A stretch of DNA of 64,000 bases from Loktanella sp. (GTDB taxonomy: Bacteria; Pseudomonadota; Alphaproteobacteria; Rhodobacterales; Rhodobacteraceae), in contig JAFPBO010000031.1 of the NCBI GenBank assembly GCA_017390475.1, positions 62,001 through 126,000 on the forward strand, read 5' to 3'. Positions 1-64,000 of this stretch are shown here, piece by piece (position 1 is the first letter of the stretch; the number at the start of each line of letters is the position of its first letter). The notes under the pieces were generated by a model, which searched no databases, was not told where the DNA came from, and saw only the letters and a list, made by a program, of their open reading frames with translations. A program made the position numbers and the translations under genes.

Positions 1-395
1 GGCAAAGTCATGCGTTGATGCAGGAACTCTTCCCGCCCGAAGAAAACTATTACCTCTCCATCGACGACCTGCGCGCTGACGATATTCATTTCTATACCGC
101 CCGGATCGATGAGCGGATTGTCGGTACCGGCGCGTTGCGGGTCTGCGATGGCTATGGCGAGATCAAGTCAATGTTCGTCGACACCGCAGCGCGCGGCAAA
201 GGTGTGGCAGACGCGATTCTGCGGCAGATCGAAGATCAGGCACGCCTGCTTGATCTGCCCATACTGAAACTGGAAACCGGCAACATCCTGCACGCCGCAC
301 AAAAGATGTACGCCCGCCATGGCTTTACACCATGCGGGCCATTCGGCAATTACCCAGCGGTGAAAAGCTCTGTTTTCATGGAAAAGACGCTGTGA
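1..395 (+). CDS. GNAT family N-acetyltransferase, C-terminal part (5' end outside window)
   Basis: The reading frame is open to the left edge (codons for Q-S-H-A-L-M precede the first internal ATG at 18), so the true start lies upstream and about 130 residues are visible. The visible part has the GNAT fold signature: beta strands around IVGTGALRV and EIKSMFVD, then the acetyl-CoA loop ARGKGVADAIL (consensus R/Q-x-x-G-x-G/A). After that comes LKLETGN and a C-terminal YARHGFTPCGPFGNY, typical of small-molecule or PhnO-like acetyltransferases of about 150 residues. The enzyme should transfer an acetyl group from acetyl-CoA to an amine, but the substrate cannot be read from the sequence. A convergent small gene begins 2 nt after its stop. 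Confidence 0.85.
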   Translation, partial: QSHALMQELFPPEENYYLSIDDLRADDIHFYTARIDERIVGTGALRVCDGYGEIKSMFVDTAARGKGVADAILRQIEDQARLLDLPILKLETGNILHAAQKMYARHGFTPCGPFGNYPAVKSSVFMEKTL

Positions 396-397
396 AT

Positions 398-559
398 TCA
401 GCTTTTCTTTTCTTCAGCGGCTTTCTTCATCCGGGCCAACAGCTCCGCCTTGTCGGGGCGCGCGCCAAACGGCTTCTTCTTCGAACCCGGAGCATTGTGT
501 TCTTCATGTTTGGGGCCTTTTTTAGCCATCTTCGGTGCTCCTGCAGCGTTATAATCCAT
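398..559 (-). CDS. small basic protein of unknown function (53 aa)
   Basis: A 53-residue frame too short for many gene callers. It begins MDYNAAGAPK and is rich in Lys (13 of 53), ending in a charged helix (ELLARMKKAAEEKKS). The ATG at 559 has an AAGGA Shine-Dalgarno 7 nt upstream. An internal ATG at codon 11 (MAKKGPK) also has GGAG 8 nt upstream, so the true product may be 43 residues. It is divergent from cobN with only 47 nt between starts and convergent with the acetyltransferase. I do not recognise a domain. The Lys-rich, Pro/Gly-punctuated composition suggests an unstructured nucleic-acid-binding peptide, which is inference. Confidence 0.6.
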   Translation of the reverse strand: MDYNAAGAPKMAKKGPKHEEHNAPGSKKKPFGARPDKAELLARMKKAAEEKKS

Positions 560-606
560 GGTGTGATCCTTGTGTTTGGACGTCCATTAACACAAGGCAA
601 AAACTG

Positions 607-3600
607 ATGCACCTGCTCGCCGCTACCCCCGGTGCGATTTCGGACGGGACGGAACCCGTCGATCTGGGCCAGACCCCCGCCGATGTCGTGATCATCTCTG
701 CCGCCGACACCGAACTCGCCGCCTTGGCCGAGGCACGGGCCGAGATGACCGACCCGCCCACCTTGCGGCTGGCCAATATGCTGCATCTGGCGCATCCGAT
801 GTCGGTCGATCTGCATCTGGACGATTGCGCCACAAAATCCCGTCTGGTGATCGCCCGCGTGCTGGGCGGCGCGGGTTACTGGAAATACGGACTGACCCAA
901 TATGCCGCCCGCCTGTATGATGCAGGTGTGCCCGTCGCTTTCCTGCCCGGCGACGACAAACCCGACCCCGATTTGCGCGGCCTCTCGACAGTCAGTGGCA
1001 CAGATTACGACACGCTCTGGTCCTATCTGGTCGAAGGCGGCCCGCAAAACAGCATCAATGCTCTGTCCTATGCCAAGGCGATGCTGGACGGCAGCGAAAA
1101 ACCCGCCGCCCCGGCCCCTTTGCTGCGCGCCGGTGTATACTGGCCCGGCGCAGGCATCGCCGATCTGACCACTGCACAGGCGGCATGGACCGATGGCGCC
1201 CCGATTATCCCGATCATCTTCTACCGCGCGCTGGTGCAGGGCGGCGGCCTCAACCCGATCAACCGCCTGACCCGCAGCCTGTCGCGCGCAGGCCTGAACC
1301 CTTTGCCGATCTTCGTGGCCAGCCTGAAAGACCCGGTCAGCACTGCCACGCTTGACCATATCTTCACCGCCGCCCCCCCCGCCGTGATCCTCAACTGCAC
1401 CGCCTTTGCCGTAGGCTCGCCCCATGACGGCGACGACAGCCCGCAAAACCCGCTGCTCGCCAACAACGCGCCGATCTTTCAGGTGATCCTGTCCGGCGCC
1501 TCCGAGGCGTCATGGGCCGAGGGCCTGCATGGCCTCACCGCCCGCGACATCGCGATGAACGTGGCCCTGCCAGAGGTGGATGGCCGTATCCTCTCCCGCG
1601 CGATCAGCTTCAAGGGCGAGGCTTTCTTTGACGACGCCACCGAATGCCCCATCGCCACCTATCAGGCGCGCGGCGACCGCGTCGATTTCGTCACGCAACT
1701 GACCGCCAATTGGGCCAAACTGCGCCAAACCCCCACCAAAGACAAAAAAGTCGCCCTGATCCTCGCCAATTACCCCAACAAGGACGGACGCCTCGCCAAT
1801 GGTGTCGGCCTCGACACCCCCGCCGCGACGATCCACACATTGAACCTGCTGGCCAGCGCAGGCTATCAAACCAATCCACCCGCCGATTCTGCCGCCCTGA
1901 TGGCGCAGATCATGGCAGGCCCCACCAACTGGCTGACCGACCGCGCCGAGAAACAAGGTGGTGAATTCCTCCCCATCGACATCTACCGCCAACACTTCGA
2001 CGCAATGCCGTGGGATATCAAAGAGCAAATCACCACCCGCTGGGGCCAACCCGAAGACGACCCATTCTTCGCTTTGTCCGAACTACTCCCGCCGGAGGCG
2101 CCAAGCCGCGAAAGCGGCGCAGGTTTCGCCCTTTCCATCCACCGCTTCGGCAATGCTGTCGTGGGCCTGCAACCCGCGCGCGGCTACAACATCGACCCGA
2201 CAGAGACCTATCATTCCCCCGATCTGGTCCCGCCGCACAACTACCTCGCCTTCTATTTCTGGCTGCGCCACCATTGGGGCGCTGACGCCATTGTTCATAT
2301 GGGCAAACACGGCAACCTCGAATGGCTGCCCGGCAAATCGGTCGCCTTGTCGGAAACATGCTGGCCAGAGGCGGTGTTCGGCCCCACCCCCCATATCTAC
2401 CCTTTCATCGTGAATGACCCCGGCGAAGGCACCCAAGCCAAGCGCCGCACCTCCGCTGTCATCATCGACCACCTGACACCCCCCCTGACCCGCGCCGAAA
2501 GCTACGGCCCCCTGCGCGACCTGGAGGCTTTGGTCGATGAATATTACGAAGCCGCAGGCGTCGATCCGCGCCGCATCACCCATCTGAAGCGCGAAATCCT
2601 GTCGCTCTCCGATGTCACCGGCTTGTCCAAAGACGCAGGCTTCACCGGCGACAACGACACCGACCTCGGCAAACTCGACGCATACCTGTGTGAATTGAAG
2701 GAGGCCCAGATCCGCGACGGCCTGCATATCTTCGGCCAATCCCCCACGGGACAACAGGAACGCGACCTTGCCATTGCGCTGGCCCGCGTCCCACGCGGCG
2801 ACGGCAAAGGCCCCAACGCCTCGCTCCTGCGCACCTTGGCGGCAGACCTCGGCATCAGCATCGACCCGCTGGATTGCGATATGGCGGCAACCGCCGCCGA
2901 AAAGCCCGCGATCCTCAACGACGACACCACATGGCGCACCAATGGCGACACTGTCGAACGCCTCGAAAACCTGTCCCAAAGCCTGTTGCGGGACGGCGGG
3001 TGGGGCGTCGTGGGGTTCACCCCAAGCGCGTCACTCCCCGTCCTAGAGGAAATCCGCGACCGCATCCTGCCCGCCATCCAGACCTGCGGCCCATCCGAGG
3101 GCGCGGCCCTGCTCACCGCCCTCGGCGGACATTTCGTCCCCCCCGGGCCCTCTGGCTCGCCCACACGCGGACGGCTAGACGTCCTGCCCACAGGCCGCAA
3201 TTTCTACAGCGTCGACAGCCGCGCCGTCCCCACGCCGACCGCTTGGGCGCTAGGTTGGAAATCCGCGAACCTTTTGATCGAAAAGCACCTGCAGGACCAC
3301 GGCGACTGGCCGCGCAGCATGCTGATCACCGCATGGGGCACCGCCAATATGCGCACCGGCGGCGATGATATCGCCCAGGCCCTCGCGCTCATGGGCATCA
3401 AACCCACATGGGACAGCGCCAACCGGCGCGTGACAGGGTTCGAAGTGCTACCACAATCCATCCTCGCGCGCCCCCGCGTCGATGTGACCTTGCGCATCTC
3501 TGGCTTCTTCCGCGACGCTTTCCCGCAACTGATCGCGCTGGTCGACAGCGCGGCCCGCGCCGTGCAAGACCTCGACGAACCCGCCGACCTCAACCCTGCC

Positions 3601-4320
3601 GCCGCCCGCGCAAAAGCAGGCGAAGACCAGACCCGCGTTTTTGGGTCCAAACCCGGCGCATATGGCGCAGGCCTGCAAGCGCTGATCGACGAACGCATCT
3701 GGTCCGACACATCCGATTTCGCGGCCGCCTATATCGCCTGGGGCAGCTACGCCTATGGTGCCAAAGCCAGCGGCGACCGTGCCGAAGCCGCGTTCAAGGA
3801 ACGCCTGTCCCAAGTCGAAGCCATCGTGCAAAATCAGGATAACCGCGAACATGATATCCTCGACAGCGACGATTATTACCAATTCGAAGGCGGTGCCGCC
3901 GCCGCCGTCAGCACCTTGCAAGGGCGCGACCGGCCGATCTATCACAACGACCATTCCCGCCCCGAACGCCCGGTGATCCGCACGCTTGACGATGAAATCG
4001 GCCGCGTCGTGCGGTCGCGCGTGGTGAACCCCAAATGGATCGACGGCGTCAAACGCCACGGCTACAAAGGCGCATTCGAAATCGCGGCCACTGTCGATTA
4101 CCTCTTCGCCTTCGCCGCCACCACAGGGGCCGTGCGCAACCACCATTTCGATCTGGTCGAACAGGCCTTCCTGCAAGACGACGACACCCGCAATTTCATC
4201 GCCGATGCCAACGCGCCTGCCCTGCGCGAGATCGCCCAACGCCTGCAAGAAGCGATCGACCGCAACCTCTGGCAACCCGCCTCGAATTCGGCACGCGCCC
4301 GGATCGCGGGTCTGCTATGA
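607..4320 (+). CDS. cobN: cobaltochelatase subunit CobN
   Basis: Large subunit (1237 aa; CobN is normally about 1250-1280) of the aerobic ATP-dependent cobaltochelatase. With CobS and CobT it inserts cobalt into hydrogenobyrinate a,c-diamide in cytoplasmic cobalamin synthesis. The CobN/magnesium-chelatase H signature is present at about residue 563 (HMGKHGNLEWLPGKS), followed by PHIYPFIVNDPGEGTQAKRR, and the C-terminal third carries the conserved VTLRISGFFRDAFPQ block near residue 960. The ATG at 607 starts MHLLAATPGAI; upstream in-frame codons lack a ribosome site and read as noncoding. cobO follows after 20 nt, forming a cobalamin operon with more genes probably upstream of the window. cobS/cobT are not in the window. 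Confidence 0.97.
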   Translation: MHLLAATPGAISDGTEPVDLGQTPADVVIISAADTELAALAEARAEMTDPPTLRLANMLHLAHPMSVDLHLDDCATKSRLVIARVLGGAGYWKYGLTQYAARLYDAGVPVAFLPGDDKPDPDLRGLSTVSGTDYDTLWSYLVEGGPQNSINALSYAKAMLDGSEKPAAPAPLLRAGVYWPGAGIADLTTAQAAWTDGAPIIPIIFYRALVQGGGLNPINRLTRSLSRAGLNPLPIFVASLKDPVSTATLDHIFTAAPPAVILNCTAFAVGSPHDGDDSPQNPLLANNAPIFQVILSGASEASWAEGLHGLTARDIAMNVALPEVDGRILSRAISFKGEAFFDDATECPIATYQARGDRVDFVTQLTANWAKLRQTPTKDKKVALILANYPNKDGRLANGVGLDTPAATIHTLNLLASAGYQTNPPADSAALMAQIMAGPTNWLTDRAEKQGGEFLPIDIYRQHFDAMPWDIKEQITTRWGQPEDDPFFALSELLPPEAPSRESGAGFALSIHRFGNAVVGLQPARGYNIDPTETYHSPDLVPPHNYLAFYFWLRHHWGADAIVHMGKHGNLEWLPGKSVALSETCWPEAVFGPTPHIYPFIVNDPGEGTQAKRRTSAVIIDHLTPPLTRAESYGPLRDLEALVDEYYEAAGVDPRRITHLKREILSLSDVTGLSKDAGFTGDNDTDLGKLDAYLCELKEAQIRDGLHIFGQSPTGQQERDLAIALARVPRGDGKGPNASLLRTLAADLGISIDPLDCDMAATAAEKPAILNDDTTWRTNGDTVERLENLSQSLLRDGGWGVVGFTPSASLPVLEEIRDRILPAIQTCGPSEGAALLTALGGHFVPPGPSGSPTRGRLDVLPTGRNFYSVDSRAVPTPTAWALGWKSANLLIEKHLQDHGDWPRSMLITAWGTANMRTGGDDIAQALALMGIKPTWDSANRRVTGFEVLPQSILARPRVDVTLRISGFFRDAFPQLIALVDSAARAVQDLDEPADLNPAAARAKAGEDQTRVFGSKPGAYGAGLQALIDERIWSDTSDFAAAYIAWGSYAYGAKASGDRAEAAFKERLSQVEAIVQNQDNREHDILDSDDYYQFEGGAAAAVSTLQGRDRPIYHNDHSRPERPVIRTLDDEIGRVVRSRVVNPKWIDGVKRHGYKGAFEIAATVDYLFAFAATTGAVRNHHFDLVEQAFLQDDDTRNFIADANAPALREIAQRLQEAIDRNLWQPASNSARARIAGLL

Positions 4321-4340
4321 TCCCCGAAAAGGAGAGCCCG

Positions 4341-4949
4341 ATGACTGACGATCCCGACCGCCACGCGATGAAGATGGCCAAGAAAAAGGCCGCCCGTGAC
4401 AAGATCATGGCGACCAAAACCGATCAAAAGGGTCTGATCATCGTCCATACCGGCAAGGGCAAAGGCAAATCCTCCGCCGCTTTCGGGATGATCTTCCGCT
4501 GCATCGCGCATGATATGAAATGCGCCGTCGTGCAATTCATCAAGGGCGGCATGTCCACCGGTGAACGCGATCTGATCCTCGCGAAATTCAGCGACACCTG
4601 CGCCTTTCACACCATGGGCGAAGGCTTCACCTGGGAAACCCAGGACAAATCCCGTGACACCGAAATGGCACAGGCCGCCTGGGCCAAGGCCAAGGAACTG
4701 ATCCTGGACGAGAGCAACACCATGGTCCTGCTCGATGAAATCAACATCGCGATCCGCTATGACTATGTCGCTATCGGGGATGTCGTCAGCTTCCTACGGG
4801 ATCACAAACCGCCGATGACCCATGTCGTGCTGACCGGGCGCAACGCGCATGACGATCTGATTGAACTGGCCGACCTCGTGACCGAGATGGAACTGGTCAA
4901 ACACCCGTTCCGCTCTGGCATCAAGGCGCAGATCGGGGTCGAATTCTAA
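4341..4949 (+). CDS. cobO: cob(I)yrinic acid a,c-diamide adenosyltransferase
   Basis: CobA/BtuR/CobO-type corrinoid adenosyltransferase (202 aa). It attaches the 5'-deoxyadenosyl group of ATP to the reduced cobalt of cobyrinic acid a,c-diamide, the step after cobalt insertion by CobN. The P-loop HTGKGKGKSSAAFG lies at about residues 35-48, VVQFIKGG follows, the Walker-B-like VLLDEINIAI is near 129, and the family end motif VVLTGRNAHDDLIELADLVTEM is intact. The start at 4341 has AAAAGGAG 7 nt upstream. An in-frame ATG at 4317 overlaps the cobN stop (ATGA) and would add 8 residues, but the Shine-Dalgarno favours 4341. It is cotranscribed with cobN. Confidence 0.96.
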   Translation: MTDDPDRHAMKMAKKKAARDKIMATKTDQKGLIIVHTGKGKGKSSAAFGMIFRCIAHDMKCAVVQFIKGGMSTGERDLILAKFSDTCAFHTMGEGFTWETQDKSRDTEMAQAAWAKAKELILDESNTMVLLDEINIAIRYDYVAIGDVVSFLRDHKPPMTHVVLTGRNAHDDLIELADLVTEMELVKHPFRSGIKAQIGVEF

Positions 4950-5029
4950 GACGCCACAATCTTTTCACATTTCTGTTACAACACGCGCCGCCCGTTGAAC
5001 TGAACTGATCTGTTCATCTACTACATGCC

Positions 5030-5704
5030 ATGGCATTTGCATTGGCTCTTTTAGCAACAGATTTGGTCGCAACGGGTGTGCAGCGGGCAGTCTACCTGCA
5101 TCCGCTTGACCGAACCAAGCTGATCAAAGTGCTACGCCCGGCGTCATTGTCACCAAAACGGAACAATTTCAACGGTATCATGGACCGGCTGCTGCCCAGC
5201 ACGCGGCTGCGCCAGATCCAGAAGGAATATGCCGAATATCTGCGGATCATGCTGCGCAACCCCGGCCCGGATTTTCACACCCCCATCGCCCATATGTTCG
5301 GCTTCACCCCTACAACAGAGGGACTTGGCTGCGTCACCGAACGCGTCATGCAACCCGGCGGCCAGATCGGTGAAACGCTCGGCGCAAAAGTGCGCGCAAA
5401 CAGCCTGACGCAGGCCCATATCGATCTGCTCAATGACACGATCAGCCGGATCTACGCCTATGACATCCGCGCCAGCGACATGAACCCCAATAACTTCGTC
5501 TTCGGCCAGCGCGACAATGGCACCGGACCGGGGGATGAGGAATGCGTGCTGGTTGATGGTTTCGGCGACATTCATGCGATCCCGGTGCGGTCCATGGCGC
5601 GCTGGTCCAACCGGCTGGGACTGAATGACAGCTGCAAACGGCTCGCGCGCAACACCGGCCTGAACTGGCACCCCAAAAGCCAAGAGTTCTCGCTCCCCGC
5701 ATAG
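5030..5704 (+). CDS. YrbL-like protein (PhoP-regulated kinase-fold family)
   Basis: 224 aa resembling enterobacterial YrbL, a kinase-fold protein of uncertain biochemical role. The N-terminus reads like a degraded kinase glycine loop and Lys strand (ATDLVATGVQRAVYLHP, then KLIKVLRP). The catalytic-loop equivalent is IRASDMNPNNFVFG near residues 147-160, and VLVDGFGDIHAIPVRSMARW occupies the DFG-like region; the C-terminal helix matches YrbL. It follows cobO by about 80 nt, so it may be separately transcribed. In enterobacteria YrbL is under PhoP control; nothing here shows the same regulation. Family assignment is fairly firm, function unknown. Confidence 0.75.
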   Translation: MAFALALLATDLVATGVQRAVYLHPLDRTKLIKVLRPASLSPKRNNFNGIMDRLLPSTRLRQIQKEYAEYLRIMLRNPGPDFHTPIAHMFGFTPTTEGLGCVTERVMQPGGQIGETLGAKVRANSLTQAHIDLLNDTISRIYAYDIRASDMNPNNFVFGQRDNGTGPGDEECVLVDGFGDIHAIPVRSMARWSNRLGLNDSCKRLARNTGLNWHPKSQEFSLPA

Positions 5705-5749
5705 CGCTGGTCTAGGGTGGTGCAAAACCACTGGAAAAGGACCAAAGCC

Positions 5750-5821
5750 ATGCCAAGTGACCGCAATCTGACCGAATCCGGCATCTATGTCGATCTGCAC
5801 GGCAAATGGCGGCAGGTCTGA
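5750..5821 (+). CDS. 23-aa upstream ORF abutting bluB (possible leader peptide)
   Basis: A tiny frame (MPSDRNLTESGIYVDLHGKW then RQV) with an AAGGA ribosome site about 9 nt before its ATG. Its TGA stop (5819-5821) directly abuts the bluB ATG at 5822. This geometry implies translational coupling, since bluB itself has only a modest GGCAGG site inside the small frame. It may be a true microprotein or a leader regulating bluB; conservation would decide. No family recognised. Confidence 0.45.
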   Translation: MPSDRNLTESGIYVDLHGKWRQV

Positions 5822-6445
5822 ATGGACCTGACCCAGTCCCACCGCGACGCCCTGCGGGCGGTGCTGCAATGGCGGCGCGATGTACGACATTTCCTGCCCG
5901 ATCCGGTCGATCCCGCCGTGCTGGACCGCCTGCGCGCCGCGATGGACCTTGCACCTTCGGTCGGCAATTCCCGGCCTTGGCGGGTGATCGAGGTCGCGTC
6001 ACCCGAACTGCGCACTGAAATCATCGCGAATTTCGAAGCATCGAACCAAGCAGCCGGGGCGATCTACGACGACAATCAGCAAAGCGATTATTTCGCCCTG
6101 AAACTCGCGGGCCTGCGCGACGCGCCCATCCACCTTGCGGTCTTCACTGCGGCTGACCCGGGTGAAGGCCACGGTCTGGGTCGCCAATCCATGCCCGAAA
6201 TGCTGGCCTATTCCACCGTTTGCGCGATCCACACGCTCTGGCTGGCCGCAAGGGCGGAAAACCTCGGACTCGGCTGGGTGTCGATCCTTGATCCACAGGC
6301 CGTTGCCCACACGCTGGACGCACCCGATCACTGGCGGCTGACCGGATACCTCTGCCTTGGGAAAGCCGCGCAGGACGATGACACGCCCCTGCTGCACCGC
6401 GTGGACTGGCAACAAAACACCGCCAGCCACTGGCAAAAGCGCTGA
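5822..6445 (+). CDS. bluB: 5,6-dimethylbenzimidazole synthase
   Basis: BluB (207 aa) is a nitroreductase-fold flavin enzyme. It uses O2 to fragment reduced FMN into 5,6-dimethylbenzimidazole, the lower axial ligand of vitamin B12. Diagnostic features are the N-terminal WRRDVRHFLPDP (residues 17-28), the FMN-contact segment PSVGNSRPWR (about 45-54), QSDYFALKLAGLRDAPIH, and GLGRQSMPEMLAYSTVCAIH near 119-138, which distinguishes BluB from ordinary nitroreductases. It closes the local B12 group (cobN, cobO, bluB). The start overlaps no other ATG and sits immediately after the stop of a 23-codon frame. Confidence 0.93.
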   Translation: MDLTQSHRDALRAVLQWRRDVRHFLPDPVDPAVLDRLRAAMDLAPSVGNSRPWRVIEVASPELRTEIIANFEASNQAAGAIYDDNQQSDYFALKLAGLRDAPIHLAVFTAADPGEGHGLGRQSMPEMLAYSTVCAIHTLWLAARAENLGLGWVSILDPQAVAHTLDAPDHWRLTGYLCLGKAAQDDDTPLLHRVDWQQNTASHWQKR

Positions 6446-6523
6446 TGCAGAAACACCGCGCCGCGTCGTCACCCCCAGCTTCTTTTTTCCAAAAGTACTC
6501 CTGCCAGAGGCATTTGTCGCGGT

Positions 6524-8194
6524 TTACCGCGACAAAGCTGCGTCCCGCACTGCACTCAACGTGGCCCCGGTGGACAAAGCCTCCTCATCCACCTTGCAGG
6601 CAATGATGGACAGCTTGCCCGAGTCTTGCGCCCGCCCAAACGCCGCCGCAAAATCAGCCGTTGTCGTCACCACCTCGCCATAACCGCCATAGGCCCGCGC
6701 CAGCGCCGCGAAATCAGGGTTCACCAACGCCGTGCCGGATACGCGGCCCGGATAGGTCTTTTCCTGATGCATCCGGATCGTGCCATAGCGGCCATTGTCC
6801 ATCACCACGACAATCGGTGTCGCGCCATGCTGCATCGCAGTCGACAGTTCATTGCAGGTCATCTGGAAACAGCCATCACCGGCAAGGCAAACCACCGTCC
6901 GACCCGGATATTCCAAAGACGCGGCAATCGCCGCCGGAAAACCATAGCCCATCGACCCTGATGTCGGTGCAAGCTGCGTGCCATGTTTCTTGTAGACAAA
7001 ATAGCGATGCAGCCAGGCCGCGTAATTCCCCGCACCATTGGTCACCATCGCATCCTCAGGCAGATTGTCCGACAGCCATTTGATCACTTCCTCCTGTTTC
7101 AGCGCACCGGGGCTTTCCTGTGGCGCTATCCAGGCATCATGATCCGCCCGCGCGGCGGCGGTCCATTCCGCCCATTCCCCAACAGGTTCCGCCGCTGCCA
7201 GTGCGCGCAGGGCCGCAGGGGCCGTCGCCACCACACCGATATCGGGGGCATAGACGCGGCCAATCTCGTCGCCAGAGGCATGGATATGGATGATGGTTTT
7301 CTTCGGATTACCCGGATCGACCAGCGTATAGCCCTGCGTTTCGATATCGCCGAACCTTGTGCCGATCAGCAGTAGCAGATCCGCCTCCCGCACCCGCGCG
7401 GCCAGACGCGGATTGACGCCAACATTCAGATCGCCCCCATAACAGGGATGGCGATTATCAATGTAATCCTGCCGGCGCAGCCCGGCCACAGCCGGAACCT
7501 GCTGCCGTTCGACAAAGGCCTCCACATCCGCCTGCGCCTGACGGCTCCAATGCGGACCGCCCACAATGACAAGCGGACGTTTCGCCTGCCCCAGCGCCTG
7601 CATGATCGCCTCGGTCGCATGTCCCGACAATTCGCCCGGTACCATATTGGGGATGCGTATGTCCGGAACATCCGCCGCCGCACTCAGCATGTTTTCCGGC
7701 AAGGCCAGCACAACAGGGCCGGGACGCCCTGACATCGCCACGCGAAACGCGCGACCGATATATTCCGGCAGCCGGTCGGTATCATCAATCTGCGCCACCC
7801 ATTTGGCGATGCCGCCGAACATCGCCCGGTAATCAACCTCCTGAAACGTCTCGCGGTCGGTGTGGCGATTGTCGATCTGCCCGACGAACAGCACCATCGG
7901 CGTGCTGTCCTGCATCGCCACATGAATACCAGCACTGGCATTGGTCGCCCCCGGCCCGCGGGTGACAAAACAGACACCGGGCTGGCCGGTCATCTTGCCA
8001 TAGGCCTCGGCCATCATTGCGGCACCGCCTTCATGACGGCAGACGATATTGGCGATCCCGCTGTCGTAAAGCCCGTCCAACGCCGCGAGAAAGCTTTCGC
8101 CCGGCACCGAAAACACGCGCCGCACCCCCAGTTTCATCAATTGATCGCTGAGTATCTTGCCGCCGTGCCGTTCCATGCTGATCACCTTTGTCAT
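6524..8194 (-). CDS. thiamine pyrophosphate-dependent enzyme, acetolactate-synthase-like
   Basis: 556 aa with the three-domain layout of the acetohydroxyacid synthase/pyruvate oxidase family. The N-terminal pyrimidine-binding domain carries the catalytic Glu in NIVCRHEGGAAMMAEAYGK (about residue 55). A central Rossmann-like domain (RPLVIVGGPHWSR) follows. The C-terminal PP domain has the ThDP motif GDGCFQMTCNELSTAM and ends in VVVMDNGRYGTIR. Length and the absence of a small-subunit gene nearby argue against biosynthetic IlvB; these paralogs are usually annotated only as TPP-binding proteins. Substrate unknown. The first ATG gives MTKVISMERHGGK; MERHGGK, six codons on, is an alternative start. 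It is divergent from the flavin reductase with 85 nt between. Confidence 0.88.
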   Translation of the reverse strand: MTKVISMERHGGKILSDQLMKLGVRRVFSVPGESFLAALDGLYDSGIANIVCRHEGGAAMMAEAYGKMTGQPGVCFVTRGPGATNASAGIHVAMQDSTPMVLFVGQIDNRHTDRETFQEVDYRAMFGGIAKWVAQIDDTDRLPEYIGRAFRVAMSGRPGPVVLALPENMLSAAADVPDIRIPNMVPGELSGHATEAIMQALGQAKRPLVIVGGPHWSRQAQADVEAFVERQQVPAVAGLRRQDYIDNRHPCYGGDLNVGVNPRLAARVREADLLLLIGTRFGDIETQGYTLVDPGNPKKTIIHIHASGDEIGRVYAPDIGVVATAPAALRALAAAEPVGEWAEWTAAARADHDAWIAPQESPGALKQEEVIKWLSDNLPEDAMVTNGAGNYAAWLHRYFVYKKHGTQLAPTSGSMGYGFPAAIAASLEYPGRTVVCLAGDGCFQMTCNELSTAMQHGATPIVVVMDNGRYGTIRMHQEKTYPGRVSGTALVNPDFAALARAYGGYGEVVTTTADFAAAFGRAQDSGKLSIIACKVDEEALSTGATLSAVRDAALSR

Positions 8195-8279
8195 TTCGGG
8201 CAGATCATGTGTGAAACGCGCGGGTTGTTCAATCGGGCAAACGGTTTAAGTAGCAAATCGAACAAAGAAAGGTCGCCAT

Positions 8280-8819
8280 ATGACAACCCTGCTGGGCATT
8301 TCCGGATCGCTGCGCAAAGCCTCTACCAACACGATGCTGATGCGGAACGCGGCTGATATTTTCCATCCCGACACCTTTATCGAAGGCGATATCCGCTTTC
8401 CGCTCTATGACGGTGATCTGGAACAGGCTGACGGTATCCCTGCGGCTGTGCAAACCCTCTCAGACCAGATCAAAGCCGCCGATGCGGTGATCATCGCAAC
8501 GCCGGAATACAACAAGGCGATGTCCGGCGTGCTGAAAAACGCGCTCGACTGGATCAGCCGGACCGAAGGCAACCCATGGAAAAACAAACCATTGGCGATC
8601 ATGTCCGCCACAGCCGGGCGCTCTGGCGGGGAACGAACCCAATTTTCCCTGCGGCTGGGCATGATGACCTTCCGCCCGCATATCCTGCAAGGCCCCGAAG
8701 TTCTGGTGGCCAATTCCAGCAGTGAATTTGACGACAACGGCACGCTGACAGGCGAGCTCTACGTCAAACTGCTGACAGAACTGATGGATGAACTTCGCAG
8801 GCTGGTTGAGGTTCAGTAA
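8280..8819 (+). CDS. NADPH-dependent FMN reductase family protein
   Basis: 179 aa flavodoxin-like reductase (ChrR/YieF/WrbA-related). The FMN phosphate loop is GISGSLRKASTN at residues 6-17. The family motif IATPEYNKAMSGVLKNALDW lies at about residues 71-90, and the SATAGRSGGERTQ loop follows. Such enzymes reduce quinones, azo compounds or metal oxyanions with NAD(P)H. The ATG at 8280 is preceded by AAAGG (spacing about 7). It ends tail-to-tail with ggt, overlapping by 7 nt. Confidence 0.9.
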   Translation: MTTLLGISGSLRKASTNTMLMRNAADIFHPDTFIEGDIRFPLYDGDLEQADGIPAAVQTLSDQIKAADAVIIATPEYNKAMSGVLKNALDWISRTEGNPWKNKPLAIMSATAGRSGGERTQFSLRLGMMTFRPHILQGPEVLVANSSSEFDDNGTLTGELYVKLLTELMDELRRLVEVQ

Positions 8820-10384
8820 CCCAAGGCGCAGCCATCCTTGCGCGGATCGCTGCCGCCTTCCAGCACGCCATTGTCATGGATCAGGATTGCCTGCGCGCCG
8901 CCGATGGCCGTATCCGGTGTGCGGACATCATGACCCAGATCGGCCAGCGCGGCCTTGACCGCATCGCGATAGCCATTCTCGACATTCAGCACCGCACCAT
9001 CGGCAAAACAGCGCGGCGCATCGATGGCAGCCTGCGGCGCCAGGCCGAAATCAGTGATATTGCTGACGAACCGCGCATGGCCGGTTGATTGATATTGCCC
9101 GCCCATCACGCCAAAGGGCATCAGGACCTTCCCATCCTTTTTCAACAGCGCCGGAATGATCGTATGCATCGGGCGCTTGCCCGGACCCACCTCGTTCGGG
9201 TGACCTTGTTCAAGCGTGAATCCCGCTCCTCGGTTCTGGAACAGGATGCCAAATTTATCCGACGCAACGCCAGAACCAAAGGAATGGAAAACGGAATAGA
9301 TCAGCGACACCGCCATCCGGTCCCTATCCACGACAGTGATATATATCGTATCTTTATGGACCGCCTCGGCACCCGGCAAACCTGCGGGCAACGCCCGGCC
9401 CGGATCGATCAGCGCCGCCAGTTTTGCTGCGGTTTCCGGTGCGGTCATATAGTCATGCCGGGTCATGTAATCAGGATCAGCCAGAAACCGGTTGCGGGTG
9501 TCATAGGCGAGTTTCGTCGCCTCGGCCTCGATATGGGCGCGCTGCGCACCCCAAGGATCCATTGCCTTGATGTCGAAATGTTTCAGGATATTCAGCAACA
9601 GGATCGCCGTCGCCCCCTGCCCGTTCGGCGGATGCTCGAACAGCTCCAGCCCACCGTAACCACCCGTTACCGGATCGGTATAATCGCAGGCGGTCTGTGC
9701 GAAATCCTCCAGACTGTGGGTACCGCCCTGCGCGCGCAGGGCATCGACCATATCCTCGGCCACCTCACCCTCATAGAAACCGGCGCGACCTTCCATGGCA
9801 ATACGGCGCAACGCCTCTGCCTGCTGCGGCGCGGCAAAGACCTGCCCCGCGCGCGGTGCCTGCCCAGCGAACAGATACATATCCCGCGCGACACCGGACA
9901 GATGATCCGCCTGCCCCCAGTCTTTGGCGACGCGTTCAGCCACCGGCACACCCGTCTCTGCGTAATGGATCGCGGGCGCAAGCACCGCCTTCAGCCCCAG
10001 CCTGCCCCAGTCTTTGGACAACCGGCAGAATGCATCCACCGCCCCCGGCACGGTGACAGCATCAGCACTATAAGGCGCAATCACCGACCCTTTGGCGCGC
10101 AAGGCATCGGCATCAATACCGCCGGGCGCGCGACCTGACCCGTTCAGCGCCAATACACGATCCTCGCCCGGCGGGGTGAACAGCACGAAACAATCGCCAC
10201 CGATACCGGTCATCTGCGGCTCGCAAATCCCCAGCAGGACAGCGCCCGCAATCGCCGCGTCCATGGCATTGCCGCCCGATTCCAGCATCTGCACCGCGAC
10301 CTTGGCCGCCAGCGGATGCGATGTGGCACAGATGCCATTGGTGGCGTAAACGGCCGACCGGCCCGGTATGTGAAAATCGCGCAT
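8813..10384 (-). CDS. ggt: gamma-glutamyltransferase
   Basis: 523 aa Ntn-hydrolase that cleaves the gamma-glutamyl bond of glutathione and related compounds, or transfers the glutamyl group. The self-processing nucleophile is Thr346 in KDTIYITVVDRDRMAVS. The substrate-binding GGNAMDAAIA and GGDCFVLF segments are near the N-terminus, and the small-subunit glycine loop GVMGGQYQ is present. No convincing signal peptide, so it may be cytoplasmic, as in many alphaproteobacterial GGT-like enzymes. The start at 10384 (MRDFHIPGRSAVYA) has GGGGGGA just upstream; longer in-frame starts lack one. Confidence 0.92.
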   Translation of the reverse strand: MRDFHIPGRSAVYATNGICATSHPLAAKVAVQMLESGGNAMDAAIAGAVLLGICEPQMTGIGGDCFVLFTPPGEDRVLALNGSGRAPGGIDADALRAKGSVIAPYSADAVTVPGAVDAFCRLSKDWGRLGLKAVLAPAIHYAETGVPVAERVAKDWGQADHLSGVARDMYLFAGQAPRAGQVFAAPQQAEALRRIAMEGRAGFYEGEVAEDMVDALRAQGGTHSLEDFAQTACDYTDPVTGGYGGLELFEHPPNGQGATAILLLNILKHFDIKAMDPWGAQRAHIEAEATKLAYDTRNRFLADPDYMTRHDYMTAPETAAKLAALIDPGRALPAGLPGAEAVHKDTIYITVVDRDRMAVSLIYSVFHSFGSGVASDKFGILFQNRGAGFTLEQGHPNEVGPGKRPMHTIIPALLKKDGKVLMPFGVMGGQYQSTGHARFVSNITDFGLAPQAAIDAPRCFADGAVLNVENGYRDAVKAALADLGHDVRTPDTAIGGAQAILIHDNGVLEGGSDPRKDGCALGY

Positions 10385-10504
10385 AAGTCCCCCCTGATGA
10401 TGGCAGAACCCTAAGGCAATCGCGGGCGGCTGCAACGGCAATCTGGGGCTTTTCCTTTGCGCGCGGCGGGCATAGCCTTGGTGCAGTCAGAGAAAGGTGT
10501 GCCA

Positions 10505-11665
10505 ATGCAGAATGTCGTCATCACCGGAGCATCACGCACCGCCATGGGCGGATTTCAGGGCGTCTTTGCCGATGTGGATGCACCCACGCTGGGCGGTGCC
10601 GCGATCCGGGCGGCACTGGCCGATGCCGGTGTGACTACGGCGGATGAGGTGCTGATGGGCTGCGTCCTGCCCGCCGGTCTGGGGCAGGCCCCTGCACGAC
10701 AGGCGGCCTTTCTTGGCGGGCTGGGCGAAGATGTCCCCGCGACGACGCTGAACAAGATGTGCGGATCAGGGATGAAAGCCGCGATGATGGCGTTTGACCA
10801 GATCGCGGCAGGTGGCGCCGATACGATCATCGCCGGCGGCATGGAAAGCATGACCAACGCGCCCTATCTTATGCCCAAAATGCGCAGCGGCGCGCGGATC
10901 GGCCATGCGCAGGTGATCGACAGCATGTTTCTCGACGGGCTCGAAGACGCCTATGACAAAGGTCGCCTGATGGGTAGTTTCGCCGAAGACTGCGCCACAA
11001 CCTACCAATTCACCCGCGCGGCGCAGGACGATTATGCGCTGCGATCGCTGTCCAACGCCTTGGCCGCTCAGGACAGCGGTGCATTTGCCGCAGAAATCAC
11101 CCCGGTCACATTGCAAACCCGCGCAAGCGCGGTGATCATCAGCGCTGACGAACAACCCGGCAAGGCCCGTCCCGACAAAATCCCCACCCTCAAACCCGCC
11201 TTCCGGGATGGCGGGACAGTGACTGCCGCCAATGCCTCCAGCATCTCCGACGGGGCTGCTGCCTTGGTGCTGGCACGCGGTGACAGCGCCACCAATATCC
11301 GCGCCCGGATCATGGGCCACACCAGCCATGCCCAGGCACCCGGCCTGTTCACCACCGCGCCAGTGCCTGCCGCGCAGAAATTGCTGGCGCGTCTGGGCTG
11401 GTCCAAAGACGATGTCGATCTGTGGGAAGTCAACGAAGCCTTCGCCGTGGTCCCCATGGCCTTCATGCGCGAAATGGACATCCCCCGCGACAAGATCAAC
11501 GTCAACGGCGGGGCCTGCGCGCTCGGTCATCCCATCGGTGCCTCTGGCGCGCGGATCATCGTCACCCTGCTGCATGCGCTTGAAACCCGCGGTCTGAAGC
11601 GCGGTATCGCCGCCATCTGCATTGGCGGCGGCGAAGGCACCGCCATTGCGATTGAACGACCATAA
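10505..11665 (+). CDS. thiolase family acetyl-CoA acyltransferase
   Basis: 386 aa degradative/biosynthetic thiolase that condenses or cleaves acyl-CoA. The acylated Cys86 lies in LNKMCGSGMKAAM, GGMESMTNAPYL follows, the catalytic His is in ALGHPIGASGAR, and the second Cys is in AICIGGGEGTA. All catalytic residues are present. The start at 10505 follows AAAGG and gives MQNVVITG; about 15 upstream in-frame codons read as noncoding. It is slightly shorter than PhaA/AtoB (about 391-394). No beta-oxidation partner is adjacent, so the physiological substrate is open. Confidence 0.92.
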   Translation: MQNVVITGASRTAMGGFQGVFADVDAPTLGGAAIRAALADAGVTTADEVLMGCVLPAGLGQAPARQAAFLGGLGEDVPATTLNKMCGSGMKAAMMAFDQIAAGGADTIIAGGMESMTNAPYLMPKMRSGARIGHAQVIDSMFLDGLEDAYDKGRLMGSFAEDCATTYQFTRAAQDDYALRSLSNALAAQDSGAFAAEITPVTLQTRASAVIISADEQPGKARPDKIPTLKPAFRDGGTVTAANASSISDGAAALVLARGDSATNIRARIMGHTSHAQAPGLFTTAPVPAAQKLLARLGWSKDDVDLWEVNEAFAVVPMAFMREMDIPRDKINVNGGACALGHPIGASGARIIVTLLHALETRGLKRGIAAICIGGGEGTAIAIERP

Positions 11666-11753
11666 CATCATCAGAGTATAAATATCCTCCGGGGGAAATG
11701 CCGCAGGCATGGGGGGTGGAAAACCCCCTGCACCATTCACAAAAGGACGCAAC

Positions 11754-12206
11754 ATGCGCGTTGATTACACGACATTGCAGAAAACCATCACCGCCCTGAC
11801 GGAAGGTGAAACCGACACAGTCGCGCTGATGGCCACACTCGCCTGCGAGGTGCATCACAGCGACGATCGCTTTGACTGGACCGGCTTTTACCGCGTTGTC
11901 GGCCCCGAATTGCTCAAGATCGGGCCATATCAGGGCGGTCATGGATGTCTGGTGATCCCGTTCTCGCGCGGCGTTTGCGGCGCAGCGGCCCGCACCGGCA
12001 AGGTGCAATTGGTGCCCGATGTGGACGCTTTCCCCGGCCACATCGCCTGCGCCAGCAGCACAAGATCAGAACTGGTGCTGCCGGTTTTCGACGCCAGCGG
12101 CGCATTGATCGGGGTCTTTGATATCGACAGTGATCAACCTGATGCGTTCACGTCGGAAGATGCTACCGCGATGACTGACATCCTGCACAGCGTTTTCGCG
12201 CGCTAA
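11754..12206 (+). CDS. msrC: free methionine-(R)-sulfoxide reductase (GAF domain)
   Basis: 150 aa single GAF domain protein of the fRMsr (YebR) family, which reduces free methionine-R-sulfoxide with thioredoxin. The three redox cysteines are Cys65 (GGHGCLVI), Cys75 (GVCGAAA) and Cys99 (HIACASSTRSE), with the same 10 and 24 residue spacing as Cys84/94/118 of the E. coli enzyme. The start at 11754 has AAAGGA about 8 nt upstream; the longer frame from 11709 reads through intergenic sequence. A pyridoxamine-oxidase-fold gene follows after 45 nt in the same direction. Confidence 0.93.
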   Translation: MRVDYTTLQKTITALTEGETDTVALMATLACEVHHSDDRFDWTGFYRVVGPELLKIGPYQGGHGCLVIPFSRGVCGAAARTGKVQLVPDVDAFPGHIACASSTRSELVLPVFDASGALIGVFDIDSDQPDAFTSEDATAMTDILHSVFAR

Positions 12207-12251
12207 GGCTTTTGTCGCGGACATCTTCCGCAAAGAAAGAACACAGGCACC

Positions 12252-12707
12252 ATGCTCGACGATACCATGCAACAGCTGATCGCGCATTTCCCTTTGGGCT
12301 TTGTCGCCAGCGTCACACCGGATGGCGGGCCTGCGGTCTCGCCCAAGGGCACATTCCTTGCGCTGGACAACACCACCATCGCCTTTGCCGATATCCGCTC
12401 ACCGGGCACAAGGCGCAACCTTGCCGCCGATCCACGGATCGAGGTGAATTTCATCGACCCTTTCGCGCGCAAGGCAGTGCGGGCCGCAGGCCGGGCGGTG
12501 ATCCATCCCAAAGGCAGCGACAGGTTTATCGCATTGCACCCGCGCTGGGTCGATGCCTTTGGTGATCTGGCCAACCGGGCCAGCGCCCTGATCGAAATCC
12601 GGCTTGACCATGCATCCCTGATCTGGACCCCGCCCTATGATGATGGCACGACAGAACAGGCGATGATCGCGCATTACAAAACCCGCTTTGCAAAGGTTTA
12701 CCCATGA
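12252..12707 (+). CDS. pyridoxamine 5'-phosphate oxidase-fold flavoprotein
   Basis: 151 aa split-barrel protein of the PNPOx-like family. The N-terminus has FVASVTPDGGPAVSPKGTFL, the conserved flavin-side strand, followed by FADIRSPGTRRNLAADPRIEVNF. These small proteins bind FMN, heme or F420 and detoxify diverse small molecules; this one is too short and divergent to be PdxH. Its last 4 nt overlap the start of the next gene (ATGA at 12704-12707), so the two are translationally coupled and the pair may act on a shared sulfur or vitamin substrate (inference). Confidence 0.82.
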   Translation: MLDDTMQQLIAHFPLGFVASVTPDGGPAVSPKGTFLALDNTTIAFADIRSPGTRRNLAADPRIEVNFIDPFARKAVRAAGRAVIHPKGSDRFIALHPRWVDAFGDLANRASALIEIRLDHASLIWTPPYDDGTTEQAMIAHYKTRFAKVYP

Positions 12708-13576
12708 CACAGATCACTCTTCTCGACGGCGGCATGGGGCAGGAACTGGTCCGGCGATCCGGCCAGACGCCCACTCCGCTCTGGTCCACACAAGTGATGG
12801 TCGATCATCCCGGCATGGTCGCGGCCGTCCATGCCGATTACCGCGCCGCTGGGGCGACGGTGCACACCGCCAATACCTATGCGATCCACCGCGACAGGCT
12901 CGCCGGAACAGTGTTGGAAGATCAGTTCGAAACCCTGATCGCCTCCGCCCTGCAAGAGGCGCAGGGCACCGGACGGATTGCAGGCTCCATCGGGCCCTTG
13001 GTCGCCAGCTACCGACCAGACGTGCATCCCGCGCATGACATCGCCGTCCCACTTTACGCAGAGGTGGCTGGCCTGCTCGCCCCACAGGTCGATCTGATCA
13101 TCTGCGAAACGGTCGCATCGCTCGCCCATGCGCGGGCCGCATTGAACGGGGCCTTGCCCACCGGCAAACCGGTCTGGTTGTCGGTGACCGTGGATGACGA
13201 GGATGGCAGCCGCCTGCGCTCGGGCGAACCCGTCGCCGCCCTGCTGGACATAAGCCAAAGCGCCAGCGCCCTGTTGGCCAATTGCTCAGCACCAGAGGCG
13301 ATGTCGGCAGCGATGGACGCCTTTGCCAAAGGCGATCTGCCGTTTGGTGCCTATGCCAACGGCTTTACCCAGATCACCAAGGATTTCCTGAAGAACAAAC
13401 CGACCGTGGATGCATTGAGCGCCCGGCGCGATCTCGGGCCGGATGCTTATGCCGCCTTTGCACTCGGCTGGATTGACCAGGGCGCCAGCATCGTCGGCGG
13501 CTGCTGCGAGGTCGGGCCTGCCCATATCGCCCGGCTGGCACAGGCCATCCGCGACGCGGGGCATCAGGTGATCTAG
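12704..13576 (+). CDS. homocysteine S-methyltransferase family protein
   Basis: 290 aa zinc-dependent methyltransferase (Pfam S-methyl_trans, MmuM/BHMT/MetH N-domain). The barrel starts LLDGGMGQELVRRSG. The Zn-binding cysteines are in LLANCSAPEAM and the C-terminal pair in IVGGCCEVGPAHI, both intact. It should transfer a methyl group from S-methylmethionine, betaine or a related donor to homocysteine; MmuM-like length fits S-methylmethionine. Start codon overlaps the preceding gene by 4 nt. Confidence 0.87.
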   Translation: MTQITLLDGGMGQELVRRSGQTPTPLWSTQVMVDHPGMVAAVHADYRAAGATVHTANTYAIHRDRLAGTVLEDQFETLIASALQEAQGTGRIAGSIGPLVASYRPDVHPAHDIAVPLYAEVAGLLAPQVDLIICETVASLAHARAALNGALPTGKPVWLSVTVDDEDGSRLRSGEPVAALLDISQSASALLANCSAPEAMSAAMDAFAKGDLPFGAYANGFTQITKDFLKNKPTVDALSARRDLGPDAYAAFALGWIDQGASIVGGCCEVGPAHIARLAQAIRDAGHQVI

Positions 13577-14314
13577 GGCAACAGACCGGCCTGCCGTAAA
13601 GGCCGGAACCTCTGCCCTGAATATGGGGTGCGGGCGCTGACAACAGCCGCTATCTCGGCGCGCAGCGCGGGTGGTGACGCTCTGTTGAACGTCATGAACA
13701 ACGAGGTCGCGTGCAGATCTTCGGTCATCGTGCTGGTCATCCAGCCCGCCTCATGTGGCGGCACCCACAACCATCGCCCGGCCTTGGCCTGCAAATAGGC
13801 ATGGCGCAGATCGACAAACCCGGCGGCCGTTTCCACCTGATCAAGGCGCGGCAGATGCGCACCCAACTGGCATGTTGTCCCGGTCCCCAGAATATCAACC
13901 TTGAACAGAAAGCGGGTCTTTCTGCCAAACATCCAGTTTTTCCATCCAATCACCCCGGTTGCGGCGTCTTTCAGCAAGGCGTGGCCCATATAGCCCAGGA
14001 CATGTTTCTGCGGGTCCTAGCCGGTCAAAATACTGCAAGGTCGTTTTGACATAATCGGGCGGGTAAAGGATATCGTCGTCAATCGTAAAGACAAAGTCAT
14101 CGGCCGCGGCCTCAAACGCGAATTTCCCCGCATCCTTGAGATCGCGGTCAGGGATCAGCGTCTCGATCTTCGGCTCTTGCGCCAGCGGTGTCGGCACGTC
14201 CTCATATTGATTAAGGCAGATGCACAGCTTATCGACCTGCGGCAGGATCGACTGCACCGTCTGCATCAGGATGCCGGCACGGGCCGGAAAAGTCGCCAGA
14301 TGGGCGCGGATCAT
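13573..14314 (-). pseudogene. glycosyltransferase-like gene interrupted by a +1 frameshift
   Basis: Two minus-strand frames form one protein. The N-terminal part (MIRAHLATFPARAG to LQYFDRL, with a DDDILYPPDYV sugar-nucleotide DXD motif) runs from 14314. The C-terminal part (DPQKHVLGYMGHALLKDAA onward) is in the next frame and ends at 13573. Removing one C from the CC at 14016-14017 on the plus strand joins them as LQYFDRL-DPQKHVLGYMGHALL, giving about 247 residues. The fold is GT-A-like and the product may decorate surface polysaccharide. Either a recent frameshift or a sequencing error; the absence of other damage favours recent or artefactual. The start has AGGA about 10 nt upstream. Confidence 0.7.
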
Positions 14315-14399
14315 CGGCAACTTTTCCTATCAACTCGGCAACACAACAATCGGCGGATAACTTTGCGCAAACCCCGGCGCGGATCAAGTAGGCAAGGCG

Positions 14400-15377
14400 T
14401 CAAATACTTTTCGCGGCCGGTTTTGTTGCCAGATAAGCCCATCTGAAAAACGCCTCGTCCGACATGGCGCGAATGATCACGGCAATCGCTGCGGTGGCGA
14501 TGACCGCGAACAGCAGACGACCCAGAAGAACGCCACTGATATCGGCCCCGATCGCCATGACAACCAGCGTATCTTCGATGATACTATGCGCAAACCCCAT
14601 GAAAACGCAGGATAAAAATACCTGCCGCGCCGATACATTGCCTGAACGCGCCTCGCGGATCAGCAACCCGCCGCCATAGGAAATGCCCAGAAACAGGCCA
14701 ACGGCGGTCAGATGCCCGGCCTCGCCCTTGATCCCGGCCAGCCGCAGCACCGGTGCCAGCGCTTTCATCAGCAAGGCCAGAATGCCGGTCACCTTCAGCA
14801 GATCCAGCCCCCAGGACAACACCAGCAGGATCACCAGCATCCACAGCATCATCACCCCTAATTGCCAAAAGAAGGCCGACCAGGCCAGCATTTCACTGGT
14901 CGGAGTCCAGGCCGGGTTGACCGGCTGTGCCAGCCAGCCGGTCGCGGCCAGCACCTGATGCAGGATGAACGCATAAATCACACCACCGCCCACGCGCAGC
15001 AAAGTGGTGACGATCATCCGTGGCCCGGCCTTTTCGATGATCTTCTGCTCGACCGGCAGCCCATGCGCGAATAACAGCAAGGCCGAAAACACCGTTACAT
15101 CCGCAACGGTCAGCGTCTCCATCGGCACCAGCACGAACACCAGCGCCACAGCGCCCCAGATACCCACCAACATCCCGCTCAGCCAGGCCAGGCCCAGTTC
15201 CGGCGGCAGGCCGACCAGCGCCATCACCGGCGCAAAAGCGGGCGCAATCGCCTCGATCACGCCCAACCGTGACAAGGCTTCGGTCGCGATGGTGATCGGC
15301 ACGATGATCCGGGCCAGCAGCCAGTAGATGACCAATGTGTCTTTGGTTTTTTGCAGGGCGGAATCAAGAATGTGCAT
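14400..15377 (-). CDS. nucleoside-recognition (Gate) domain membrane protein
   Basis: 325 aa polytopic inner-membrane protein with about eight hydrophobic segments and two Gate-domain repeats (the family shared by SpmA/SpmB and nucleoside transporters). Recognisable blocks are GIWGAVALVFVLVPMETLTV and GISYGGGLLIREARSG. A small-molecule transporter or exporter is likely but the substrate is unknown. The start at 15377 (MHILDSALQKTK) has GGAG 8 nt upstream; the longer frame would run through the divergent promoter region. The divergent Lrp-type regulator at 15495 lies 117 nt away and plausibly controls it, suggesting an amino acid or derivative as ligand. Confidence 0.82.
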   Translation of the reverse strand: MHILDSALQKTKDTLVIYWLLARIIVPITIATEALSRLGVIEAIAPAFAPVMALVGLPPELGLAWLSGMLVGIWGAVALVFVLVPMETLTVADVTVFSALLLFAHGLPVEQKIIEKAGPRMIVTTLLRVGGGVIYAFILHQVLAATGWLAQPVNPAWTPTSEMLAWSAFFWQLGVMMLWMLVILLVLSWGLDLLKVTGILALLMKALAPVLRLAGIKGEAGHLTAVGLFLGISYGGGLLIREARSGNVSARQVFLSCVFMGFAHSIIEDTLVVMAIGADISGVLLGRLLFAVIATAAIAVIIRAMSDEAFFRWAYLATKPAAKSI

Positions 15378-15494
15378 CGGCTGTCTCCGTTCATATGACC
15401 CCGCCCTGCTAACCCGGTCAGCGTCGCATTTGCGGTCAAAGATTGCGGCTTCATGCAATATTGTTGCATTCTCGTCCAGAAAGGAATCGCCGCC

Positions 15495-15947
15495 ATGGAC
15501 AGGATCGACCGCAAGCTGCTGAACCTGCTGCAACGTGACGCCTCGCGCACCAATGTCGATCTGGCCGATGCGGTCGGTCTCTCGCCGTCAAGCTGCCTGC
15601 GCCGGGTCCGACGGCTGCGGCAATCCGGCATCATCGACCGGATTGTGGCTCGGCTTAATCCGGCCAAGACCGGCCGGGTGTTCAAGGCACTGGTGACAGT
15701 CGAATTGAAACTGCACGGCGACCAGCATATGCGCCACTTTCTGAAACTGGCAACAGCGGAACCCGCAGTCTCGCAGGCCTATGCCGTCACCGGTGAAACC
15801 GATGTCGTCCTGATCCTGTCGCTGCGCGATATGGAAGAATTCGATGCGCTCTGCGATCGGCTGTTCCGCGACCAGACCAATGTTGCAAGGTTCTTTACCA
15901 TGATGGTGATCCGCACAGCGAAAGATGAAACGGCAATCCCGCTGTGA
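15495..15947 (+). CDS. Lrp/AsnC family transcriptional regulator
   Basis: 150 aa. N-terminal winged HTH (MDRIDRKLLNLLQRDASRTN; LADAVGLSPSSCLRRVRRL) and C-terminal RAM/ligand domain (ETDVVLILSLRDMEEFDALCD). Lrp-type proteins assemble as octamers and respond to amino acids. The start at 15495 follows AAAGGA; 14 more codons exist in frame upstream but lie in the divergent control region. Likely regulator of the adjacent membrane protein and of itself, by position. Confidence 0.93.
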   Translation: MDRIDRKLLNLLQRDASRTNVDLADAVGLSPSSCLRRVRRLRQSGIIDRIVARLNPAKTGRVFKALVTVELKLHGDQHMRHFLKLATAEPAVSQAYAVTGETDVVLILSLRDMEEFDALCDRLFRDQTNVARFFTMMVIRTAKDETAIPL

Positions 15948-15982
15948 CCGGGCCTTTGTCAAAGCCCGGCCAGTCGCTGGTG

Positions 15983-17641
15983 TCAGCGCAGCACGAAACC
16001 GCTGGGCCAGCGCAGGGTATAGTCCAGCGTGACCTCCTGCTTTGCCCCCGCAGGCACCGACAGGTCCCATTCAACAATGCCGCGCTGGCCTTCGGGGTCG
16101 CGGCGTGTCACCTCGGGGCTGGCGGTCACACTCACGTCCAGATCGTCTTGCTCTGAATAGGGCACAGCGTCACGCAACAGCACGCGCCAAGCCTGCCCGG
16201 TCAGGTTTTCCACACTCAGGACCGTCTGCTCGACCAGTTGGTTCGCAGATGAGAAAACCCCCACATCCCCCTCTGACCGGTTTGGCGTGATCCGCGTCAG
16301 GCGCAAACCATCCAGCGGGCCAAATCCCATATCCATCTCAGCCCCCGCCGCCAGCAATGGCAAATAGCTGAAACCTACCATGGTGCCATCGGCCTGCACC
16401 ATCACAGGACCCGGCAGCAGGATTTCATCGCTGGTATTGGTGAATTCCGCCATCCGATAGGCATTGGCATCCGACATCGGCGTCGCCTCGGCCCAGACAT
16501 CCGCGTCGAACGTCAGTTCATCCAGCGGCAGACGAAGATCCTCCACCCCGTTACGGATCGTCACGCGGGTCGGGTAGACATAGGTCACAGCCGCGCCGCT
16601 GAAATCAGCCTTGGCTGTGACCGGGCTGGCCTCCATCATCGGGGCCGACAGCATCGGGCCATTGCGTTGCAGCGTCATCATATCCGCCGCGCCCATCGCA
16701 GCGGCATTTTCCCGGTCCAGATCCGCCTGAGAGATGATCCGCCGCAGTTGCGCCCAGGCCCCGCCAGGGGCGATCTGTTCGCCGGGCCGTGCCGTGGACA
16801 GGATCAATTGCACATCCTGCCAATCCTGACCCGTATTCTGGCTGACCACCACCGCCCGGTCGATATCCACACGCGGCGCATCCCCGGTGGTCAGGTGCAT
16901 GTCATAGACCGGTGCCCAGTTGGCAAGGTTTTCAGTGGTGGAAATGTCAAACGTCACCTCACCCGCCGCTGCCGCCTCGACCGTGAACGTCAGCACCGAA
17001 CCCTGTTCCTCTGGTGCCAGCACGGCATCCAGTGCGCGGCGCGCATCTTCCAGCGCATCGACATCATCCTGCCGCGCGCGGGTCGCGTCCTGTGCTTCTT
17101 GTTCCGCCGCAAAGGCTGAGGATCGCAGCGCCAGTATTTCGGTTCCCACCATCTGTGCCAGCGCCTGAATATCGCTGATCGCGGCAGTAGTCAGATTATC
17201 GCCCGCGCTGGCCTGACTCAGGCTCTGCAGAAAGGCGATCTGATCCTCCGCCGCCTGCACCCGCAGCCGGATTTCCGCAATCGCGACATCCCGTTCACGC
17301 AACACGTCTTCCAGCCGTTCGACCTCGGCCCGCGCGGCCTGAACCGCCGGGCTGGCCTGATCCGGCGTCACCGGCAACCGGTCAAACGCCAGATTGACCG
17401 CCCCCACACGCACCTGCCCCGGTGCCGCAATCCGCAGCCCGTCAGACCCAAGCGCCTGCGGCAGACCGGGAATCAAAACCTCATGCTGCCCTTCGGGCAG
17501 ATCAAGCGTCACCTGCCGCGTCACCGTCGCAAGGCCGGGGTAAATCGTCACGCTATCCACCCGCGCCTGCCCGGTGATCGTGTCGGCATAGGCGGGGGCG
17601 GAAAGGGCAATCACACTCGTCGTCAGAAAAAGGCGGAACAT
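15983..17641 (-). CDS. DUF4139/DUF4140 (mucoidy-inhibitor MuiA-like) secreted protein
   Basis: 552 aa with a signal peptide (MFRLFLTTSVIALSAPAYA, cleavage after AYA), so periplasmic. The N-terminal DUF4140-like domain (VDSVTIYPGLATVTRQVTLDL) is followed by a coiled coil at roughly residues 100-210. The C-terminal DUF4139 domain carries ANWAPVYDMHL and ends in VEWDLSVPAGAKQEVTLDYT. The family is widespread, linked to exopolysaccharide (mucoidy) phenotypes, and has no known enzyme activity. The start at 17641 has AGGAG about 8 nt upstream; the longer frame passes through the asd terminator. Confidence 0.85.
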   Translation of the reverse strand: MFRLFLTTSVIALSAPAYADTITGQARVDSVTIYPGLATVTRQVTLDLPEGQHEVLIPGLPQALGSDGLRIAAPGQVRVGAVNLAFDRLPVTPDQASPAVQAARAEVERLEDVLRERDVAIAEIRLRVQAAEDQIAFLQSLSQASAGDNLTTAAISDIQALAQMVGTEILALRSSAFAAEQEAQDATRARQDDVDALEDARRALDAVLAPEEQGSVLTFTVEAAAAGEVTFDISTTENLANWAPVYDMHLTTGDAPRVDIDRAVVVSQNTGQDWQDVQLILSTARPGEQIAPGGAWAQLRRIISQADLDRENAAAMGAADMMTLQRNGPMLSAPMMEASPVTAKADFSGAAVTYVYPTRVTIRNGVEDLRLPLDELTFDADVWAEATPMSDANAYRMAEFTNTSDEILLPGPVMVQADGTMVGFSYLPLLAAGAEMDMGFGPLDGLRLTRITPNRSEGDVGVFSSANQLVEQTVLSVENLTGQAWRVLLRDAVPYSEQDDLDVSVTASPEVTRRDPEGQRGIVEWDLSVPAGAKQEVTLDYTLRWPSGFVLR

Positions 17642-17731
17642 GGGGCGTCTCCTGTTTGTTTGCCCGGGGTATACAGGGCGGGACGGATTGTCGCACCGGA
17701 TCAAATCATTCATCAGCGGAAATTTTCGCAC

Positions 17732-17763
17732 AAAAAAAGAGGCGCCGGAACAGCGCCTCTTTG
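17732..17763 (-). terminator. rho-independent terminator of asd
   Basis: Read on the minus strand: AGAGGCGC, a 7-nt loop, GCGCCTCT, then a run of seven T. Perfect 8-bp GC-rich stem ending 17-20 nt after the asd stop. It separates asd from the DUF4139 gene transcribed in the same direction. Confidence 0.9.
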
Positions 17764-17780
17764 AACCGATCATCGGGCCA

Positions 17781-18803
17781 TCAGCCCTTTTTCAGACACT
17801 CACGACCCAGAACTTCCGCGATCTGCACAGCGTTCAACGCGGCACCTTTGCGCAGATTGTCGGACACGCACCACAGGTTCAGCCCGTTATCAATCGTGCT
17901 GTCCTGCCGGATGCGGCTGATGAAGGTCGCATAATCGCCGACGCATTCGATCGGCGTGACATAGCCACCATCTTCGCGCTTATCGATCACCATGATACCG
18001 GGCGATTCGCGCAGGATGTCGCGGGCTTCATGTTCGTCCAGGAAATCCTCGAACTCGATATTGATCGATTCCGAATGGCCGACAAAGACCGGCACCCGCA
18101 CGCAGGTCGCGGTGATCTTGATGCTGGAATCAAGGATCTTCTTGGTCTCGGCGACCATTTTCCATTCTTCCTTGGTCGATCCATCATCCAGAAACACATC
18201 GATATGCGGGATCACGTTGAAGGCGATCTGCTTGGTAAACTTGCGCGGCGGCTTGCTGTCGGTGGGATTATAGATGCTCTTGGTCTGGTCCCACAGCTCA
18301 TCAATGCCCTCTTTCCCGGCACCGGAGACGGATTGATAAGTGCTGACCACCACACGCTTGATCCGCGCGCGGTCATGCAGGGGCTTCAGCGCCACAACCA
18401 TCTGCGCGGTCGAACAATTCGGGTTCGCGATGATGTTTTTCTTGGTGTACCCATGGATCGCATCGGCATTCACCTCTGGCACGATCAGCGGCACATCGGC
18501 GTCATAGCGGTAAAGCGATGAATTATCGATCACCACACAGCCCGCTTTCGCGGCTTTGGGCGCATAGATTTTCGTGGCTTCGGAGCCTACTGCAAACAAA
18601 GCCATGTCCCAGCCGGTAAAATCAAACGTATCAAGGTCCTTGGTCTTGAGGGTCTTGTCACCAAAGCTGATCTCGGTCCCCAGCGATTTACGGCTGGCAA
18701 GTGCGACGATTTCATCCACCGGAAAGGTCCGTTCATGGAGGATATTCAGCATTTCGCGGCCCACGTTGCCCGTGGCGCCGACAACGGCGATTCGATAGCC
18801 CAT
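17781..18803 (-). CDS. asd: aspartate-semialdehyde dehydrogenase
   Basis: 340 aa, the usual length. It reduces aspartyl phosphate with NADPH to aspartate semialdehyde, the branch point to Lys/DAP, Met and Thr. The N-terminal Rossmann motif is VVGATGNVGREML (residues 7-19), the acyl-enzyme nucleophile is Cys130 in IIANPNCSTAQMV, and the catalytic His lies in VFVGHSESINIEFED. The start at 18803 (MGYRIAVVG) has AAGGAG 8 nt upstream. Monocistronic with its own terminator. dapE elsewhere in the window uses a downstream product of this enzyme. Confidence 0.97.
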   Translation of the reverse strand: MGYRIAVVGATGNVGREMLNILHERTFPVDEIVALASRKSLGTEISFGDKTLKTKDLDTFDFTGWDMALFAVGSEATKIYAPKAAKAGCVVIDNSSLYRYDADVPLIVPEVNADAIHGYTKKNIIANPNCSTAQMVVALKPLHDRARIKRVVVSTYQSVSGAGKEGIDELWDQTKSIYNPTDSKPPRKFTKQIAFNVIPHIDVFLDDGSTKEEWKMVAETKKILDSSIKITATCVRVPVFVGHSESINIEFEDFLDEHEARDILRESPGIMVIDKREDGGYVTPIECVGDYATFISRIRQDSTIDNGLNLWCVSDNLRKGAALNAVQIAEVLGRECLKKG

Positions 18804-18881
18804 TTGATTGGCTCCTTGATTGCGAGTGGGGCCTCTTACCGTGTCAGGCACCTCAGGGAAAGGGGCAGCGCGAAAGCAGCG

Positions 18882-18907
18882 AAAGTGTAAATCAAACTGG
18901 ACACTTT
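18882..18907. promoter_or_regulatory. PpsR/CrtJ-type operator (TGT-N12-ACA)
   Basis: AAAGTGT at 18882-18888 and its exact inverted copy ACACTTT at 18901-18907, separated by 12 nt, giving TGT-N12-ACA. This is the recognition pattern of the aerobic photosynthesis repressor PpsR/CrtJ in purple bacteria. The site ends 24 nt before the start of the BciB-like gene. The spacing match is seen directly; binding by PpsR is inference. Confidence 0.65.
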
Positions 18908-18931
18908 TGTTGCGCCAGGTAAGGTCGCCCC

Positions 18932-20164
18932 ATGACAGTCACCACACCTGATTTCGCCGCCCCCGCCCCGCGCAGCCTCTGCACCGATTGCGGCGTGTCG
19001 CGGATGGCCGATTCCAGCGCCTGCGGGACCGCCTGCCAGTTCATCAAACCCGATTATCCGGGGATGGAAACACAGGTCCATGGGCGCGCAGCGGGCAATG
19101 ACGGGGATGAGGCGTTCTTCGGCGTGACCGGCACCATGTCCCGCGCCGCTCTGACGCCCGCGCGCAAAGGCGCACAATGGACCGGCCTAACCACACGGCT
19201 CGCCGAACGCCTGCTGGAAACCGGCACCGTCGATGCCGTCCTGACCATGGTCGCCGACCCCGACGACCGCTGGCGCCCGCGCCCCGCGATCATCACCGCC
19301 CCCGCCGATATGGCCGAGGCGCGCGGCATGCGGATGGGCTATGCCCCGCTGCTGGCGCTACTCGAACCCGCCCGCGCGGCGGGTCACAAAAAGATCGCCG
19401 TCATCGGCATCCCCTGCCAGATTTACGCCCTTCGCGCGCTGGAAACCAAGCTTGGCTTTGACGCCCTTTACGTCATCGGCACGCCTTGTTCCGACAACAC
19501 CACGACCGAGAATTTCCACGGCTTCCTGTCCCGTCTCACTGATGCACCCGACACCGTCACCTATCTGGAATTCCGCGCCGATTATCACGTCGAACTCCGC
19601 TTCACCGATGGCACCAACCGGCTGATCCCGTTCCTGAAACTGCCGATCTCCGACCTGCCGTCTGATTTCTTCCCCACCACCTGCCGGACCTGCGTGGATT
19701 ACACCAACCGTCTGGCCGATATCACCGTCGGCTATATGGCGGGCGAAGGCGACCAATGGCTGATCATCCGCAACGCGCGGGGCCAGGCGATGCTCGACAA
19801 CCTCGGATCAGAAGTCACGCTTGCCAAACCCGGCACGCGCGGCAAACGCGCCAGCGCCGTGAAAGGCTTTGTCGAAAACACGCGCCTCGCCGCAGGCGGC
19901 CTGCCCCTGCGCCGGATGCCCGATGTCATGCGCGGGATCATGGGCTGGCTGATGCCAAAGATCGGGCCGCGCGGGCTGGAATTCGCCCGCGCAAGGCTGG
20001 AAATGAAAGCGGCGGAAACCGTGCTGCACCTGCGCCGCGAAGAACCGGCGAAGATGAAAAACATGGTCCCCGCCCATGTCTGGAACCTCGCCGCGCCCTA
20101 TGGACTGACGCCGACGGCGGTAGAGGTGTCAGCGAAACCCAAGGATGATGACCATCAGCAATGA
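18932..20164 (+). CDS. bciB: ferredoxin-type divinyl (proto)chlorophyllide 8-vinyl reductase, BciB-like (F420 hydrogenase beta subunit family)
   Basis: 410 aa member of the coenzyme F420 hydrogenase/dehydrogenase beta-subunit family. Iron-sulfur cysteines are Cys17, Cys20, Cys31 and Cys35 (LCTDCG, ACGTACQF). Others lie in VIGIPCQIYALRALE, VIGTPCSDNTTTENFHGFL and TTCRTCVDYTNRLADITVGY. This Cys pattern and the CSDNTTTENF block are those of BciB, which uses reduced ferredoxin to reduce the C8 vinyl group in (bacterio)chlorophyll synthesis. The TGT-N12-ACA site just upstream supports a photosynthesis role. No other bch genes are in the window, so another family member remains possible. Confidence 0.75.
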   Translation: MTVTTPDFAAPAPRSLCTDCGVSRMADSSACGTACQFIKPDYPGMETQVHGRAAGNDGDEAFFGVTGTMSRAALTPARKGAQWTGLTTRLAERLLETGTVDAVLTMVADPDDRWRPRPAIITAPADMAEARGMRMGYAPLLALLEPARAAGHKKIAVIGIPCQIYALRALETKLGFDALYVIGTPCSDNTTTENFHGFLSRLTDAPDTVTYLEFRADYHVELRFTDGTNRLIPFLKLPISDLPSDFFPTTCRTCVDYTNRLADITVGYMAGEGDQWLIIRNARGQAMLDNLGSEVTLAKPGTRGKRASAVKGFVENTRLAAGGLPLRRMPDVMRGIMGWLMPKIGPRGLEFARARLEMKAAETVLHLRREEPAKMKNMVPAHVWNLAAPYGLTPTAVEVSAKPKDDDHQQ

Positions 20165-20665
20165 ATAAAGCGCGATGCCGCCACCGATCAGCAGATAGTG
20201 GAAATTGCCCGCGAACTGCGCCTTGGCCATCGTGCGCATCTGGCTGATCATATCGGGCCATGTGTAGCTGACGAAATCGCCCTGGGTGAACACCGCCTTG
20301 ATCCGGCCCTGATCATCAACCACCGGCAAACGGCGGAACCGTTCATTCGACATGATCCGCAGCCAGTCCAGCATGTCATCGGTTTCCTTCGCCAGACGCG
20401 GGTCGGGGGTCATGATATCGGATAATTTGGTCGTGTTCGGGTCCAGCCCCTTGGCCACCAATTTATTCATGATATCGCGTTCCGTCACGATGCCGATCAC
20501 CTTCTCGGCAGGATCAGTGATCACGACGCAGCCATAGTTTTTATCCGACATCTTGGCGACCGCCTCTGCCACCATCGCGTCAGGGCCAGAGGTCAGGGGT
20601 TTGGGTTTCCCAGGATATTCGCTGCGGTCCATCAAGCGACTGCCCGGGCGTTTGGTATCTGCCAT
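20129..20665 (-). CDS. CBS-domain protein with C-terminal membrane segment
   Basis: 178 aa. Two CBS motifs: AKMSDKNYGCVVITDPAEKV with GIVTERDIMNKL, and IMSNERFRRLPVVDDQGRIK with AVFTQGDFVSY. They form one Bateman module that usually senses adenine nucleotides. The last 20 residues are a hydrophobic helix (YLLIGGGIALYSLLMVIILG), so the module is probably tail-anchored to the membrane. The start at 20665 (MADTKRPGSR) has AAGGA 8 nt upstream. It overlaps the convergent bciB-like gene by 36 nt. Partner unknown. Confidence 0.85.
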   Translation of the reverse strand: MADTKRPGSRLMDRSEYPGKPKPLTSGPDAMVAEAVAKMSDKNYGCVVITDPAEKVIGIVTERDIMNKLVAKGLDPNTTKLSDIMTPDPRLAKETDDMLDWLRIMSNERFRRLPVVDDQGRIKAVFTQGDFVSYTWPDMISQMRTMAKAQFAGNFHYLLIGGGIALYSLLMVIILGFR

Positions 20666-20743
20666 GTGTAACATCCTTCCTGTTGATAGATGCGATGCAG
20701 ATACAGCTAGGACGATCAGTCGCTGCGTCAAAGTGCTGCGGCG

Positions 20744-21136
20744 CTAGACCTTTGGCCGGGTCGCAAGCGCATCGCGGATCTCGATCAGGATATCCAGTTC
20801 CGACGGGCCGGTCTTGACCTCGGGCGCGATGTCATCAGGCTTTTCGGCAATGGATTTCACCCGGTTCACCATTTTCACCAGAACAAAGACGACAAAGGCA
20901 ATGATGATGAAATTGATCAGCGCGGTGATGAAACTGCCATACATGAACTGCGCATCACCGACCCCGAAACTGAGCGCACTGAAATCCAGACCACCCACAA
21001 ACAGCCCGATCAACGGCTGGATCAGATCACCGACAAGGCTGCTGACGATGGCGGTAAAGGCCGCCCCGATGATGATCCCGACTGCAAGGTCCATGACATT
21101 GCCCTTGGCGATGAAATCTCTGAATTCGTTGAGCAT
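20744..21136 (-). CDS. mscL: large-conductance mechanosensitive channel
   Basis: 130 aa, typical MscL size. The protein opens under membrane tension to release osmolytes on hypo-osmotic shock. N-terminal [20 protein letters not shown] (amphipathic helix and TM1), periplasmic loop, TM2 [19 protein letters not shown], then the charged cytoplasmic helix ending in LLIEIRDAL-type sequence. Pentameric inner-membrane channel. Osmotic protection fits a marine lifestyle. Confidence 0.96.
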
Positions 21137-21206
21137 GGTGTTTTCCTCTGCGCGTGACTGGGTCAGATGTTAGCAAGAGAAATGCAGAAAGCTATTGGTT
21201 TTATGC

Positions 21207-21393
21207 CGGGGCGCCGGGGTAAACCCCGGCCTACGGACGTCGCGCTTCGCCCCGACCCGCCGCGTCAACCGGGGTAAACCCCGGCCTACAGGCATCACAA
21301 CCGTAGGTCGGGGTTCACCCCGACACCGCCGTCCACCGCATTTACCCCCCGCCCGCGGGCATCGCAACCGTAGGTCGGGGTTCACCCCGACAC
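21207..21393. repeat. cluster of four REP-like palindromic elements
   Basis: Two copies of CGGGGTAAACCCCGGCCTAC (from about 21215 and 21270) and two in the opposite sense, CCGTAGGTCGGGGTTCACCC (from about 21301 and 21369), each able to fold on itself. They lie between mscL and the YtoQ gene in head-to-head pairs, a typical REP/BIME layout of intergenic, imperfectly conserved palindromes. No gene is seen in this gap. Confidence 0.75.
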
Positions 21394-21407
21394 GCGATGA
21401 CACCCAC

Positions 21408-21857
21408 TCACCCCGGCAAGCTCCCATTCAACACATATCCCAACACATCCACCACCTGCTGCGGCGTTTCCACCACGGCCAATGCCGCTGCATCCACCTC
21501 TTTCAGCGCATGCTGATGATCCGGCCCATGCATCACGATCAACGCCTTGCCCAGCGCAGCCGCATAGCCCGCGTCAAAGGCCGCATTCCATTGCTTGTAT
21601 TGGTCGCCAAAGCGCACCACCACGATATCCGCCGTTTCAATCCCATGCCTTGTGCGGATCGCATTCAGCTTCGCGCCTTTATGGTCGTGCCAGAATTTAT
21701 CCGGCTCCGCGCCCATGATCGCGACACCGCAATCGTCGGATGCCGCGTGATCGGTCACCGGCCCCGAAAAGGCCACATCCAGATCAGCGGCCCCTTTGGT
21801 GATCTGGTCGCGCCAGTCGGTGTGGATTTCGCCGGAAAGGTAAATCTGCAAGGTCAT
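21408..21857 (-). CDS. YtoQ family protein
   Basis: 149 aa. Strong match in pattern to Bacillus YtoQ: MTLQIYLSGEIHTDWRDQI at the N-terminus, then AFSGPVTDHAASDDCG, IRTRHGIETADIVVVRFG and YKQWNAAFDAGYAAALGK. The fold is nucleoside 2-deoxyribosyltransferase-like, but the biochemical function is not known. The start at 21857 has AGGAG about 8 nt upstream; further upstream in-frame sequence overlaps the methyltransferase gene. Confidence 0.85.
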   Translation of the reverse strand: MTLQIYLSGEIHTDWRDQITKGAADLDVAFSGPVTDHAASDDCGVAIMGAEPDKFWHDHKGAKLNAIRTRHGIETADIVVVRFGDQYKQWNAAFDAGYAAALGKALIVMHGPDHQHALKEVDAAALAVVETPQQVVDVLGYVLNGSLPG

Positions 21858-21891
21858 GGGCTGTCTCCTGTGTTTGCCCCAACCTAACGCC

Positions 21892-22524
21892 TTATGCCCC
21901 GCTGGCCACCCCCGGTTTGCGCGCCACGATATAGCGGGCGGGCACCGCGAAATCGCCGCTCTCGACAATCTCGAACCCGGCATTCCGCACCGCCGTTTCC
22001 AACTCCGTCGCGCTGAATTTTCGCAGATAGGGGGCCTTGCCCAGCATCTGTGCGAGCGGGATCACCGCACCGATCAGGGACCATTTCAGGCCCCGCCCCT
22101 TCAGCGTCGCCGTCTTGGAGATGAAGTAGCCCCCCGGCGGCAACAGATCAAAAATCCGCGCCATCCGCCGTTCCATATCCGGCACGAGATGAAAGAAGGA
22201 ATGCGCGAGGATCACATCAAACGGCCCGGTTTCCGGCAAATCCCCCGCCACGTCGAACCGCAGATCAGCCCCCGAGACAGGCAGCTTGCCCCGCGCGATG
22301 CGGATCATCTCGGGCGAGATATCGGTGCCCAGATAACTGGCCACAGCCGGGGCCAGCAGCACTGCCGTTGACCCGGTGCCGCAAGCAATTTCCAGCACAT
22401 TATCGGTCGGGCGCAGATAGCTGCGGGTCCGGCCCAGCGTATATTCATAGGCGGCGGGATTGCCGATGGCAGAGGCTGCGTATTTCTCTGCCTCGCGATC
22501 CCAGAAACTGGCGGAATTGGTCAT
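21892..22524 (-). CDS. class I SAM-dependent methyltransferase
   Basis: 210 aa. Motif I VLEIACGTGSTAVLL, acidic end of beta2 GTDISPEMIRIAR, motif II FDVILAHSFFHLV, and post-motif LLPPGGYFISKTATLKG identify a Rossmann SAM methyltransferase of the UbiE/Methyltransf_11 type. Substrate unknown. The third of three consecutive ATGs (22524) is chosen because GGAG lies 6 nt before it; starts up to 22545 are possible. Divergent from the LysR regulator across an 83-nt region holding a perfect palindrome. Confidence 0.88.
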   Translation of the reverse strand: MTNSASFWDREAEKYAASAIGNPAAYEYTLGRTRSYLRPTDNVLEIACGTGSTAVLLAPAVASYLGTDISPEMIRIARGKLPVSGADLRFDVAGDLPETGPFDVILAHSFFHLVPDMERRMARIFDLLPPGGYFISKTATLKGRGLKWSLIGAVIPLAQMLGKAPYLRKFSATELETAVRNAGFEIVESGDFAVPARYIVARKPGVASGA

Positions 22525-22573
22525 CATCATCTCCATTTGCTCCAAGATACATCTATACGGATCGGCATGGTAT

Positions 22574-22588
22574 TGACTATTTTAGTCA
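22574..22588. promoter_or_regulatory. palindromic operator between methyltransferase and lysR genes
   Basis: TGACTA-TTT-TAGTCA is a perfect 6-3-6 inverted repeat within AT-rich sequence, 50 nt upstream of the methyltransferase start and 19 nt upstream of the lysR start. Position in a LysR divergon suggests autoregulation plus control of the methyltransferase; binding is inferred. Confidence 0.5.
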
Positions 22589-22607
22589 CAATCATATGCT
22601 TTTTTGC

Positions 22608-23489
22608 ATGGATCGATCTTTTGATTGGAACCGAATGCGCGGCTTTCTGGCGGTGGCGGAAGCGGGCTCTTTGTCTGCGGGGGCGCGGCTTCTGGGGCTG
22701 ACCCAGCCGACACTTGGGCGCCAGATCACCGCGCTGGAAAAGGAACTGGGGGTCGCCCTGTTCATCCGCGAAGGGCGCGGGTTACGCCTAACCAAAGGCG
22801 GGACGGATCTGCTGCAACATGTCCGCACCATGGGCGAGGCTGCTGACCGCATCGCGCTGGCTGCCGCGGGCCAGACGCAGGACATGACCGGCCGGGTGCG
22901 GATCACCGCCAGTGATCTGATGTGCGCCGTGCGCCTGCCCGGCGCCCTGCGCCGAATCCACGATCTGGCCCAGCAGCTGGAGGTGGAACTGGTCGCCGCC
23001 AATGACATCCGCAACCTCAACCGGCGCGAGGCCGATATCGCCATCCGCCACCTGCGCCCCGATCAGCCCGACCTGATCGCGCGACGTATGAAAGATGGGG
23101 CGGCACGGCTTTACGCCAGCCCGGATTATCTGGCGCGCCACCCGGCGATACAATTACCCGATGATCTAAAAACCCATGATTTCATAGGCTACGGAGATGA
23201 CCCGCGCATGGCGACGCATCTTCAAAGGCATGGTTTGCCGGTCAGCGCGGGCCAGTTTCGGTATTCTTCCGGAAACGGGGCGGTCGCCTGGGCCTTGTGT
23301 CAGGCCGGTCTGGGCATCCTGCCGATTGATGTGCTGATCGCCCAAACCTGCCGGGATATGCAGCTGGTGCTGCCTGCGCATGCGCCGATCCGCTTTCCGG
23401 TCTGGTTGACCACCCACCGGGAATTGCACACCAGCCCACGGATCAGGCTGGTGTTCGATGTTCTGACCGGACTTTTGTCAACCGCGTAG
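22608..23489 (+). CDS. LysR family transcriptional regulator
   Basis: 293 aa. N-terminal winged HTH (MRGFLAVAEAGSLSAGARLL; TQPTLGRQITALEKELG) and C-terminal periplasmic-binding-like effector domain. Closest in style to the LysR subgroup with short effector domains seen beside small-molecule enzymes. An ATG four codons upstream (22596) is an alternative; neither has a good Shine-Dalgarno. It overlaps the convergent pheT by 12 nt. Likely target is the divergent methyltransferase. Confidence 0.93.
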   Translation: MDRSFDWNRMRGFLAVAEAGSLSAGARLLGLTQPTLGRQITALEKELGVALFIREGRGLRLTKGGTDLLQHVRTMGEAADRIALAAAGQTQDMTGRVRITASDLMCAVRLPGALRRIHDLAQQLEVELVAANDIRNLNRREADIAIRHLRPDQPDLIARRMKDGAARLYASPDYLARHPAIQLPDDLKTHDFIGYGDDPRMATHLQRHGLPVSAGQFRYSSGNGAVAWALCQAGLGILPIDVLIAQTCRDMQLVLPAHAPIRFPVWLTTHRELHTSPRIRLVFDVLTGLLSTA

Positions 23490-25874
23490 CGTGCCGCCCG
23501 TCGCCTTGGTCACCTTGTCCACGATCTTGGCGCTGACCGCCTCGATATCGGCATCTTTCAGCGTTGCCGTCGTGGGTTGTAGGCGCACAGTGACGGCGAG
23601 GGATTTCTTGCCCTCACCCAGGTTGCCGCCGATGAACTGGTCGAACACCCGCACATCACTGATCAAGGCCTTGTCAGCGCCCATCGCGGCATTGACCAGC
23701 GTCAGCGCTTCGACGTCCGCATCCACGACAAAGGCAAAGTCACGCTCGACCGCTTGCAGGTCGGTCGCGACCAACGCGGGCCGTGTAGTGGTTTTCGACT
23801 TCGGCACCGGCACTTCATCCGGCCAGATGGTGAAGCCGACGGCGGGGCCTTTGATATCCATTTCGCGCAGCACCTTGGGGTGCAATTCGCCGAAGACCGC
23901 CAGCACCTTTTTCGGGCCAAGGCAGATTTTGCCATGCCGCCCGGGGTGCCACCAGTCCGCCGCCCCGCGCAGGATTTGCACCTTGGCGGGCGCGCCGATG
24001 GCGGCGAGGACGGATTCAGCATCGGCCTTGGCATCGTACAGATCGACCGCGCGGGAGGTGCCATGGACCTCTTTGCTGGCGGTCTTGCCAATCAGGATGC
24101 CGGTGATCAGGTTGTGCTGTTCGCCGGGTTCGCCACCGTGGAAACCGGCACCGACCTCGAACAGGGCCATATCCATGAAACCGCGCGCCTGATTGCGCGC
24201 GGCGGCACGCAGAAGGGCGGGCAGCAGGTTGGGCCGCATATGCGACAATTCGCTGGAAATCGGGTTTTCCAGCTTCGTCGCATCGTCACCGCCGCCGAAC
24301 AGGGCTGCGGCCTGTTGATCGACAAAGCTGTAGGTCACGCATTCATTATAGCCCAGCGCCGCCATGGTCCGGCGCGCGGCTTGCTGGCGTTGCTGGCCTT
24401 GGGTCAGGATCGGTTTCGGGACACCGGCCTGCATCCGTGGCATCGGCTTGCCTTGCAGCTTGGTCAGCGAGGCGATGCGCGCAACTTCTTCCACCAGATC
24501 AGCCTCGCCCTGCACATCGGGGCGCCAGGATGGGACATGGGCCATGTCACCTTCCAGATGGAAGCCGAGTGCGGTCAGCGTCTGGCGCTGGGTGCTTTCG
24601 GGAATATCCATGCCGACAAGGCTGATGACGCGCTGCGCGTCCAGCCGGTAGGCGCGGGATGTATCGGGGACCTCGCCCGTGATGATAAGCTCTGACGCTT
24701 CACCGCCCGCGTGATCGACGATCATCCGCACGGCATGTTCCAGACCTTCGGGCGTGAAGGCCGGATCAATGCCGCGTTCAAAACGATAGCGGGCGTCGGA
24801 ATTGATCTTCAACGCGCGGCCGGTATAGGCGATTTGGATCGGGTCCCAATAGGCGCTTTCGACAAAGACATTCACGGTATCCTCGGTGCAGCCTGTCGCA
24901 GCGCCGCCCATGATGCCCGCGATGCTTTCCACGCCCTGATCGTCGGAAATCGCGATCTGGCCGGGTTGCAGCGTGTAGGTCTTGTCATCCAGCGCCACGA
25001 TGGTTTCGCCGCCTTTGGCGCGGTGGACGCGGATGTTGCCCTGCACCTTGTCAGCGTCGAAGACATGCAAAGGCCGGTTCAGATCATAGGTGAACCAATT
25101 GGTGACATCGACCAGAAAGCTGATCGGGCGCAGGCCGATGGCGCGCAATTGCGTTTGCAGCCATGCGGGGCTTGGGCCGTTCTTGACGCCACGGATCAGG
25201 CGGCCACAGAAGACGGGGCAACCGTCGCGCGTGTCGTCCGCGATGGTGACGTTCAGATCAGCGGTGAAGCTGGCAGGCACCGGATCGACCGTCACGAGTT
25301 TCAAAGTGCCAAGGCCGCGCGCGGCCAGATCGCGGGCAATGCCGCGCACACCCAGCGCGTCGGGGCGGTTCGGGGTGATGGCGATTTCGATCACCGGATC
25401 GACCTTGTCGGGCTGGTGGGCGGCGAGCCAGTCGGTGAAGCTTTGTCCCACCTCGCCAGAGGGCAGTTCGATGATGCCGTCATGTTCGTCGGACAGTTCC
25501 ATCTCGCGTTCGGAACACATCATGCCATAGCTTTCGATGCCACGGATCTTGCCCACACCGATGGTGGTGTCGATGCCGGGGACATAGGTGCCGGGGCTGG
25601 CGATCACCACGGTGATGCCCGCGCGCGCGTTGTGCGCGCCGCAAATGATCTGGGTGAGACCATCCCTGGTCTGGACCTGACAGACGCGGAGCTTGTCGGC
25701 ATCGGGGTGTTTTTCGGCGCTTTCGACATAGCCGATGGTGAAATCTGCCAGCTTTGCGGCGGGGTTTTCCACGCCTTCAACCTCCAACCCAAGATCGGTC
25801 AGCGTCTCGGTGATCAGATCGACCGAGGCGTCGGTGTCGAGGTGGTGTTTCAACCAGGAAAGCGTGAATTTCAT
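23478..25874 (-). CDS. pheT: phenylalanine--tRNA ligase beta subunit
   Basis: 798 aa, the standard bacterial length. With PheS it forms the alpha2-beta2 enzyme that charges tRNA-Phe. N-terminal MKFTLSWLKHHLDT, tRNA-binding (EMAP-like) domain with KLRVCQVQ and IICGAHNARAG, B3/B4 editing domain (VDVTNWFTYDLNRPLHVFDADK), B5, core domain, and C-terminal anticodon-binding FDX-ACB domain (AVERDFAFVVD). The start at 25874 follows GGATG. In the same orientation as pheS but separated from it by two small genes and an array of palindromes. Confidence 0.98.
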   Translation of the reverse strand: MKFTLSWLKHHLDTDASVDLITETLTDLGLEVEGVENPAAKLADFTIGYVESAEKHPDADKLRVCQVQTRDGLTQIICGAHNARAGITVVIASPGTYVPGIDTTIGVGKIRGIESYGMMCSEREMELSDEHDGIIELPSGEVGQSFTDWLAAHQPDKVDPVIEIAITPNRPDALGVRGIARDLAARGLGTLKLVTVDPVPASFTADLNVTIADDTRDGCPVFCGRLIRGVKNGPSPAWLQTQLRAIGLRPISFLVDVTNWFTYDLNRPLHVFDADKVQGNIRVHRAKGGETIVALDDKTYTLQPGQIAISDDQGVESIAGIMGGAATGCTEDTVNVFVESAYWDPIQIAYTGRALKINSDARYRFERGIDPAFTPEGLEHAVRMIVDHAGGEASELIITGEVPDTSRAYRLDAQRVISLVGMDIPESTQRQTLTALGFHLEGDMAHVPSWRPDVQGEADLVEEVARIASLTKLQGKPMPRMQAGVPKPILTQGQQRQQAARRTMAALGYNECVTYSFVDQQAAALFGGGDDATKLENPISSELSHMRPNLLPALLRAAARNQARGFMDMALFEVGAGFHGGEPGEQHNLITGILIGKTASKEVHGTSRAVDLYDAKADAESVLAAIGAPAKVQILRGAADWWHPGRHGKICLGPKKVLAVFGELHPKVLREMDIKGPAVGFTIWPDEVPVPKSKTTTRPALVATDLQAVERDFAFVVDADVEALTLVNAAMGADKALISDVRVFDQFIGGNLGEGKKSLAVTVRLQPTTATLKDADIEAVSAKIVDKVTKATGGTLRG

Positions 25875-25946
25875 CTGTTCATCCAACAAAACGAGTGTTG
25901 GATGCGATCTAACCGATATCGCGGCGATGCGAAAGTCCGCTTGCCC

Positions 25947-26129
25947 TTATCGCCGCTTATGGGCTGCGGCCCATTTGGCCACGGCCCATGCGGGCAGCAG
26001 GATCACCGCCCAGGCACCTGCGTTGATCAGCGTCAGCCGCCACGCCAGGTCGCGTGGCATGTCCGATGTCCACAGCGCGATATGTGCGAGGACGATCAGG
26101 ATCAGCAGGCAGGCGATCCAGAGACGCAC
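25947..26129 (-). CDS. small two-helix membrane protein (60 aa)
   Basis: 60 residues with a GTG start (26129) one nucleotide after the stop of the ASCH gene. Two hydrophobic segments (LWIACLLILIVLAHIALW and LINAGAWAVILLPAWAVA) and a basic tail WAAAHKRR, suggesting the tail faces the cytoplasm. Placed between pheS and pheT in one apparent transcription unit. Function unknown; small membrane genes at this position are carried along in Rhodobacteraceae pheST operons as far as I recall. Confidence 0.65.
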   Translation of the reverse strand: MRLWIACLLILIVLAHIALWTSDMPRDLAWRLTLINAGAWAVILLPAWAVAKWAAAHKRR

Positions 26130-26130
26130 G

Positions 26131-26559
26131 TTACAATTCGCGCCCGGCGAGGTCTTCGACCAGCACGAAATGTTCGAAGACCAGCATCATTTCGGGGTCA
26201 AAGCCACCATTGCGCTTGAAATAGGCTTTGTGATCCTTCCGCCAGCCCAAAAGGCTGTCGTTTTCGCCCTCGGCCAAGGCCATTTCCTCGGTCACGTCGC
26301 AATAGCGGATCTGTTCGACCTTGGTGGTGCGGATCACCAATGCGGGTGTGCCATCCCAATTGGCGGCGATGTCGCAGCGGCCGACGACGGGCATGGAGTC
26401 GGGGTCATCGGCAAAATCGGAGGCCGCCGCACAGGTCGCGGTTTTCTTGCGCTGCCGGACGAGGCCGATCAGATATTGGCACAGCTCCGGCGTGTCACCG
26501 AAACGAAAGGTGCCCGCGCCGGGGTAGGTGTCTTGCAGGTCTTCGGTGTCATCACTCAT
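26131..26559 (-). CDS. ASCH domain protein
   Basis: 142 aa with the beta-barrel ASCH pattern: TPELCQYLIGLVRQRKKTAT near the start, then VGRCDIAANWDGTPALVIRTT and VTEEMALAEGENDSLLGWRKDHKAYF. ASCH proteins bind RNA or act as nucleoside amidohydrolases (YqfB); a role in RNA or modified nucleoside handling is likely but unproven. Tightly followed by the 60-aa membrane protein and then pheT, so probably cotranscribed with them. Confidence 0.8.
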   Translation of the reverse strand: MSDDTEDLQDTYPGAGTFRFGDTPELCQYLIGLVRQRKKTATCAAASDFADDPDSMPVVGRCDIAANWDGTPALVIRTTKVEQIRYCDVTEEMALAEGENDSLLGWRKDHKAYFKRNGGFDPEMMLVFEHFVLVEDLAGREL

Positions 26560-26592
26560 GGTCTTGGCCTTTCACGGGCTGGGGCGGCAAAT

Positions 26593-26676
26593 CTTCCCCG
26601 CGGGGAAGGTCGCATGGTATCTTCCCCGCGGGGAAGGTGAAAGACCGGGCTTTGTGATATCTTCCCCGCGGGGAAG
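26593..26676. repeat. three exact copies of palindrome CTTCCCCGCGGGGAAG
   Basis: Copies at 26593-26608, 26621-26636 and 26661-26676, each a perfect 16-bp palindrome preceded by AT and followed by G (TATCTTCCCC in two of three). Spacers are 12 and 24 nt. They lie just upstream of the ASCH gene start, inside the pheS to pheT interval. Could be operators, processing or stalling hairpins, or a mobile palindromic unit. Confidence 0.8.
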
Positions 26677-26841
26677 GTTTTGCGTGACGCTGGCGGGGTG
26701 CGCGGAGAGTCGCAGGGGTGGTTCAGCGGTGAGGATAGGGGAGAGGTGTTAACGAAAGGTTAACGGCGCGGGGTGTCGATGGCGAATGTTCATGCGGGCG
26801 CAACAGAGGGCAGGCCCCGAGCCTGGGGTGGGGGTGAAGCC

Positions 26842-26885
26842 CCCTCCCCGGGGGGAGGGTCGGGGGCTGCCCGGCGATGCCGGGC
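26842..26885. terminator. two GC-rich hairpins after pheS (no T-tract)
   Basis: CCCTCCCC-GG-GGGGAGGG (26842-26859) and GCCCGGC-GAT-GCCGGGC (26869-26885) lie 13 to 56 nt beyond the pheS stop. Neither is followed by a T run, so they may protect the 3' end or attenuate rather than terminate intrinsically. The rest of the 338-nt gap to the ASCH gene holds the triple palindrome and no gene. Confidence 0.45.
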
Positions 26886-26897
26886 GGGTCGTCAAAT

Positions 26898-27971
26898 TTA
26901 GCGCGACAACCCGCCATGCAGCGTCGGCACGTCCAGTGACGCAAAGCCGTAATGCCGCAGCCAGCGCAGGTCAGAATCAAAGAACGCCCGCAGATCGGGG
27001 ATGCCGTATTTCAGCATCGCGATCCGGTCGATGCCCATGCCGAAGGCGAAGCCCTGCCATTGGGCCGGGTCCACGCCTGCGGATTGCAGCACATGCGGAT
27101 GCACCATGCCGGAGCCCAGCACTTCGAGCCAGCCATCGCCTTCGCCAATCTTGAGCTGACCATCGACCCAGGAACATTGGATATCCACCTCGGCCGAGGG
27201 TTCGGTGAAGGGGAAATGCGAGGCGCGGAAACGGGTCTTGATCCCGTCCACCTCGAAAAAGGCGGCGAAGAATTCCTCCAGCACCCATTTGAGATTGGCC
27301 ATGGAGATGTCCTTGTCGATGGCCAGCCCTTCGACCTGATTGAACATCGGGGTATGGGTCTGGTCGTAATCGGCGCGGTAAACGCGGCCCGGAGCAATGA
27401 TGCGGCAGGGCGCGCCGAACTTTTCCATATGGCGGATCTGCACCGGGCTAGTGTGGGTGCGCAGCACATGCGGCGGGCGGTTATCGCCCTGCGCGCGGTG
27501 CATGTAGAATGTGTCCATCTCGGCCCGCGCGGGGTGGTGGCCGGGGATGTTCAGCGCGTCGAAATTATACCAGTCGGTGTCGATCTGCGGTCCTTCGGCG
27601 ACGGCAAAGCCCATATCGGCGAAGATCGCGGTGACCTCTTCGGTGACCTGGGAGATCGGGTGGATCGTGCCCTGACGGCGGGGGCGCGATGGCAGGGTCA
27701 CGTCGAGCCATTCGCCGCGCAGCCGCGCATCAAGGGCGGCATCGCCGAGGGCGGCTTTTTTCGCGGCAAGGGCGCTGTTGATCTCGTCCTTCAGCGCGTT
27801 GAGGGCGGGACCGGCGGTTTGGCGTTCCTCGGGCGTCATCTTGCCGAGTTCGCGCATGGCCGCGCTGATTTCGCCCTTTTTGCCGAGGGCAGCGATGCGC
27901 AGGTCTTCGATCTGTGCTTCGTCACCGGCTGCGGCGATCAGGGAAAGGTATTTGGCTTTCAGGTCGTCCAT
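26898..27971 (-). CDS. pheS: phenylalanine--tRNA ligase alpha subunit
   Basis: 357 aa catalytic subunit of PheRS. N-terminal coiled coil ([19 protein letters not shown]), class II motif 1 [19 protein letters not shown], motif 2 region [20 protein letters not shown] and [19 protein letters not shown], motif 3 [20 protein letters not shown]. All class II elements present. Partner PheT is encoded downstream in the same direction. Confidence 0.98.
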
Positions 27972-28040
27972 GGCGCGCCTCTTGATCTGGTTGTGCAGGG
28001 GTTAGCGAAAGGGCGGGGTGGGTGCAAGGTGCTGGGGGGA

Positions 28041-28526
28041 TCACGCGACCAGCCGCATTGAAAAGCGTGGCGGAGATGCGTCTTGGCGTTCAAAGCCAGC
28101 GGCGACATAAAAGGCCTGTGCGGTCAGATTGTCGGGATGCGTGCCGACGGTCATGTAGCGGCAGGACAGCGAAACTGCCTTGATCTGGCAGGCCGCAACC
28201 AGACCGCGCCCGATGCCGCGCCCACGATGGGTGGGGTCGGTAAAGAGGTGGTGCATGTCCATGCCGCGCGCACCGAAATGCAGCTGGATGCGTCCGCAAA
28301 GGGCGGCGTAGCCGACAAGGGTTTCTTTGGTTTCCGCGACAAGGATGGAGATCCAAGGCGCATCACCAAAGGCATCACGCAAAAGGTCGTCGCGTGACAG
28401 CGCAGGCGTGTCGCCATGATGCGCGGCGAGTTGGCCGATCATGTCTAACAGGCGGTCGGCATCCGAAGGCCGTGCTTCTCGGATCAGGCCGAAGTCGGTT
28501 TTCAGAGGTAGCAGGTGGTTTTCCAT
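28041..28526 (-). CDS. GNAT family N-acetyltransferase
   Basis: 161 aa. Acetyl-CoA loop HRGRGIGRGLVAACQ follows the strand MHHLFTDPT; C-terminal FYVAAGFERQDASPP. Full-length single-domain GNAT of unknown substrate. Located upstream of pheS in the same orientation but with 70 nt between; probably independent. Confidence 0.88.
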   Translation of the reverse strand: MENHLLPLKTDFGLIREARPSDADRLLDMIGQLAAHHGDTPALSRDDLLRDAFGDAPWISILVAETKETLVGYAALCGRIQLHFGARGMDMHHLFTDPTHRGRGIGRGLVAACQIKAVSLSCRYMTVGTHPDNLTAQAFYVAAGFERQDASPPRFSMRLVA

Positions 28527-28886
28527 TCAAGGCTCCATCCCGCCGTAGGGAGCCAGATCATGTGCCACCATACGGCGGCAACATAAACATGCACCGCGCT
28601 CAATCGAGGCGGGTAAAATAGGTGGTGGTTGTGGTGTGGCGGTTGGTCATGATGGTTTTGTGGAAGTGATCGGGTGGATTGTCAATTCTGTGAACGCAAA
28701 AGGGCGGGGATCAGTGGCTGGACGATATCACCCCCCAATTCAACAGAAGTTTTGCACGACTGCGCGACCATCGCATTGCATGAATTCGCTCTTCTACGCT
28801 CTAAAGATCGGCTTGACCCAGTGGATACTAAACACTACATATTGTATTTAAATTAAATCATAACACATCATAGGGTATACTAGAAG
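28527..28886. other. 360-nt intergenic region without a supported gene
   Basis: The right half is markedly AT-rich and likely holds the promoter of the small gene at 28887. A stretch around 28720-28790 reads in one plus frame as a short fragment (WLDDITPQFNRSFARLRDHR, then a stop) that could be a gene remnant. Nothing firm is present. Confidence 0.4.
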
Positions 28887-29114
28887 ATGAATGTCACCTT
28901 TACGAAAGAATCTACATGGCCTGAAATCATGGGACCTATTAGGGCCGCCAAGACCGACGACGAATTGAAAGACTGCATTTGGGAGATTGGAAGAGAGGGG
29001 AAGCGCGTGTTTGGCAACGGTTTCACCATTCGCGTGGATGAAACCAGCATGTCGAAACGCATGAATCGTGTTTTTGTTTACGTTCCTGATTGGGATATTG
29101 AAGTTCGGAGCTAA
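28887..29114 (+). CDS. hypothetical protein, 75 aa
   Basis: MNVTFTKESTWPEIMGPIRA at the start, then a charged middle (DDELKDCIWEIGREGKRV) and a C-terminus VFVYVPDWDIEVRS. No signal peptide, membrane segment or recognised domain. Base composition is lower in GC than its neighbours and the upstream region is AT-rich, which suggests acquired DNA. It lies convergent to rplT. No clear Shine-Dalgarno apart from a weak AGAAG close to the ATG, so the coding status is moderately uncertain. Confidence 0.5.
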   Translation: MNVTFTKESTWPEIMGPIRAAKTDDELKDCIWEIGREGKRVFGNGFTIRVDETSMSKRMNRVFVYVPDWDIEVRS

Positions 29115-29190
29115 GTTTGCAGGTTATTCTGTAAATGATGACTGTTCATATACGCCCAGACAGCATCTTCAACGAACACACCCAAACGCA

Positions 29191-29219
29191 AAAGGCCGCC
29201 CCATCACAGGGCGGCCTTT
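29191..29219 (-). terminator. rho-independent terminator of rpmI-rplT
   Basis: AAAGGCCGCCC, 7-nt loop, GGGCGGCCTTT: an 11-bp perfect stem. On the minus strand it is followed by TTTTG-type sequence, 24 nt past the rplT stop. Symmetric enough to act on the convergent small gene as well. Confidence 0.85.
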
Positions 29220-29242
29220 CCTCATTCCTATCTCAGCAAACC

Positions 29243-29605
29243 TTACGCAGGCATCGCCGCTTTCGCCTGACCAACGATCGTCGCGAAGGCTTCTGGTTCG
29301 TTCACGGCCAGATCGGCGAGGACCTTGCGGTCGACTTCGATGCCGGCCAGCGCCAGACCATTGATGAACTTGGAATAGTTCAGTGTCTCGTCCACCGAAC
29401 GCACACCGGCGTTGATCCGCTGGATCCACAAAGCGCGGAAGTTGCGCTTGCGGTTGTGCCGGTCGCGGGTGGCATATTGGTTGGCTTTGTCGACGGCCTG
29501 TTTGGCGACCTTGAAGGTCTTGGACCGGCGATCATAATAACCTTTTGCCGCATCAAGAACCTTCTTGTGACGACGATGTGTAACTGTTCCGCCTTTAACG
29601 CGCAT
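29243..29605 (-). CDS. rplT: 50S ribosomal protein L20
   Basis: 120 aa. [20 protein letters not shown] with [40 protein letters not shown] and [17 protein letters not shown] are the L20 signature. Binds 23S rRNA early in 50S assembly and, in enterobacteria, represses its own operon. Follows rpmI by 17 nt; infC is not adjacent here. Confidence 0.98.
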
Positions 29606-29622
29606 ATCTCAAATCCCTCTAA

Positions 29623-29823
29623 TTAACGTGCGTAAGGCATCATCGGCTTGATGATACCCTCGTCTTGCTTGCTCAGCGTCGTGGTGCCACGCGCGTTGCG
29701 GAGGAATTTGTTGCTGCGTTTGATCATGCCGTGACGCTTTCCGGCTTGTCCCGCCAGAATGCGGCCAGTGGCCGTCACTTTGAACCGCTTTTTGCAGCTC
29801 GACTTCGTTTTCATTTTCGGCAT
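29623..29823 (-). CDS. rpmI: 50S ribosomal protein L35
   Basis: 66 aa. [20 protein letters not shown] with [17 protein letters not shown] and IKPMMPYAR is diagnostic of L35. The ATG at 29823 has AAGGAGACGGAA directly upstream, so the shorter start is chosen over 29865. First gene of the rpmI-rplT operon. Confidence 0.98.
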
Positions 29824-29932
29824 TTCCGTCTCCTTCATAGGTCGGTCGGACGCGCGACTCGGCATGCCATACTGGCCGGACGCGCGGGTGAAGCTGCGCT
29901 ATAGGATGCAAAAGCCCTGTGTGCAAGCCGAT

Positions 29933-30157
29933 TTAGTTGATGATCATGGCGATCACGTTGAAGACCGGCTGATCCAGACGGTCGATTGCGTAGAGGCCGG
30001 GGTTTTCCCGCACCGCATAGGTGATCGCCCCGCCCCCGATGATGAACAGAGCGAGGGCCACCCAAGGCCAGCGCCGGTCCGTAAAGGCGCTGACAAGGGC
30101 CGTGATCCCGATGATCACGGTCACCATGCCAGCGACGATGATGATATCAGGGTCCAC
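29933..30157 (-). CDS. small membrane protein (74 aa)
   Basis: Two hydrophobic segments, IIIVAGMVTVIIGITALVSA and WPWVALALFIIGGGAITYAV, joined by a basic loop FTDRRWP, then a polar tail. Immediately downstream (11 nt) of pyk in the same orientation, so likely cotranscribed. No recognised family. Confidence 0.7.
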   Translation of the reverse strand: MDPDIIIVAGMVTVIIGITALVSAFTDRRWPWVALALFIIGGGAITYAVRENPGLYAIDRLDQPVFNVIAMIIN

Positions 30158-30168
30158 GCCGGACCGTG

Positions 30169-31614
30169 TTATTCAGTCTCGGAGGCGAAGATCAGTTTTT
30201 CTTCGCAAGGGGCGACGCGCAGGATATTGGTCGTGCCGGGCGTGTTGAAAGGCACACCGGCGGTGACGACGATCATGTCTTCTTTGGTGGCCAGTCCCTG
30301 TGCGAGCGTGGCGCGAACGGCGGCGACGACAGCGTCTTTGAAGCGGCTGACCTCGCCCACCACGACGCAATTGGTGCCCCAAGACAGGCAAAGCCGCCGG
30401 GCGGTGTGGATATAGCTGGTCAGCGCGATGATCGGCACGCGGGGCCGTTCGCGGGCAACAAGCAATGCTGTCGTACCGGATTGCGAGAAACAGCAGATCG
30501 CCTTGATATCGGTGGTTTCGGCGATTTCGCGCGCGGCAGAGACGATGCCGTCAGCGACGGTCGTGCGCACGGCGCGCCGGGAGGCTTCGATGATTTCGGT
30601 GTAGGTGGGGTCGGATTCAACCTCGTTCGCGACATTGCTCATCGTTGTGACGGCTTCGATGGGATAAGAGCCTGCGGCGGATTCAGCCGACAACATGATC
30701 GCATCGGCGCCTTCATAGATCGCGGTGGCGACGTCAGAGACTTCGGCACGTGTCGGCATCGGGCTGTCGATCATGGATTCGAGCATCTGTGTTGCCACGA
30801 TCACAGGTTTGCCAGCCGCGCGGCATTTGCGCACCAGACGTTTCTGGATTGGTGGCACGTTCTGGACCGGCAGTTCGACACCCAGATCGCCACGGGCGAC
30901 CATGATGCCGTCGCTGACAGCAAGGATATCGTCAAAGTTTTTCACCGCTGCGGGTTTTTCGATCTTGGACAGGATCGCGGCGCGGCCTTTGCATAGGTCG
31001 CGCGCTTCGTCCACGTCGGCGGGGCGCTGCACGAAGGACAGGGCGAGCCAGTCGACGCCCAATTCGCAGACGAATTCCAGATCCTTGCGGTCCTTGTCGG
31101 ACAGGGCGGCCAGTGGCAGGACCACGTCAGGGACGTTCACGCCTTTGCGGTTGGAGATGGTGCCACCCACGATGACTTCGCAATCGGCAAAGGTTGCGCC
31201 GCAATCCTTGACCCGCAGTTTGATTTTGCCGTCGTTGACCAGAAGATGCGCGCCGGGCTCCAGCGCGTCAAAGATTTCCTTGTGCGGCAGGCAGACGCGG
31301 TTCACGTCACCTTCGGCCTTGTCCAGGTCGAGGCGGAAGGAGGCACCGGGCACCAGTTCTTCTTCGCCATTGGCAAAGACGCCGACGCGCAGTTTTGGCC
31401 CCTGAAGGTCGGCCAGAATGGCGATCGGGCTGTCGAGGTCTTTTTCCACCTGCCGGATGATCGCATGCCGCGCGCGGATTTCTTCATGATCGCCATGCGA
31501 CATGTTCAGGCGGAACACATCGGCCCCTGCTTCGTGCAGGGCGCGGATCATGTCGTAATCGTTCGATGCGGGGCCAAGCGTGGCGACGATCTTTACATTG
31601 CGGTGGCGTTTCAT
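30169..31614 (-). CDS. pyk: pyruvate kinase
   Basis: 481 aa. Catalyses phosphoenolpyruvate plus ADP to pyruvate plus ATP, last step of glycolysis/Entner-Doudoroff. N-terminal RNVKIVATLGPASND, ADVFRLNMSHGDHEEI, and the active-site block ILSKIEKPAAVKNFDD with GIMVARGDLGVELP. The conserved VIVATQMLESMI follows, and the C-terminal allosteric domain ends near VPFNTPGTTNILRV. The start at 31614 has GAGGGA 7 nt upstream. Confidence 0.98.
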   Translation of the reverse strand: MKRHRNVKIVATLGPASNDYDMIRALHEAGADVFRLNMSHGDHEEIRARHAIIRQVEKDLDSPIAILADLQGPKLRVGVFANGEEELVPGASFRLDLDKAEGDVNRVCLPHKEIFDALEPGAHLLVNDGKIKLRVKDCGATFADCEVIVGGTISNRKGVNVPDVVLPLAALSDKDRKDLEFVCELGVDWLALSFVQRPADVDEARDLCKGRAAILSKIEKPAAVKNFDDILAVSDGIMVARGDLGVELPVQNVPPIQKRLVRKCRAAGKPVIVATQMLESMIDSPMPTRAEVSDVATAIYEGADAIMLSAESAAGSYPIEAVTTMSNVANEVESDPTYTEIIEASRRAVRTTVADGIVSAAREIAETTDIKAICCFSQSGTTALLVARERPRVPIIALTSYIHTARRLCLSWGTNCVVVGEVSRFKDAVVAAVRATLAQGLATKEDMIVVTAGVPFNTPGTTNILRVAPCEEKLIFASETE

Positions 31615-31793
31615 TTTCGTTCCCTCTGGTCAAAGCCGTTAGCGGTAACACTCCGCTTTGAGCCCTTATTGCGCAATTCCATTCGCACGTAAACTAGCCT
31701 AAGTGCAGTGACATGAGAATGACGGATTATGCCGGTTGGGTTGATAAAGGCTGAATGATCCGCATCGACTTGATGACCAGAGGGAGACGCGAC

Positions 31794-32087
31794 ATGGATA
31801 ACCAGACAAAGATCGAGATCGAGGCAGCCGCTTTTCGCCGCTTGCGCCAGCATCTGCTGGAGGACCGCCCCGAGGTGCAGAACATCGATATGATGAATCT
31901 GGCCGGGTTTTGCCGGAACTGCCTGTCGCGCTGGTATCAGGAAGCCGCGAATGAACGCGGGATTGATATGAGCAAGGACGAGGGCCGCGAAGCGTTCTAT
32001 GGCATGCCGTTTGACGATTGGAAAGCAAAGCACCAGACCGAGGCATCGCCCGCCGCGCAAGAGGCATTCAAGAAATCCCATGATTGA
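31794..32087 (+). CDS. DUF1244 family protein
   Basis: 97 aa. The compact all-helical DUF1244 pattern is clear: [33 protein letters not shown] and [16 protein letters not shown]. The CRNC pair is conserved in the family. Function unknown; the gene is common next to dapE in Rhodobacterales. The start at 31794 follows GGGAG; an earlier in-frame ATG at 31755 lacks one. Overlaps dapE by 8 nt, so the two are coupled. Confidence 0.88.
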
Positions 32088-33219
32088 TCCTGTTGCCCTG
32101 ACGGCCGATCTGGTCCGGTGTCCATCGGTCACGCCGGAAGAAGGCGGCGCGCTGGTCCTGCTGGAGGATCTTCTGACCAAAGGCGGTTTCACCTGTACCC
32201 GCGTGGATCGCGGTGGTGTGTCGAACCTGTTCGCCCGCTGGGGGCGGCAGGGCGCGAACCGGACGTTCGGCTTCAATGGCCATACCGATGTCGTGCCTTT
32301 GGGGGATGAAGCCGCCTGGACGGTGTCGCCCTTTGGTGCGGTGATCAAAGATGGCTATCTTTACGGGCGCGGCGCGACGGATATGAAATCGGGTGTCGCG
32401 GCCTTTGCGGCGGCCGCGCTTGATTTTGTGGCGGATACCCCGCCTGACGGCGCGATCATTCTGGCGATCACCGGGGATGAGGAAGGCGATGCGCTGGATG
32501 GGACCACCGCGCTGCTGGATTGGATGGCGGAGCAGAAGGAAAAGATGTCGGTCTGTCTGGTGGGTGAACCCACCTGCCCTGACGTGATGGGCGAGGCGAT
32601 GAAGATCGGGCGGCGCGGGTCGCTGAACGCGACCTTCACTGTCACCGGGGTGCAGGGACATTCCGCCTATCCGCATCGCGCGAAGAACCCCCTGCCGGCG
32701 GTAGCGCGGTTGGTGGATATTCTGGCCAGCCATGAATTGGATCGGGGGAGTGATCATTTTGATGCCTCCACCCTTGCCGTGGTGACGATTGATACAGGCA
32801 ATGCGGCAACGAATGTGATCCCAGCGCAGACCAAAGCCGGGGTGAATATCCGTTTTAGTGAGTTGCATTCCGGCGCAAGCCTGACCGAATGGATGCAAGG
32901 TGTTGCCGATCAGGTGGCGGCGGATTTCGATGTGCGGATTGCAATGCAGGTGAAGGTCTCGGGGGAGAGCTTTATCACCCCGCCCGGTCCACTGTCCGAT
33001 CTGGTGGGCAAAGCGGTGAAGGCTGAGACAGGGCGCGATCCGGTGCTGTCGACCTCTGGCGGGACGTCGGATGCGCGGTTTGTGCAGCATCATTGCCCGG
33101 TGGTGGAATTCGGGCTGGTGGGCAAGACGATGCATCAGGTCGATGAACGGGTGGCGGTGGACCAGATTGTCCAGCTCAAGGCGATTTATGGGCGGATCTT
33201 GGCGGAATATTTCGCGTAG
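32080..33219 (+). CDS. dapE: succinyl-diaminopimelate desuccinylase
   Basis: 379 aa M20 metallohydrolase that releases succinate from N-succinyl-LL-diaminopimelate, giving LL-DAP for lysine and peptidoglycan. Zn ligand motifs [13 protein letters not shown] and [10 protein letters not shown], catalytic Glu in [13 protein letters not shown], and the C-terminal [19 protein letters not shown] are present. Start codon sits inside the end of the DUF1244 gene. Links to asd, which makes the pathway precursor. Confidence 0.97.
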
Positions 33220-33241
33220 GGTGGATTTACATCCACCTTAC
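33216..33241. repeat. REP-like palindrome overlapping the dapE stop
   Basis: GTAGGGTGGAT, 4-nt loop, ATCCACCTTAC: an 11-bp stem with one mismatch that includes the dapE TAG. This type of short palindrome recurs at gene ends in Rhodobacterales genomes (recalled, not checked here). It may act as a transcript-end hairpin. Confidence 0.55.
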
Positions 33242-33287
33242 CGGCAATTGTGATGACGCTGCTTGCGCGTCATGCTAGGGCTGCTGG

Positions 33288-35543
33288 ATGACACAGATCC
33301 CATCGAAATCCGAAATCCTCGCCTTTATCTCTGACAACCCGACCAAGACCGCCAAGCGCGATATCGCCAAGGCGTTCGGGATCAAAGGGGCGGCAAGGAT
33401 CGACCTCAAACGCATCCTCAAGGAATTGGAGGAAGCGGGCAAGCTGACCAAGCGGCGGTCATCCTATCGCGATGTGGAGGAATTGCCGCCTGTCGCGGTG
33501 CTGGAGATTATGGCACCCGATGCCGATGGCGATATCTTCGCGCGGCCATTGGAATGGACCGGGCAAGGGCCGGAACCGCGTGTCTTGATGATGCTGCGGT
33601 CGAGCGATCCGGCTTTGGGGGCGGGCGACCGTATTCTGGGTCGTCTGACGGTAGATAAGACCGAAGAACATACCCATACCGCCCGCATGATCCGCCGCAT
33701 TGGCACCAATCCGATGCGGATATTGGGAGTATTCCGTGCCGGGTCCGAAGGCGGGCGTGTGCTGCCGATTGACAAGGGCGCGGATAAGCAATGGGTGGTT
33801 GCTGCCGGTGCCACGGGTGGCGCGAAAGACGGCGAATTGGTCGAGGCGGAGCAGGCCGGACCGAAGGGGCGGCTTGGCTTGCCAAAGGCGCGGATCGTTG
33901 CGCGCTTGGGTGATCCGACAGCGCCGCGTGCGGTGTCGCTGATTGCGATTCACCAGCACGGCATCCCTGATCATTTCCCCGATGATGCGGTGGCAGAGGC
34001 GGATGCGGCGAAACCTGTGGGGCTGAAAGGCCGCAAGGATCTGCGCGATCTGCCGCTGATCACCATCGACCCGTGGGATGCGCGCGACCATGATGATGCC
34101 TGCTTTGTCGAGGCCGACGAGGACCCCGCCAATGCGGGTGGTTTCATCATCTGGGTCGCGATTGCGGATGTGGCTTGCTACGTCAAACCGAACTCCGCGC
34201 TGGATCATGAGGCGCGCAGCCGGGGCAATTCCACCTATTTCCCCGACCGTGTCGTGCCGATGCTGCCAGACCGGTTGTCGGGTGATCTGTGTTCACTGCA
34301 CGAAGGCGTGGACCGCGCCTGTATCGCCGTGGCGATGCGGATCGATGCGCAGGGACAGAAGATCGGGCATCAATTCCATCGCGGGCTGATGAAATCCATC
34401 GCCTCGCTGAATTATGAAGAGGTGCAGGACGGGATCGACGGGCAGCCGAATGAAAAGGTTGCGCCCTTGATGGCCGAGGTGATCCGGCCGATTTATGGTG
34501 CCTATCATGCCTTGGTCAAAGCGCGTGCCTTGCGGCAACCGTTGGAGCTGGACCTGCCGGAACGCCAGATCATTCTGGATGATGATGGCAAGGTGACGTC
34601 CGTGCAGTTCAAGGAACGGCTGGATTCGCACCGGCTAGTCGAGGAATTCATGGTGCTGGCCAATGTCGCCGCCGCCGAGACGTTGATTGCGAAGAAATCA
34701 CCGCTGTTGTTCCGGGTCCATGAAGAACCCAATGCCGACAAGCTGGATGCTTTGCGCGAGGTGGCGCAGGCCTCGGGCCTCGTGCTGGCCAAGGGGCAGG
34801 TGTTGAAAACGGCGCATCTGAACCGGCTATTGATCGCGGCGCGCGAGACAGAACAATCGGAACTGATCAATATGGCGACTTTGCGGTCGATGACGCAGGC
34901 CTATTACAGCCCGGAGAATTTCGGGCATTTTGGGCTGGCTTTGCGGTCTTATGCGCATTTCACCTCGCCCATCCGGCGGTATTCGGACCTGATCGTGCAT
35001 CGCGCGCTGGTGACGGCGCATGGCTGGGGCAAGGATGGGTTGTCGGTCTGGGATATCGAGAACCTGGGCGATACCGGGCAGAAGATTTCCGACACCGAAC
35101 GCCGGTCGATGGCGGCAGAGCGGGACACGACCGACCGCTATCTGGCGGCATTCCTGTCGGACCGGATTGGCGTGGAGATGGGCGGGCGGATCAGCGGGAT
35201 TGCCAAGTTCGGTGTCTTCGTGAAGCTGGATGAAACGGGGGCCGATGGGATGATCCCGATCCGCACCTTGGGGCGCGAATATTTCCATTATGACCCCGAC
35301 AGCCAGACGCTGATGGGGTCAGATACCGGCACGCTGATCCGGCTGGGCGCAAGGGTCACGGTCAAGCTGATCGAAGCAGCCCCGGTCACCGGCGGGCTGA
35401 TCGTGGAATTGCTGACGCTGGATGACCGCGACATGCCGCGCGGGCCAAGTACCGGGCGCGGTAAACCGGTGCGACGCAAGATCGCCAATGCCAAGACCAA
35501 ATCGGCACGGATTGCCCGAAAGGTGAAGCGGAGCCGTATCTGA
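33288..35543 (+). CDS. rnr: ribonuclease R
   Basis: 751 aa 3'-5' hydrolytic exoribonuclease (RNase II family) able to degrade structured RNA. N-terminal HTH-like domain (KTAKRDIAKAFGIKGAARI), cold-shock domains, and the RNB catalytic domain with TIDPWDARDHDDACFVE (conserved Asp cluster) and EARSRGNSTYFPDRVVPMLP. FTSPIRRYSDLIVHRAL follows, then an S1 domain (GRISGIAKFGVFVKLDETGA) and a basic tail rich in Arg/Lys. Complete. Confidence 0.97.
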   Translation: MTQIPSKSEILAFISDNPTKTAKRDIAKAFGIKGAARIDLKRILKELEEAGKLTKRRSSYRDVEELPPVAVLEIMAPDADGDIFARPLEWTGQGPEPRVLMMLRSSDPALGAGDRILGRLTVDKTEEHTHTARMIRRIGTNPMRILGVFRAGSEGGRVLPIDKGADKQWVVAAGATGGAKDGELVEAEQAGPKGRLGLPKARIVARLGDPTAPRAVSLIAIHQHGIPDHFPDDAVAEADAAKPVGLKGRKDLRDLPLITIDPWDARDHDDACFVEADEDPANAGGFIIWVAIADVACYVKPNSALDHEARSRGNSTYFPDRVVPMLPDRLSGDLCSLHEGVDRACIAVAMRIDAQGQKIGHQFHRGLMKSIASLNYEEVQDGIDGQPNEKVAPLMAEVIRPIYGAYHALVKARALRQPLELDLPERQIILDDDGKVTSVQFKERLDSHRLVEEFMVLANVAAAETLIAKKSPLLFRVHEEPNADKLDALREVAQASGLVLAKGQVLKTAHLNRLLIAARETEQSELINMATLRSMTQAYYSPENFGHFGLALRSYAHFTSPIRRYSDLIVHRALVTAHGWGKDGLSVWDIENLGDTGQKISDTERRSMAAERDTTDRYLAAFLSDRIGVEMGGRISGIAKFGVFVKLDETGADGMIPIRTLGREYFHYDPDSQTLMGSDTGTLIRLGARVTVKLIEAAPVTGGLIVELLTLDDRDMPRGPSTGRGKPVRRKIANAKTKSARIARKVKRSRI

Positions 35544-35695
35544 GGCGTGGCACCAAAAAGGTTTGAAGCCTCCGGCGGGGATATTTTGGCTCGGAAGATG
35601 ACACGGGCGGCGGGAAAATGCGCTGTTTGGGATGGGCAATTTCGCAAAGGGCCGTAATCCGCTATCCTGCCAAAAAACAAGAGCGGGGGAATGGC

Positions 35696-36883
35696 ATGAA
35701 ACGCAGGCATTTTATGTGGCTGACAGCGAGTGCGGTGACAGCGGGCAGGCCGGGGTGGGCGGATACAGAGGGTTTCGCCGATTGGCTGACCGGATTTCGC
35801 AGGCGCGCGCTGGCGGCGGGCGTGACCGACCAGACCTTTAAGGCGGCTTTCGCGCGGGCGCGCTATCTGAATGACAGTATTGAGCGGGACCGTAATCAGG
35901 CCGAGTTTGCGCGGTCTTTCGGCGATTACTTGGGCTCTGCTGTTTCTGACACTCGAATTGCAACGGGGCAGGCCAAGCTGCAGGAGCTGGCACCGCTTTT
36001 CGCGCAGATCGAGGCACGTTTCGCGGTCGAACCGCAGATTACTGCGGCAATCTGGGGCATGGAAAGCAACTATGGGCAGAACCGCGGCAACGTGCCGCTA
36101 ATTTCGACCCTGGCGACGCTGGCACATGAGGGAAGGCGCGGCGCGTTCTTTGAAGAACAACTGATCGCCGCCCTGCTGATCCTGCAACGCGGCGACGTCA
36201 CGCCGGACCAGATGACCGGGTCATGGGCGGGGGCAATGGGACATACCCAGTTCATCCCGACATCCTATCAGGCCTATGCGGTAGATTTCACCGGCAACGG
36301 GCGGCGCGATATCTGGGGCGATGATCCCAGTGATGCGCTGGCCTCTGCGGCGGCCTATCTGCGGGCCTTCGGCTGGACTGCCGGGCAACCTTGGGGGGTG
36401 GAGGTGCGACTGCCACAGGGTTTCGATTACATGCAGACCGGTCGCCGGGTCAGCCGCGATGTCGATGAATGGGCGCGGCTTGGGGTGACGGGCATCGATG
36501 GTCAGGCGGTGCCGGACCATGGCGCGGCGACACTGACCACGCCAACGGGTGCGACCGGCCCTGCTTTTTTATTGTTTTCCAATTACAGTGTAATCGGGCG
36601 GTACAACAACGCCGAGGCCTATATCTTTGGCGTCGGGCATCTGGCGGACAGGTTACGGGGTGCCGGGCCCTTTGTTGCGCCCTGGCCCGCGCAGGACCAG
36701 CCGCTGCGCTATGCGGAACGGCGTGAATTGCAGGAACGTCTGACAGCGGCGGGCCATGACACCGGCGGTATTGACGGGCTGATCGGGCCGCAGACGCGCG
36801 GCGCGATCATGGGGTTTCAGCGCAGCCGGGATCTGGTGCCGGACGGGCATCCGACGCTGGCTTTGCTGCAATTACTCCGCTGA
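35696..36883 (+). CDS. lytic murein transglycosylase (MltB family) with C-terminal peptidoglycan-binding domain
   Basis: 395 aa, exported by a signal peptide starting MKRRHFMWLTASAVTAG (twin Arg and A-x-A-like end; no lipobox Cys seen). SLT_2 catalytic domain with the catalytic Glu in AAIWGMESNYGQNRG, followed by STLATLAHEGRR, MGHTQFIPTSY and DFTGNGRRDIWGDDPSDALA. The last about 60 residues form a PG_binding_1 repeat (ELQERLTAAGHDTGGIDGLI). Cleaves glycan strands to 1,6-anhydromuropeptides during wall remodelling. The start at 35696 follows GGGGGA. Confidence 0.92.
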   Translation: MKRRHFMWLTASAVTAGRPGWADTEGFADWLTGFRRRALAAGVTDQTFKAAFARARYLNDSIERDRNQAEFARSFGDYLGSAVSDTRIATGQAKLQELAPLFAQIEARFAVEPQITAAIWGMESNYGQNRGNVPLISTLATLAHEGRRGAFFEEQLIAALLILQRGDVTPDQMTGSWAGAMGHTQFIPTSYQAYAVDFTGNGRRDIWGDDPSDALASAAAYLRAFGWTAGQPWGVEVRLPQGFDYMQTGRRVSRDVDEWARLGVTGIDGQAVPDHGAATLTTPTGATGPAFLLFSNYSVIGRYNNAEAYIFGVGHLADRLRGAGPFVAPWPAQDQPLRYAERRELQERLTAAGHDTGGIDGLIGPQTRGAIMGFQRSRDLVPDGHPTLALLQLLR

Positions 36884-37360
36884 GCAGGGGCCGTCCTGCA
36901 TGCAGGTGGTCAGCGCCGCGAGCGTGTCAGGCGTCGGTTCATAGAACAGCCGCCCGCCACAAGGGCCAGCCGTCACCGTCAATGGCGAATCGCCGACAGA
37001 AACGAAGATGACGGCATCCTGCCCGCTTTGCGCGGTCCCGCACCACGGACCGGCGCAGGTGATCTGCAGGACCACCGGCCCTGCGTAATCAACGGTAAAC
37101 CCGTCTGCGGTCAGCCCTGTGCCGGTGAATTCCGCCGTGATCGGCGCGGGTTCATCCGCGACGGGATTTTCCTGCAAGACAGGCGGCAGGGCGTTTTCGT
37201 CAAAGGTCAGACTGCCATGCAGGACGATGTAATCATCCGGAGCGGCATCCAGCTGCGCGAAAGTGCTGATTGCATCGGTGGCCAGGCAGCTCAGCGCCTG
37301 CGCCTGGGCCGAGATTACCACCAGCCCGGCTGCCATAACGGCGGTGCAGGTCATCCGCAT
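36872..37360 (-). CDS. secreted hypothetical protein (162 aa)
   Basis: Signal peptide [20 protein letters not shown] followed by a Cys-containing mature part (SCLATDA, ITCAGPWCGTAQ, AGPCGG, TTCMQDGPC), so disulfide-bonded periplasmic. The middle (YIVLHGSLTFDE with FTGTGLTADGF) resembles an OB-like beta domain but I cannot name a family. Start overlaps the rppH stop (TGATG), indicating coupling; its end overlaps the convergent transglycosylase gene by 12 nt. Confidence 0.75.
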   Translation of the reverse strand: MRMTCTAVMAAGLVVISAQAQALSCLATDAISTFAQLDAAPDDYIVLHGSLTFDENALPPVLQENPVADEPAPITAEFTGTGLTADGFTVDYAGPVVLQITCAGPWCGTAQSGQDAVIFVSVGDSPLTVTAGPCGGRLFYEPTPDTLAALTTCMQDGPCSAE

Positions 37361-37842
37361 CAGAATTTACCCGCGAATTCTGCCAGCACGCGGTCATAGA
37401 CGGCGCGTTTGAACGGCACGATTCCCGCCACCAGATCGGCAGGCGGCACCCATTTCCAGGCGGAAAATTCCGGATGTTCGGTCTGCAGGTTGACCTGACT
37501 GTCCTGGCCGTGGAACCGCATCAGGAACCATTTCTGTTCCTGCCCGCGGTAGCGCCCCTTCCAGACATGGGGCACCAGTTCGGCTGGCAGATCATAGGGG
37601 ATCAGCCCCGCTGTTTCCGCCTCGATGCTGACCAGATTGGGGGTGATTCCGGTTTCTTCTTCCAATTCGCGCAGGGCGGCGGCGCGGGTGTTTTCGCCCT
37701 GATCCACCCCGCCTTGCGGCATTTGCCAGGCATCGCTGTCGCGGTCGATCCTTTGACCGACAAAAACATGCCCGCGCGGATTGATCAGCATCACGCCGAC
37801 GCAGGGACGATAGGGAAGTTGGGCAATCTCGTCGGGGGTCAT
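37360..37842 (-). CDS. rppH: RNA pyrophosphohydrolase
   Basis: 160 aa Nudix enzyme that removes pyrophosphate from mRNA 5' ends to trigger decay. Nudix box [20 protein letters not shown] with TG, preceded by [20 protein letters not shown]-terminal KWFLMRF and [13 protein letters not shown] as in RppH/IalA. The start at 37842 ([13 protein letters not shown]) is chosen because AAGG lies 7 nt upstream; an ATG at 37863 with a very close GGAG would add 7 residues. Confidence 0.93.
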
Positions 37843-37911
37843 GAAAAGGCCTTGATGTTTCATCTGCTGCTCCGTTGTGCTTTGGCCAAACAGATGCACA
37901 AGGTCCAGCGG

Positions 37912-38406
37912 TTATGCGATAACAAGCCGTGTTTTGTAGCGGATCCGGGCCGCGATCCAGCGCAGATCGTCCCGTGCGAGCCCGATGCAGCCCGCCGTCG
38001 GCCGCCCCTTTCCGCGCCATTGGTGGATGAAAATCGCAGACCCCCGGCCTTTGACCGTATAGGGCCAGTTCCAGTCAGTCAGGATGATCAGGTCATACAT
38101 CGGATCAGCACGGCGCAGGCGTTCATGGCTGTAAGGATGTGGCGCGCGCGCCATCATGTTGTAATCGGGGTCGCGGATATCGTCGGACCACAGATCAAAG
38201 GGCTTGATCGGCAAAGCCCAATCGGCAGGCCGCGCCATCCGGTCAGGCCGGTAGAGCATGCCGATAAGACGGTGTGTACCACGCGGGGTCGCGCCGTCGC
38301 CTTCTTTCTTGCGCGCGGTCAGCCCGCCGCGCCCAATCGTGCAGGGAAACCTGCGGTTCAGGAAACGCAGGTGCGTCGGGGTCAGAACGAGATCTGTGGT
38401 TTTCAT
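37912..38406 (-). CDS. L,D-transpeptidase (YkuD-type) family protein
   Basis: 164 aa. The catalytic block AIFIHQWRGKGRPTAGCIGL contains the His and the nucleophilic Cys of the YkuD fold (H-x-S/T-x-G-C-x-R/L). No signal peptide is evident, so localisation is unclear; similar short DUF-type YkuD proteins may be exported by other routes or act cytoplasmically. Its start overlaps the preceding glycosyltransferase gene by 4 nt. Confidence 0.85.
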   Translation of the reverse strand: MKTTDLVLTPTHLRFLNRRFPCTIGRGGLTARKKEGDGATPRGTHRLIGMLYRPDRMARPADWALPIKPFDLWSDDIRDPDYNMMARAPHPYSHERLRRADPMYDLIILTDWNWPYTVKGRGSAIFIHQWRGKGRPTAGCIGLARDDLRWIAARIRYKTRLVIA

Positions 38407-39449
38407 GTGGTCTGGTCCCCGGCCTTGGCCTGCATCTGCGCCCGACGCATCATATAGAGCCTTTGCAGCAGGATCTGCTGATCTTCCAGCGGCAGCGTCA
38501 TGGTCGGGCCAGCCTGCATGATTCGTGCGAAAAGGTAAAAGTAATCGGATTGCAGCAACAGCGCGGCAATGCGTGCCTTGCGCCAGCGGACCGATCCGGC
38601 ATGCAGTTCTGCGATGACCGGATCTGCCAGCAATTCGGCCATGCCTGCCGCTGTCGCATCAGCGTGGCGCAGGATCGAGGTATCTTCGGCCTCGTTCAGA
38701 TTGCGGTCCAGCCAATAGGCCAGGTCGATTGATTGGTCGGAATGGTTCGGCTTGCCGCGGTCGCATTTCACCAGAAAGCTTTCAGCCGCGCCCAGCGCAT
38801 AATGATTGATCTGCGCCAGCCCATAGCGCGAGCCGGTGTGAATCATCACCGTGCCCTGGACGCTGTTTGTCACCTTGCCATTGTCATCGACCCAGATTTG
38901 GGCAGTGCTGTGGCTTTGCGGCTCATGGACGCCGAGTTTGCGCATCGGCGCGGTGTTGCGGTACAGTGATTTGAACTGAACCGCCCGCCAGGGCCAGATC
39001 AGCCGGTCGGGGGCAGCGGCGGTGAACTGGCGCATGACGGGCTGATCCTCAAACCGGCTGCGCCGGTTTGCGCCAAACATCCGCCAGGACAGGCGGAACC
39101 CGTCCACCGCCGGGCAGGCCGCGAACAGATCATCCAGCCGGCCAGCGCCGACATGGATATTCAGGAATTCATCGACATCGGCGACGAATATCCAGTCGGA
39201 CTTTTTGACGACAGGGTGATTGGCGGCACGTTTCAGTGCCGTCCATTGCACCGGCTTTTTGCCGCGGCGCGGGTTGGGGATATGTGTGACAATTCCCATC
39301 TGCTGCAGCCTGTCGAGCATCAGATCGGTGCCATCATCACAATCATTGGAAAAGATGACAAAATCAGTGAAGCCAATGGCGCGGTGATAGGCGATCCATT
39401 CCAGGATAAAGGGCGCCTCGTTGCGCATTGTGGTGACAATGGTCCGCAT
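38403..39449 (-). CDS. glycosyltransferase family 2-type protein
   Basis: 348 aa GT-A glycosyltransferase. N-terminal MRTIVTTMRNEAPFILEWIA with YHRAIGFTDFVIFSNDCDDG, DXD-like motif FVADVDEFLNIHV, then RLSWRMFGANRRSRF, FKSLYRNTAPMRKLGVHEP, NHYALGAAESFLVKCDRGK. This is the DUF23/Glyco_tranf_2_4 group that usually makes surface glycans. Paralogous to the C-terminal half of the divergent gene at 39575. Gene starts are 125 nt apart. Confidence 0.85.
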   Translation of the reverse strand: MRTIVTTMRNEAPFILEWIAYHRAIGFTDFVIFSNDCDDGTDLMLDRLQQMGIVTHIPNPRRGKKPVQWTALKRAANHPVVKKSDWIFVADVDEFLNIHVGAGRLDDLFAACPAVDGFRLSWRMFGANRRSRFEDQPVMRQFTAAAPDRLIWPWRAVQFKSLYRNTAPMRKLGVHEPQSHSTAQIWVDDNGKVTNSVQGTVMIHTGSRYGLAQINHYALGAAESFLVKCDRGKPNHSDQSIDLAYWLDRNLNEAEDTSILRHADATAAGMAELLADPVIAELHAGSVRWRKARIAALLLQSDYFYLFARIMQAGPTMTLPLEDQQILLQRLYMMRRAQMQAKAGDQTT

Positions 39450-39574
39450 GCCCGTCGTTTAATGCAGATCGCCCCCCACCGCTATAGCCATGGCGCCGAC
39501 AGGCCGGTGGCAATGCCCTGTCCTTGCGGCCTGCCGCGTGATATTGCAGAGCCGTTCAGTTAACAGGTATCTTG

Positions 39575-41890
39575 ATGTTTCAGTATCCCCGCGTCGAAAC
39601 CCGCAGGCTTTGTGCCATTCCCGTCGCCGTCCAGCACGCGCAGGACATTGTGCAGCTGGACATCCTCGCCGCAGTGCCCTTGGCCAATGACCCTTCGGCC
39701 GCCCGCCTTTATCTTCACCAGCTGGCAGATCAGACCTCAATCTTGCCGGAAGGCATCGGCGGTGTGCTTTGGTCGCGCCTGTTCGTGGATGCTGCGGTTA
39801 TCAATGTCACCCGTGACGCTGCGGGCATGGTCCCTGTGCCTGTGGCAGGATGCACAACCAGTGTCAGCGTGGCCAAGGATGAATCCCAGCTTTTCGCTGA
39901 CCGCGAGGTATTGGTCGGACATTGCAATGGCGAAACGCCGGACATATTGCGCGACTGGCTGGTCTGGCATCGCCGCCATCATGTGATGACCGGCGCGCTG
40001 ATCGTCGATCGCGGGGAAGCTGCGGCTGTGGCGCAACGGGCAGAGCACCTGCAGCAGCTGTTGCAACAGGACCCCGATATCGCGGCCCTGCTGGCCGGTG
40101 TCAGGATCGTCATCGTCAGCTTTGACCGCCCACTGGGCGACGGGCCCAAAGGCCACGAAGGGCATCTGATGAACGCCCCCGATGCACCCGGCAAAGACCG
40201 GATGGCAGCGCCGGACCCGGACCCCTGGCATGCGCCTTTGGCCTATCGTCCCTTGTTCGATCTGCTGCGGCACAAGTTTTTGTCCCGCGCCCGCGCGGTG
40301 GCAAGTATCGAAGTGATCGACCTGATCGCCCCGACCACACCGACGATCTTTGCCCAGGTCAGCCAGTCGCAGACAGGGCAACTGACCCTGAAAGGGCGGC
40401 AGGTTTACCCCTGGGGTCTGCGCAAAGACGCAGCGCCCGGCTTTGCCGATCACGTCTGTCACCGCTTTGATGAGACCGAGCAACAGACACGCTGGTGCGT
40501 GGCACCTGCGCTTTTGCCGGATCAGGCGATCTGGATGCCGATGCGGATTCTGGGCAGTCATGGCACTGATGGTGTCGTACCTTTTCATCGTTTCATGGCG
40601 CTGCGCCATGGGCGGGAAAGTGGCGCGAATATCGGCCAGATCGTTCCGAAAACCAGTCTGGTCGAGGATGACACGCTAATCGCGCGGGCGCTGGCGGCTG
40701 GCGCAGACCCGCTGCGCCCGGTGGCAGAACTGCCGTCCGAGGCGCGGGTGGACGACAAGGGCGAACCGCTGGGCAACCGGGTGGTTGTGGTGACCACGAT
40801 GAAAAATGAGGGGCCGTTCATACTGGAATGGATCGCCTATCACCGCGCGATCGGCGTGTCGGATTTTCTGATCTATACCAATGATTGCACAGACGGCACC
40901 GACGACCTGTTGCAATTGCTGGACCGCAAGGGCCTGTGCCAGTGGCGCGACAATCCCTACCGCGACGCCGATATGAAGCCGCAGCATGCCGCGCTGGAAA
41001 CCGCGAATACCGAACCTTTGGTCAAGACTGCGGATTGGGCGCTCTGCATGGATGTCGACGAATATATCGCGATCCATATCGGTGACCGGACCCTGTCCGC
41101 CTTGTTCGATGCCATCGGCGACGCCAATATAATTTCGCTGACTTGGCGGCTGTTCGGCAATGCCGATATCGACGCATTCGAGGATGGGTTCATCACCCAG
41201 TCATTTACCCGTTGCGCCAGTCCATTCGCGAACAAGCCGCATCAAGCCTGGGGGTTCAAAACCCTGTATCGCAATATCGGGCTGTTCCGTAAATTGGGTG
41301 TCCACCGGCCCAAGGGGTTGCTACCGATGGCGGTTGACCGGATCAGATGGGTGAACGGATCAGGCCAGCCGATGCCGAAGAAAGAATGGCGCACGGCATG
41401 GCGGTCGCATTCAGGCACCTATGGCTATGATCTGGTGTCGCTTAATCATTATGCGGTGCGGTCGGCGGAAAGTTTTCTTGTCAAACGCGACCGCGGCAGG
41501 GTCAACCATGTCGACCGGGATCAGGGCTTCGCCTATTGGTTCAGGATGAACCACAATGTGGTCGAAAACCACGAGATGGCCACAATGCTGCCTTTGCTCC
41601 AGGCGGAATATCAAAAGCTGCTTGCCGACCCGGAGATCAAGGCCGCCCACACAGCCTGCGTCGCGGCGCATAAAGCCAAGATCGCCGAGCTGAAAACACA
41701 AGCGAAATATCACGAATTCCATGCCGAACTGACCAGTGCGCGGATGCAGAAACTGTCACGGTTGCACGGTCATTTCGGGTCAAATGTCTATCTCGCCGGA
41801 CCGCAGGTGATCCTCGATGACATCGTGGATAACGCACCCGACAGCACGTTTTTCTTCACTGTCGACAAGGTTGATGAAGCGAACCATTGA
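39575..41890 (+). CDS. two-part glycosyltransferase (N-terminal unknown domain, C-terminal GT2)
   Basis: 771 aa. The C-terminal part (about residues 405-690) repeats the neighbour's pattern: VVVTTMKNEGPFILEWIAYH, YTNDCTDGTDDLL, MDVDEYIAIHIGD, SLTWRLFGNADIDAF, FKTLYRNIGLFRKLGVHRPK, NHYAVRSAESFLVKRDRGR. The first 400 residues also hold a glycosyltransferase-like layout (VGHCNGETPDILRDWLVWHR, MTGALIVDRGEAAAV; FDLLRHKFLSRARAV) and may be a second, divergent domain. Probably a surface polysaccharide enzyme. ATG at 39575 preferred over the TTG just before it; AGG about 9 nt upstream. Confidence 0.8.
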   Translation: MFQYPRVETRRLCAIPVAVQHAQDIVQLDILAAVPLANDPSAARLYLHQLADQTSILPEGIGGVLWSRLFVDAAVINVTRDAAGMVPVPVAGCTTSVSVAKDESQLFADREVLVGHCNGETPDILRDWLVWHRRHHVMTGALIVDRGEAAAVAQRAEHLQQLLQQDPDIAALLAGVRIVIVSFDRPLGDGPKGHEGHLMNAPDAPGKDRMAAPDPDPWHAPLAYRPLFDLLRHKFLSRARAVASIEVIDLIAPTTPTIFAQVSQSQTGQLTLKGRQVYPWGLRKDAAPGFADHVCHRFDETEQQTRWCVAPALLPDQAIWMPMRILGSHGTDGVVPFHRFMALRHGRESGANIGQIVPKTSLVEDDTLIARALAAGADPLRPVAELPSEARVDDKGEPLGNRVVVVTTMKNEGPFILEWIAYHRAIGVSDFLIYTNDCTDGTDDLLQLLDRKGLCQWRDNPYRDADMKPQHAALETANTEPLVKTADWALCMDVDEYIAIHIGDRTLSALFDAIGDANIISLTWRLFGNADIDAFEDGFITQSFTRCASPFANKPHQAWGFKTLYRNIGLFRKLGVHRPKGLLPMAVDRIRWVNGSGQPMPKKEWRTAWRSHSGTYGYDLVSLNHYAVRSAESFLVKRDRGRVNHVDRDQGFAYWFRMNHNVVENHEMATMLPLLQAEYQKLLADPEIKAAHTACVAAHKAKIAELKTQAKYHEFHAELTSARMQKLSRLHGHFGSNVYLAGPQVILDDIVDNAPDSTFFFTVDKVDEANH

Positions 41891-41905
41891 ACCACGCCAG
41901 CCGGT

Positions 41906-42985
41906 TTACAACAGATGCCCCGATTTGGCGGCCTTTGTTGCAAGATAGCCGATATTATGCCGGTTTTCGCCGACTTTCAGCGGCACGCGTTCGACCACGC
42001 TGATGCCGCAGCTTTCCATCCGGGTGACCTTGGCGGGGTTGTTTGTCAGCAGGCGTACTGCGCTGAAGCCCATTTTCTTGAGAATCTCTGCGCCGATGCG
42101 GAAATCGCGTTCGTCATCCTCGAAGCCCAGCCGGTGGTTCGCCTCGACCGTATCGAACCCCTGATCCTGCAGGGAATAGGCGCGCATTTTGTTGGCCAGC
42201 CCGATGCCGCGCCCTTCCTGATTGAGATAGAGCAGGACCCCTGCCCCTTCGGTCCCCATCTGCGCCAGCGCGCCGCGCAATTGCGGGCCGCAGTCGCATT
42301 TCAGCGACCCCAGCAGATCGCCGGTGAAACAGGCCGAATGCAGCCGTGACAGGACTGGCAGCGACCGGTCCGGCTGGCCGATTTCGACCGCATAATGTTC
42401 CTCTGCCCCGTCAGCGGGGCGGAAGATGTGCAGGCGCCCTGCCTCGGAGACATCAAGCGGCAGCCGCGCGCTGATCACCGGATGCAGCGGGCTAAGCGCG
42501 GTATCAACGGCGGCGGCGGCCGGCACCAAGGTCAGGTCATGCGCCCGGGCAAAACCCACCGGATCGTCCAGCTGCAGGACCAGAGCGGCGGGCAGCAGCC
42601 GTGCGGCCTTGGTCAGGGCAATTGCGGCGCGGTGCAGATCGGCCCCGCCGTCACGCGCAGACCGCAGCGGACCTTTCATGGGGGCGCGGAGGTCATCGGC
42701 GGGATCGGCCACGGACCGGACCCAAGACAGGCCCACATCGGACGGCAGGATGATCCGTGCCAGATCGCCGTCATAGGCCCGCGCCTTGAGCGTCGCTGCC
42801 CGCCATGACGTAATCGCCAGCACTGGCGCACCACCCAGCATGCGCAGATGCGCCAGACGATCCGCATCCAGCGTTTCTGCCGCCAGCACCACCGCGCCGT
42901 CATCCAGCACAACGGGCACGCCAAGGCGCAGGTCAGCACGGGCGCGCGCCAGCCTTTCGGTGATATCGGGGGAAAAGCCTGTCAT
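41906..42985 (-). CDS. ribA: GTP cyclohydrolase II (riboflavin synthesis) with N-terminal extension
   Basis: 359 aa. The C-terminal 200 residues are GTP cyclohydrolase II. Zn-site cysteines are in LHSACFTGDLLGSLKCDCGP, with LLYLNQEGRGIGLANKMRAY and AEILKKMGFSAVRLLTNNP. The enzyme converts GTP to the first riboflavin intermediate. The N-terminal about 155 residues resemble a degenerate DHBP-synthase (RibB)-like module (LDDPVGFARAHDLTLVPAA) seen in alphaproteobacterial RibA-like proteins. Its activity cannot be judged here. Divergent from cenR. Confidence 0.92.
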   Translation of the reverse strand: MTGFSPDITERLARARADLRLGVPVVLDDGAVVLAAETLDADRLAHLRMLGGAPVLAITSWRAATLKARAYDGDLARIILPSDVGLSWVRSVADPADDLRAPMKGPLRSARDGGADLHRAAIALTKAARLLPAALVLQLDDPVGFARAHDLTLVPAAAAVDTALSPLHPVISARLPLDVSEAGRLHIFRPADGAEEHYAVEIGQPDRSLPVLSRLHSACFTGDLLGSLKCDCGPQLRGALAQMGTEGAGVLLYLNQEGRGIGLANKMRAYSLQDQGFDTVEANHRLGFEDDERDFRIGAEILKKMGFSAVRLLTNNPAKVTRMESCGISVVERVPLKVGENRHNIGYLATKAAKSGHLL

Positions 42986-42999
42986 AGAACACCTGTCAA

Positions 43000-43068
43000 T
43001 TGTTTCACCTGATAGCCCTTTTCACCGCAAAGTGAAACAAAACCCCGCCAGATCACACGTCCGTGTGA
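43000..43068. promoter_or_regulatory. inverted repeats in the ribA-cenR divergent control region
   Basis: TTGTTTCAC (43000-43008) pairs exactly with GTGAAACAA (43032-43040), and a nested TTTCAC (43020-43025) pairs with the same right arm. A separate palindrome TCACACG-TC-CGTGTGA lies at 43053-43068. The cenR start has GGAGG about 9 nt upstream. These look like operator half-sites for one or two dimeric regulators; none is identified. Confidence 0.5.
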
Positions 43069-43138
43069 AGGAGGAACCGAAAATCTTGTTCTGAACGTTA
43101 CTACTTCACAGATCAGTGACGTAACGGAGGTAAACGCC

Positions 43139-43825
43139 ATGCGGCAACTCAAAAAGATTTTATTGGTAGACGATGACGATGACCTGCGCGAGGCCTTGGG
43201 TGAGCAATTGCTGATGACCGAGGATTTCGACGTGTTCGAGGCTGATGACGGCGCCAATGCGATCACGAAGGCCAAGGAAAGCTTGTATGACCTGATGATC
43301 CTTGATGTCGGCCTGCCCGATACCGATGGCCGCGAGCTATGCCGCCGGTTGCGCAAGCAGGGCACCAAATGCCCGATCATCATGCTGACGGCGCAGGATA
43401 GTGACGCTGATACTATCCTTGGCCTTGATGCCGGGGCCAATGATTATGTCAGCAAGCCGTTCAAATTCCCGGTTCTGCTGGCCCGGATCCGCAGCCAGCT
43501 GCGCACGCATGAACAATCCGAAGATGCGATATTCCAGCTTGGGCCATATACGTTCAAGCCTGCGCAGAAGATGCTGATCACCGAGGATGACAAAAAGGTG
43601 CGCCTGACGGAGAAGGAAACCAATATCCTCAAATATCTGTATCGCGCGACCGATGGTGTCGTGGCCCGCGATGTGCTGTTGCATGAGGTATGGGGCTATA
43701 ATGCGGGGGTCACGACGCATACTTTGGAGACCCACATTTACCGGCTGCGGCAAAAGATCGAACCTGATCCGTCGAATGCGCGTCTGCTGGTGACGGAACA
43801 AGGCGGCTACAGATTAGTTTCGTAA
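43139..43825 (+). CDS. cenR: OmpR-family response regulator, CenR-like
   Basis: 228 aa. Receiver domain with acidic pocket VDDDDDL, phosphoacceptor Asp in MILDVGLPDTDGRELCR, and the Lys switch in DYVSKPFKFPVLLAR. C-terminal winged HTH ends TTHTLETHIYRLRQKIEPDP. The receiver-to-HTH linker (HEQSEDAIFQLGPYTFKP) and overall sequence match CenR of Caulobacter/Rhodobacter, an essential regulator of the cell envelope. No histidine kinase gene adjacent. Followed by a strong terminator. Confidence 0.85.
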   Translation: MRQLKKILLVDDDDDLREALGEQLLMTEDFDVFEADDGANAITKAKESLYDLMILDVGLPDTDGRELCRRLRKQGTKCPIIMLTAQDSDADTILGLDAGANDYVSKPFKFPVLLARIRSQLRTHEQSEDAIFQLGPYTFKPAQKMLITEDDKKVRLTEKETNILKYLYRATDGVVARDVLLHEVWGYNAGVTTHTLETHIYRLRQKIEPDPSNARLLVTEQGGYRLVS

Positions 43826-43872
43826 CTATCCCGCCGGTGATCGGGTTATATCACCAACCTCCCTGTTGGACT

Positions 43873-43900
43873 GCCCGGGCTGCGGCCCGGGCGTTTTTTT
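43873..43900 (+). terminator. rho-independent terminator of cenR
   Basis: GCCCGGGC, 4-nt loop, GCCCGGGC, then G and seven T. Perfect 8-bp stem, 48 nt after the cenR stop and ahead of the rhodanese gene. Confidence 0.92.
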
Positions 43901-43930
43901 CAGGCCAGTATCGCAACGAAGGGAAACGAC

Positions 43931-44305
43931 ATGAAAAACGCACAGACTTATCTTGATGAAGCCAACGCCGCCGTGCCGCGCATCAGCGCCGAGGAAGCGA
44001 TTGCAAAATACGAATCCGGCAATGCGACATTCATTGACGTGCGCGACAGCGGCGATATCGCCAAATCTGGCACGATCAAAGGCGCGCATAATGTGCCGCG
44101 CGGGTTCATTGAATTCGCGGCTGATCCGGCGACCGATTACCACCATGCCGCGTTTCAGAAAGATGCCGATCTCTATCTGATCTGCGGGGCCGGTGGTCAG
44201 GCAGCCTTGGCCGGGAAGACGCTGAAAGACATGGGTTACACCAATGTCACCAATATCGGCGGTTTCAGCGCCTGGAAAGAGGCTGGCGGCCCGGTCGAGG
44301 GTTAA
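43931..44305 (+). CDS. rhodanese-like domain protein
   Basis: 124 aa single rhodanese domain: ISAEEAIAKYESGNATFIDV with RDSGDIAKSGTIKGAHNVPRG, active-site Cys in LYLICGAGGQAALAGKTL, then NIGGFSAWKEAGGPVEG. Transfers sulfane sulfur. No signal peptide. Overlaps the convergent Cys/Met lyase gene by 4 nt, which is a fitting sulfur-metabolism neighbour. Confidence 0.92.
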   Translation: MKNAQTYLDEANAAVPRISAEEAIAKYESGNATFIDVRDSGDIAKSGTIKGAHNVPRGFIEFAADPATDYHHAAFQKDADLYLICGAGGQAALAGKTLKDMGYTNVTNIGGFSAWKEAGGPVEG

Positions 44306-45423
44306 GCCAGCGCCTGATCCCAGTCAGCGATCAGGTCATCGATATGTTCGATACCTGTGCTGACGCGGATCAGGTTTTCCGGGATACCGGTATGCGGTTC
44401 AATCGTGTGCCGGTGTTCCACCAAACTTTCGACACCGCCAAGCGACGTCGCCCGCAGGAACAGATTCAGCCTCCCGGTCACGCGTAGCGCCTCTTCCCTT
44501 CCGCCCTGCACCAGCACCGACAACAAACTGCCAAAGCCGCCGTGCATCTGGCGCAAGGCGACGTCATGGCCTGAATGATGCGGCAGGCCGGGGTAATAGA
44601 CATCCTCGACTGCGGCATGGGCCATCAGGTGCTGCGCCAGCATCAAGGCATTTTCTGACATCCGTTCCACCCGCAAAGGCAGGGTCCGCATCGCGCGGGT
44701 CAAAAGCCATGCTTCGAACGGGCCGAGGATCGCACCGGCCATCTTGCGGTCGGCGCGGATCGCTTGCCAGATCGGGGCCTCGGACTGGATTGTTGACAGC
44801 ACGCCTGCCAGCACATCGGAATGGCCGTTGATCGCCTTGGTCGCCGAATGCATCACGATATCCGCGCCATGATCCAAGGCACGGGTCAGGATCGGCGTGG
44901 CGGCAGTGCCATCGACCAGCAGAATACCGTCGGTGGCATGTTTGACGGCGGCGATATCGACGGTCAGCAACCATGGGTTGGACGGTGTTTCGATCAGCAC
45001 CAGATCGGCGTGGTTTGCCGCACAGCTGGAGACCAGATCGGCGGCAGGTACTTCGATCAGGGCAATCTCGCGCCGCGCGCAGAAATCGCGGACCCAGGCG
45101 GTGGTGCCCCAATAGATGCCCGATTGCACGATGGCGGTCGCCCGGTTCGGCAAAGCCCGGAATACGGCGGCAATCGCGGCCATGCCGGACGGGAACAGCA
45201 GCGTATCTTGCGCATTTTCCAGCGCGCGGATCACCGCCTCTGCCTGCCGCAGATTGTCGGAATTGTCGCGCGAATAGATATTGTCGGGCCGGATCAGCGC
45301 GTAATCTTCATCGCGCAGATAGGTGGTGGAGGGCTGCAAGGCCGGCACAACGCCGCCCGATTGCAGATCAAGGGCGCCAGCGGCATGCGCGGCAATCGTG
45401 GCTTGGTGCAATGGCTTTTTCAT
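44302..45423 (-). CDS. metC: cystathionine beta-lyase (Cys/Met metabolism PLP enzyme)
   Basis: 373 aa fold-type I PLP enzyme. YSRDNSDNLRQAEAVIRALE, FPSGMAAIAAVFRAL and the PLP Lys in IVMHSATKAINGHSDVLAG. GPFEAWLLTRAMRTLPLRVE and the C-terminal LFLRATSLGGVESLVEHR are typical of MetC/MetB-like lyases. Cleaving cystathionine to homocysteine is the likeliest reaction; the exact specificity among MetC, MetB and MetZ is uncertain. Starts 39 nt downstream of the serB stop in the same orientation. Confidence 0.8.
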   Translation of the reverse strand: MKKPLHQATIAAHAAGALDLQSGGVVPALQPSTTYLRDEDYALIRPDNIYSRDNSDNLRQAEAVIRALENAQDTLLFPSGMAAIAAVFRALPNRATAIVQSGIYWGTTAWVRDFCARREIALIEVPAADLVSSCAANHADLVLIETPSNPWLLTVDIAAVKHATDGILLVDGTAATPILTRALDHGADIVMHSATKAINGHSDVLAGVLSTIQSEAPIWQAIRADRKMAGAILGPFEAWLLTRAMRTLPLRVERMSENALMLAQHLMAHAAVEDVYYPGLPHHSGHDVALRQMHGGFGSLLSVLVQGGREEALRVTGRLNLFLRATSLGGVESLVEHRHTIEPHTGIPENLIRVSTGIEHIDDLIADWDQALA

Positions 45424-45462
45424 CGCGCCATCTGGCGCAGGGAATATGGCTAACGCAAGCCC

Positions 45463-46341
45463 CTAGTTGATGAAATCTGTCCGGGCATAGCCTTGGATAT
45501 AGAGCAGTGCCGTCAGATCACCGTAGTTGATGCGGATATCGCATTGCGCCTGCACCGCTGGTTTGGCGTGCAGCGCGACACCCGCGCCCGCACGGCCCAG
45601 CATGCCAAGGTCATTGGCCCCATCGCCGACAGCGAGCACGTCAAATTCTGTGATGTTCAGCCGGGCGGTGATGTCTTCCAACGCCGTGACCTTGGCGGCT
45701 TTACCAAGGATCGGGCGGGCGACATCGCCGGTCAGTTTGCCATCGGCGACCACCAGCGTGTTGGCGCGGTTTTCGTCAAAACCCAGCGCTTGCGCGACCT
45801 GCGCGGTAAAGGCGGTGAACCCGCCGGACACCAATGCCGCATAGGCACCATTCGCTTTCATCGTTTTTACCAATGTCGCGCCGCCGGGCATATAGGTGAT
45901 CCGGGTTTCCAGAACTTGCCTAATCACCGATTCCGGCAGATCGCGCAGCAGCCCGACACGTTCGATCAAGGCGGTCTCGAAATCCAGCTCACCATTCATC
46001 GCGCGGGCGGTGATGTCCGCAACATGGGCGCCGACACCTGCCTCATCCGCGAGTTCATCGATACATTCCTGCTGGATCATCGTGCTGTCCATATCGGCGA
46101 GCAGCATCTTTTTGCGGCGGTTCGCTGTAGGCTGGATGACCAGATCGACGCCATGACTTTGCAGGTCTTCCCAGATGTCCCAAGCGTTGTCCGGCACGAC
46201 TGGCAAGGTAAATTCCGCCGCCTCATCCGGTGCCAGCCAGACCGCGTCACCCCCACCCCAGGCGTTGCGCAGGTTTTCAACCAAAGCCGGGTCAAAACCA
46301 CGTTTGACGGGATTGGTCAGCAAGGTGGCGGTGAACATCAT
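45463..46341 (-). CDS. serB: phosphoserine phosphatase
   Basis: 292 aa HAD phosphatase completing serine synthesis. Nucleophile motif LLADMDSTMIQQECIDELAD, MNGELDFETALIERVGLL cap region, MPGGATLVKTMKANG, SGGFTAFTAQVAQALG, and the last motif VLAVGDGANDLGMLGRAG. The N-terminal 75 residues are an ACT-like regulatory region. The start at 46341 has AAAGGA about 7 nt upstream. In Rhodobacteraceae serB is usually next to a divergent serC-serA; here an island begins instead. Confidence 0.96.
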   Translation of the reverse strand: MMFTATLLTNPVKRGFDPALVENLRNAWGGGDAVWLAPDEAAEFTLPVVPDNAWDIWEDLQSHGVDLVIQPTANRRKKMLLADMDSTMIQQECIDELADEAGVGAHVADITARAMNGELDFETALIERVGLLRDLPESVIRQVLETRITYMPGGATLVKTMKANGAYAALVSGGFTAFTAQVAQALGFDENRANTLVVADGKLTGDVARPILGKAAKVTALEDITARLNITEFDVLAVGDGANDLGMLGRAGAGVALHAKPAVQAQCDIRINYGDLTALLYIQGYARTDFIN

Positions 46342-46555
46342 GGTGGTCCTTTCCGGCGCGCAGTTTCCGATCCGCTGCACGTATGTCGCAAATAACGGGT
46401 CAAGCGGCGGTCTAGCGTCATTTTGGCGATTGTGAAAGTGGGCGGCAGGCTCTATCTGCGTCGGTGGGACACCCTTCCCCAACGAAGGGTATATGTCATT
46501 GGTATATTTCCTTTTATTTACAGTTTGTTAGTTTGATCTGCCGTTTATCTTGTGT

Positions 46556-47521
46556 CTATTTTGTGCCAAAAAGTACATCCGTGATGGTCGGATCGTCCAG
46601 TGCATGGGCGTAATACTTCATCACAGTGGCAACGTCTTTCCAACCACCCCGAACAGCGACGGTCTTCGCATCTACCCCCGCTTGTAGCATTGAGGTCGCA
46701 AACCCATGGCGGCAGCAGTGTGGTGAAAGCTTCTTGATGCCAGCACGTCCTAATACGTTGTTCCAGACCTGACCAACACTTTCACCAGAGGCATACTGAA
46801 ACACCAGATCATCAGGGTTGCGGTTTGAAGGAATGTTAGCCAGCGCAGCAATAACGGGCGACGACAGGTGTGCTTCCCGCTGTTCGTCAATCTTTGTTTG
46901 ATTGATCAGCGCTTTCCTCTGAAACAACTCAACGTCGCTCCATTTAAGAGCGCATGCTTCGCCACGGCGCGCGCCAGTACCAAACATAAATAGGCAAAGG
47001 GCGGCCAAATGGGGCAAGCCATCTTGAGTTGCCTGCGCGGCAAAAGCTTCTACCCAGACTCTCGTGACAGGCGTTTTTCTCTTGGCGTTCACTTTGAAGC
47101 GCTTCACCTTTATCGAGGAACACCAGTCTAGTTCCGCGGCGTAATTTATAATGGCTTGCGCGGGAACGATGCCTTGACGGTTCAGGGTTGCGTTTGCTGC
47201 GGCCGGGTATAGCTTTCGCGCCATCTGTCGAATGGCCTCACCTGTGATCTTAGGGACAAGCGTGTCTTTCCAAAAGTCTTCGATGCGTTCCAGAAATCGG
47301 GGATCTCGTCCCGCTTGCCGATAAGCAATCGCCGCCTGCGCAAACGTCAACGTTGCGCCTGGCCCATCGAGATGACGTTGCCACGCTTTTGTCTCGACTT
47401 CTGCTGCGATCCTTTCCGCAATTTTTTTGTCCGTAGCGCCTGTAGTGCCTCGAAGTCGCCCTCCGGCAACTGTCCCTTGGTAGTGCCATGTTTTGTTGCG
47501 CTTGATGACCTTGAGCGGCAT
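46556..47521 (-). CDS. tyrosine-type site-specific integrase
   Basis: 321 aa. N-terminal arm-binding segment (MPLKVIKRNKTWHYQGTVAG), SAM-like core-binding domain, and the catalytic domain with Arg in FGTGARRGEACALKW, the HxxR box in SPHCCRHGFATSMLQAG, and the terminal GGWKDVATVMKYYAHA holding the Trp/His position and nucleophilic Tyr. Should catalyse integration and excision of the island. The start at 47521 is chosen by domain fit; it lies inside the preceding small gene (different frame), 175 nt overlap. A frame extension to 47587 exists. Confidence 0.93.
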   Translation of the reverse strand: MPLKVIKRNKTWHYQGTVAGGRLRGTTGATDKKIAERIAAEVETKAWQRHLDGPGATLTFAQAAIAYRQAGRDPRFLERIEDFWKDTLVPKITGEAIRQMARKLYPAAANATLNRQGIVPAQAIINYAAELDWCSSIKVKRFKVNAKRKTPVTRVWVEAFAAQATQDGLPHLAALCLFMFGTGARRGEACALKWSDVELFQRKALINQTKIDEQREAHLSSPVIAALANIPSNRNPDDLVFQYASGESVGQVWNNVLGRAGIKKLSPHCCRHGFATSMLQAGVDAKTVAVRGGWKDVATVMKYYAHALDDPTITDVLFGTK

Positions 47522-47691
47522 TCCATCGCCTCCATAAACGCGACCACGTGATGGTCTAACATAATGACTTTCTGCCCAACTTTGCAAAAGACGCCAAGCG
47601 CTCGGACAGTGTCACATACAAAGCGAGGTGACGCGCCAAGTTTCGCTGCTAGTTCTTTTGGCGTGGTGTAGGTTGGAACGATATCAGCCAT
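47347..47691 (-). CDS. excisionase-like DNA-binding protein overlapping the integrase gene
   Basis: 114 aa. The N-terminal 50 residues form a MerR/excisionase-type helix-turn-helix (YTTPKELAAKLGASPRFVCD, then VGQKVIMLDHHVVAFMEAM). The rest is basic, with GTTKGQLPEGDFEALQALRT and ending RGNVISMGQAQR. I recall similar C-termini in small proteins beside Rhodobacteraceae integrases, supporting a real full-length product. The 3' 175 nt also encode the integrase N-terminus in another frame. Its start overlaps the stop region of the upstream small gene by 8 nt, making a tight three-gene integration operon. Confidence 0.65.
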   Translation of the reverse strand: MADIVPTYTTPKELAAKLGASPRFVCDTVRALGVFCKVGQKVIMLDHHVVAFMEAMECRSRSSSATKHGTTKGQLPEGDFEALQALRTKKLRKGSQQKSRQKRGNVISMGQAQR

Positions 47692-47914
47692 CGGTTTTTT
47701 CTTTGGTGTTGTCGGTCACCGATGTACCGGCAGAAGACTTGATCAGTGCTTCCAGCTGATTTGGTGTCAGCAACATAAGTCTACCAATTTTGTAGAAGTT
47801 TCCGGTCTTGTGCGCCCTTGATCTGATCAAACGAGGCGAAACATAAACTCCGTGTTCCTGCAAAGCTTCGCTCCACGCCTCGGGTGTTTGGCCTTTTGTG
47901 AGCAGTTCGGACAT
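47684..47914 (-). CDS. small DNA-binding protein, excisionase-like
   Basis: 76 aa. MSELLTKGQTPEAWSEALQE then HGVYVSPRLIRSRAHKTGNF with YKIGRLMLLTPNQLEAL, a pattern of one winged-helix DNA-recognition motif as in Xis/AlpA-type proteins. The start at 47914 has GGAG 7 nt upstream; a longer in-frame start at 47989 would overlap the promoter region. First gene of the integration operon, divergent from the XRE repressor. Confidence 0.6.
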   Translation of the reverse strand: MSELLTKGQTPEAWSEALQEHGVYVSPRLIRSRAHKTGNFYKIGRLMLLTPNQLEALIKSSAGTSVTDNTKEKTDG

Positions 47915-47950
47915 TGCGCTCTCCGCATAGAATGTAATCTGTTGCAAGTA

Positions 47951-48017
47951 TTGACACGGTACGCGCAGCATGTATATCCGTTCCGGCAAAATAACTAATT
48001 ACCGGAACATTCGTTCC
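47951..48017 (+). promoter_or_regulatory. promoter with overlapping operator for the XRE repressor gene
   Basis: TTGACA (47951-47956), 16-nt spacer, TATATC (47973-47978) form a near-consensus sigma70 promoter. Immediately downstream GTTCCGG (47980-47986) and CCGGAAC (48002-48008) form an inverted repeat, followed by GTTCC at 48013-48017 paired with GGAAC. Half-sites at the transcription start imply autorepression of the gene at 48042 and possibly control of the divergent integration operon. Confidence 0.6.
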
Positions 48018-48041
48018 TAATCTGGAATTGGAGTAACGTTT

Positions 48042-48710
48042 ATGACTGGCTATAAATTAAGAACCGGAACTGACGAAGAATGGTCCCGATTGGAGGCTAG
48101 AGAACAGCTTCGATTTGAGGCCGAACAAAAGGATATCGAGAACGCCCCCGGATCGCCGCTCCATGAAAACCTCCGGCACCTCAGACTGCGCATGAAACTC
48201 AAGAAGCAGGAGATGGCTGACCTGCTCGAAATTACGCCCCGAACTTATTATACTTATGAGGAAGGCGCGCGACCCATCCCGTCAACCACACTTGTGCGGC
48301 TTGCTGTCAGAACGGGCGTCGACCTGAATAAGCTGTTGCTGGGTCGATCAGCCTCAGCCAATCCACAGCTGGTTCAATCCGCCATTGATGACATGTTTCA
48401 CATCATGAAATATCTGACGCGCGAGTACCCAAAGATGGATATGTCGGACAAACTGGAAATTGCCCGGTTTTCAGTCAGCTTCGATTGGCAAGGTTGGCCG
48501 CGCTTACACCCCGACATGATTCGCGATTCGGTAAAGATGGTCACCCGATATCGCTTTCATCCTGAAGATCTTCCTGCTCCTCCAGACCCGGAGCATTATG
48601 GCGAAGACACAGAACGCTATCAGGAAGATGAGGCGATGTGGCAAGCGATGGTCGATGAAGATTTTGGTCCTGTGCAAGACGAAGACCCAACCACCGATAT
48701 CTCACATTGA
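48042..48710 (+). CDS. XRE-family transcriptional regulator (phage repressor-like)
   Basis: 222 aa. A helix-turn-helix of the Cro/CI type at about residues 40-98 (LHENLRHLRLRMKLKKQEMA, then LLEITPRTYYTYEEGARPIP). The C-terminal half is acidic with no recognised peptidase motif, so this is not a LexA/CI-type autocleaving repressor. Shine-Dalgarno GGAG about 10 nt before the ATG. Divergent from the integration genes and preceded by a clear promoter/operator; likely regulator of island excision. Confidence 0.82.
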   Translation: MTGYKLRTGTDEEWSRLEAREQLRFEAEQKDIENAPGSPLHENLRHLRLRMKLKKQEMADLLEITPRTYYTYEEGARPIPSTTLVRLAVRTGVDLNKLLLGRSASANPQLVQSAIDDMFHIMKYLTREYPKMDMSDKLEIARFSVSFDWQGWPRLHPDMIRDSVKMVTRYRFHPEDLPAPPDPEHYGEDTERYQEDEAMWQAMVDEDFGPVQDEDPTTDISH

Positions 48711-48882
48711 GTGCCCGTTTGTTTAATCTCAAGAAAATTTTGTTGTGCCCGTCCGCGCGGGGCCGTCAGTGGTAGTGCCGCGATGTACTTCGTCGTTTTC
48801 CATGCGCAATTTGTGCGACGCCAGACTGCCAGCAAGGGGTATCCAGATCGGTGCGTTTTGATCAAAGGAACGGCTGCTGCAG

Positions 48883-49215
48883 TCAGCTGTCGGGGGTCAA
48901 TTTCGGTGGCGCGGGAAGGTCTGCGGGAAATGCATTCGCCCCCAAGGCCACCCCGCAAAGTTGCTGACAGCGGGCGTCCAGCGCGGCACGGGTCACGCCG
49001 ATTTCGGCCGACAGTTCGCCTGCGACGTCCCGGTTGATCGAAGTGGTCGGCATCTCGGTCAGGCCCTGACAGACGCTGACCCGCTCCGCTGTCGTCGGCG
49101 TGTCGCCCCTGACGATTTCGGAGAACCGTGCGGCTGTGACTTCAGCGTAGCTGGTAGACCCGTGCGCAGCGTATGCCTGCAAGGTCGTCATCAGAGGGCG
49201 GGGTGGGGTCGTCAT
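48883..49215 (-). CDS. hypothetical protein, 110 aa
   Basis: MTTPPRPLMTTLQAYAAHGS, then a central helical part (YAEVTAARFSEIVRGDTPTT; GELSAEIGVTRAALDARCQQ) and a Pro-rich end. The middle could be a weak HTH-like pair of helices but no family is recognised. Its ATG overlaps the stop of the 68-aa gene upstream (4 nt), so it is translationally coupled to it. An alternative start MTTLQAYA lies eight codons on. Between its end and the XRE gene is a 172-nt stretch with no gene. Confidence 0.55.
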   Translation of the reverse strand: MTTPPRPLMTTLQAYAAHGSTSYAEVTAARFSEIVRGDTPTTAERVSVCQGLTEMPTTSINRDVAGELSAEIGVTRAALDARCQQLCGVALGANAFPADLPAPPKLTPDS

Positions 49216-49418
49216 GTTGGTGGTTCCGGATACGTAACAAATTGCGGGGTGTGTTCGCCTTCGTATTGTTCAACAAGGTCCATGAGGATGTCGAGTTCGT
49301 CGCCTTCCGGCGAGCCGGGTTGCGCGCCCCACAGTGCATCGATCCGGATCAACGCGGCGGTCAGATCATCGTTCGTCCGGATCTGGCGTGTTGCTGCCTC
49401 ATCGCTCTGGTTGGGCAT
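49212..49418 (-). CDS. HigA N-terminus-like small protein without HTH
   Basis: 68 aa. The segment ALIRIDALWGAQPGSPEGDE followed by LDILMDLVEQYE is the characteristic N-terminal helix pair of HigA-type antitoxins (about ALxRIexLwdAxpGTPEGDELdvL). In HigA this region is followed by an XRE HTH; here the protein ends after GEHTPQFVTYPEPPT. So it is either a stand-alone domain or a truncated antitoxin. No HigB toxin is adjacent. Overlaps the next gene by 4 nt. Confidence 0.6.
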   Translation of the reverse strand: MPNQSDEAATRQIRTNDDLTAALIRIDALWGAQPGSPEGDELDILMDLVEQYEGEHTPQFVTYPEPPT

Positions 49419-49422
49419 ATTA

Positions 49423-50295
49423 TCAAAGATCCAAGTCGGACGGCTTGACCGTCTGTTCGCCTGTCAGGGCTTCGATGATCTGGCTGTCCAGTGCTTCGCG
49501 GTGCTGGCGGGCCAGATCAAAGTCATCGAGGCGGAACGAGATCGACGTGTTGCCGGGTCCGGTCCCATAGCTGATGACGAACTTGGCGACACAATCCGGG
49601 TATAGCTCGCGGGTGCGTGGATAGGCGAACTGGTATTCCGTAGTGGTGTCGAAGGCATCGCCGCCGCTGCGCAGGCAGGGCACGTAGCTGTCTGTCGTCT
49701 CAAACCCGCTGCGCAGGAAGGTGATCTCGCGCGGGGTCTGGTCTTCCAGATCGGGGATGAACCCATCCACGCCCCACGCATAGGTGAGCGTCACGCCGCC
49801 GCTGCGGGTCTCGACAAGCGACGGCGGGCCGTAGGTCTCTTCCATCTGGGCTTGTAGGGCCTGCGCGGCCGGCAGATCGCCAGAGGGCTGGTTCAGGGAC
49901 CGTGTGAGCGTCATAGGGCGCTGCTCCATCACATCGGAGGTCAGCACGGCTCTGACGCTCTCTGGCTTGAATATCCGCGCGAGGCGCTCGTTCATGGTCT
50001 GACCGCCAATCTCGCGGTGGCGTTCAAAGGTGAACTCGAAGGATCGGCCGTCAGGAGATTGCACCGTGATGACATCACCTTCACTTGTCGGCTCTTCATC
50101 GGATCTGCTTGCGAAAACTGCCATCACATCATCAAGACTGTCACCGGGCTGCATCCCAAGGATCTCGTAGGGGTAGGGCCGCTCTGCGAGCGGATCAATC
50201 GGTGTCAGGACGTTCTGTGCGGCAGCGAATGTCGGCAGGATAGCGAGACAGGTTGTGGTGATGAAAGCGCGTTTGGGTGTGAGACGCATCGACAT
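49423..50295 (-). CDS. secreted hypothetical protein (290 aa)
   Basis: Signal peptide (KRAFITTTCLAILPTFAAA, cleavage near AAA-Q). The mature part has a repeated pattern that begins ILGMQPGDSLDDVMAVFASR, a phrase common in periplasmic proteins with two similar halves; the second half has MEETYGPPSLVETRSGGVTL. Cys pair near VPCLRSGG and YPDCVAK. No family named. Adjacent to the ParA-like gene (1-nt overlap), an unusual partner for a cytoplasmic ATPase. Confidence 0.7.
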   Translation of the reverse strand: MSMRLTPKRAFITTTCLAILPTFAAAQNVLTPIDPLAERPYPYEILGMQPGDSLDDVMAVFASRSDEEPTSEGDVITVQSPDGRSFEFTFERHREIGGQTMNERLARIFKPESVRAVLTSDVMEQRPMTLTRSLNQPSGDLPAAQALQAQMEETYGPPSLVETRSGGVTLTYAWGVDGFIPDLEDQTPREITFLRSGFETTDSYVPCLRSGGDAFDTTTEYQFAYPRTRELYPDCVAKFVISYGTGPGNTSISFRLDDFDLARQHREALDSQIIEALTGEQTVKPSDLDL

Positions 50296-51080
50296 CAGCA
50301 GAACGCCTCTGGCGATTGTGCATGCAGGGCCTTAAGGTGCGCCAGTGGGTGGCCGGTCGCGAGCTGCTTTTCAATCGGGTATTTGCGCAAGTTCCGAGCT
50401 TTGAGGAGGCGGTTCAGCTCTTCGATCAGTCCGGTCGCGGCCGACCTGGCGGACAGCAGATCGGCTTCGGTGTACTCCCCGGCGCCTGATCCTGCTTGAA
50501 GCTGATAGAAGCTGCCGTCGATCAGCTGATTTGCGAAGACCTCGCTGCGGGGCAGAGCGTTATTGAGCGTTGGCAATCCGTACAGCGCACTTTTGAAAAC
50601 TGCTTGATGTGCATCCGTGCCCGTCAGGCCGGTCGCCAAGCCAATCATTTTCTTAATAGGGCAGAGGTTTGACGCGACCCAGTGGCTAACCCAAGTTGCT
50701 TCAAAATGGCCGGTGAACGGCATGACAATCAGGTCGCTGTCGAACATTGCGTAGTTGATCAACCTGTTGGGAGCTTTGGGCGTATCGATCAGAATGCGCG
50801 TGCAGCCAGCAGCGCAGAACTGTTCTTTCGCATTGTAGAAGCTGTCGGAGTCCCAAGCTGAAGCGGTGACTAACTTGTCCGGTCCGATCCCGGACGCCAG
50901 CATGCTGGCCTGCCATTGTTTGATGAAAGACTCGCCTATTTTCGGAGCCAGCCTCGCCTCTTCCGTCATGTTAAGAACACCGACCCGATGGCCAGAGGCG
51001 ATAAACGCCGATGCGGTCGCCATGACGGCCGTCGTCCGGCCCGCGCCGCCCTTCGGCGCGAAGAAGATGATGGTGTGCAT
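50295..51080 (-). CDS. ParA/MinD-like P-loop ATPase
   Basis: 261 aa. Deviant Walker A FFAPKGGAGRTTAVMATA at residues 6-23, switch region RILIDTPKAPNRLINYAMFD (Walker A' equivalent), and DLIVMPFTGHFEATWVSHWV. This is a ParA-superfamily ATPase, but no ParB gene or centromere-like repeats are seen, so partition is not shown; such orphan ATPases occur on integrative elements. The start at 51080 has GGGAG 8 nt upstream. Divergent from a small XRE regulator across a palindromic operator. Confidence 0.82.
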   Translation of the reverse strand: MHTIIFFAPKGGAGRTTAVMATASAFIASGHRVGVLNMTEEARLAPKIGESFIKQWQASMLASGIGPDKLVTASAWDSDSFYNAKEQFCAAGCTRILIDTPKAPNRLINYAMFDSDLIVMPFTGHFEATWVSHWVASNLCPIKKMIGLATGLTGTDAHQAVFKSALYGLPTLNNALPRSEVFANQLIDGSFYQLQAGSGAGEYTEADLLSARSAATGLIEELNRLLKARNLRKYPIEKQLATGHPLAHLKALHAQSPEAFC

Positions 51081-51131
51081 TATCGGTCTCCCTTCGATTA
51101 ACGTTCTTGAAGCGGCCTGAGACAACGCCAA

Positions 51132-51166
51132 TTACATAATATAGTTGATAACAATAAATTATGTAA
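51132..51166. promoter_or_regulatory. inverted-repeat operator between parA-like and XRE genes
   Basis: TTACATAAT (51132-51140) and ATTATGTAA (51158-51166) are perfect 9-bp inverted repeats, 17 nt apart, with a smaller GTTGATAAC centre. The 104-nt AT-rich divergent region is otherwise free of genes. Likely operator for the XRE protein at 51185. Confidence 0.6.
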
Positions 51167-51184
51167 AACGCGATCAGTTTGTGC

Positions 51185-51433
51185 ATGGATATGCGCAAAC
51201 TGGTCGGACGGAATTTTGCCCGCTTACGTAAGGACAAAGGCCTTACGCAGGAGCAGCTCGAAGAGCGCTCCGGGTTTAGTCAGCAATATCTTAGCGGGTT
51301 GGAGAGGGGTCAGCGCAACCCGACGGTCATCACGCTGTACGAGCTTTCCGAGGCTTTGGGCGTCAGCTGTGTAGAGCTGATCAGTCCTGATGAGGATGGT
51401 GACATAGGTAAATCTCATCAGGGTGACGATTGA
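51185..51433 (+). CDS. small XRE-family HTH regulator
   Basis: 82 aa. MDMRKLVGRNFARLRKDKGL then TQEQLEERSGFSQQYLSGLE and RGQRNPTVITLYELSEALGV: the canonical XRE helix-turn-helix almost fills the protein. The start MDMRKLV at 51185 fits family members; a TTG two codons before also opens the frame. No Shine-Dalgarno is obvious. Divergently paired with the ParA-like gene and likely its regulator. Confidence 0.88.
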   Translation: MDMRKLVGRNFARLRKDKGLTQEQLEERSGFSQQYLSGLERGQRNPTVITLYELSEALGVSCVELISPDEDGDIGKSHQGDD

Positions 51434-51483
51434 GCCTTTAGCTTTTGACCTTCCAAATCAATTGTGATGCCTGTGGGACACTC

Positions 51484-53169
51484 TCAGGCCTGAAAGTGCG
51501 CTTGAATTTTGTCTTTGACCTTGTCTTTCAGCACTTCCTTGAAGCTCGGCCCTTTCGCGGTCTGATCAGTTCCCCCGGCATCTGAAAATAGCTGCCACAC
51601 TTCAGAAATTGCGTCTGAAACGTCGTCGCTGGAAATTTGATCTTTCAACTTGGAAATTCTATCTGCATTCAAGGAGATGGACTTGGATTTAAGCGCACAA
51701 ACCCAAAAAAGAACGTAAAATCGAATGTTGTTGCTGTCTCTCGCAACAAGCCCATCCGTTTCCTTAAGCCTCAACTCGATCATGCGGATTGTCGAAGCCG
51801 CAACTAAATATGCATCCAAGGCATAAGTGTCTGAAAAAATCGAACTATAAACCGCATCATCTTTAATTAGTGATGAGGGTCGAGCCCTTGCGTTGTCTGG
51901 CTCGCCCCGAAACAACGTCATAACGGCTTGAGCCATTAGTGCTATGCTAATAATTTTTGCAGCAGGCTTACCCTCATTTTTATAGAAATTCTTCCTCCGA
52001 TCATAAAAATATCCATTGGCTTTCAAATGATGCTCAATATCCCTTTGGATTTTGTCAGTCGCCCTGAGAGACGCTAGCGGCACTTGGTTTTGACTATTGG
52101 TTGCCTTAATTATCTTATCTCGAACCTCTTCATTTTCTGAGGCAACCACCTTTACCATCACCGATCTTGGATCATCCCTTTCTAGGCTGGAAAAGAATCT
52201 ACCAATTTCAGAACTTGTTTGCAGGCCATTGACGATCTGGGGATTCTCTATAGTTATAATTGAGCCACCCGAGCTGGCTCGCGATGCAAGTACGGTGACC
52301 CCATTGTTAAACCACCAGAAATCATCGGTTCCGCCACTTTCCAGAGTGTTCGAGATCTCTTGGTTTACTTCAGTTGAACCTTGGTAGTCGCGAACGTTAG
52401 CCTCAAAAAGGTCAGACCGAATTTCTGTCCCGCCACCCAAGAGAAACTTATAGAAATTCCCTAGCTTCACTAACGCTACGTATCCATTGCTTCCATTAAG
52501 GGATTGATCGAAGGTGAGCTCAAAAGTTTGCGTAGGTTTCGTGCGGGCGAGAACCAAGAGTTCCTTCGCCCCCCAAAACTCAAAGTTTACCTTTGCTTCT
52601 TCAAACAGACTTCGCACGACATTGACGAGTTCCTGCGCCTTCAATTGAGTGTTCTGATGTACATCTGCGGTCGACTTGGTACATGCGTATATTACTTTGA
52701 TCTTTAAAGACGGGAATTTTGAGGCAAGTCGTTTGTACGATTTACGAAAAATATCTGCTCGAGATTTTACTTCTGAGTTATACTGTGTCAGCTCATTAAA
52801 ATCCTGAGAAAGGCTCAAAAGACGCCTGAGTGAAGATATCATCTTATCGATCGGCGTTTCAGAAAATCCGCTTGTCGATTTGCTTTGGATGATCACAAGT
52901 TCTAGGTCAGCAGATTTTTTGGGCAGGGTAAAACCGACCTCCTCTCCTACGCACTCGCCATCTAAAAACGTATAAAAGGAATCAATGCCGCCATCGTGTT
53001 CACCGTCAACGATCCCGGCTTGTATTTCCTCATAGGAAAGTTCGTACTCTTTTGTGGCCTGTTCTGCGCAAAAAGCTTCGAAGAAGTCCGGAGGAGACAT
53101 CTCAGGGGCAATCGCTTCGTTTTGATCCTGCAGAACCTGACTAAGGATGATTTCTGAGTTGTCTGCCAT
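51484..53169 (-). CDS. AIPR-family abortive infection/phage resistance protein
   Basis: 561 aa. The AIPR (PF10592) core is clear: DDFWWFNNGVTVLASRASSG near residues 283-300, ENPQIVNGLQTSSEIGRFF, and VASENEEVRDKIIKATNSQN. The N-terminus carries GEHDGGIDSFYTFLDG and, about 30 residues on, LVIIQSKSTSGFSE, the D...QxK arrangement of a restriction-endonuclease-like (Mrr-type) fold. Family members are linked to phage abortive infection; the nuclease role is inferred. The gene is clearly more AT-rich than neighbours on both sides. Start 53169 (MADNSEIILS) is preferred over 53196. Confidence 0.85.
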   Translation of the reverse strand: MADNSEIILSQVLQDQNEAIAPEMSPPDFFEAFCAEQATKEYELSYEEIQAGIVDGEHDGGIDSFYTFLDGECVGEEVGFTLPKKSADLELVIIQSKSTSGFSETPIDKMISSLRRLLSLSQDFNELTQYNSEVKSRADIFRKSYKRLASKFPSLKIKVIYACTKSTADVHQNTQLKAQELVNVVRSLFEEAKVNFEFWGAKELLVLARTKPTQTFELTFDQSLNGSNGYVALVKLGNFYKFLLGGGTEIRSDLFEANVRDYQGSTEVNQEISNTLESGGTDDFWWFNNGVTVLASRASSGGSIITIENPQIVNGLQTSSEIGRFFSSLERDDPRSVMVKVVASENEEVRDKIIKATNSQNQVPLASLRATDKIQRDIEHHLKANGYFYDRRKNFYKNEGKPAAKIISIALMAQAVMTLFRGEPDNARARPSSLIKDDAVYSSIFSDTYALDAYLVAASTIRMIELRLKETDGLVARDSNNIRFYVLFWVCALKSKSISLNADRISKLKDQISSDDVSDAISEVWQLFSDAGGTDQTAKGPSFKEVLKDKVKDKIQAHFQA

Positions 53170-53719
53170 TGGCGAATTTCCTTCCCGCTTCTCCATTCAC
53201 AGAGGTAATGCCCTTCTACAACAACGGCAATGGCGAGTTGTGCTGCGGCAGCATTCTCACCCATGGAAGGCAGGTTTGGGCCGTTGGCTACAGGCTGGGT
53301 TTTCCGCACCAGCGAAATGCTGCGGGGCGGCATTTGGTAGAGTGGGCTCGAAGCGGGATTTCGCCGCGCGCTCTACGATCGTCTGCTGTTAGACAAAAAC
53401 CTATAGTCACAACATGCTGGTCATAAACGGTTCGTTATCGCCGGTGACAGAAACGTATCAGTTTTGTCCAAATTTTCAGCGGAGCTGTTCTTCGCTAGAA
53501 CCTGCTTTCACTGTTCCCGTGGGGAGATCTTGTTCATTCTGTTGATACTCTTTCCTTTGGCCTACATGCCGAGTTTGTCGGGGACACATCCGACCAATGA
53601 CGACGCCCCACGGGGCCATGAAGGACCTCGATCCGCGACAGGTCCAGTCAGACTACCCGACGTAACGAGGGCATCATCCTCGGCTTTGGCGTTTTCATGT
53701 CCCGGAGAAGATCACGCCG
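53170..53719. other. 550-nt region without a supported gene
   Basis: Short frames on both strands lack ribosome sites and family resemblance, and I see no transposase fragment, tRNA or tandem repeat. It lies downstream of the DrmB-like gene and upstream of the AIPR gene, so it probably contains the AIPR promoter and the end of the DISARM-like transcript. Possibly decayed DNA at a module junction. Confidence 0.4.
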
Positions 53720-55480
53720 TTACGTGAGTAAGCGATTGAAAAACGAAAGTGGACCCGCGCTCAGCAAGGTCCGGTCGAGAAATCCGTTCCACGCCTCACA
53801 ACTTGTCTCTGGTAGAAACACACAATTGTGGCACGCAGCATGGTTTCCATTGGAACCGCTTCGCGCCATTCCCTCGGAACAAAGCGGATCGGCCGAGCAT
53901 AGTTCATGGTCGGCCAACGCCTGTAGCACGAGCTGTTCCATCCGCGCTGGCCGGGCCTGCCGCGAAAGACCGCCCATGGTCCCGTCTGCGTCGGGAGTCG
54001 AGGTGTAGATTAACAGTCCCGCCATGTCTGGTCCTACGTAAAGGCGCTCTCGCAACGCACTCGACGAATAACCACTATCGAGTGAGAGTCTTGCTATGAG
54101 AGCATGCGCGAGGGTATGGACGAGCATGTATCGTGCGTTCAATTGGGCCGGCGCACCCTCGGTATGCTTTCCTTCGGCCCGGGTCGTATCGAGGAAAGTA
54201 TTTATTAGCCCTTGAAGGTGATTGGCAACGTGGGGCTTTGTCTCCCACTCGGAAACGGCATCTATGTCCAAGGCAAGAAAAACGCCTTCGCCATGCATTG
54301 CAACGGCCGGCAGCCAAGACAGCGCAGAACGCGACAAAGGCACTGCCTCCGGTTTGCCGCCCACCTGTGCCTTCAGCCTTGTAAACCCGGTCAACGCTCG
54401 CACTTCCCGCAGGCGTTCAACAGAAGAAATCCACGAGATCATACCGTTGAAGGCGGTTGGCACTGGCTGGCGACGGTTTAGCAGGGTCATCGCGTCCGAA
54501 CTTGATGCCGACGTATCCGTTAACAGCATCAGAAACTCGTCGAGCCGAAGGTCACCCTCAGCATCAGTGCCGTCCTGTTTCATTTCCCTGAAGCGTCGGG
54601 CGATTTCCTCTGCGCTCTCGTCACCGTCCCAAGTCGGCAATATCTTCTTCGTTATGAAAGAGACCATCATGGCCTCATCTTCGAGAAAATCGAGCATTTC
54701 GATGAAATCCCCGATCTTTTCCTTGAACGGGACCTTCCAGTCCGGAAGCGTGATCGCGCTCTGCTCAATCGAGAAATATACGTTGCTGGCACCCCGTTGC
54801 GTGATCCGCGGTGCCGCCTCACATCCCATTTCACTGCCTCCAAGCCAAGGCCGCCCACCCCGACATGCGTGCTTAGGGATGCCCCTCGGTGAAAACGCTT
54901 CTGCCATGGAACGACTGCCACCGCAGGATTTACACGTCAGCATCAGCCCACCAATGCCCGCGCCGGTTGTCTGAAGTGCCAGAACGGGCTGCGAGCAGGA
55001 CTCCTTGTGTGTCAGCCAGAATATCCACGGAAAATCATCAAGGTGGCCATTCTCGCAAATCGTCACGAAACGGACTGGCACCACAGCAGGCTTGCCACGG
55101 CACTTGCCGCAATGAAGGCTGGCGCCGTTGCGTGAAGGCGCCCATTGCCCGGAACGATTGATCACGTGGCACTCCGGGCATGAGAGCCAATCCGGAAAGC
55201 GTTCGATCGGCAGTACGCGCTCCCGGGTCTGCCCGTCTTTGAGATAAGTTCCGACCGGAGGTGCCCTGAAATGATCGACACCCAATAGAGCCTCCAGTCG
55301 GGGTTCCCTAACAATATCTTGCTTGTAGCCGCCTTTCGTATAAGCCTCCCAAGCTTCCAGACCCTGCATGACCCCTGAAAGAAGTGCGCCACTTCCCGGC
55401 AAACGGAAGTCAACAATTGCCCCCGGACCGAAAGTCGAGATGATCTGGCTGCGGCGGACACTGCCAACATTCTTGCTCAT
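53720..55480 (-). CDS. drmB: DrmB-like DUF1998 domain protein (DISARM-type)
   Basis: 586 aa. N-terminal SVRRSQIISTFGPGAIVDFR is the typical DrmB opening. Zinc-ribbon-like cysteines occur as LSCPECHVI...HCGKCRGK and TICENGHLDDFPWIFWLTH...CKSCGG. The DUF1998 part has MLVHTLAHALIARLSLDSGY near residue 450, and the C-terminus CHNCVFLPETSCEAWNGFLD completes a CxxC...C pattern. In DISARM, DrmB partners the DrmA helicase to block incoming phage DNA. The start overlaps the drmA-like stop (TAATG), so the two are translationally coupled. Symbol by family resemblance. Confidence 0.88.
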   Translation of the reverse strand: MSKNVGSVRRSQIISTFGPGAIVDFRLPGSGALLSGVMQGLEAWEAYTKGGYKQDIVREPRLEALLGVDHFRAPPVGTYLKDGQTRERVLPIERFPDWLSCPECHVINRSGQWAPSRNGASLHCGKCRGKPAVVPVRFVTICENGHLDDFPWIFWLTHKESCSQPVLALQTTGAGIGGLMLTCKSCGGSRSMAEAFSPRGIPKHACRGGRPWLGGSEMGCEAAPRITQRGASNVYFSIEQSAITLPDWKVPFKEKIGDFIEMLDFLEDEAMMVSFITKKILPTWDGDESAEEIARRFREMKQDGTDAEGDLRLDEFLMLLTDTSASSSDAMTLLNRRQPVPTAFNGMISWISSVERLREVRALTGFTRLKAQVGGKPEAVPLSRSALSWLPAVAMHGEGVFLALDIDAVSEWETKPHVANHLQGLINTFLDTTRAEGKHTEGAPAQLNARYMLVHTLAHALIARLSLDSGYSSSALRERLYVGPDMAGLLIYTSTPDADGTMGGLSRQARPARMEQLVLQALADHELCSADPLCSEGMARSGSNGNHAACHNCVFLPETSCEAWNGFLDRTLLSAGPLSFFNRLLT

Positions 55481-58400
55481 TAGATATCCTCAGCCTCTGA
55501 CAACACAATTTCCTTGATCACGAAGCTCGTCGAAGGCTCAACGGCACGGAGTGTACCGGGGGTGGCGCGCGCCAGCCCCTTGGAAAACCCGGACGCATTC
55601 GATGTTGCCTGAGCATCTGCGGAAACCAGCAAGGCATTGTCTGACCAGTTGTCCCAGTATTTCGCCAAAGCACCACGCCGGTGCCAAAGTTTTAGGAATT
55701 CGCGAAGCTCTTGACGGGCGGCCGCGGCTTCACCCGCATCCACATTGGATATGCGGGCACATATCAGATCAATCAGCGCATCCAGTTCGGCTTGATGCGA
55801 TGCCGCATCAGCAGGACTGTTCAACAAACCGGGAACCAAGTGCCTTGCCATGGCAACAAAAGGAGCGTGGAGAGCCTTATCCCTCGCCCTAGGTGCGAAC
55901 GGGGTAACGCCAGTTGCCTCAACATCCCTATAAAGCGCGCCATGCCAGGTCGGAAAAGTCTCGTAGCGGCTTCGGTCGCGCGATTTGTTCGCATTGTAGA
56001 GTGTGACCACCAGCCCGGGCACCTTTCCACGGCCAACGCGGCTCGTTGCCTGGATGTATTCGGCGATGGTCTTTGGTTGGCCGTTAACCAACATCAAGCC
56101 GAGGCGACCCACGTCCAGACCGACGGAGATCATATTCGAAGCAAGGACAACGTCTGCAGCTTCGCCCGTGTCACGGCTCGCATCCAGTTCAAGAAGCTTT
56201 TCGCGGATTTCGTCTGACTTTACGCGACTGGTGAGTTCGCTTGGTGGCTGAAGATGGCGAGGTGTTTCCTGCCGCCGGGCAGAAACCAGTTCGAGGCTGT
56301 GTTTGACGTCGTCCTGCATGATGATCGAGGCGCTTCCAAGTTCGCGCAGCGAATTGAAATATCCCACCAAAGTCCAGTAATGATCTTCCTCTTCCTTCGC
56401 GAAAGAGGGGTCGGCAGCTGCTTGGAGGAGCGATGACACAATGGCCTGATAGATGTAACTGGCTGTGCGACCAGCTGTGGTTATACCAAGATAAAGCCGA
56501 CCGGGACTGTCTTGTTCTACGCAGGCAAAACCCGAATTGGAATGATGCAACCCAGGCGGTGGGAATTGCATGACGGTACGATTGAACAGGTTCAGGACCT
56601 GATCAGCGGCGCGCCGAATTGTCGCTGTAGACCCGATGACCTTTGGACGGCGGTTATTTCGAGTGCATAAAGCGTCAATGGCAGTCTCAAAAAGCCCTGC
56701 CATGCTGCCCAATGGTCCAGAGATAAGATGCAGTTCATCCTGGATTATGAGGTCGGGCGGCAGGCGCCCAGCATCGCCGAGCCCGAACAGCCGACCTGTT
56801 TCCTTTTTTGTAACGATCTGGACGAACTTATCAGCGGTACCCAGAAGGAGCGTAGGAAGTTCACGGTAAATGTCATCGTCCACTGTCCAGAATGGAAAGT
56901 GGCTGCGGGCTTTGCCTGATCGGCATCTGCTGTCACTACAGCAGGCATGAATCCTGTCGCCACTTTCAGCTACGTCCCATTCCAGATTTGACCCACAGTC
57001 AGGGCAGTGGTCGATCTGGGCAGGAGAGCCCGTCTTTTCTGTTTCGTTTATTTTGTTCGGGGTCGTGTCCCTACCAACCCAGAGACCAATAGAAATGGGT
57101 GAACCGTGCGCGAGTGAGGGCGGGACTGTAATGCCGGGGCACTCATAGTCACCCGTGCGCAACATGTCACTTGCGAGGATCATCGCAGCTGCCCGCTGGA
57201 ACTGCTGCGCCGTTAACAACCGCAGTGTGTATCGCATCAGGACAGTTACGCCTTCGGCTTCCTTGCCACCATGCTGACGCCGGAGGAAAATGGTATAGGC
57301 AGTTAGGAGCAGATACGCTTCTGTCTTGCCGCCTCCGGTAGGGAACCAGAGCAAGTCCATGACGCCACGATCCGGGTGATCTTTGTCGCCGGTCGAGGCC
57401 ATGCAAAGAAGCATAAAGGCCATCTGAAACGGCCGCCAGACCAGTGGTGATAGACGAGAATTCCTCTTTCGCTTCCATTCGTTCTGCAGCCAGAGTGCTC
57501 GGTTGGCAAGACGAAAGGCAGTCATTTCGGGGCCATCTTTACGCAGCAAGTCGACACCACCCTGCATCCTCACAAGTGCTTTTCGACATTCATCCATATG
57601 ACGCCGCGCCGTTTCCTGAAGACCTGATGGCAGGTTTTCCATCTCCTTTTCTCGAGATGAGATCCATTCGGCGTAGCAAACGCAAAGATCATCCAGCGCA
57701 GCGCAGACTTCGGCTGACGACGCAATCGAAAGCCACTCTGATCCCAAAGCCCCTTCCAGCCGTGTCTCCACAAGCCTTCCGAAATGGACAGGGTCGCCCA
57801 ATGGACCAGGGGATCTGACCAAAGAAGACGGAAGCCACTCGGTTGACAATCGTACTGTTCCATCCGGGAGGCGGTCACTTCGGATGGAACAGGTATGGCC
57901 TGCGCCGTAGTCCGGCTCTTCGCGATAGAGAAGCGCTGCGGTTGCGCGGTCGTCATCCGCCATCCGATGTACCGGATCCGGGCGTGGAACGATCACCGAG
58001 AAATCCGGATCTGCTTCAACGCTGAACCCGACCTGATGCAGGTTCCCGATGTCTCGCAAACCGCGCTCAGCTTTCTCGGGCATCACGTTCTTGTTCAGCA
58101 TGATGATTGTCACAAGATAAATGTCGCCGTATCTGCGCCCGCGTACCCATAGAGAAAGGTCCGGAATTTCCGGCACGCTATGTTCGCCGTTCAGGTCCCT
58201 TGGCAATTCGATTGATTTACGTGCAGTCATTGGCGTTCGAACCCAATCGAAGTGCGCCCGCCCATTCTCAGGCACGGCACACGCACGGGCCTCATACCGG
58301 GCAGCAAGAATATCCAGAACAAGTAGAACGTTCTCACCATCTTTTGGGCGCACTGCGAATGACAAACCCGCAGAGCTTGGACGGAATGTGTCCGGCGGAA

Positions 58401-58623
58401 CTCGGGACACGGCCTCATCTTCCTCGTCCGACGCAATATTCGCCTCTTCGGCTTCTTCTGCGCCAAGGGGGTTCTTTTGGGCAAAAAGGACGCCAGTCAT
58501 GTAGATTTCCGACGGGCTGTCATGCAGAATTTCATCTTCTGTCAGGGGACCCATGATATCCTGCCTCAGACGCGCAACGATCCGCTGACGTGCGGCATCC
58601 GCGGAGTTATTGGTCATCGTCAT
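55480..58623 (-). CDS. drmA: DrmA-like superfamily 2 helicase (DISARM-type)
   Basis: 1047 aa. About 420 residues of N-terminal sequence precede the SF2 core. Motif I is DLLWFPTGGGKTEAYL near 427, the DEAH-box variant DLIIQDELHLISGPLG is near 626, motif III STATI follows, and motif VI YIQATSRVGRGKVPGL is near 856. A zinc-type cluster (HCPDCGSNLEW...ACCSDSRCRSG) interrupts the core at about 540-570, as in DrmA. In DISARM the DrmAB complex binds and translocates on DNA. It overlaps the end of the UvrD-like gene by up to 17 nt; an ATG two codons further in (58617) is an alternative. Confidence 0.88.
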   Translation of the reverse strand: MTMTNNSADAARQRIVARLRQDIMGPLTEDEILHDSPSEIYMTGVLFAQKNPLGAEEAEEANIASDEEDEAVSRVPPDTFRPSSAGLSFAVRPKDGENVLLVLDILAARYEARACAVPENGRAHFDWVRTPMTARKSIELPRDLNGEHSVPEIPDLSLWVRGRRYGDIYLVTIIMLNKNVMPEKAERGLRDIGNLHQVGFSVEADPDFSVIVPRPDPVHRMADDDRATAALLYREEPDYGAGHTCSIRSDRLPDGTVRLSTEWLPSSLVRSPGPLGDPVHFGRLVETRLEGALGSEWLSIASSAEVCAALDDLCVCYAEWISSREKEMENLPSGLQETARRHMDECRKALVRMQGGVDLLRKDGPEMTAFRLANRALWLQNEWKRKRNSRLSPLVWRPFQMAFMLLCMASTGDKDHPDRGVMDLLWFPTGGGKTEAYLLLTAYTIFLRRQHGGKEAEGVTVLMRYTLRLLTAQQFQRAAAMILASDMLRTGDYECPGITVPPSLAHGSPISIGLWVGRDTTPNKINETEKTGSPAQIDHCPDCGSNLEWDVAESGDRIHACCSDSRCRSGKARSHFPFWTVDDDIYRELPTLLLGTADKFVQIVTKKETGRLFGLGDAGRLPPDLIIQDELHLISGPLGSMAGLFETAIDALCTRNNRRPKVIGSTATIRRAADQVLNLFNRTVMQFPPPGLHHSNSGFACVEQDSPGRLYLGITTAGRTASYIYQAIVSSLLQAAADPSFAKEEEDHYWTLVGYFNSLRELGSASIIMQDDVKHSLELVSARRQETPRHLQPPSELTSRVKSDEIREKLLELDASRDTGEAADVVLASNMISVGLDVGRLGLMLVNGQPKTIAEYIQATSRVGRGKVPGLVVTLYNANKSRDRSRYETFPTWHGALYRDVEATGVTPFAPRARDKALHAPFVAMARHLVPGLLNSPADAASHQAELDALIDLICARISNVDAGEAAAARQELREFLKLWHRRGALAKYWDNWSDNALLVSADAQATSNASGFSKGLARATPGTLRAVEPSTSFVIKEIVLSEAEDI

Positions 58624-60913
58624 TCGCTTTGCTTCCCTGTCCTCGCGCAACGCCCATAAGGACCGGCAGAAGTGTTACCATGTTGATTTTGCCATCGCTG
58701 CGACGGTCAACCACCGTCGTAGCGCCAACGACCCGCATGGTGCCGCTGGCAAGGCTGCTTCGTGTCGCTTCAATATAGTCGAGATCTTCGGCCAGAGTGC
58801 TGTCTACGCCCGCAAGAGCTTCACCCGAGGCCGAAACGAGGTGCCAAGGCGATCCCTCTTCAGCTGCGACACGCCGGAAAGAGCAGCTCGGCTGCTGAAA
58901 TGCCGCCTCCCACACGGAAAGCGCCGGAGCAATCCCGGGAAGAGGGCGCAGTCCCTCTACACCAGACACCAGAAGGCCACCATCGCTGCCTCGGAGCCAA
59001 CGGCTGCCGTTTCGTCCATCCCGAACAGTGCCTGACTGCGCCCTGCCAAGATAAAGATTCAGCGAAGCCCGTGTTGCGCCAACGAACAGCACCCGGGCTT
59101 CCTCTTGCCAGTCAACGTCATCACCGGATGGAACGGGGGGCAGCATGAGCAGGACGTTTGAAGCCTCTCTGCCTTTAGCGCCGTGGATAGAGCCCAACAA
59201 CGGGCCAGCGGTGCCAACATAATCGCGTGTGTACTGCGCTGGTTTGCGATCGATCATTTCCCCGATGTCTTGAAGACGTGCTGCAGGCCCATTCCCGAGG
59301 GCCTGAAGATCGGCCAAAATGTCCTCTTCGGATGCAATCAGGGCTTGAGGATGCAGGTCGGCCAAGCGACGCCGAATATGGTCCGGCCGCACCGAAGCAT
59401 TTGGGGCAAGCCCGGCGCAAATTGCACCCAACAGGGGATCAAAAACTGACGTCTGGCCCGACAGTTTCATACGATGCACGCGGGCTGCGCGGGTCAGCCG
59501 AGCGGAAGCGGCTACCGTTGCAGCGCGTCCCCGAAACAGGATCAGGCTGTCATCCTTCCATGGAAAAACTGGCCCATTCAAGCTCACATGTGCATCCGTC
59601 GCGACATCTTCGATCATTTCACGCAGCGAAAAATAAGCCGATCGCGGATCAATACCATCTTCAAGCAGCGCCCGGGCCTCCCGGAAGAACTGTTGCAAGG
59701 AAGTCGACCGGGTCCGATGGTTGGCAGTCAATTCGCGGTTTTCCCAACCACGCGCGCCACGAAGTTCGGCATGGAGTGATCCTCCACGCCCTTCGTCGCC
59801 GGCCCATGAACCATAAATCGCCTGTGCGCTGTCGCCCAACACCGTCACACCCACGCTTGCTGGCAGGGCGTCAATAAAGGCGCGACAAAAGATGCGCCTG
59901 TCACCGACGATGTCCTGCGCTTCATCGATTATAAGGTGCGAGATGCGGGACAATTGATCCAGTATGACTTGGTCACCGTCTGCAATGGACCTGTGCGCAG
60001 CGCGGATGATGCGATCATGCCCCCCGGGAGGCGCCTCCCCAAGCGATGTCACGAGGTTCCATGCCATCGAGTCTATGGTTCCGCACATGACACCGGCAGC
60101 GTAGGTATGTTCGCTTAATGCCTCCGAAATACGCCGCCCGATTTCTTCGGCTGCCACCCGGGTAAATGTAATGAGCCGGAGACGCGCGGGAGAAATCCCT
60201 TGTTGAACTAGATGAATGACACGTTCAGCGGCAGTATGTGTCTTGCCGCTGCCCGGTCCGGCAGTGACGATCTGTCTTGCACTTGCCGGACGCTCGATGA
60301 CAGCCGACTGTGACAGATCTGGCGTTCTTCCCTCCCTACGGGGCCGCGGAAAATGCTCATGCAGCCAGTTTGAAGCATCTTGGGGGACCGGACTGCCGGG
60401 CAGAACGCCTGCGAGGCACAACAAGCGCGTTACGGCATCTGAGCAGGCAGCATTCATAAACCAGACCCTTGCGTCCAGAACCTGCCAAAGTGCAACAAGG
60501 TCCGCATCAGAAAGTAGCCCAACCGCGTCGAACAAACCAAAGACATCATTCGGGAGTTCATCAGTGACCCGCAACAGACCATGAGGCTCGCCTTGCGAAG
60601 GGTCGCCACCGAGTAGAATACACTGATCGCCACTATATAGAACCGACACCGCCCGCCTCTTCAGCAAAACCTTGTCGCCATATGACTGACCGGAACCGAT
60701 GTCTCCACATTTGACCAGCGCAGACACCACGATCTTCGCCTGAACCTCCGCTTCAATCTCAGACATTCCGTCTGCGACCGCAGCGGCTACAAGGCTTGTG
60801 ACTGCGCGTGACTTTGGCACTGCACCGAGGTCATGAAGGTCCCTACGCAGTTGCGCCGCAAGTTTCTGGCTTGGAGCGAGGGCGTCCAGCGTGTCGGTGT
60901 CACTGTTTTGCAT
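58607..60913 (-). CDS. UvrD/Rep-like superfamily 1 helicase with unknown N-terminal domain
   Basis: 768 aa. SF1 motifs are intact: I IVTAGPGSGKTHTAAERVI (about 213-231), Ia RLITFTRVAAEEIGRR, II HLIIDEAQDIVGDR (about 325), III VTVLGDSAQAIYGSW, V GSIHGAKGREASNVLLM (about 570), VI VLFVGATRASLNLYLGRA. The first 210 residues (with AVSVLYSGDQCILLGGDPSQ) do not match the usual UvrD N-terminus, and I see no fused nuclease. First gene of the three-gene overlapping operon with drmA/drmB-like genes, implying a joint function. No strong Shine-Dalgarno. Confidence 0.85.
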   Translation of the reverse strand: MQNSDTDTLDALAPSQKLAAQLRRDLHDLGAVPKSRAVTSLVAAAVADGMSEIEAEVQAKIVVSALVKCGDIGSGQSYGDKVLLKRRAVSVLYSGDQCILLGGDPSQGEPHGLLRVTDELPNDVFGLFDAVGLLSDADLVALWQVLDARVWFMNAACSDAVTRLLCLAGVLPGSPVPQDASNWLHEHFPRPRREGRTPDLSQSAVIERPASARQIVTAGPGSGKTHTAAERVIHLVQQGISPARLRLITFTRVAAEEIGRRISEALSEHTYAAGVMCGTIDSMAWNLVTSLGEAPPGGHDRIIRAAHRSIADGDQVILDQLSRISHLIIDEAQDIVGDRRIFCRAFIDALPASVGVTVLGDSAQAIYGSWAGDEGRGGSLHAELRGARGWENRELTANHRTRSTSLQQFFREARALLEDGIDPRSAYFSLREMIEDVATDAHVSLNGPVFPWKDDSLILFRGRAATVAASARLTRAARVHRMKLSGQTSVFDPLLGAICAGLAPNASVRPDHIRRRLADLHPQALIASEEDILADLQALGNGPAARLQDIGEMIDRKPAQYTRDYVGTAGPLLGSIHGAKGREASNVLLMLPPVPSGDDVDWQEEARVLFVGATRASLNLYLGRAQSGTVRDGRNGSRWLRGSDGGLLVSGVEGLRPLPGIAPALSVWEAAFQQPSCSFRRVAAEEGSPWHLVSASGEALAGVDSTLAEDLDYIEATRSSLASGTMRVVGATTVVDRRSDGKINMVTLLPVLMGVARGQGSKANDDDQ

Positions 60914-61018
60914 TTCGCGCTTTGTTCATCCTAAAGTAGTGGTATGCTAATTGAAACGTGCCACGATCCGTACCAAAAATATAGCAATATCATTGGCATC
61001 CGCAGACGAAATGAAGAG

Positions 61019-63958
61019 ATGACTGACTTGTTGGCCAGTGAGAACCTGCTGGCAGAGAATTTTGCAGACCTGTCTCAGCAACGGGATGGTGGCGCTGTAT
61101 ACCTTATTGAACACGGCCTTTCCCGTGATCAACTCGAGGAATTATTTTATCTCGTAGGCCATAGGGCCGAGCGGCGGCAGTTTGCAAAGCGGGCGTGGGA
61201 AGATTACCCACTGTCGATCTGTGTGGCGGTTACGGAAATCGGCTACCATTACAGAGGTACCGGCACAGACTTCTGGCCAATGCTTGAATCTGCGATGAAA
61301 ATCGAAATCCCCATCCCCCAACGGAGCGTGATCTCCGATTTATTCCGGTACTGCGCAAAGCACTATGGAACGGCGCGACCGCTTGACGACGCGTGGACTT
61401 CGGTCTTCCCGCACATTGCATGGCCCGTCCGCAATGCCATGGTGCCGCGAGAGATACACGGATCATTGGCACGCCTGGTCAGAGAATTTCTGTCCCAGAC
61501 CCGTGGCATAAGCGTAACCCGCGCCACATTGCCCGGTCTGCGCGAACTTGCGAGGGGCTTCGGGTCCCGAAGGCTGGAGTCATGGCTTCAGGATGAGGAC
61601 CTTGCGCTCTCGGTGATTGGCTACCTCGTGTCAGGTCGCATTGGCGAATTAAGTAAGGAACAGGGTTTCATGCAGCGCCTTGGAAATGATCTGCGTTCCG
61701 AAAGCGAAGTCAGACGCCTTGAACGCATCATCAGGGCCCGACGGCTCGCCATGCATCAGGGGCTGGGCAGCCTTCCAAAGGCAAGATACGAACTCTTGCT
61801 TGATGACGCGGAAGCCCGAGGGCTGGCTGTCAGGGGGCCGAACTTGGCACCCGTAGAAATCGAAGCGGTCAGGGCTGAGCTTGATGTTCCATTATCGAGT
61901 CTGACAGTTAATGTCGGCGCAAGATCCACAACGCTCGAGCGTTTCCTCGGCGGTGATATTGTGTTTATCGGACGCCCAATTGGCGAGGTTCCCCATCCGC
62001 GTCTCATCGAGCTTGATATGCCCGAATGGCTGAAAGCAGCAATCGTTCCTGCTCCCGGGTTGCTTTTTCGAGATGAGGGCGATGATGGTTACCAAACGCA
62101 ACTGAGACCGTCCGACAGAGTGACAGCAGGAATCTCATTTTACGAACAGGCTCTCGAGGGGCTGACGCCCGACGACTGGGGAGACGGGCTATATCATTTC
62201 GTGAGCGGAACGCCGGACGGCGACAAGGCGTTGGCAAGACATGGCCTTCATGTCGAAGCTGGGCAGATTGTCGAATTTCGGGGTGGTCTGACCCTGCATC
62301 ATGACGGCACCACTGTAGGTCAGGCGTCTGGACGCCCGGCTCAGGCGCTGCCGGGGATCCCCTTGATGATTGTCGCAGAACGCTTGGACGGGTCGGAAAC
62401 CGTCGAGTTCCCGCTATCGGACAACCGCTGGAATGCGCTCCCCATGACGGAAGGTATCTGGACGCTTTCCTCGGCAGGCACGTCCAAGATCCCGCCGATT
62501 GATCTGGTGTTCCGTGAGATAGAACCGCCTGAACCAGTTGCCCTATCCCTTCAGCCAGAAAGCATTGGCCTTTCGGAACTCGCACGAGGGGCGGGCGCGT
62601 TGCACATTTCTTCGCCCATCACACTGCATGAGGTCGACATCATTTGCGCGCTCGAGTCCAGTGACGGCCAGTCCAAAGTCGTTTGTGTCCGCGCAACGAC
62701 TTCGCCGGCCAAGGTTGCTTTTGATGGACCAGAGTTCTTCGAAATGCGCGCTGCCGCACGCCTCTGGAGTGGTGGCGGCATGCGCGCCAGACTGCGGGTC
62801 CGCGCGGCAGGGCTGGACGACCGATCTTGGACTTTGAAAGCCCCAGAACTGGAATGGACATATGAGCGCAGCAGCGGTCAATGGACCGGAATAGGCCAAA
62901 CGCCGCTTGGCTCGCTCGAATGTGATCCGGTGACATCCTGCACAACATTCGTGCAGCGGGATCCTACACCAGCGAGGCCGTCACCAGAATACAGGCTGCT
63001 CCGTCCGAATACCCCGAGCGATAGCGCCTTGAGAAATTGCATTCTGGAAGAGCCCACAGCAGACATGTCATTGGCGGAGCTGCCCCGTGCCATCGCGGAT
63101 CCAATCCTCCGGCTTTCCGAGGCTGGTGCTGGTGGCGGCTCTCTGATGAAAGGGTTGGATGCCTATCTCTGCTGGCGACTGGCGACGGCCGAGACTGCGA
63201 TTGGCGAAGCCCTTCGAACAAGCGCGAGCAGACGAGTTGAGGACCGACTGGTTGCCGCTCTATGTGGTAACCATTGGATGAAAACGGAAAAGGCCTGTCG
63301 TGGACTGGGCACGAGCTTCCATCAGCGCCTTGTAGCGGAAGCCGTCAATGAAGGCCTTGCCTGTGACACCACGGCTTTCTCACCGCTGACCGAGGGTGAG
63401 AGACGTGACTTGATCATTCTTTTGGAGGACGGCTTCCGTCGCGCACTGCCTGCGCCGGACTTGATCGTCGTTCCTGACGGCGAGATGTGGCCCGAGTTGG
63501 ACGATGCCGTGCTTGATGCGTGGGAGAAACTGTCAGAGAAATCTGTTTCAGCGGGAGGATCTGAATTGGAATTCGACGCGGGTAACGCCGATGGTCTCTG
63601 GCAGAAGCTTGTGGTGCGTGCCCGCGAAGCAGCACGTCTTCCTGAACTGACTGCGCTCATACTGCCTTCCCTGCGTGCCAACAGCCTTGAAAGGGTGCCG
63701 TACGAGTCCAGCCATCTGGATGACCTTATTGCGGCTTTGGTTTCAAGCCATGCAGACGTTCAGTCTCGCAGCGGGCGCTGGATAACTCCTGCTGATCTGC
63801 GAACTCTGTTGCACCTGTTCCTTGCGCCGGAACGCGTCATGGATGACCCGGAATGGCGAGGCAGACTGCTACGTTTCGGGGCAGACCGTTTCACTGCACG
63901 CGCCGTGCGCTATACAGCCTTGCGCTATCGCGCGACGACAAGTGTTGCCCTTCAATGA
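61019..63958 (+). CDS. large protein of unknown family (about 980 aa), divergent from the DISARM-like operon
   Basis: 979 aa from the ATG at 61019 (MTDLLASENLLAENFADLSQ); an ATG at 60944 would add 25 residues but the AT-rich DNA there looks like promoter. No P-loop, nuclease, methyltransferase or membrane motif is visible. An N-terminal region with FWPMLESAMKIEIPIPQRSV and SVFPHIAWPVRNAMVPREIH looks helical. The middle (about 320-680) is beta-rich, with LVFREIEPPEPVALSLQPES, like a repeat-type binding or scaffold region. The C-terminal third is helical. Its stop overlaps the next start (ATGA). Context suggests a sensor or target-recognition subunit; function unknown. Confidence 0.8.
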   Translation: MTDLLASENLLAENFADLSQQRDGGAVYLIEHGLSRDQLEELFYLVGHRAERRQFAKRAWEDYPLSICVAVTEIGYHYRGTGTDFWPMLESAMKIEIPIPQRSVISDLFRYCAKHYGTARPLDDAWTSVFPHIAWPVRNAMVPREIHGSLARLVREFLSQTRGISVTRATLPGLRELARGFGSRRLESWLQDEDLALSVIGYLVSGRIGELSKEQGFMQRLGNDLRSESEVRRLERIIRARRLAMHQGLGSLPKARYELLLDDAEARGLAVRGPNLAPVEIEAVRAELDVPLSSLTVNVGARSTTLERFLGGDIVFIGRPIGEVPHPRLIELDMPEWLKAAIVPAPGLLFRDEGDDGYQTQLRPSDRVTAGISFYEQALEGLTPDDWGDGLYHFVSGTPDGDKALARHGLHVEAGQIVEFRGGLTLHHDGTTVGQASGRPAQALPGIPLMIVAERLDGSETVEFPLSDNRWNALPMTEGIWTLSSAGTSKIPPIDLVFREIEPPEPVALSLQPESIGLSELARGAGALHISSPITLHEVDIICALESSDGQSKVVCVRATTSPAKVAFDGPEFFEMRAAARLWSGGGMRARLRVRAAGLDDRSWTLKAPELEWTYERSSGQWTGIGQTPLGSLECDPVTSCTTFVQRDPTPARPSPEYRLLRPNTPSDSALRNCILEEPTADMSLAELPRAIADPILRLSEAGAGGGSLMKGLDAYLCWRLATAETAIGEALRTSASRRVEDRLVAALCGNHWMKTEKACRGLGTSFHQRLVAEAVNEGLACDTTAFSPLTEGERRDLIILLEDGFRRALPAPDLIVVPDGEMWPELDDAVLDAWEKLSEKSVSAGGSELEFDAGNADGLWQKLVVRAREAARLPELTALILPSLRANSLERVPYESSHLDDLIAALVSSHADVQSRSGRWITPADLRTLLHLFLAPERVMDDPEWRGRLLRFGADRFTARAVRYTALRYRATTSVALQ

Positions 63959-64000
63959 AACCCCTTCAACTCATCCAATCAGGCTTTCACGCCCTTGAAA
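63955..64000 (+). CDS. gene truncated by the window end (first 15 codons)
   Basis: ATG at 63955 overlaps the preceding TGA (ATGA), giving MKPLQLIQSGFHALE and continuing past the edge. Translational coupling with the large unknown protein marks it as part of the same operon. Too short to identify. Confidence 0.6.
   Translation, partial: MKPLQLIQSGFHALE

Follow-up and report, generated by a model that had tools for sequence, protein, structure and literature searches.

The defence systems DISARM, Druantia, Dpd and ARMADA have a helicase family in common. In DISARM, DrmA and DrmB are encoded by separate adjacent genes, with an SNF2 helicase and a C5 methylase nearby; its phospholipase D, DrmC, has been described as dispensable and often missing (PMC9142583). 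ARMADA type II has been described as including a BrxHII/RapA-like SNF2 protein, a YprA helicase and a UvrD helicase that is GajB-like and extended at its N-terminus; ARMADA also has a PglX-like methylase, and its YprA helicase carries DUF1998 and a Vsr-type nuclease as fused domains (PMC12458937). The same paper states that numerous DISARM-like classes have yet to be characterised. Another paper mentions a system resembling DISARM that neighbours McrBC (PMC11090510).

Here we describe one candidate, with a parts list, among these uncharacterised classes. It lies in a window of 64,000 nt from Loktanella sp. (GCA_017390475.1, contig JAFPBO010000031.1, forward positions 62,001-126,000). Its sequence suggests an undescribed relative of the DISARM and Druantia (YprA-helicase) defence systems, put together in mix-and-match fashion. 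DrmA, DrmB, an SNF2 helicase and a nearby C5 methylase are shared with DISARM; compared with DISARM, the cluster adds a UvrD-like helicase and a large protein that belongs to no known family (UNK), is arranged in two divergent blocks and, in 14 of 26 related loci, includes a NERD nuclease. Where Druantia has DruE, DruD and DruA, the window has DrmA, DrmB and the UvrD-like helicase, and no DruE helicase was named when window and flank proteins were scanned with Pfam and PADLOC. Unlike in ARMADA, DUF1998 has a gene of its own (DrmB), and the neighbour of the SNF2 gene, in the place of PglX, is UNK; no PglX-like gene was found among the neighbours scanned with Pfam.

Gene content of the two blocks

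The first-pass annotation of the window had described three overlapping minus-strand genes, for a UvrD-like helicase, a DrmA-like and a DrmB-like protein, and the three ORFs were confirmed. Our ORFs were opened at the earliest start codon available, which makes some N-terminal lengths overestimates. DrmB (53720..55480, minus strand, 586 aa) is a DUF1998/MZB zinc protein with CxxC motifs that matches NCBIfam DrmB_fam NF038324 (473 bits, cut-off 240), PADLOC DrmB (258 bits) and Pfam MZB (38 bits). Its gene shares 1 base with that of the DrmA-like YprA-family SF2 helicase (55480..58650, minus strand), which has at most 1056 aa and an unsure TTG start. This protein scores 672 bits against PADLOC DrmA and 826 bits against NCBIfam DrmAS, under the curated cut-off of 950, and keeps the motor motifs GGGKT and DELH. 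The DrmA gene overlaps by up to 44 bases the gene of the UvrD-like SF1 helicase (58607..60913, minus strand, 768 aa; Pfam UvrD-helicase, 74 bits), whose motor motifs are intact in our alignment. Its Walker A motif lies at residue 219, after an N-terminal domain of about 200 aa that is typical of UNK-linked copies. The UvrD gene gives only local matches to GajB of Gabija (best 65.5 bits), and no GajA-like protein is among the neighbours scanned.

The divergent block begins with UNK (61019..63958, plus strand). Its ORF runs from 60944 to 63958 (1004 aa), and the most likely start, also that of close relatives, is the ATG at 61019 (979 aa). The stop codon of UNK and the start codon of the next gene share ATGA at 63955-63958. 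The first-pass annotation had coupled a protein of about 980 residues and no recognised family to a gene beyond the window, and the partner is now identified as a SNF2-family helicase of 928 aa (63955..64000, plus strand, on to extended coordinate 66741; L002:5956-8742). Its motor motifs are intact in the alignment (Pfam SNF2-rel_dom, 40 bits). The best match is DpdE of the Dpd system, both in PADLOC (107 bits; DrmD 78 bits) and in NCBIfam (139 bits against a cut-off of 500), and no Dpd 7-deazaguanine insertion genes are among the neighbours scanned with Pfam.

Searches of Pfam, PADLOC and NCBIfam (E<=1) and of PHROGs (E<=0.01) assign UNK to no family, and a comparison of its profile with one DrmMI showed no relation (hhalign 0.1%). 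The AlphaFold2 model (pLDDT 77; 88 for the N-terminal domain modelled alone) predicts a helical N-terminal domain, Ig-like beta-sandwiches and a helical C-terminal domain. UNK resembles a scaffold that contains Ig-like domains, and no enzyme fold is recognised in it.

Conserved linkage and exchangeable modules

A UvrD partner is present in 26 of 36 UNK loci in named genomes, with DrmA in 25 and DrmB in 24 of these. The genes therefore do co-occur, and the view that the UvrD-like helicase is part of the system, first based on gene overlaps, agrees with its company with the large protein. The SNF2 gene follows UNK in 35 of the 36 loci. A NERD PD-(D/E)xK nuclease is added in 14 of the 26 loci with the UvrD partner, outside the window's clade, and its ExK motif is kept in all five copies inspected.

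UNK is not tied to DISARM alone, since eight loci have a DruE (Druantia) helicase instead of the UvrD partner (the remaining two loci are cut). The 26:8 ratio is biased because, of the four proteins used as scan patterns, three came from DrmAB loci and one from a DruE locus. In a Druantia type I-like operon on Nitrosococcus watsonii pNWAT01, UNK lies between DruA and DruD-DruE. In other Druantia-like settings UNK follows DruA (G138) or precedes DruD (G178), and four loci (L010, L040, L045 and L046) combine UNK-SNF2 with NERD, DruD-like and DruE genes.

The UNK tree (40 rows, excluding the window copies, fragments and broken or cut genes L001, L002, L004, L005, L008, L014, L025, L043 and L050) and the SNF2 tree (36 rows) each require one switch between DrmAB and DruE partners, which fits UNK-SNF2 as a co-inherited pair. 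The DrmAB form is rare, because among 288 other genomes sampled from the class UNK occurs in two (both with DruE) and the UvrD gene in one (G045, which has no DrmA match). On plasmids, eight records have a long UvrD match (at least 54% of the query) and only four of them have UNK, so the UvrD-DrmA half works, or at least persists, without UNK. Six plasmid records with UNK were found, of which five were taken in (H2 repeats H1); a second R. rhizogenes plasmid (H52) and L061 were left out. DISARM-like cassettes on R. rhizogenes pC5.7d (L052) and in Shinella (L053), linked to McrBC and type III restriction-modification genes, share UvrD-DrmA-DrmB-NERD but have neither UNK-SNF2 nor a long N-terminal extension on UvrD. 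Of 30 UNK-linked copies listed, 28 have a matched Walker motif, and in all 28 this extension measures at least 218 residues, against only 98 and 33 residues in two UNK-less loci.

A natural chimera in Paracoccus sp. JM45 (L039) takes UNK-SNF2 and the N-terminal domain of UvrD from one lineage and the UvrD motor, DrmA, DrmB and NERD from another. It is 91-95% (UNK), 95-96% (SNF2) and 85-90% (UvrD residues 1-207) identical to L027 and L029, while UvrD residues 208-810 (80%), DrmA (85%), DrmB (93%) and the first 113 residues of NERD (74%) match the UNK-less Shinella locus. The chimera thus marks two exchangeable modules. It is known from one draft genome, which also has a second UvrD gene without the extension.

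Proposed function and the neighbouring methylase

Judging from sequence, we consider it likely that the cluster acts against phages, or against foreign DNA, as a YprA-helicase system built of two modules; among known systems, DISARM is the nearest. The motor module would comprise DrmA, DrmB as a separate zinc 'canopy' and the UvrD-like helicase, often with NERD next to them, and the recognition and loading module UNK and the SNF2-family translocase. UNK-SNF2 would detect or remodel invading DNA, and the UvrD N-terminal domain would dock the motor module onto it. DrmAB and UvrD may then translocate on the DNA, block replication and pass the DNA to a nuclease. Because the window copy lacks NERD, its nuclease is a guess. 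A possible substitute is the AIPR/AbiU-family protein that adjoins DrmB (51484..53196, minus strand; PADLOC AbiU 628 bits, Pfam AIPR 149 bits; motif DGGID...IIQSK), which is absent from the related loci of the 36-locus scan. Self DNA would most likely be spared via C5 methylation by the adjacent Dcm-like methylase.

The UNK family pairs with both DISARM-like and Druantia-like motors and the chimera marks the joint, which offers a direct handle on target choice. More tentatively, and with somewhat less than even confidence, we suggest that UNK-SNF2 is a portable recognition-and-loading module that can serve more than one type of YprA-family motor, either DrmAB-UvrD or DruE, and that the N-terminal domain of UvrD is the adaptor. 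On this view a single architecture with interchangeable parts would underlie both DISARM-like and Druantia-like systems, and UNK would represent a new class of proteins that recognise foreign DNA and have no known enzyme fold. That neither an enzyme fold nor a DNA-binding fold could be assigned to UNK counts against the function proposed above for the cluster.

To the right of the window, past the SNF2 gene, lie genes for a MvaI/BcnI endonuclease (L002:9017-10408; Pfam MvaI_BcnI, 124 bits), Vsr (L002:10317-10799; 108 bits) and a Dcm-like C5 methylase (L002:10792-12012; Pfam DNA_methylase, 277 bits), all on the minus strand. They form a convergent unit, on the strand opposite SNF2, in which the methylase is 4.8-6 kb past the window edge. 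The statement in the first-pass annotation that no methylase is visible thus holds within the window and fails beyond it, because the window ended before this gene. Close methylase orthologues (E<=1e-60) are present in 18 of 25 cluster genomes (25 of the 26 loci; the L018 genome was left out) versus 16 of the 288 others, about 13 times commoner, although the two samples differ in make-up and the genomes are related, so that a Fisher test overstates the case.

This unit is complete on its own, and one may suppose that the methylase, Vsr and the endonuclease are the defence, as a type II restriction-modification island, and the helicase cluster an independent defence-island neighbour. By hand-compared distances, only 11 of the 25 cluster genomes have the methylase no more than 15 kb from UNK; the other 14 have no close orthologue in that range (seven of them on short contigs or at contig ends), and four genomes with long contigs (G292, G302, G304 and G306) have no such methylase near UNK. 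These distances also weigh against the explanation proposed above. We nevertheless regard an island of this kind as unlikely, given the enrichment and because C5 methylases recur near the cluster in differing settings: TA1 has methylase-Vsr-MvaI/BcnI beside it, six Roseobacter-clade genomes have a C5 methylase with an EcoRII-N protein and an SNF2 helicase, and Vsr and distant C5 methylases lie near the cassettes without UNK (L052 and L053).

Relation to DISARM and the mobile-element setting

The same methylase may also speak for an ordinary, class 2-like DISARM with acquired neighbours, in which DrmAB and a DrmMII-like methylase act and UvrD, UNK and SNF2 are separate or auxiliary. The DrmAB core is present, a C5 methylase is enriched with the cluster and the methylase scores 448 bits against DrmMII. 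We think this improbable, however. The generic MTase_II profile outscores DrmMII in PADLOC (491 bits), some genomes have no such methylase near, and the positions of UNK, SNF2 and UvrD are kept in the 26 loci while the downstream flanks vary among the loci compared. No DrmE, expected in class 2, turned up in the neighbours scanned: UNK has no match in PADLOC (E<=1) and the cluster contains no other large gene left unassigned. For class 1, the SNF2 gene is far under the NCBIfam DrmD cut-off (74.9 versus 610 bits), and no adenine methylase or PglX-like DrmMI is among the neighbours scanned. DrmC was likewise not found, with no PLD-family Pfam match in 18 distinct neighbour proteins and none among the PADLOC matches listed for 13. 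The flank thus shows neither DrmC nor the DISARM gene order, in line with the initial reading of the cluster as DISARM-related yet different from the standard operons of class 1 and class 2.

It is very unlikely that the cluster instead serves mobile elements in DNA repair or at replication forks, for example in conjugative transfer: YprA-family helicases act in repair too, according to PMC12458937, and an integrative element that encodes a relaxase holds the window copy, but defence proteins of DISARM, Dpd and Druantia are the nearest curated families, restriction-modification and abortive-infection genes are among the neighbours, and DruA-DruD-DruE operons also contain UNK.

This 27.4-kb element, which carries the window copy as cargo, is inserted in the serC leader; in relatives the site is empty. 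The element is bounded by an exact 28-bp direct repeat, the att site (left copy 46462..46489; right copy L002:15833-15860, extended coordinate 73832-73859, beyond the window), which corresponds to the 5' part of the serC leader RNA. Its tyrosine integrase is encoded just inside the left repeat (46556..47587, minus strand; Pfam Phage_integrase, 96 bits).

Gene layout and family assignment

The window spans C19:62001-126000 of a 270,153-base contig, and positions in L002, the copy of the window with its right flank, become extended coordinates by adding 57999. Three minus-strand ORFs encode a UvrD-like SF1 helicase (58607-60913), a DrmA-like helicase (55480-58650) and DrmB (53720-55480). Divergent from them, a plus-strand ORF (60944-63958) encodes UNK, a protein of 979 aa from its likely start at 61019. 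The UNK stop codon lies in an ATGA overlap (63955-63958) with the start of a same-strand gene for an SNF2-family helicase. This gene (SNF2) runs from 63955 to extended coordinate 66741. Beyond it, outside the window, profile matches on the minus strand identified an MvaI/BcnI-family endonuclease, next a Vsr endonuclease, and a Dcm-like C5 methylase with an N-terminal helix-turn-helix (extended 68791-70011), followed by a relaxase and then a RepC-like protein.

DrmB scores 473 bits, above the curated NCBIfam cut-off of 240. DrmA is a divergent member of its family because it scores 826 bits against DrmAS (NCBIfam), below the cut-off of 950; its GGGKT and DELH motifs are kept. The SNF2 protein is nearest to DpdE (107 bits in PADLOC; 139 bits in NCBIfam versus a cut-off of 500), and its match to DrmD is weaker in both databases. 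Alignments showed intact motor motifs in UvrD and SNF2.

Searches of Pfam, PADLOC and NCBIfam (E≤1) and of PHROGs (E≤0.01) assigned UNK to no family. Its AlphaFold2 model (mean pLDDT 77, pTM 0.44) is predicted to be helical at residues 1-250, beta-rich at 256-680 and helical at 709-974, the middle part resembling Ig/complement-type sandwiches with middling scores in fold comparison. This comparison recognized no enzyme fold. Modelled alone (pLDDT 88, pTM 0.86), the N-terminal 260 residues are nearly all helical, and the invariant residues of this part include H32, E73, Y76, Y78, G80, G82-P87, W126 and W135-P136.

Partner genes and distribution of UNK

A pattern derived from a four-member alignment was scanned against 84,980 species, each represented by a single genome, and retrieved 36 UNK loci, whose ORFs were scored for partner genes. 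UNK is followed by SNF2 in 35 of the 36. A UvrD gene lies divergent to UNK in 26 loci (L016-L039, L041, L042; the DrmAB loci), accompanied by DrmA in 25 and DrmB in 24; the cluster of L016 is cut at a contig end, and L037 has a transposase-like ORF at the expected DrmA position. In eight loci (L040, L044-L049, L051) a DruE-like helicase replaces UvrD, and two loci are cut (L043, L050). Downstream flanks vary among the loci listed, and therefore the gene set is bounded on that side. Long UvrD matches (at least 54% of the query) occur in eight plasmid records, only four of which contain UNK, which counts against a fixed gene set.

The DrmAB-UvrD/UNK system is rare in the class, because among 288 other genomes sampled UNK was found in two (both with DruE), DrmA in six and the UvrD gene in one, the latter without a DrmA match. 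By tblastn, UNK is present in 6 of 72,556 plasmid records, all alphaproteobacterial. A single switch between DrmAB and DruE partners is needed in the UNK tree (40 rows, support 90/89) and in the SNF2 tree (36 rows, support 100/99), both of which carry a long-branch warning from the tool. UNK of L039 (Paracoccus) is 95% identical to that of L029 (Paenochrobactrum) and 91% to that of L027 (Yoonia); such near-identical copies in different families point to recent transfer. Some cluster genes are broken or split: several in L008, UNK in L025 and L050, and NERD, a nuclease gene, in L033.

UNK also occurs in Druantia-like operons. DruA (700 bits) precedes UNK in genome G138, and DruD (420 bits) follows it in G178. 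On Nitrosococcus watsonii plasmid pNWAT01 (L060), UNK lies between DruA and DruD-DruE-like genes and matches the G138 protein (hhalign 99.6%, 61% identity). This operon is a Druantia-like form in which UNK occupies the position expected for DruB and DruC.

Exchange of modules and accessory nucleases

Rhizobium rhizogenes pC5.7d and Shinella sp. PSBB067 carry UvrD-DrmA-DrmB-NERD without UNK-SNF2. Next to these cassettes stands either a McrC-like gene (DUF2357) or a pair resembling type III R-M, and Vsr and distant C5 methylases lie near both; in Shinella the R-M-like pair is directly upstream (L053:4885-10982). Their UvrD proteins have 98 and 33 residues ahead of Walker A, and UNK-linked UvrD has at least 218 in 28 of 28 motif-matched copies (of 30 listed, L008 is broken and L034 did not match the pattern). 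The UNK-less Tsukamurella UvrD did not match the Walker A pattern either. On that actinobacterial plasmid (L054), the neighbours of UvrD-DrmA-DrmB are additional UvrD genes, a DEAD/DEAH helicase, a Zn-binding helicase-like gene and a large 'restriction endonuclease subunit M' gene; two YprA-type systems may be adjacent here.

The chimera L039 (Paracoccus sp. JM45), whose UvrD switches lineage at the domain border, is the strongest indication that the N-terminal domain of UvrD belongs functionally with UNK-SNF2. Its UNK (91-95%), SNF2 (95-96%) and UvrD residues 1-207 (85-90%) match Yoonia/Paenochrobactrum. The Shinella locus is matched instead by UvrD residues 208-810 (80%), DrmA (85%), DrmB (93%) and residues 1-113 of NERD (74%). 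L039:5390-9822 holds tandem UvrD genes, one the two-lineage chimera and the second without the N-terminal extension.

NERD, a PD-(D/E)xK nuclease plus helicase, lies 3' of DrmB in 14 of 26 DrmAB loci and in none of the nine window-clade loci with sequence past DrmB (L017-L025). In its place the window encodes a protein of the AIPR/AbiU type, whose DGGID...IIQSK motif resembles a PD-(D/E)xK site; this protein is not conserved across related loci in the 36-locus ORF scoring. Seven of the nine window-clade loci (L018-L020, L022-L025) have, within the first ~2.7 kb of the locus, a ~606-642-aa SNF2 helicase convergent on DrmB; an HNH-type protein is listed ahead of this helicase in six. Profile searches of this neighbourhood covered the L018 and L020 proteins. 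Strong EcoRII-N orthologues occur in 6 of 26 genomes searched, all of the window clade and close to the cluster, with a seventh, weak match on a separate contig (G297) and none in the window's own genome. The helicase, HNH-type and EcoRII-N proteins possibly form a separate small restriction module.

Close C5 methylase orthologues (E≤1e-60) were found in 18 of 25 cluster-bearing genomes (from the 26 DrmAB loci) and in 16 of the 288 other genomes of the class, one of which, G138, has UNK with DruE; the Fisher p of 9e-15 is overstated, given relatedness among the genomes and the differing composition of the two samples. With the threshold relaxed to E≤0.001, every one of the 25 has a match of some kind. 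Hand comparison placed the methylase no more than 15 kb from UNK in 11 of the 25. In three (G300, G303, G305) a C5-methylase-like ORF of weak similarity lies up to 14 kb away, four on long contigs (G292, G302, G304, G306) have none nearby, and seven had short contigs or contig ends at this check. MvaI, BcnI and EcoRII have CCWGG/CCSGG specificity, and the DrmMII of a published class 2 DISARM reportedly shares it.

Proposed mechanism and the integrative element

We recognized no paper describing the UvrD-DrmA-DrmB/UNK-SNF2 set in the literature searched, whose coverage was incomplete. PMC12458937 describes ARMADA, BRIGADE and TALON, reports ARMADA as direct and non-abortive, and states that many DISARM-like classes are still uncharacterized. 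PMC9142583 reports that DrmAB binds 5' single-stranded overhangs, that methylation lowers its activity and that DrmC is dispensable. Anatomy, linkage, motifs and the module swap are observed, and the mechanism is a proposal by analogy with DrmAB and ARMADA: UNK-SNF2 would serve recognition and loading, DrmAB and UvrD would translocate, degradation would fall to an associated nuclease, which is NERD in 14 of the 26 relatives, and C5 methylation would protect self DNA. For the window copy, we would guess that the degrading nuclease is AIPR or the restriction endonuclease.

Identical 28-bp repeats, located at 46462-46489 and at 73832-73859 (L002:15833-15860), bound a 27.4-kb integrative element containing an integrase, a ParA-like protein, AIPR, the cluster, the R-M genes, the relaxase and RepC. 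Its sequence corresponds to the 5'-terminal part of the serC leader RNA (RF00517; 69 bits at the right, 44.5 bits at the left), which is the element's attachment site. The element separates serB from serC, leaving a partial leader copy at its left end. Among 12 same-genus genomes the flanks are joined in one piece in three and lie within ~1.2 kb of one contig in six more, which makes at least nine with an empty site; the remaining three have one side only or the sides on different contigs. Upstream of the element lies a SorX sRNA (RF02784, 74 bits; 43828-43898).
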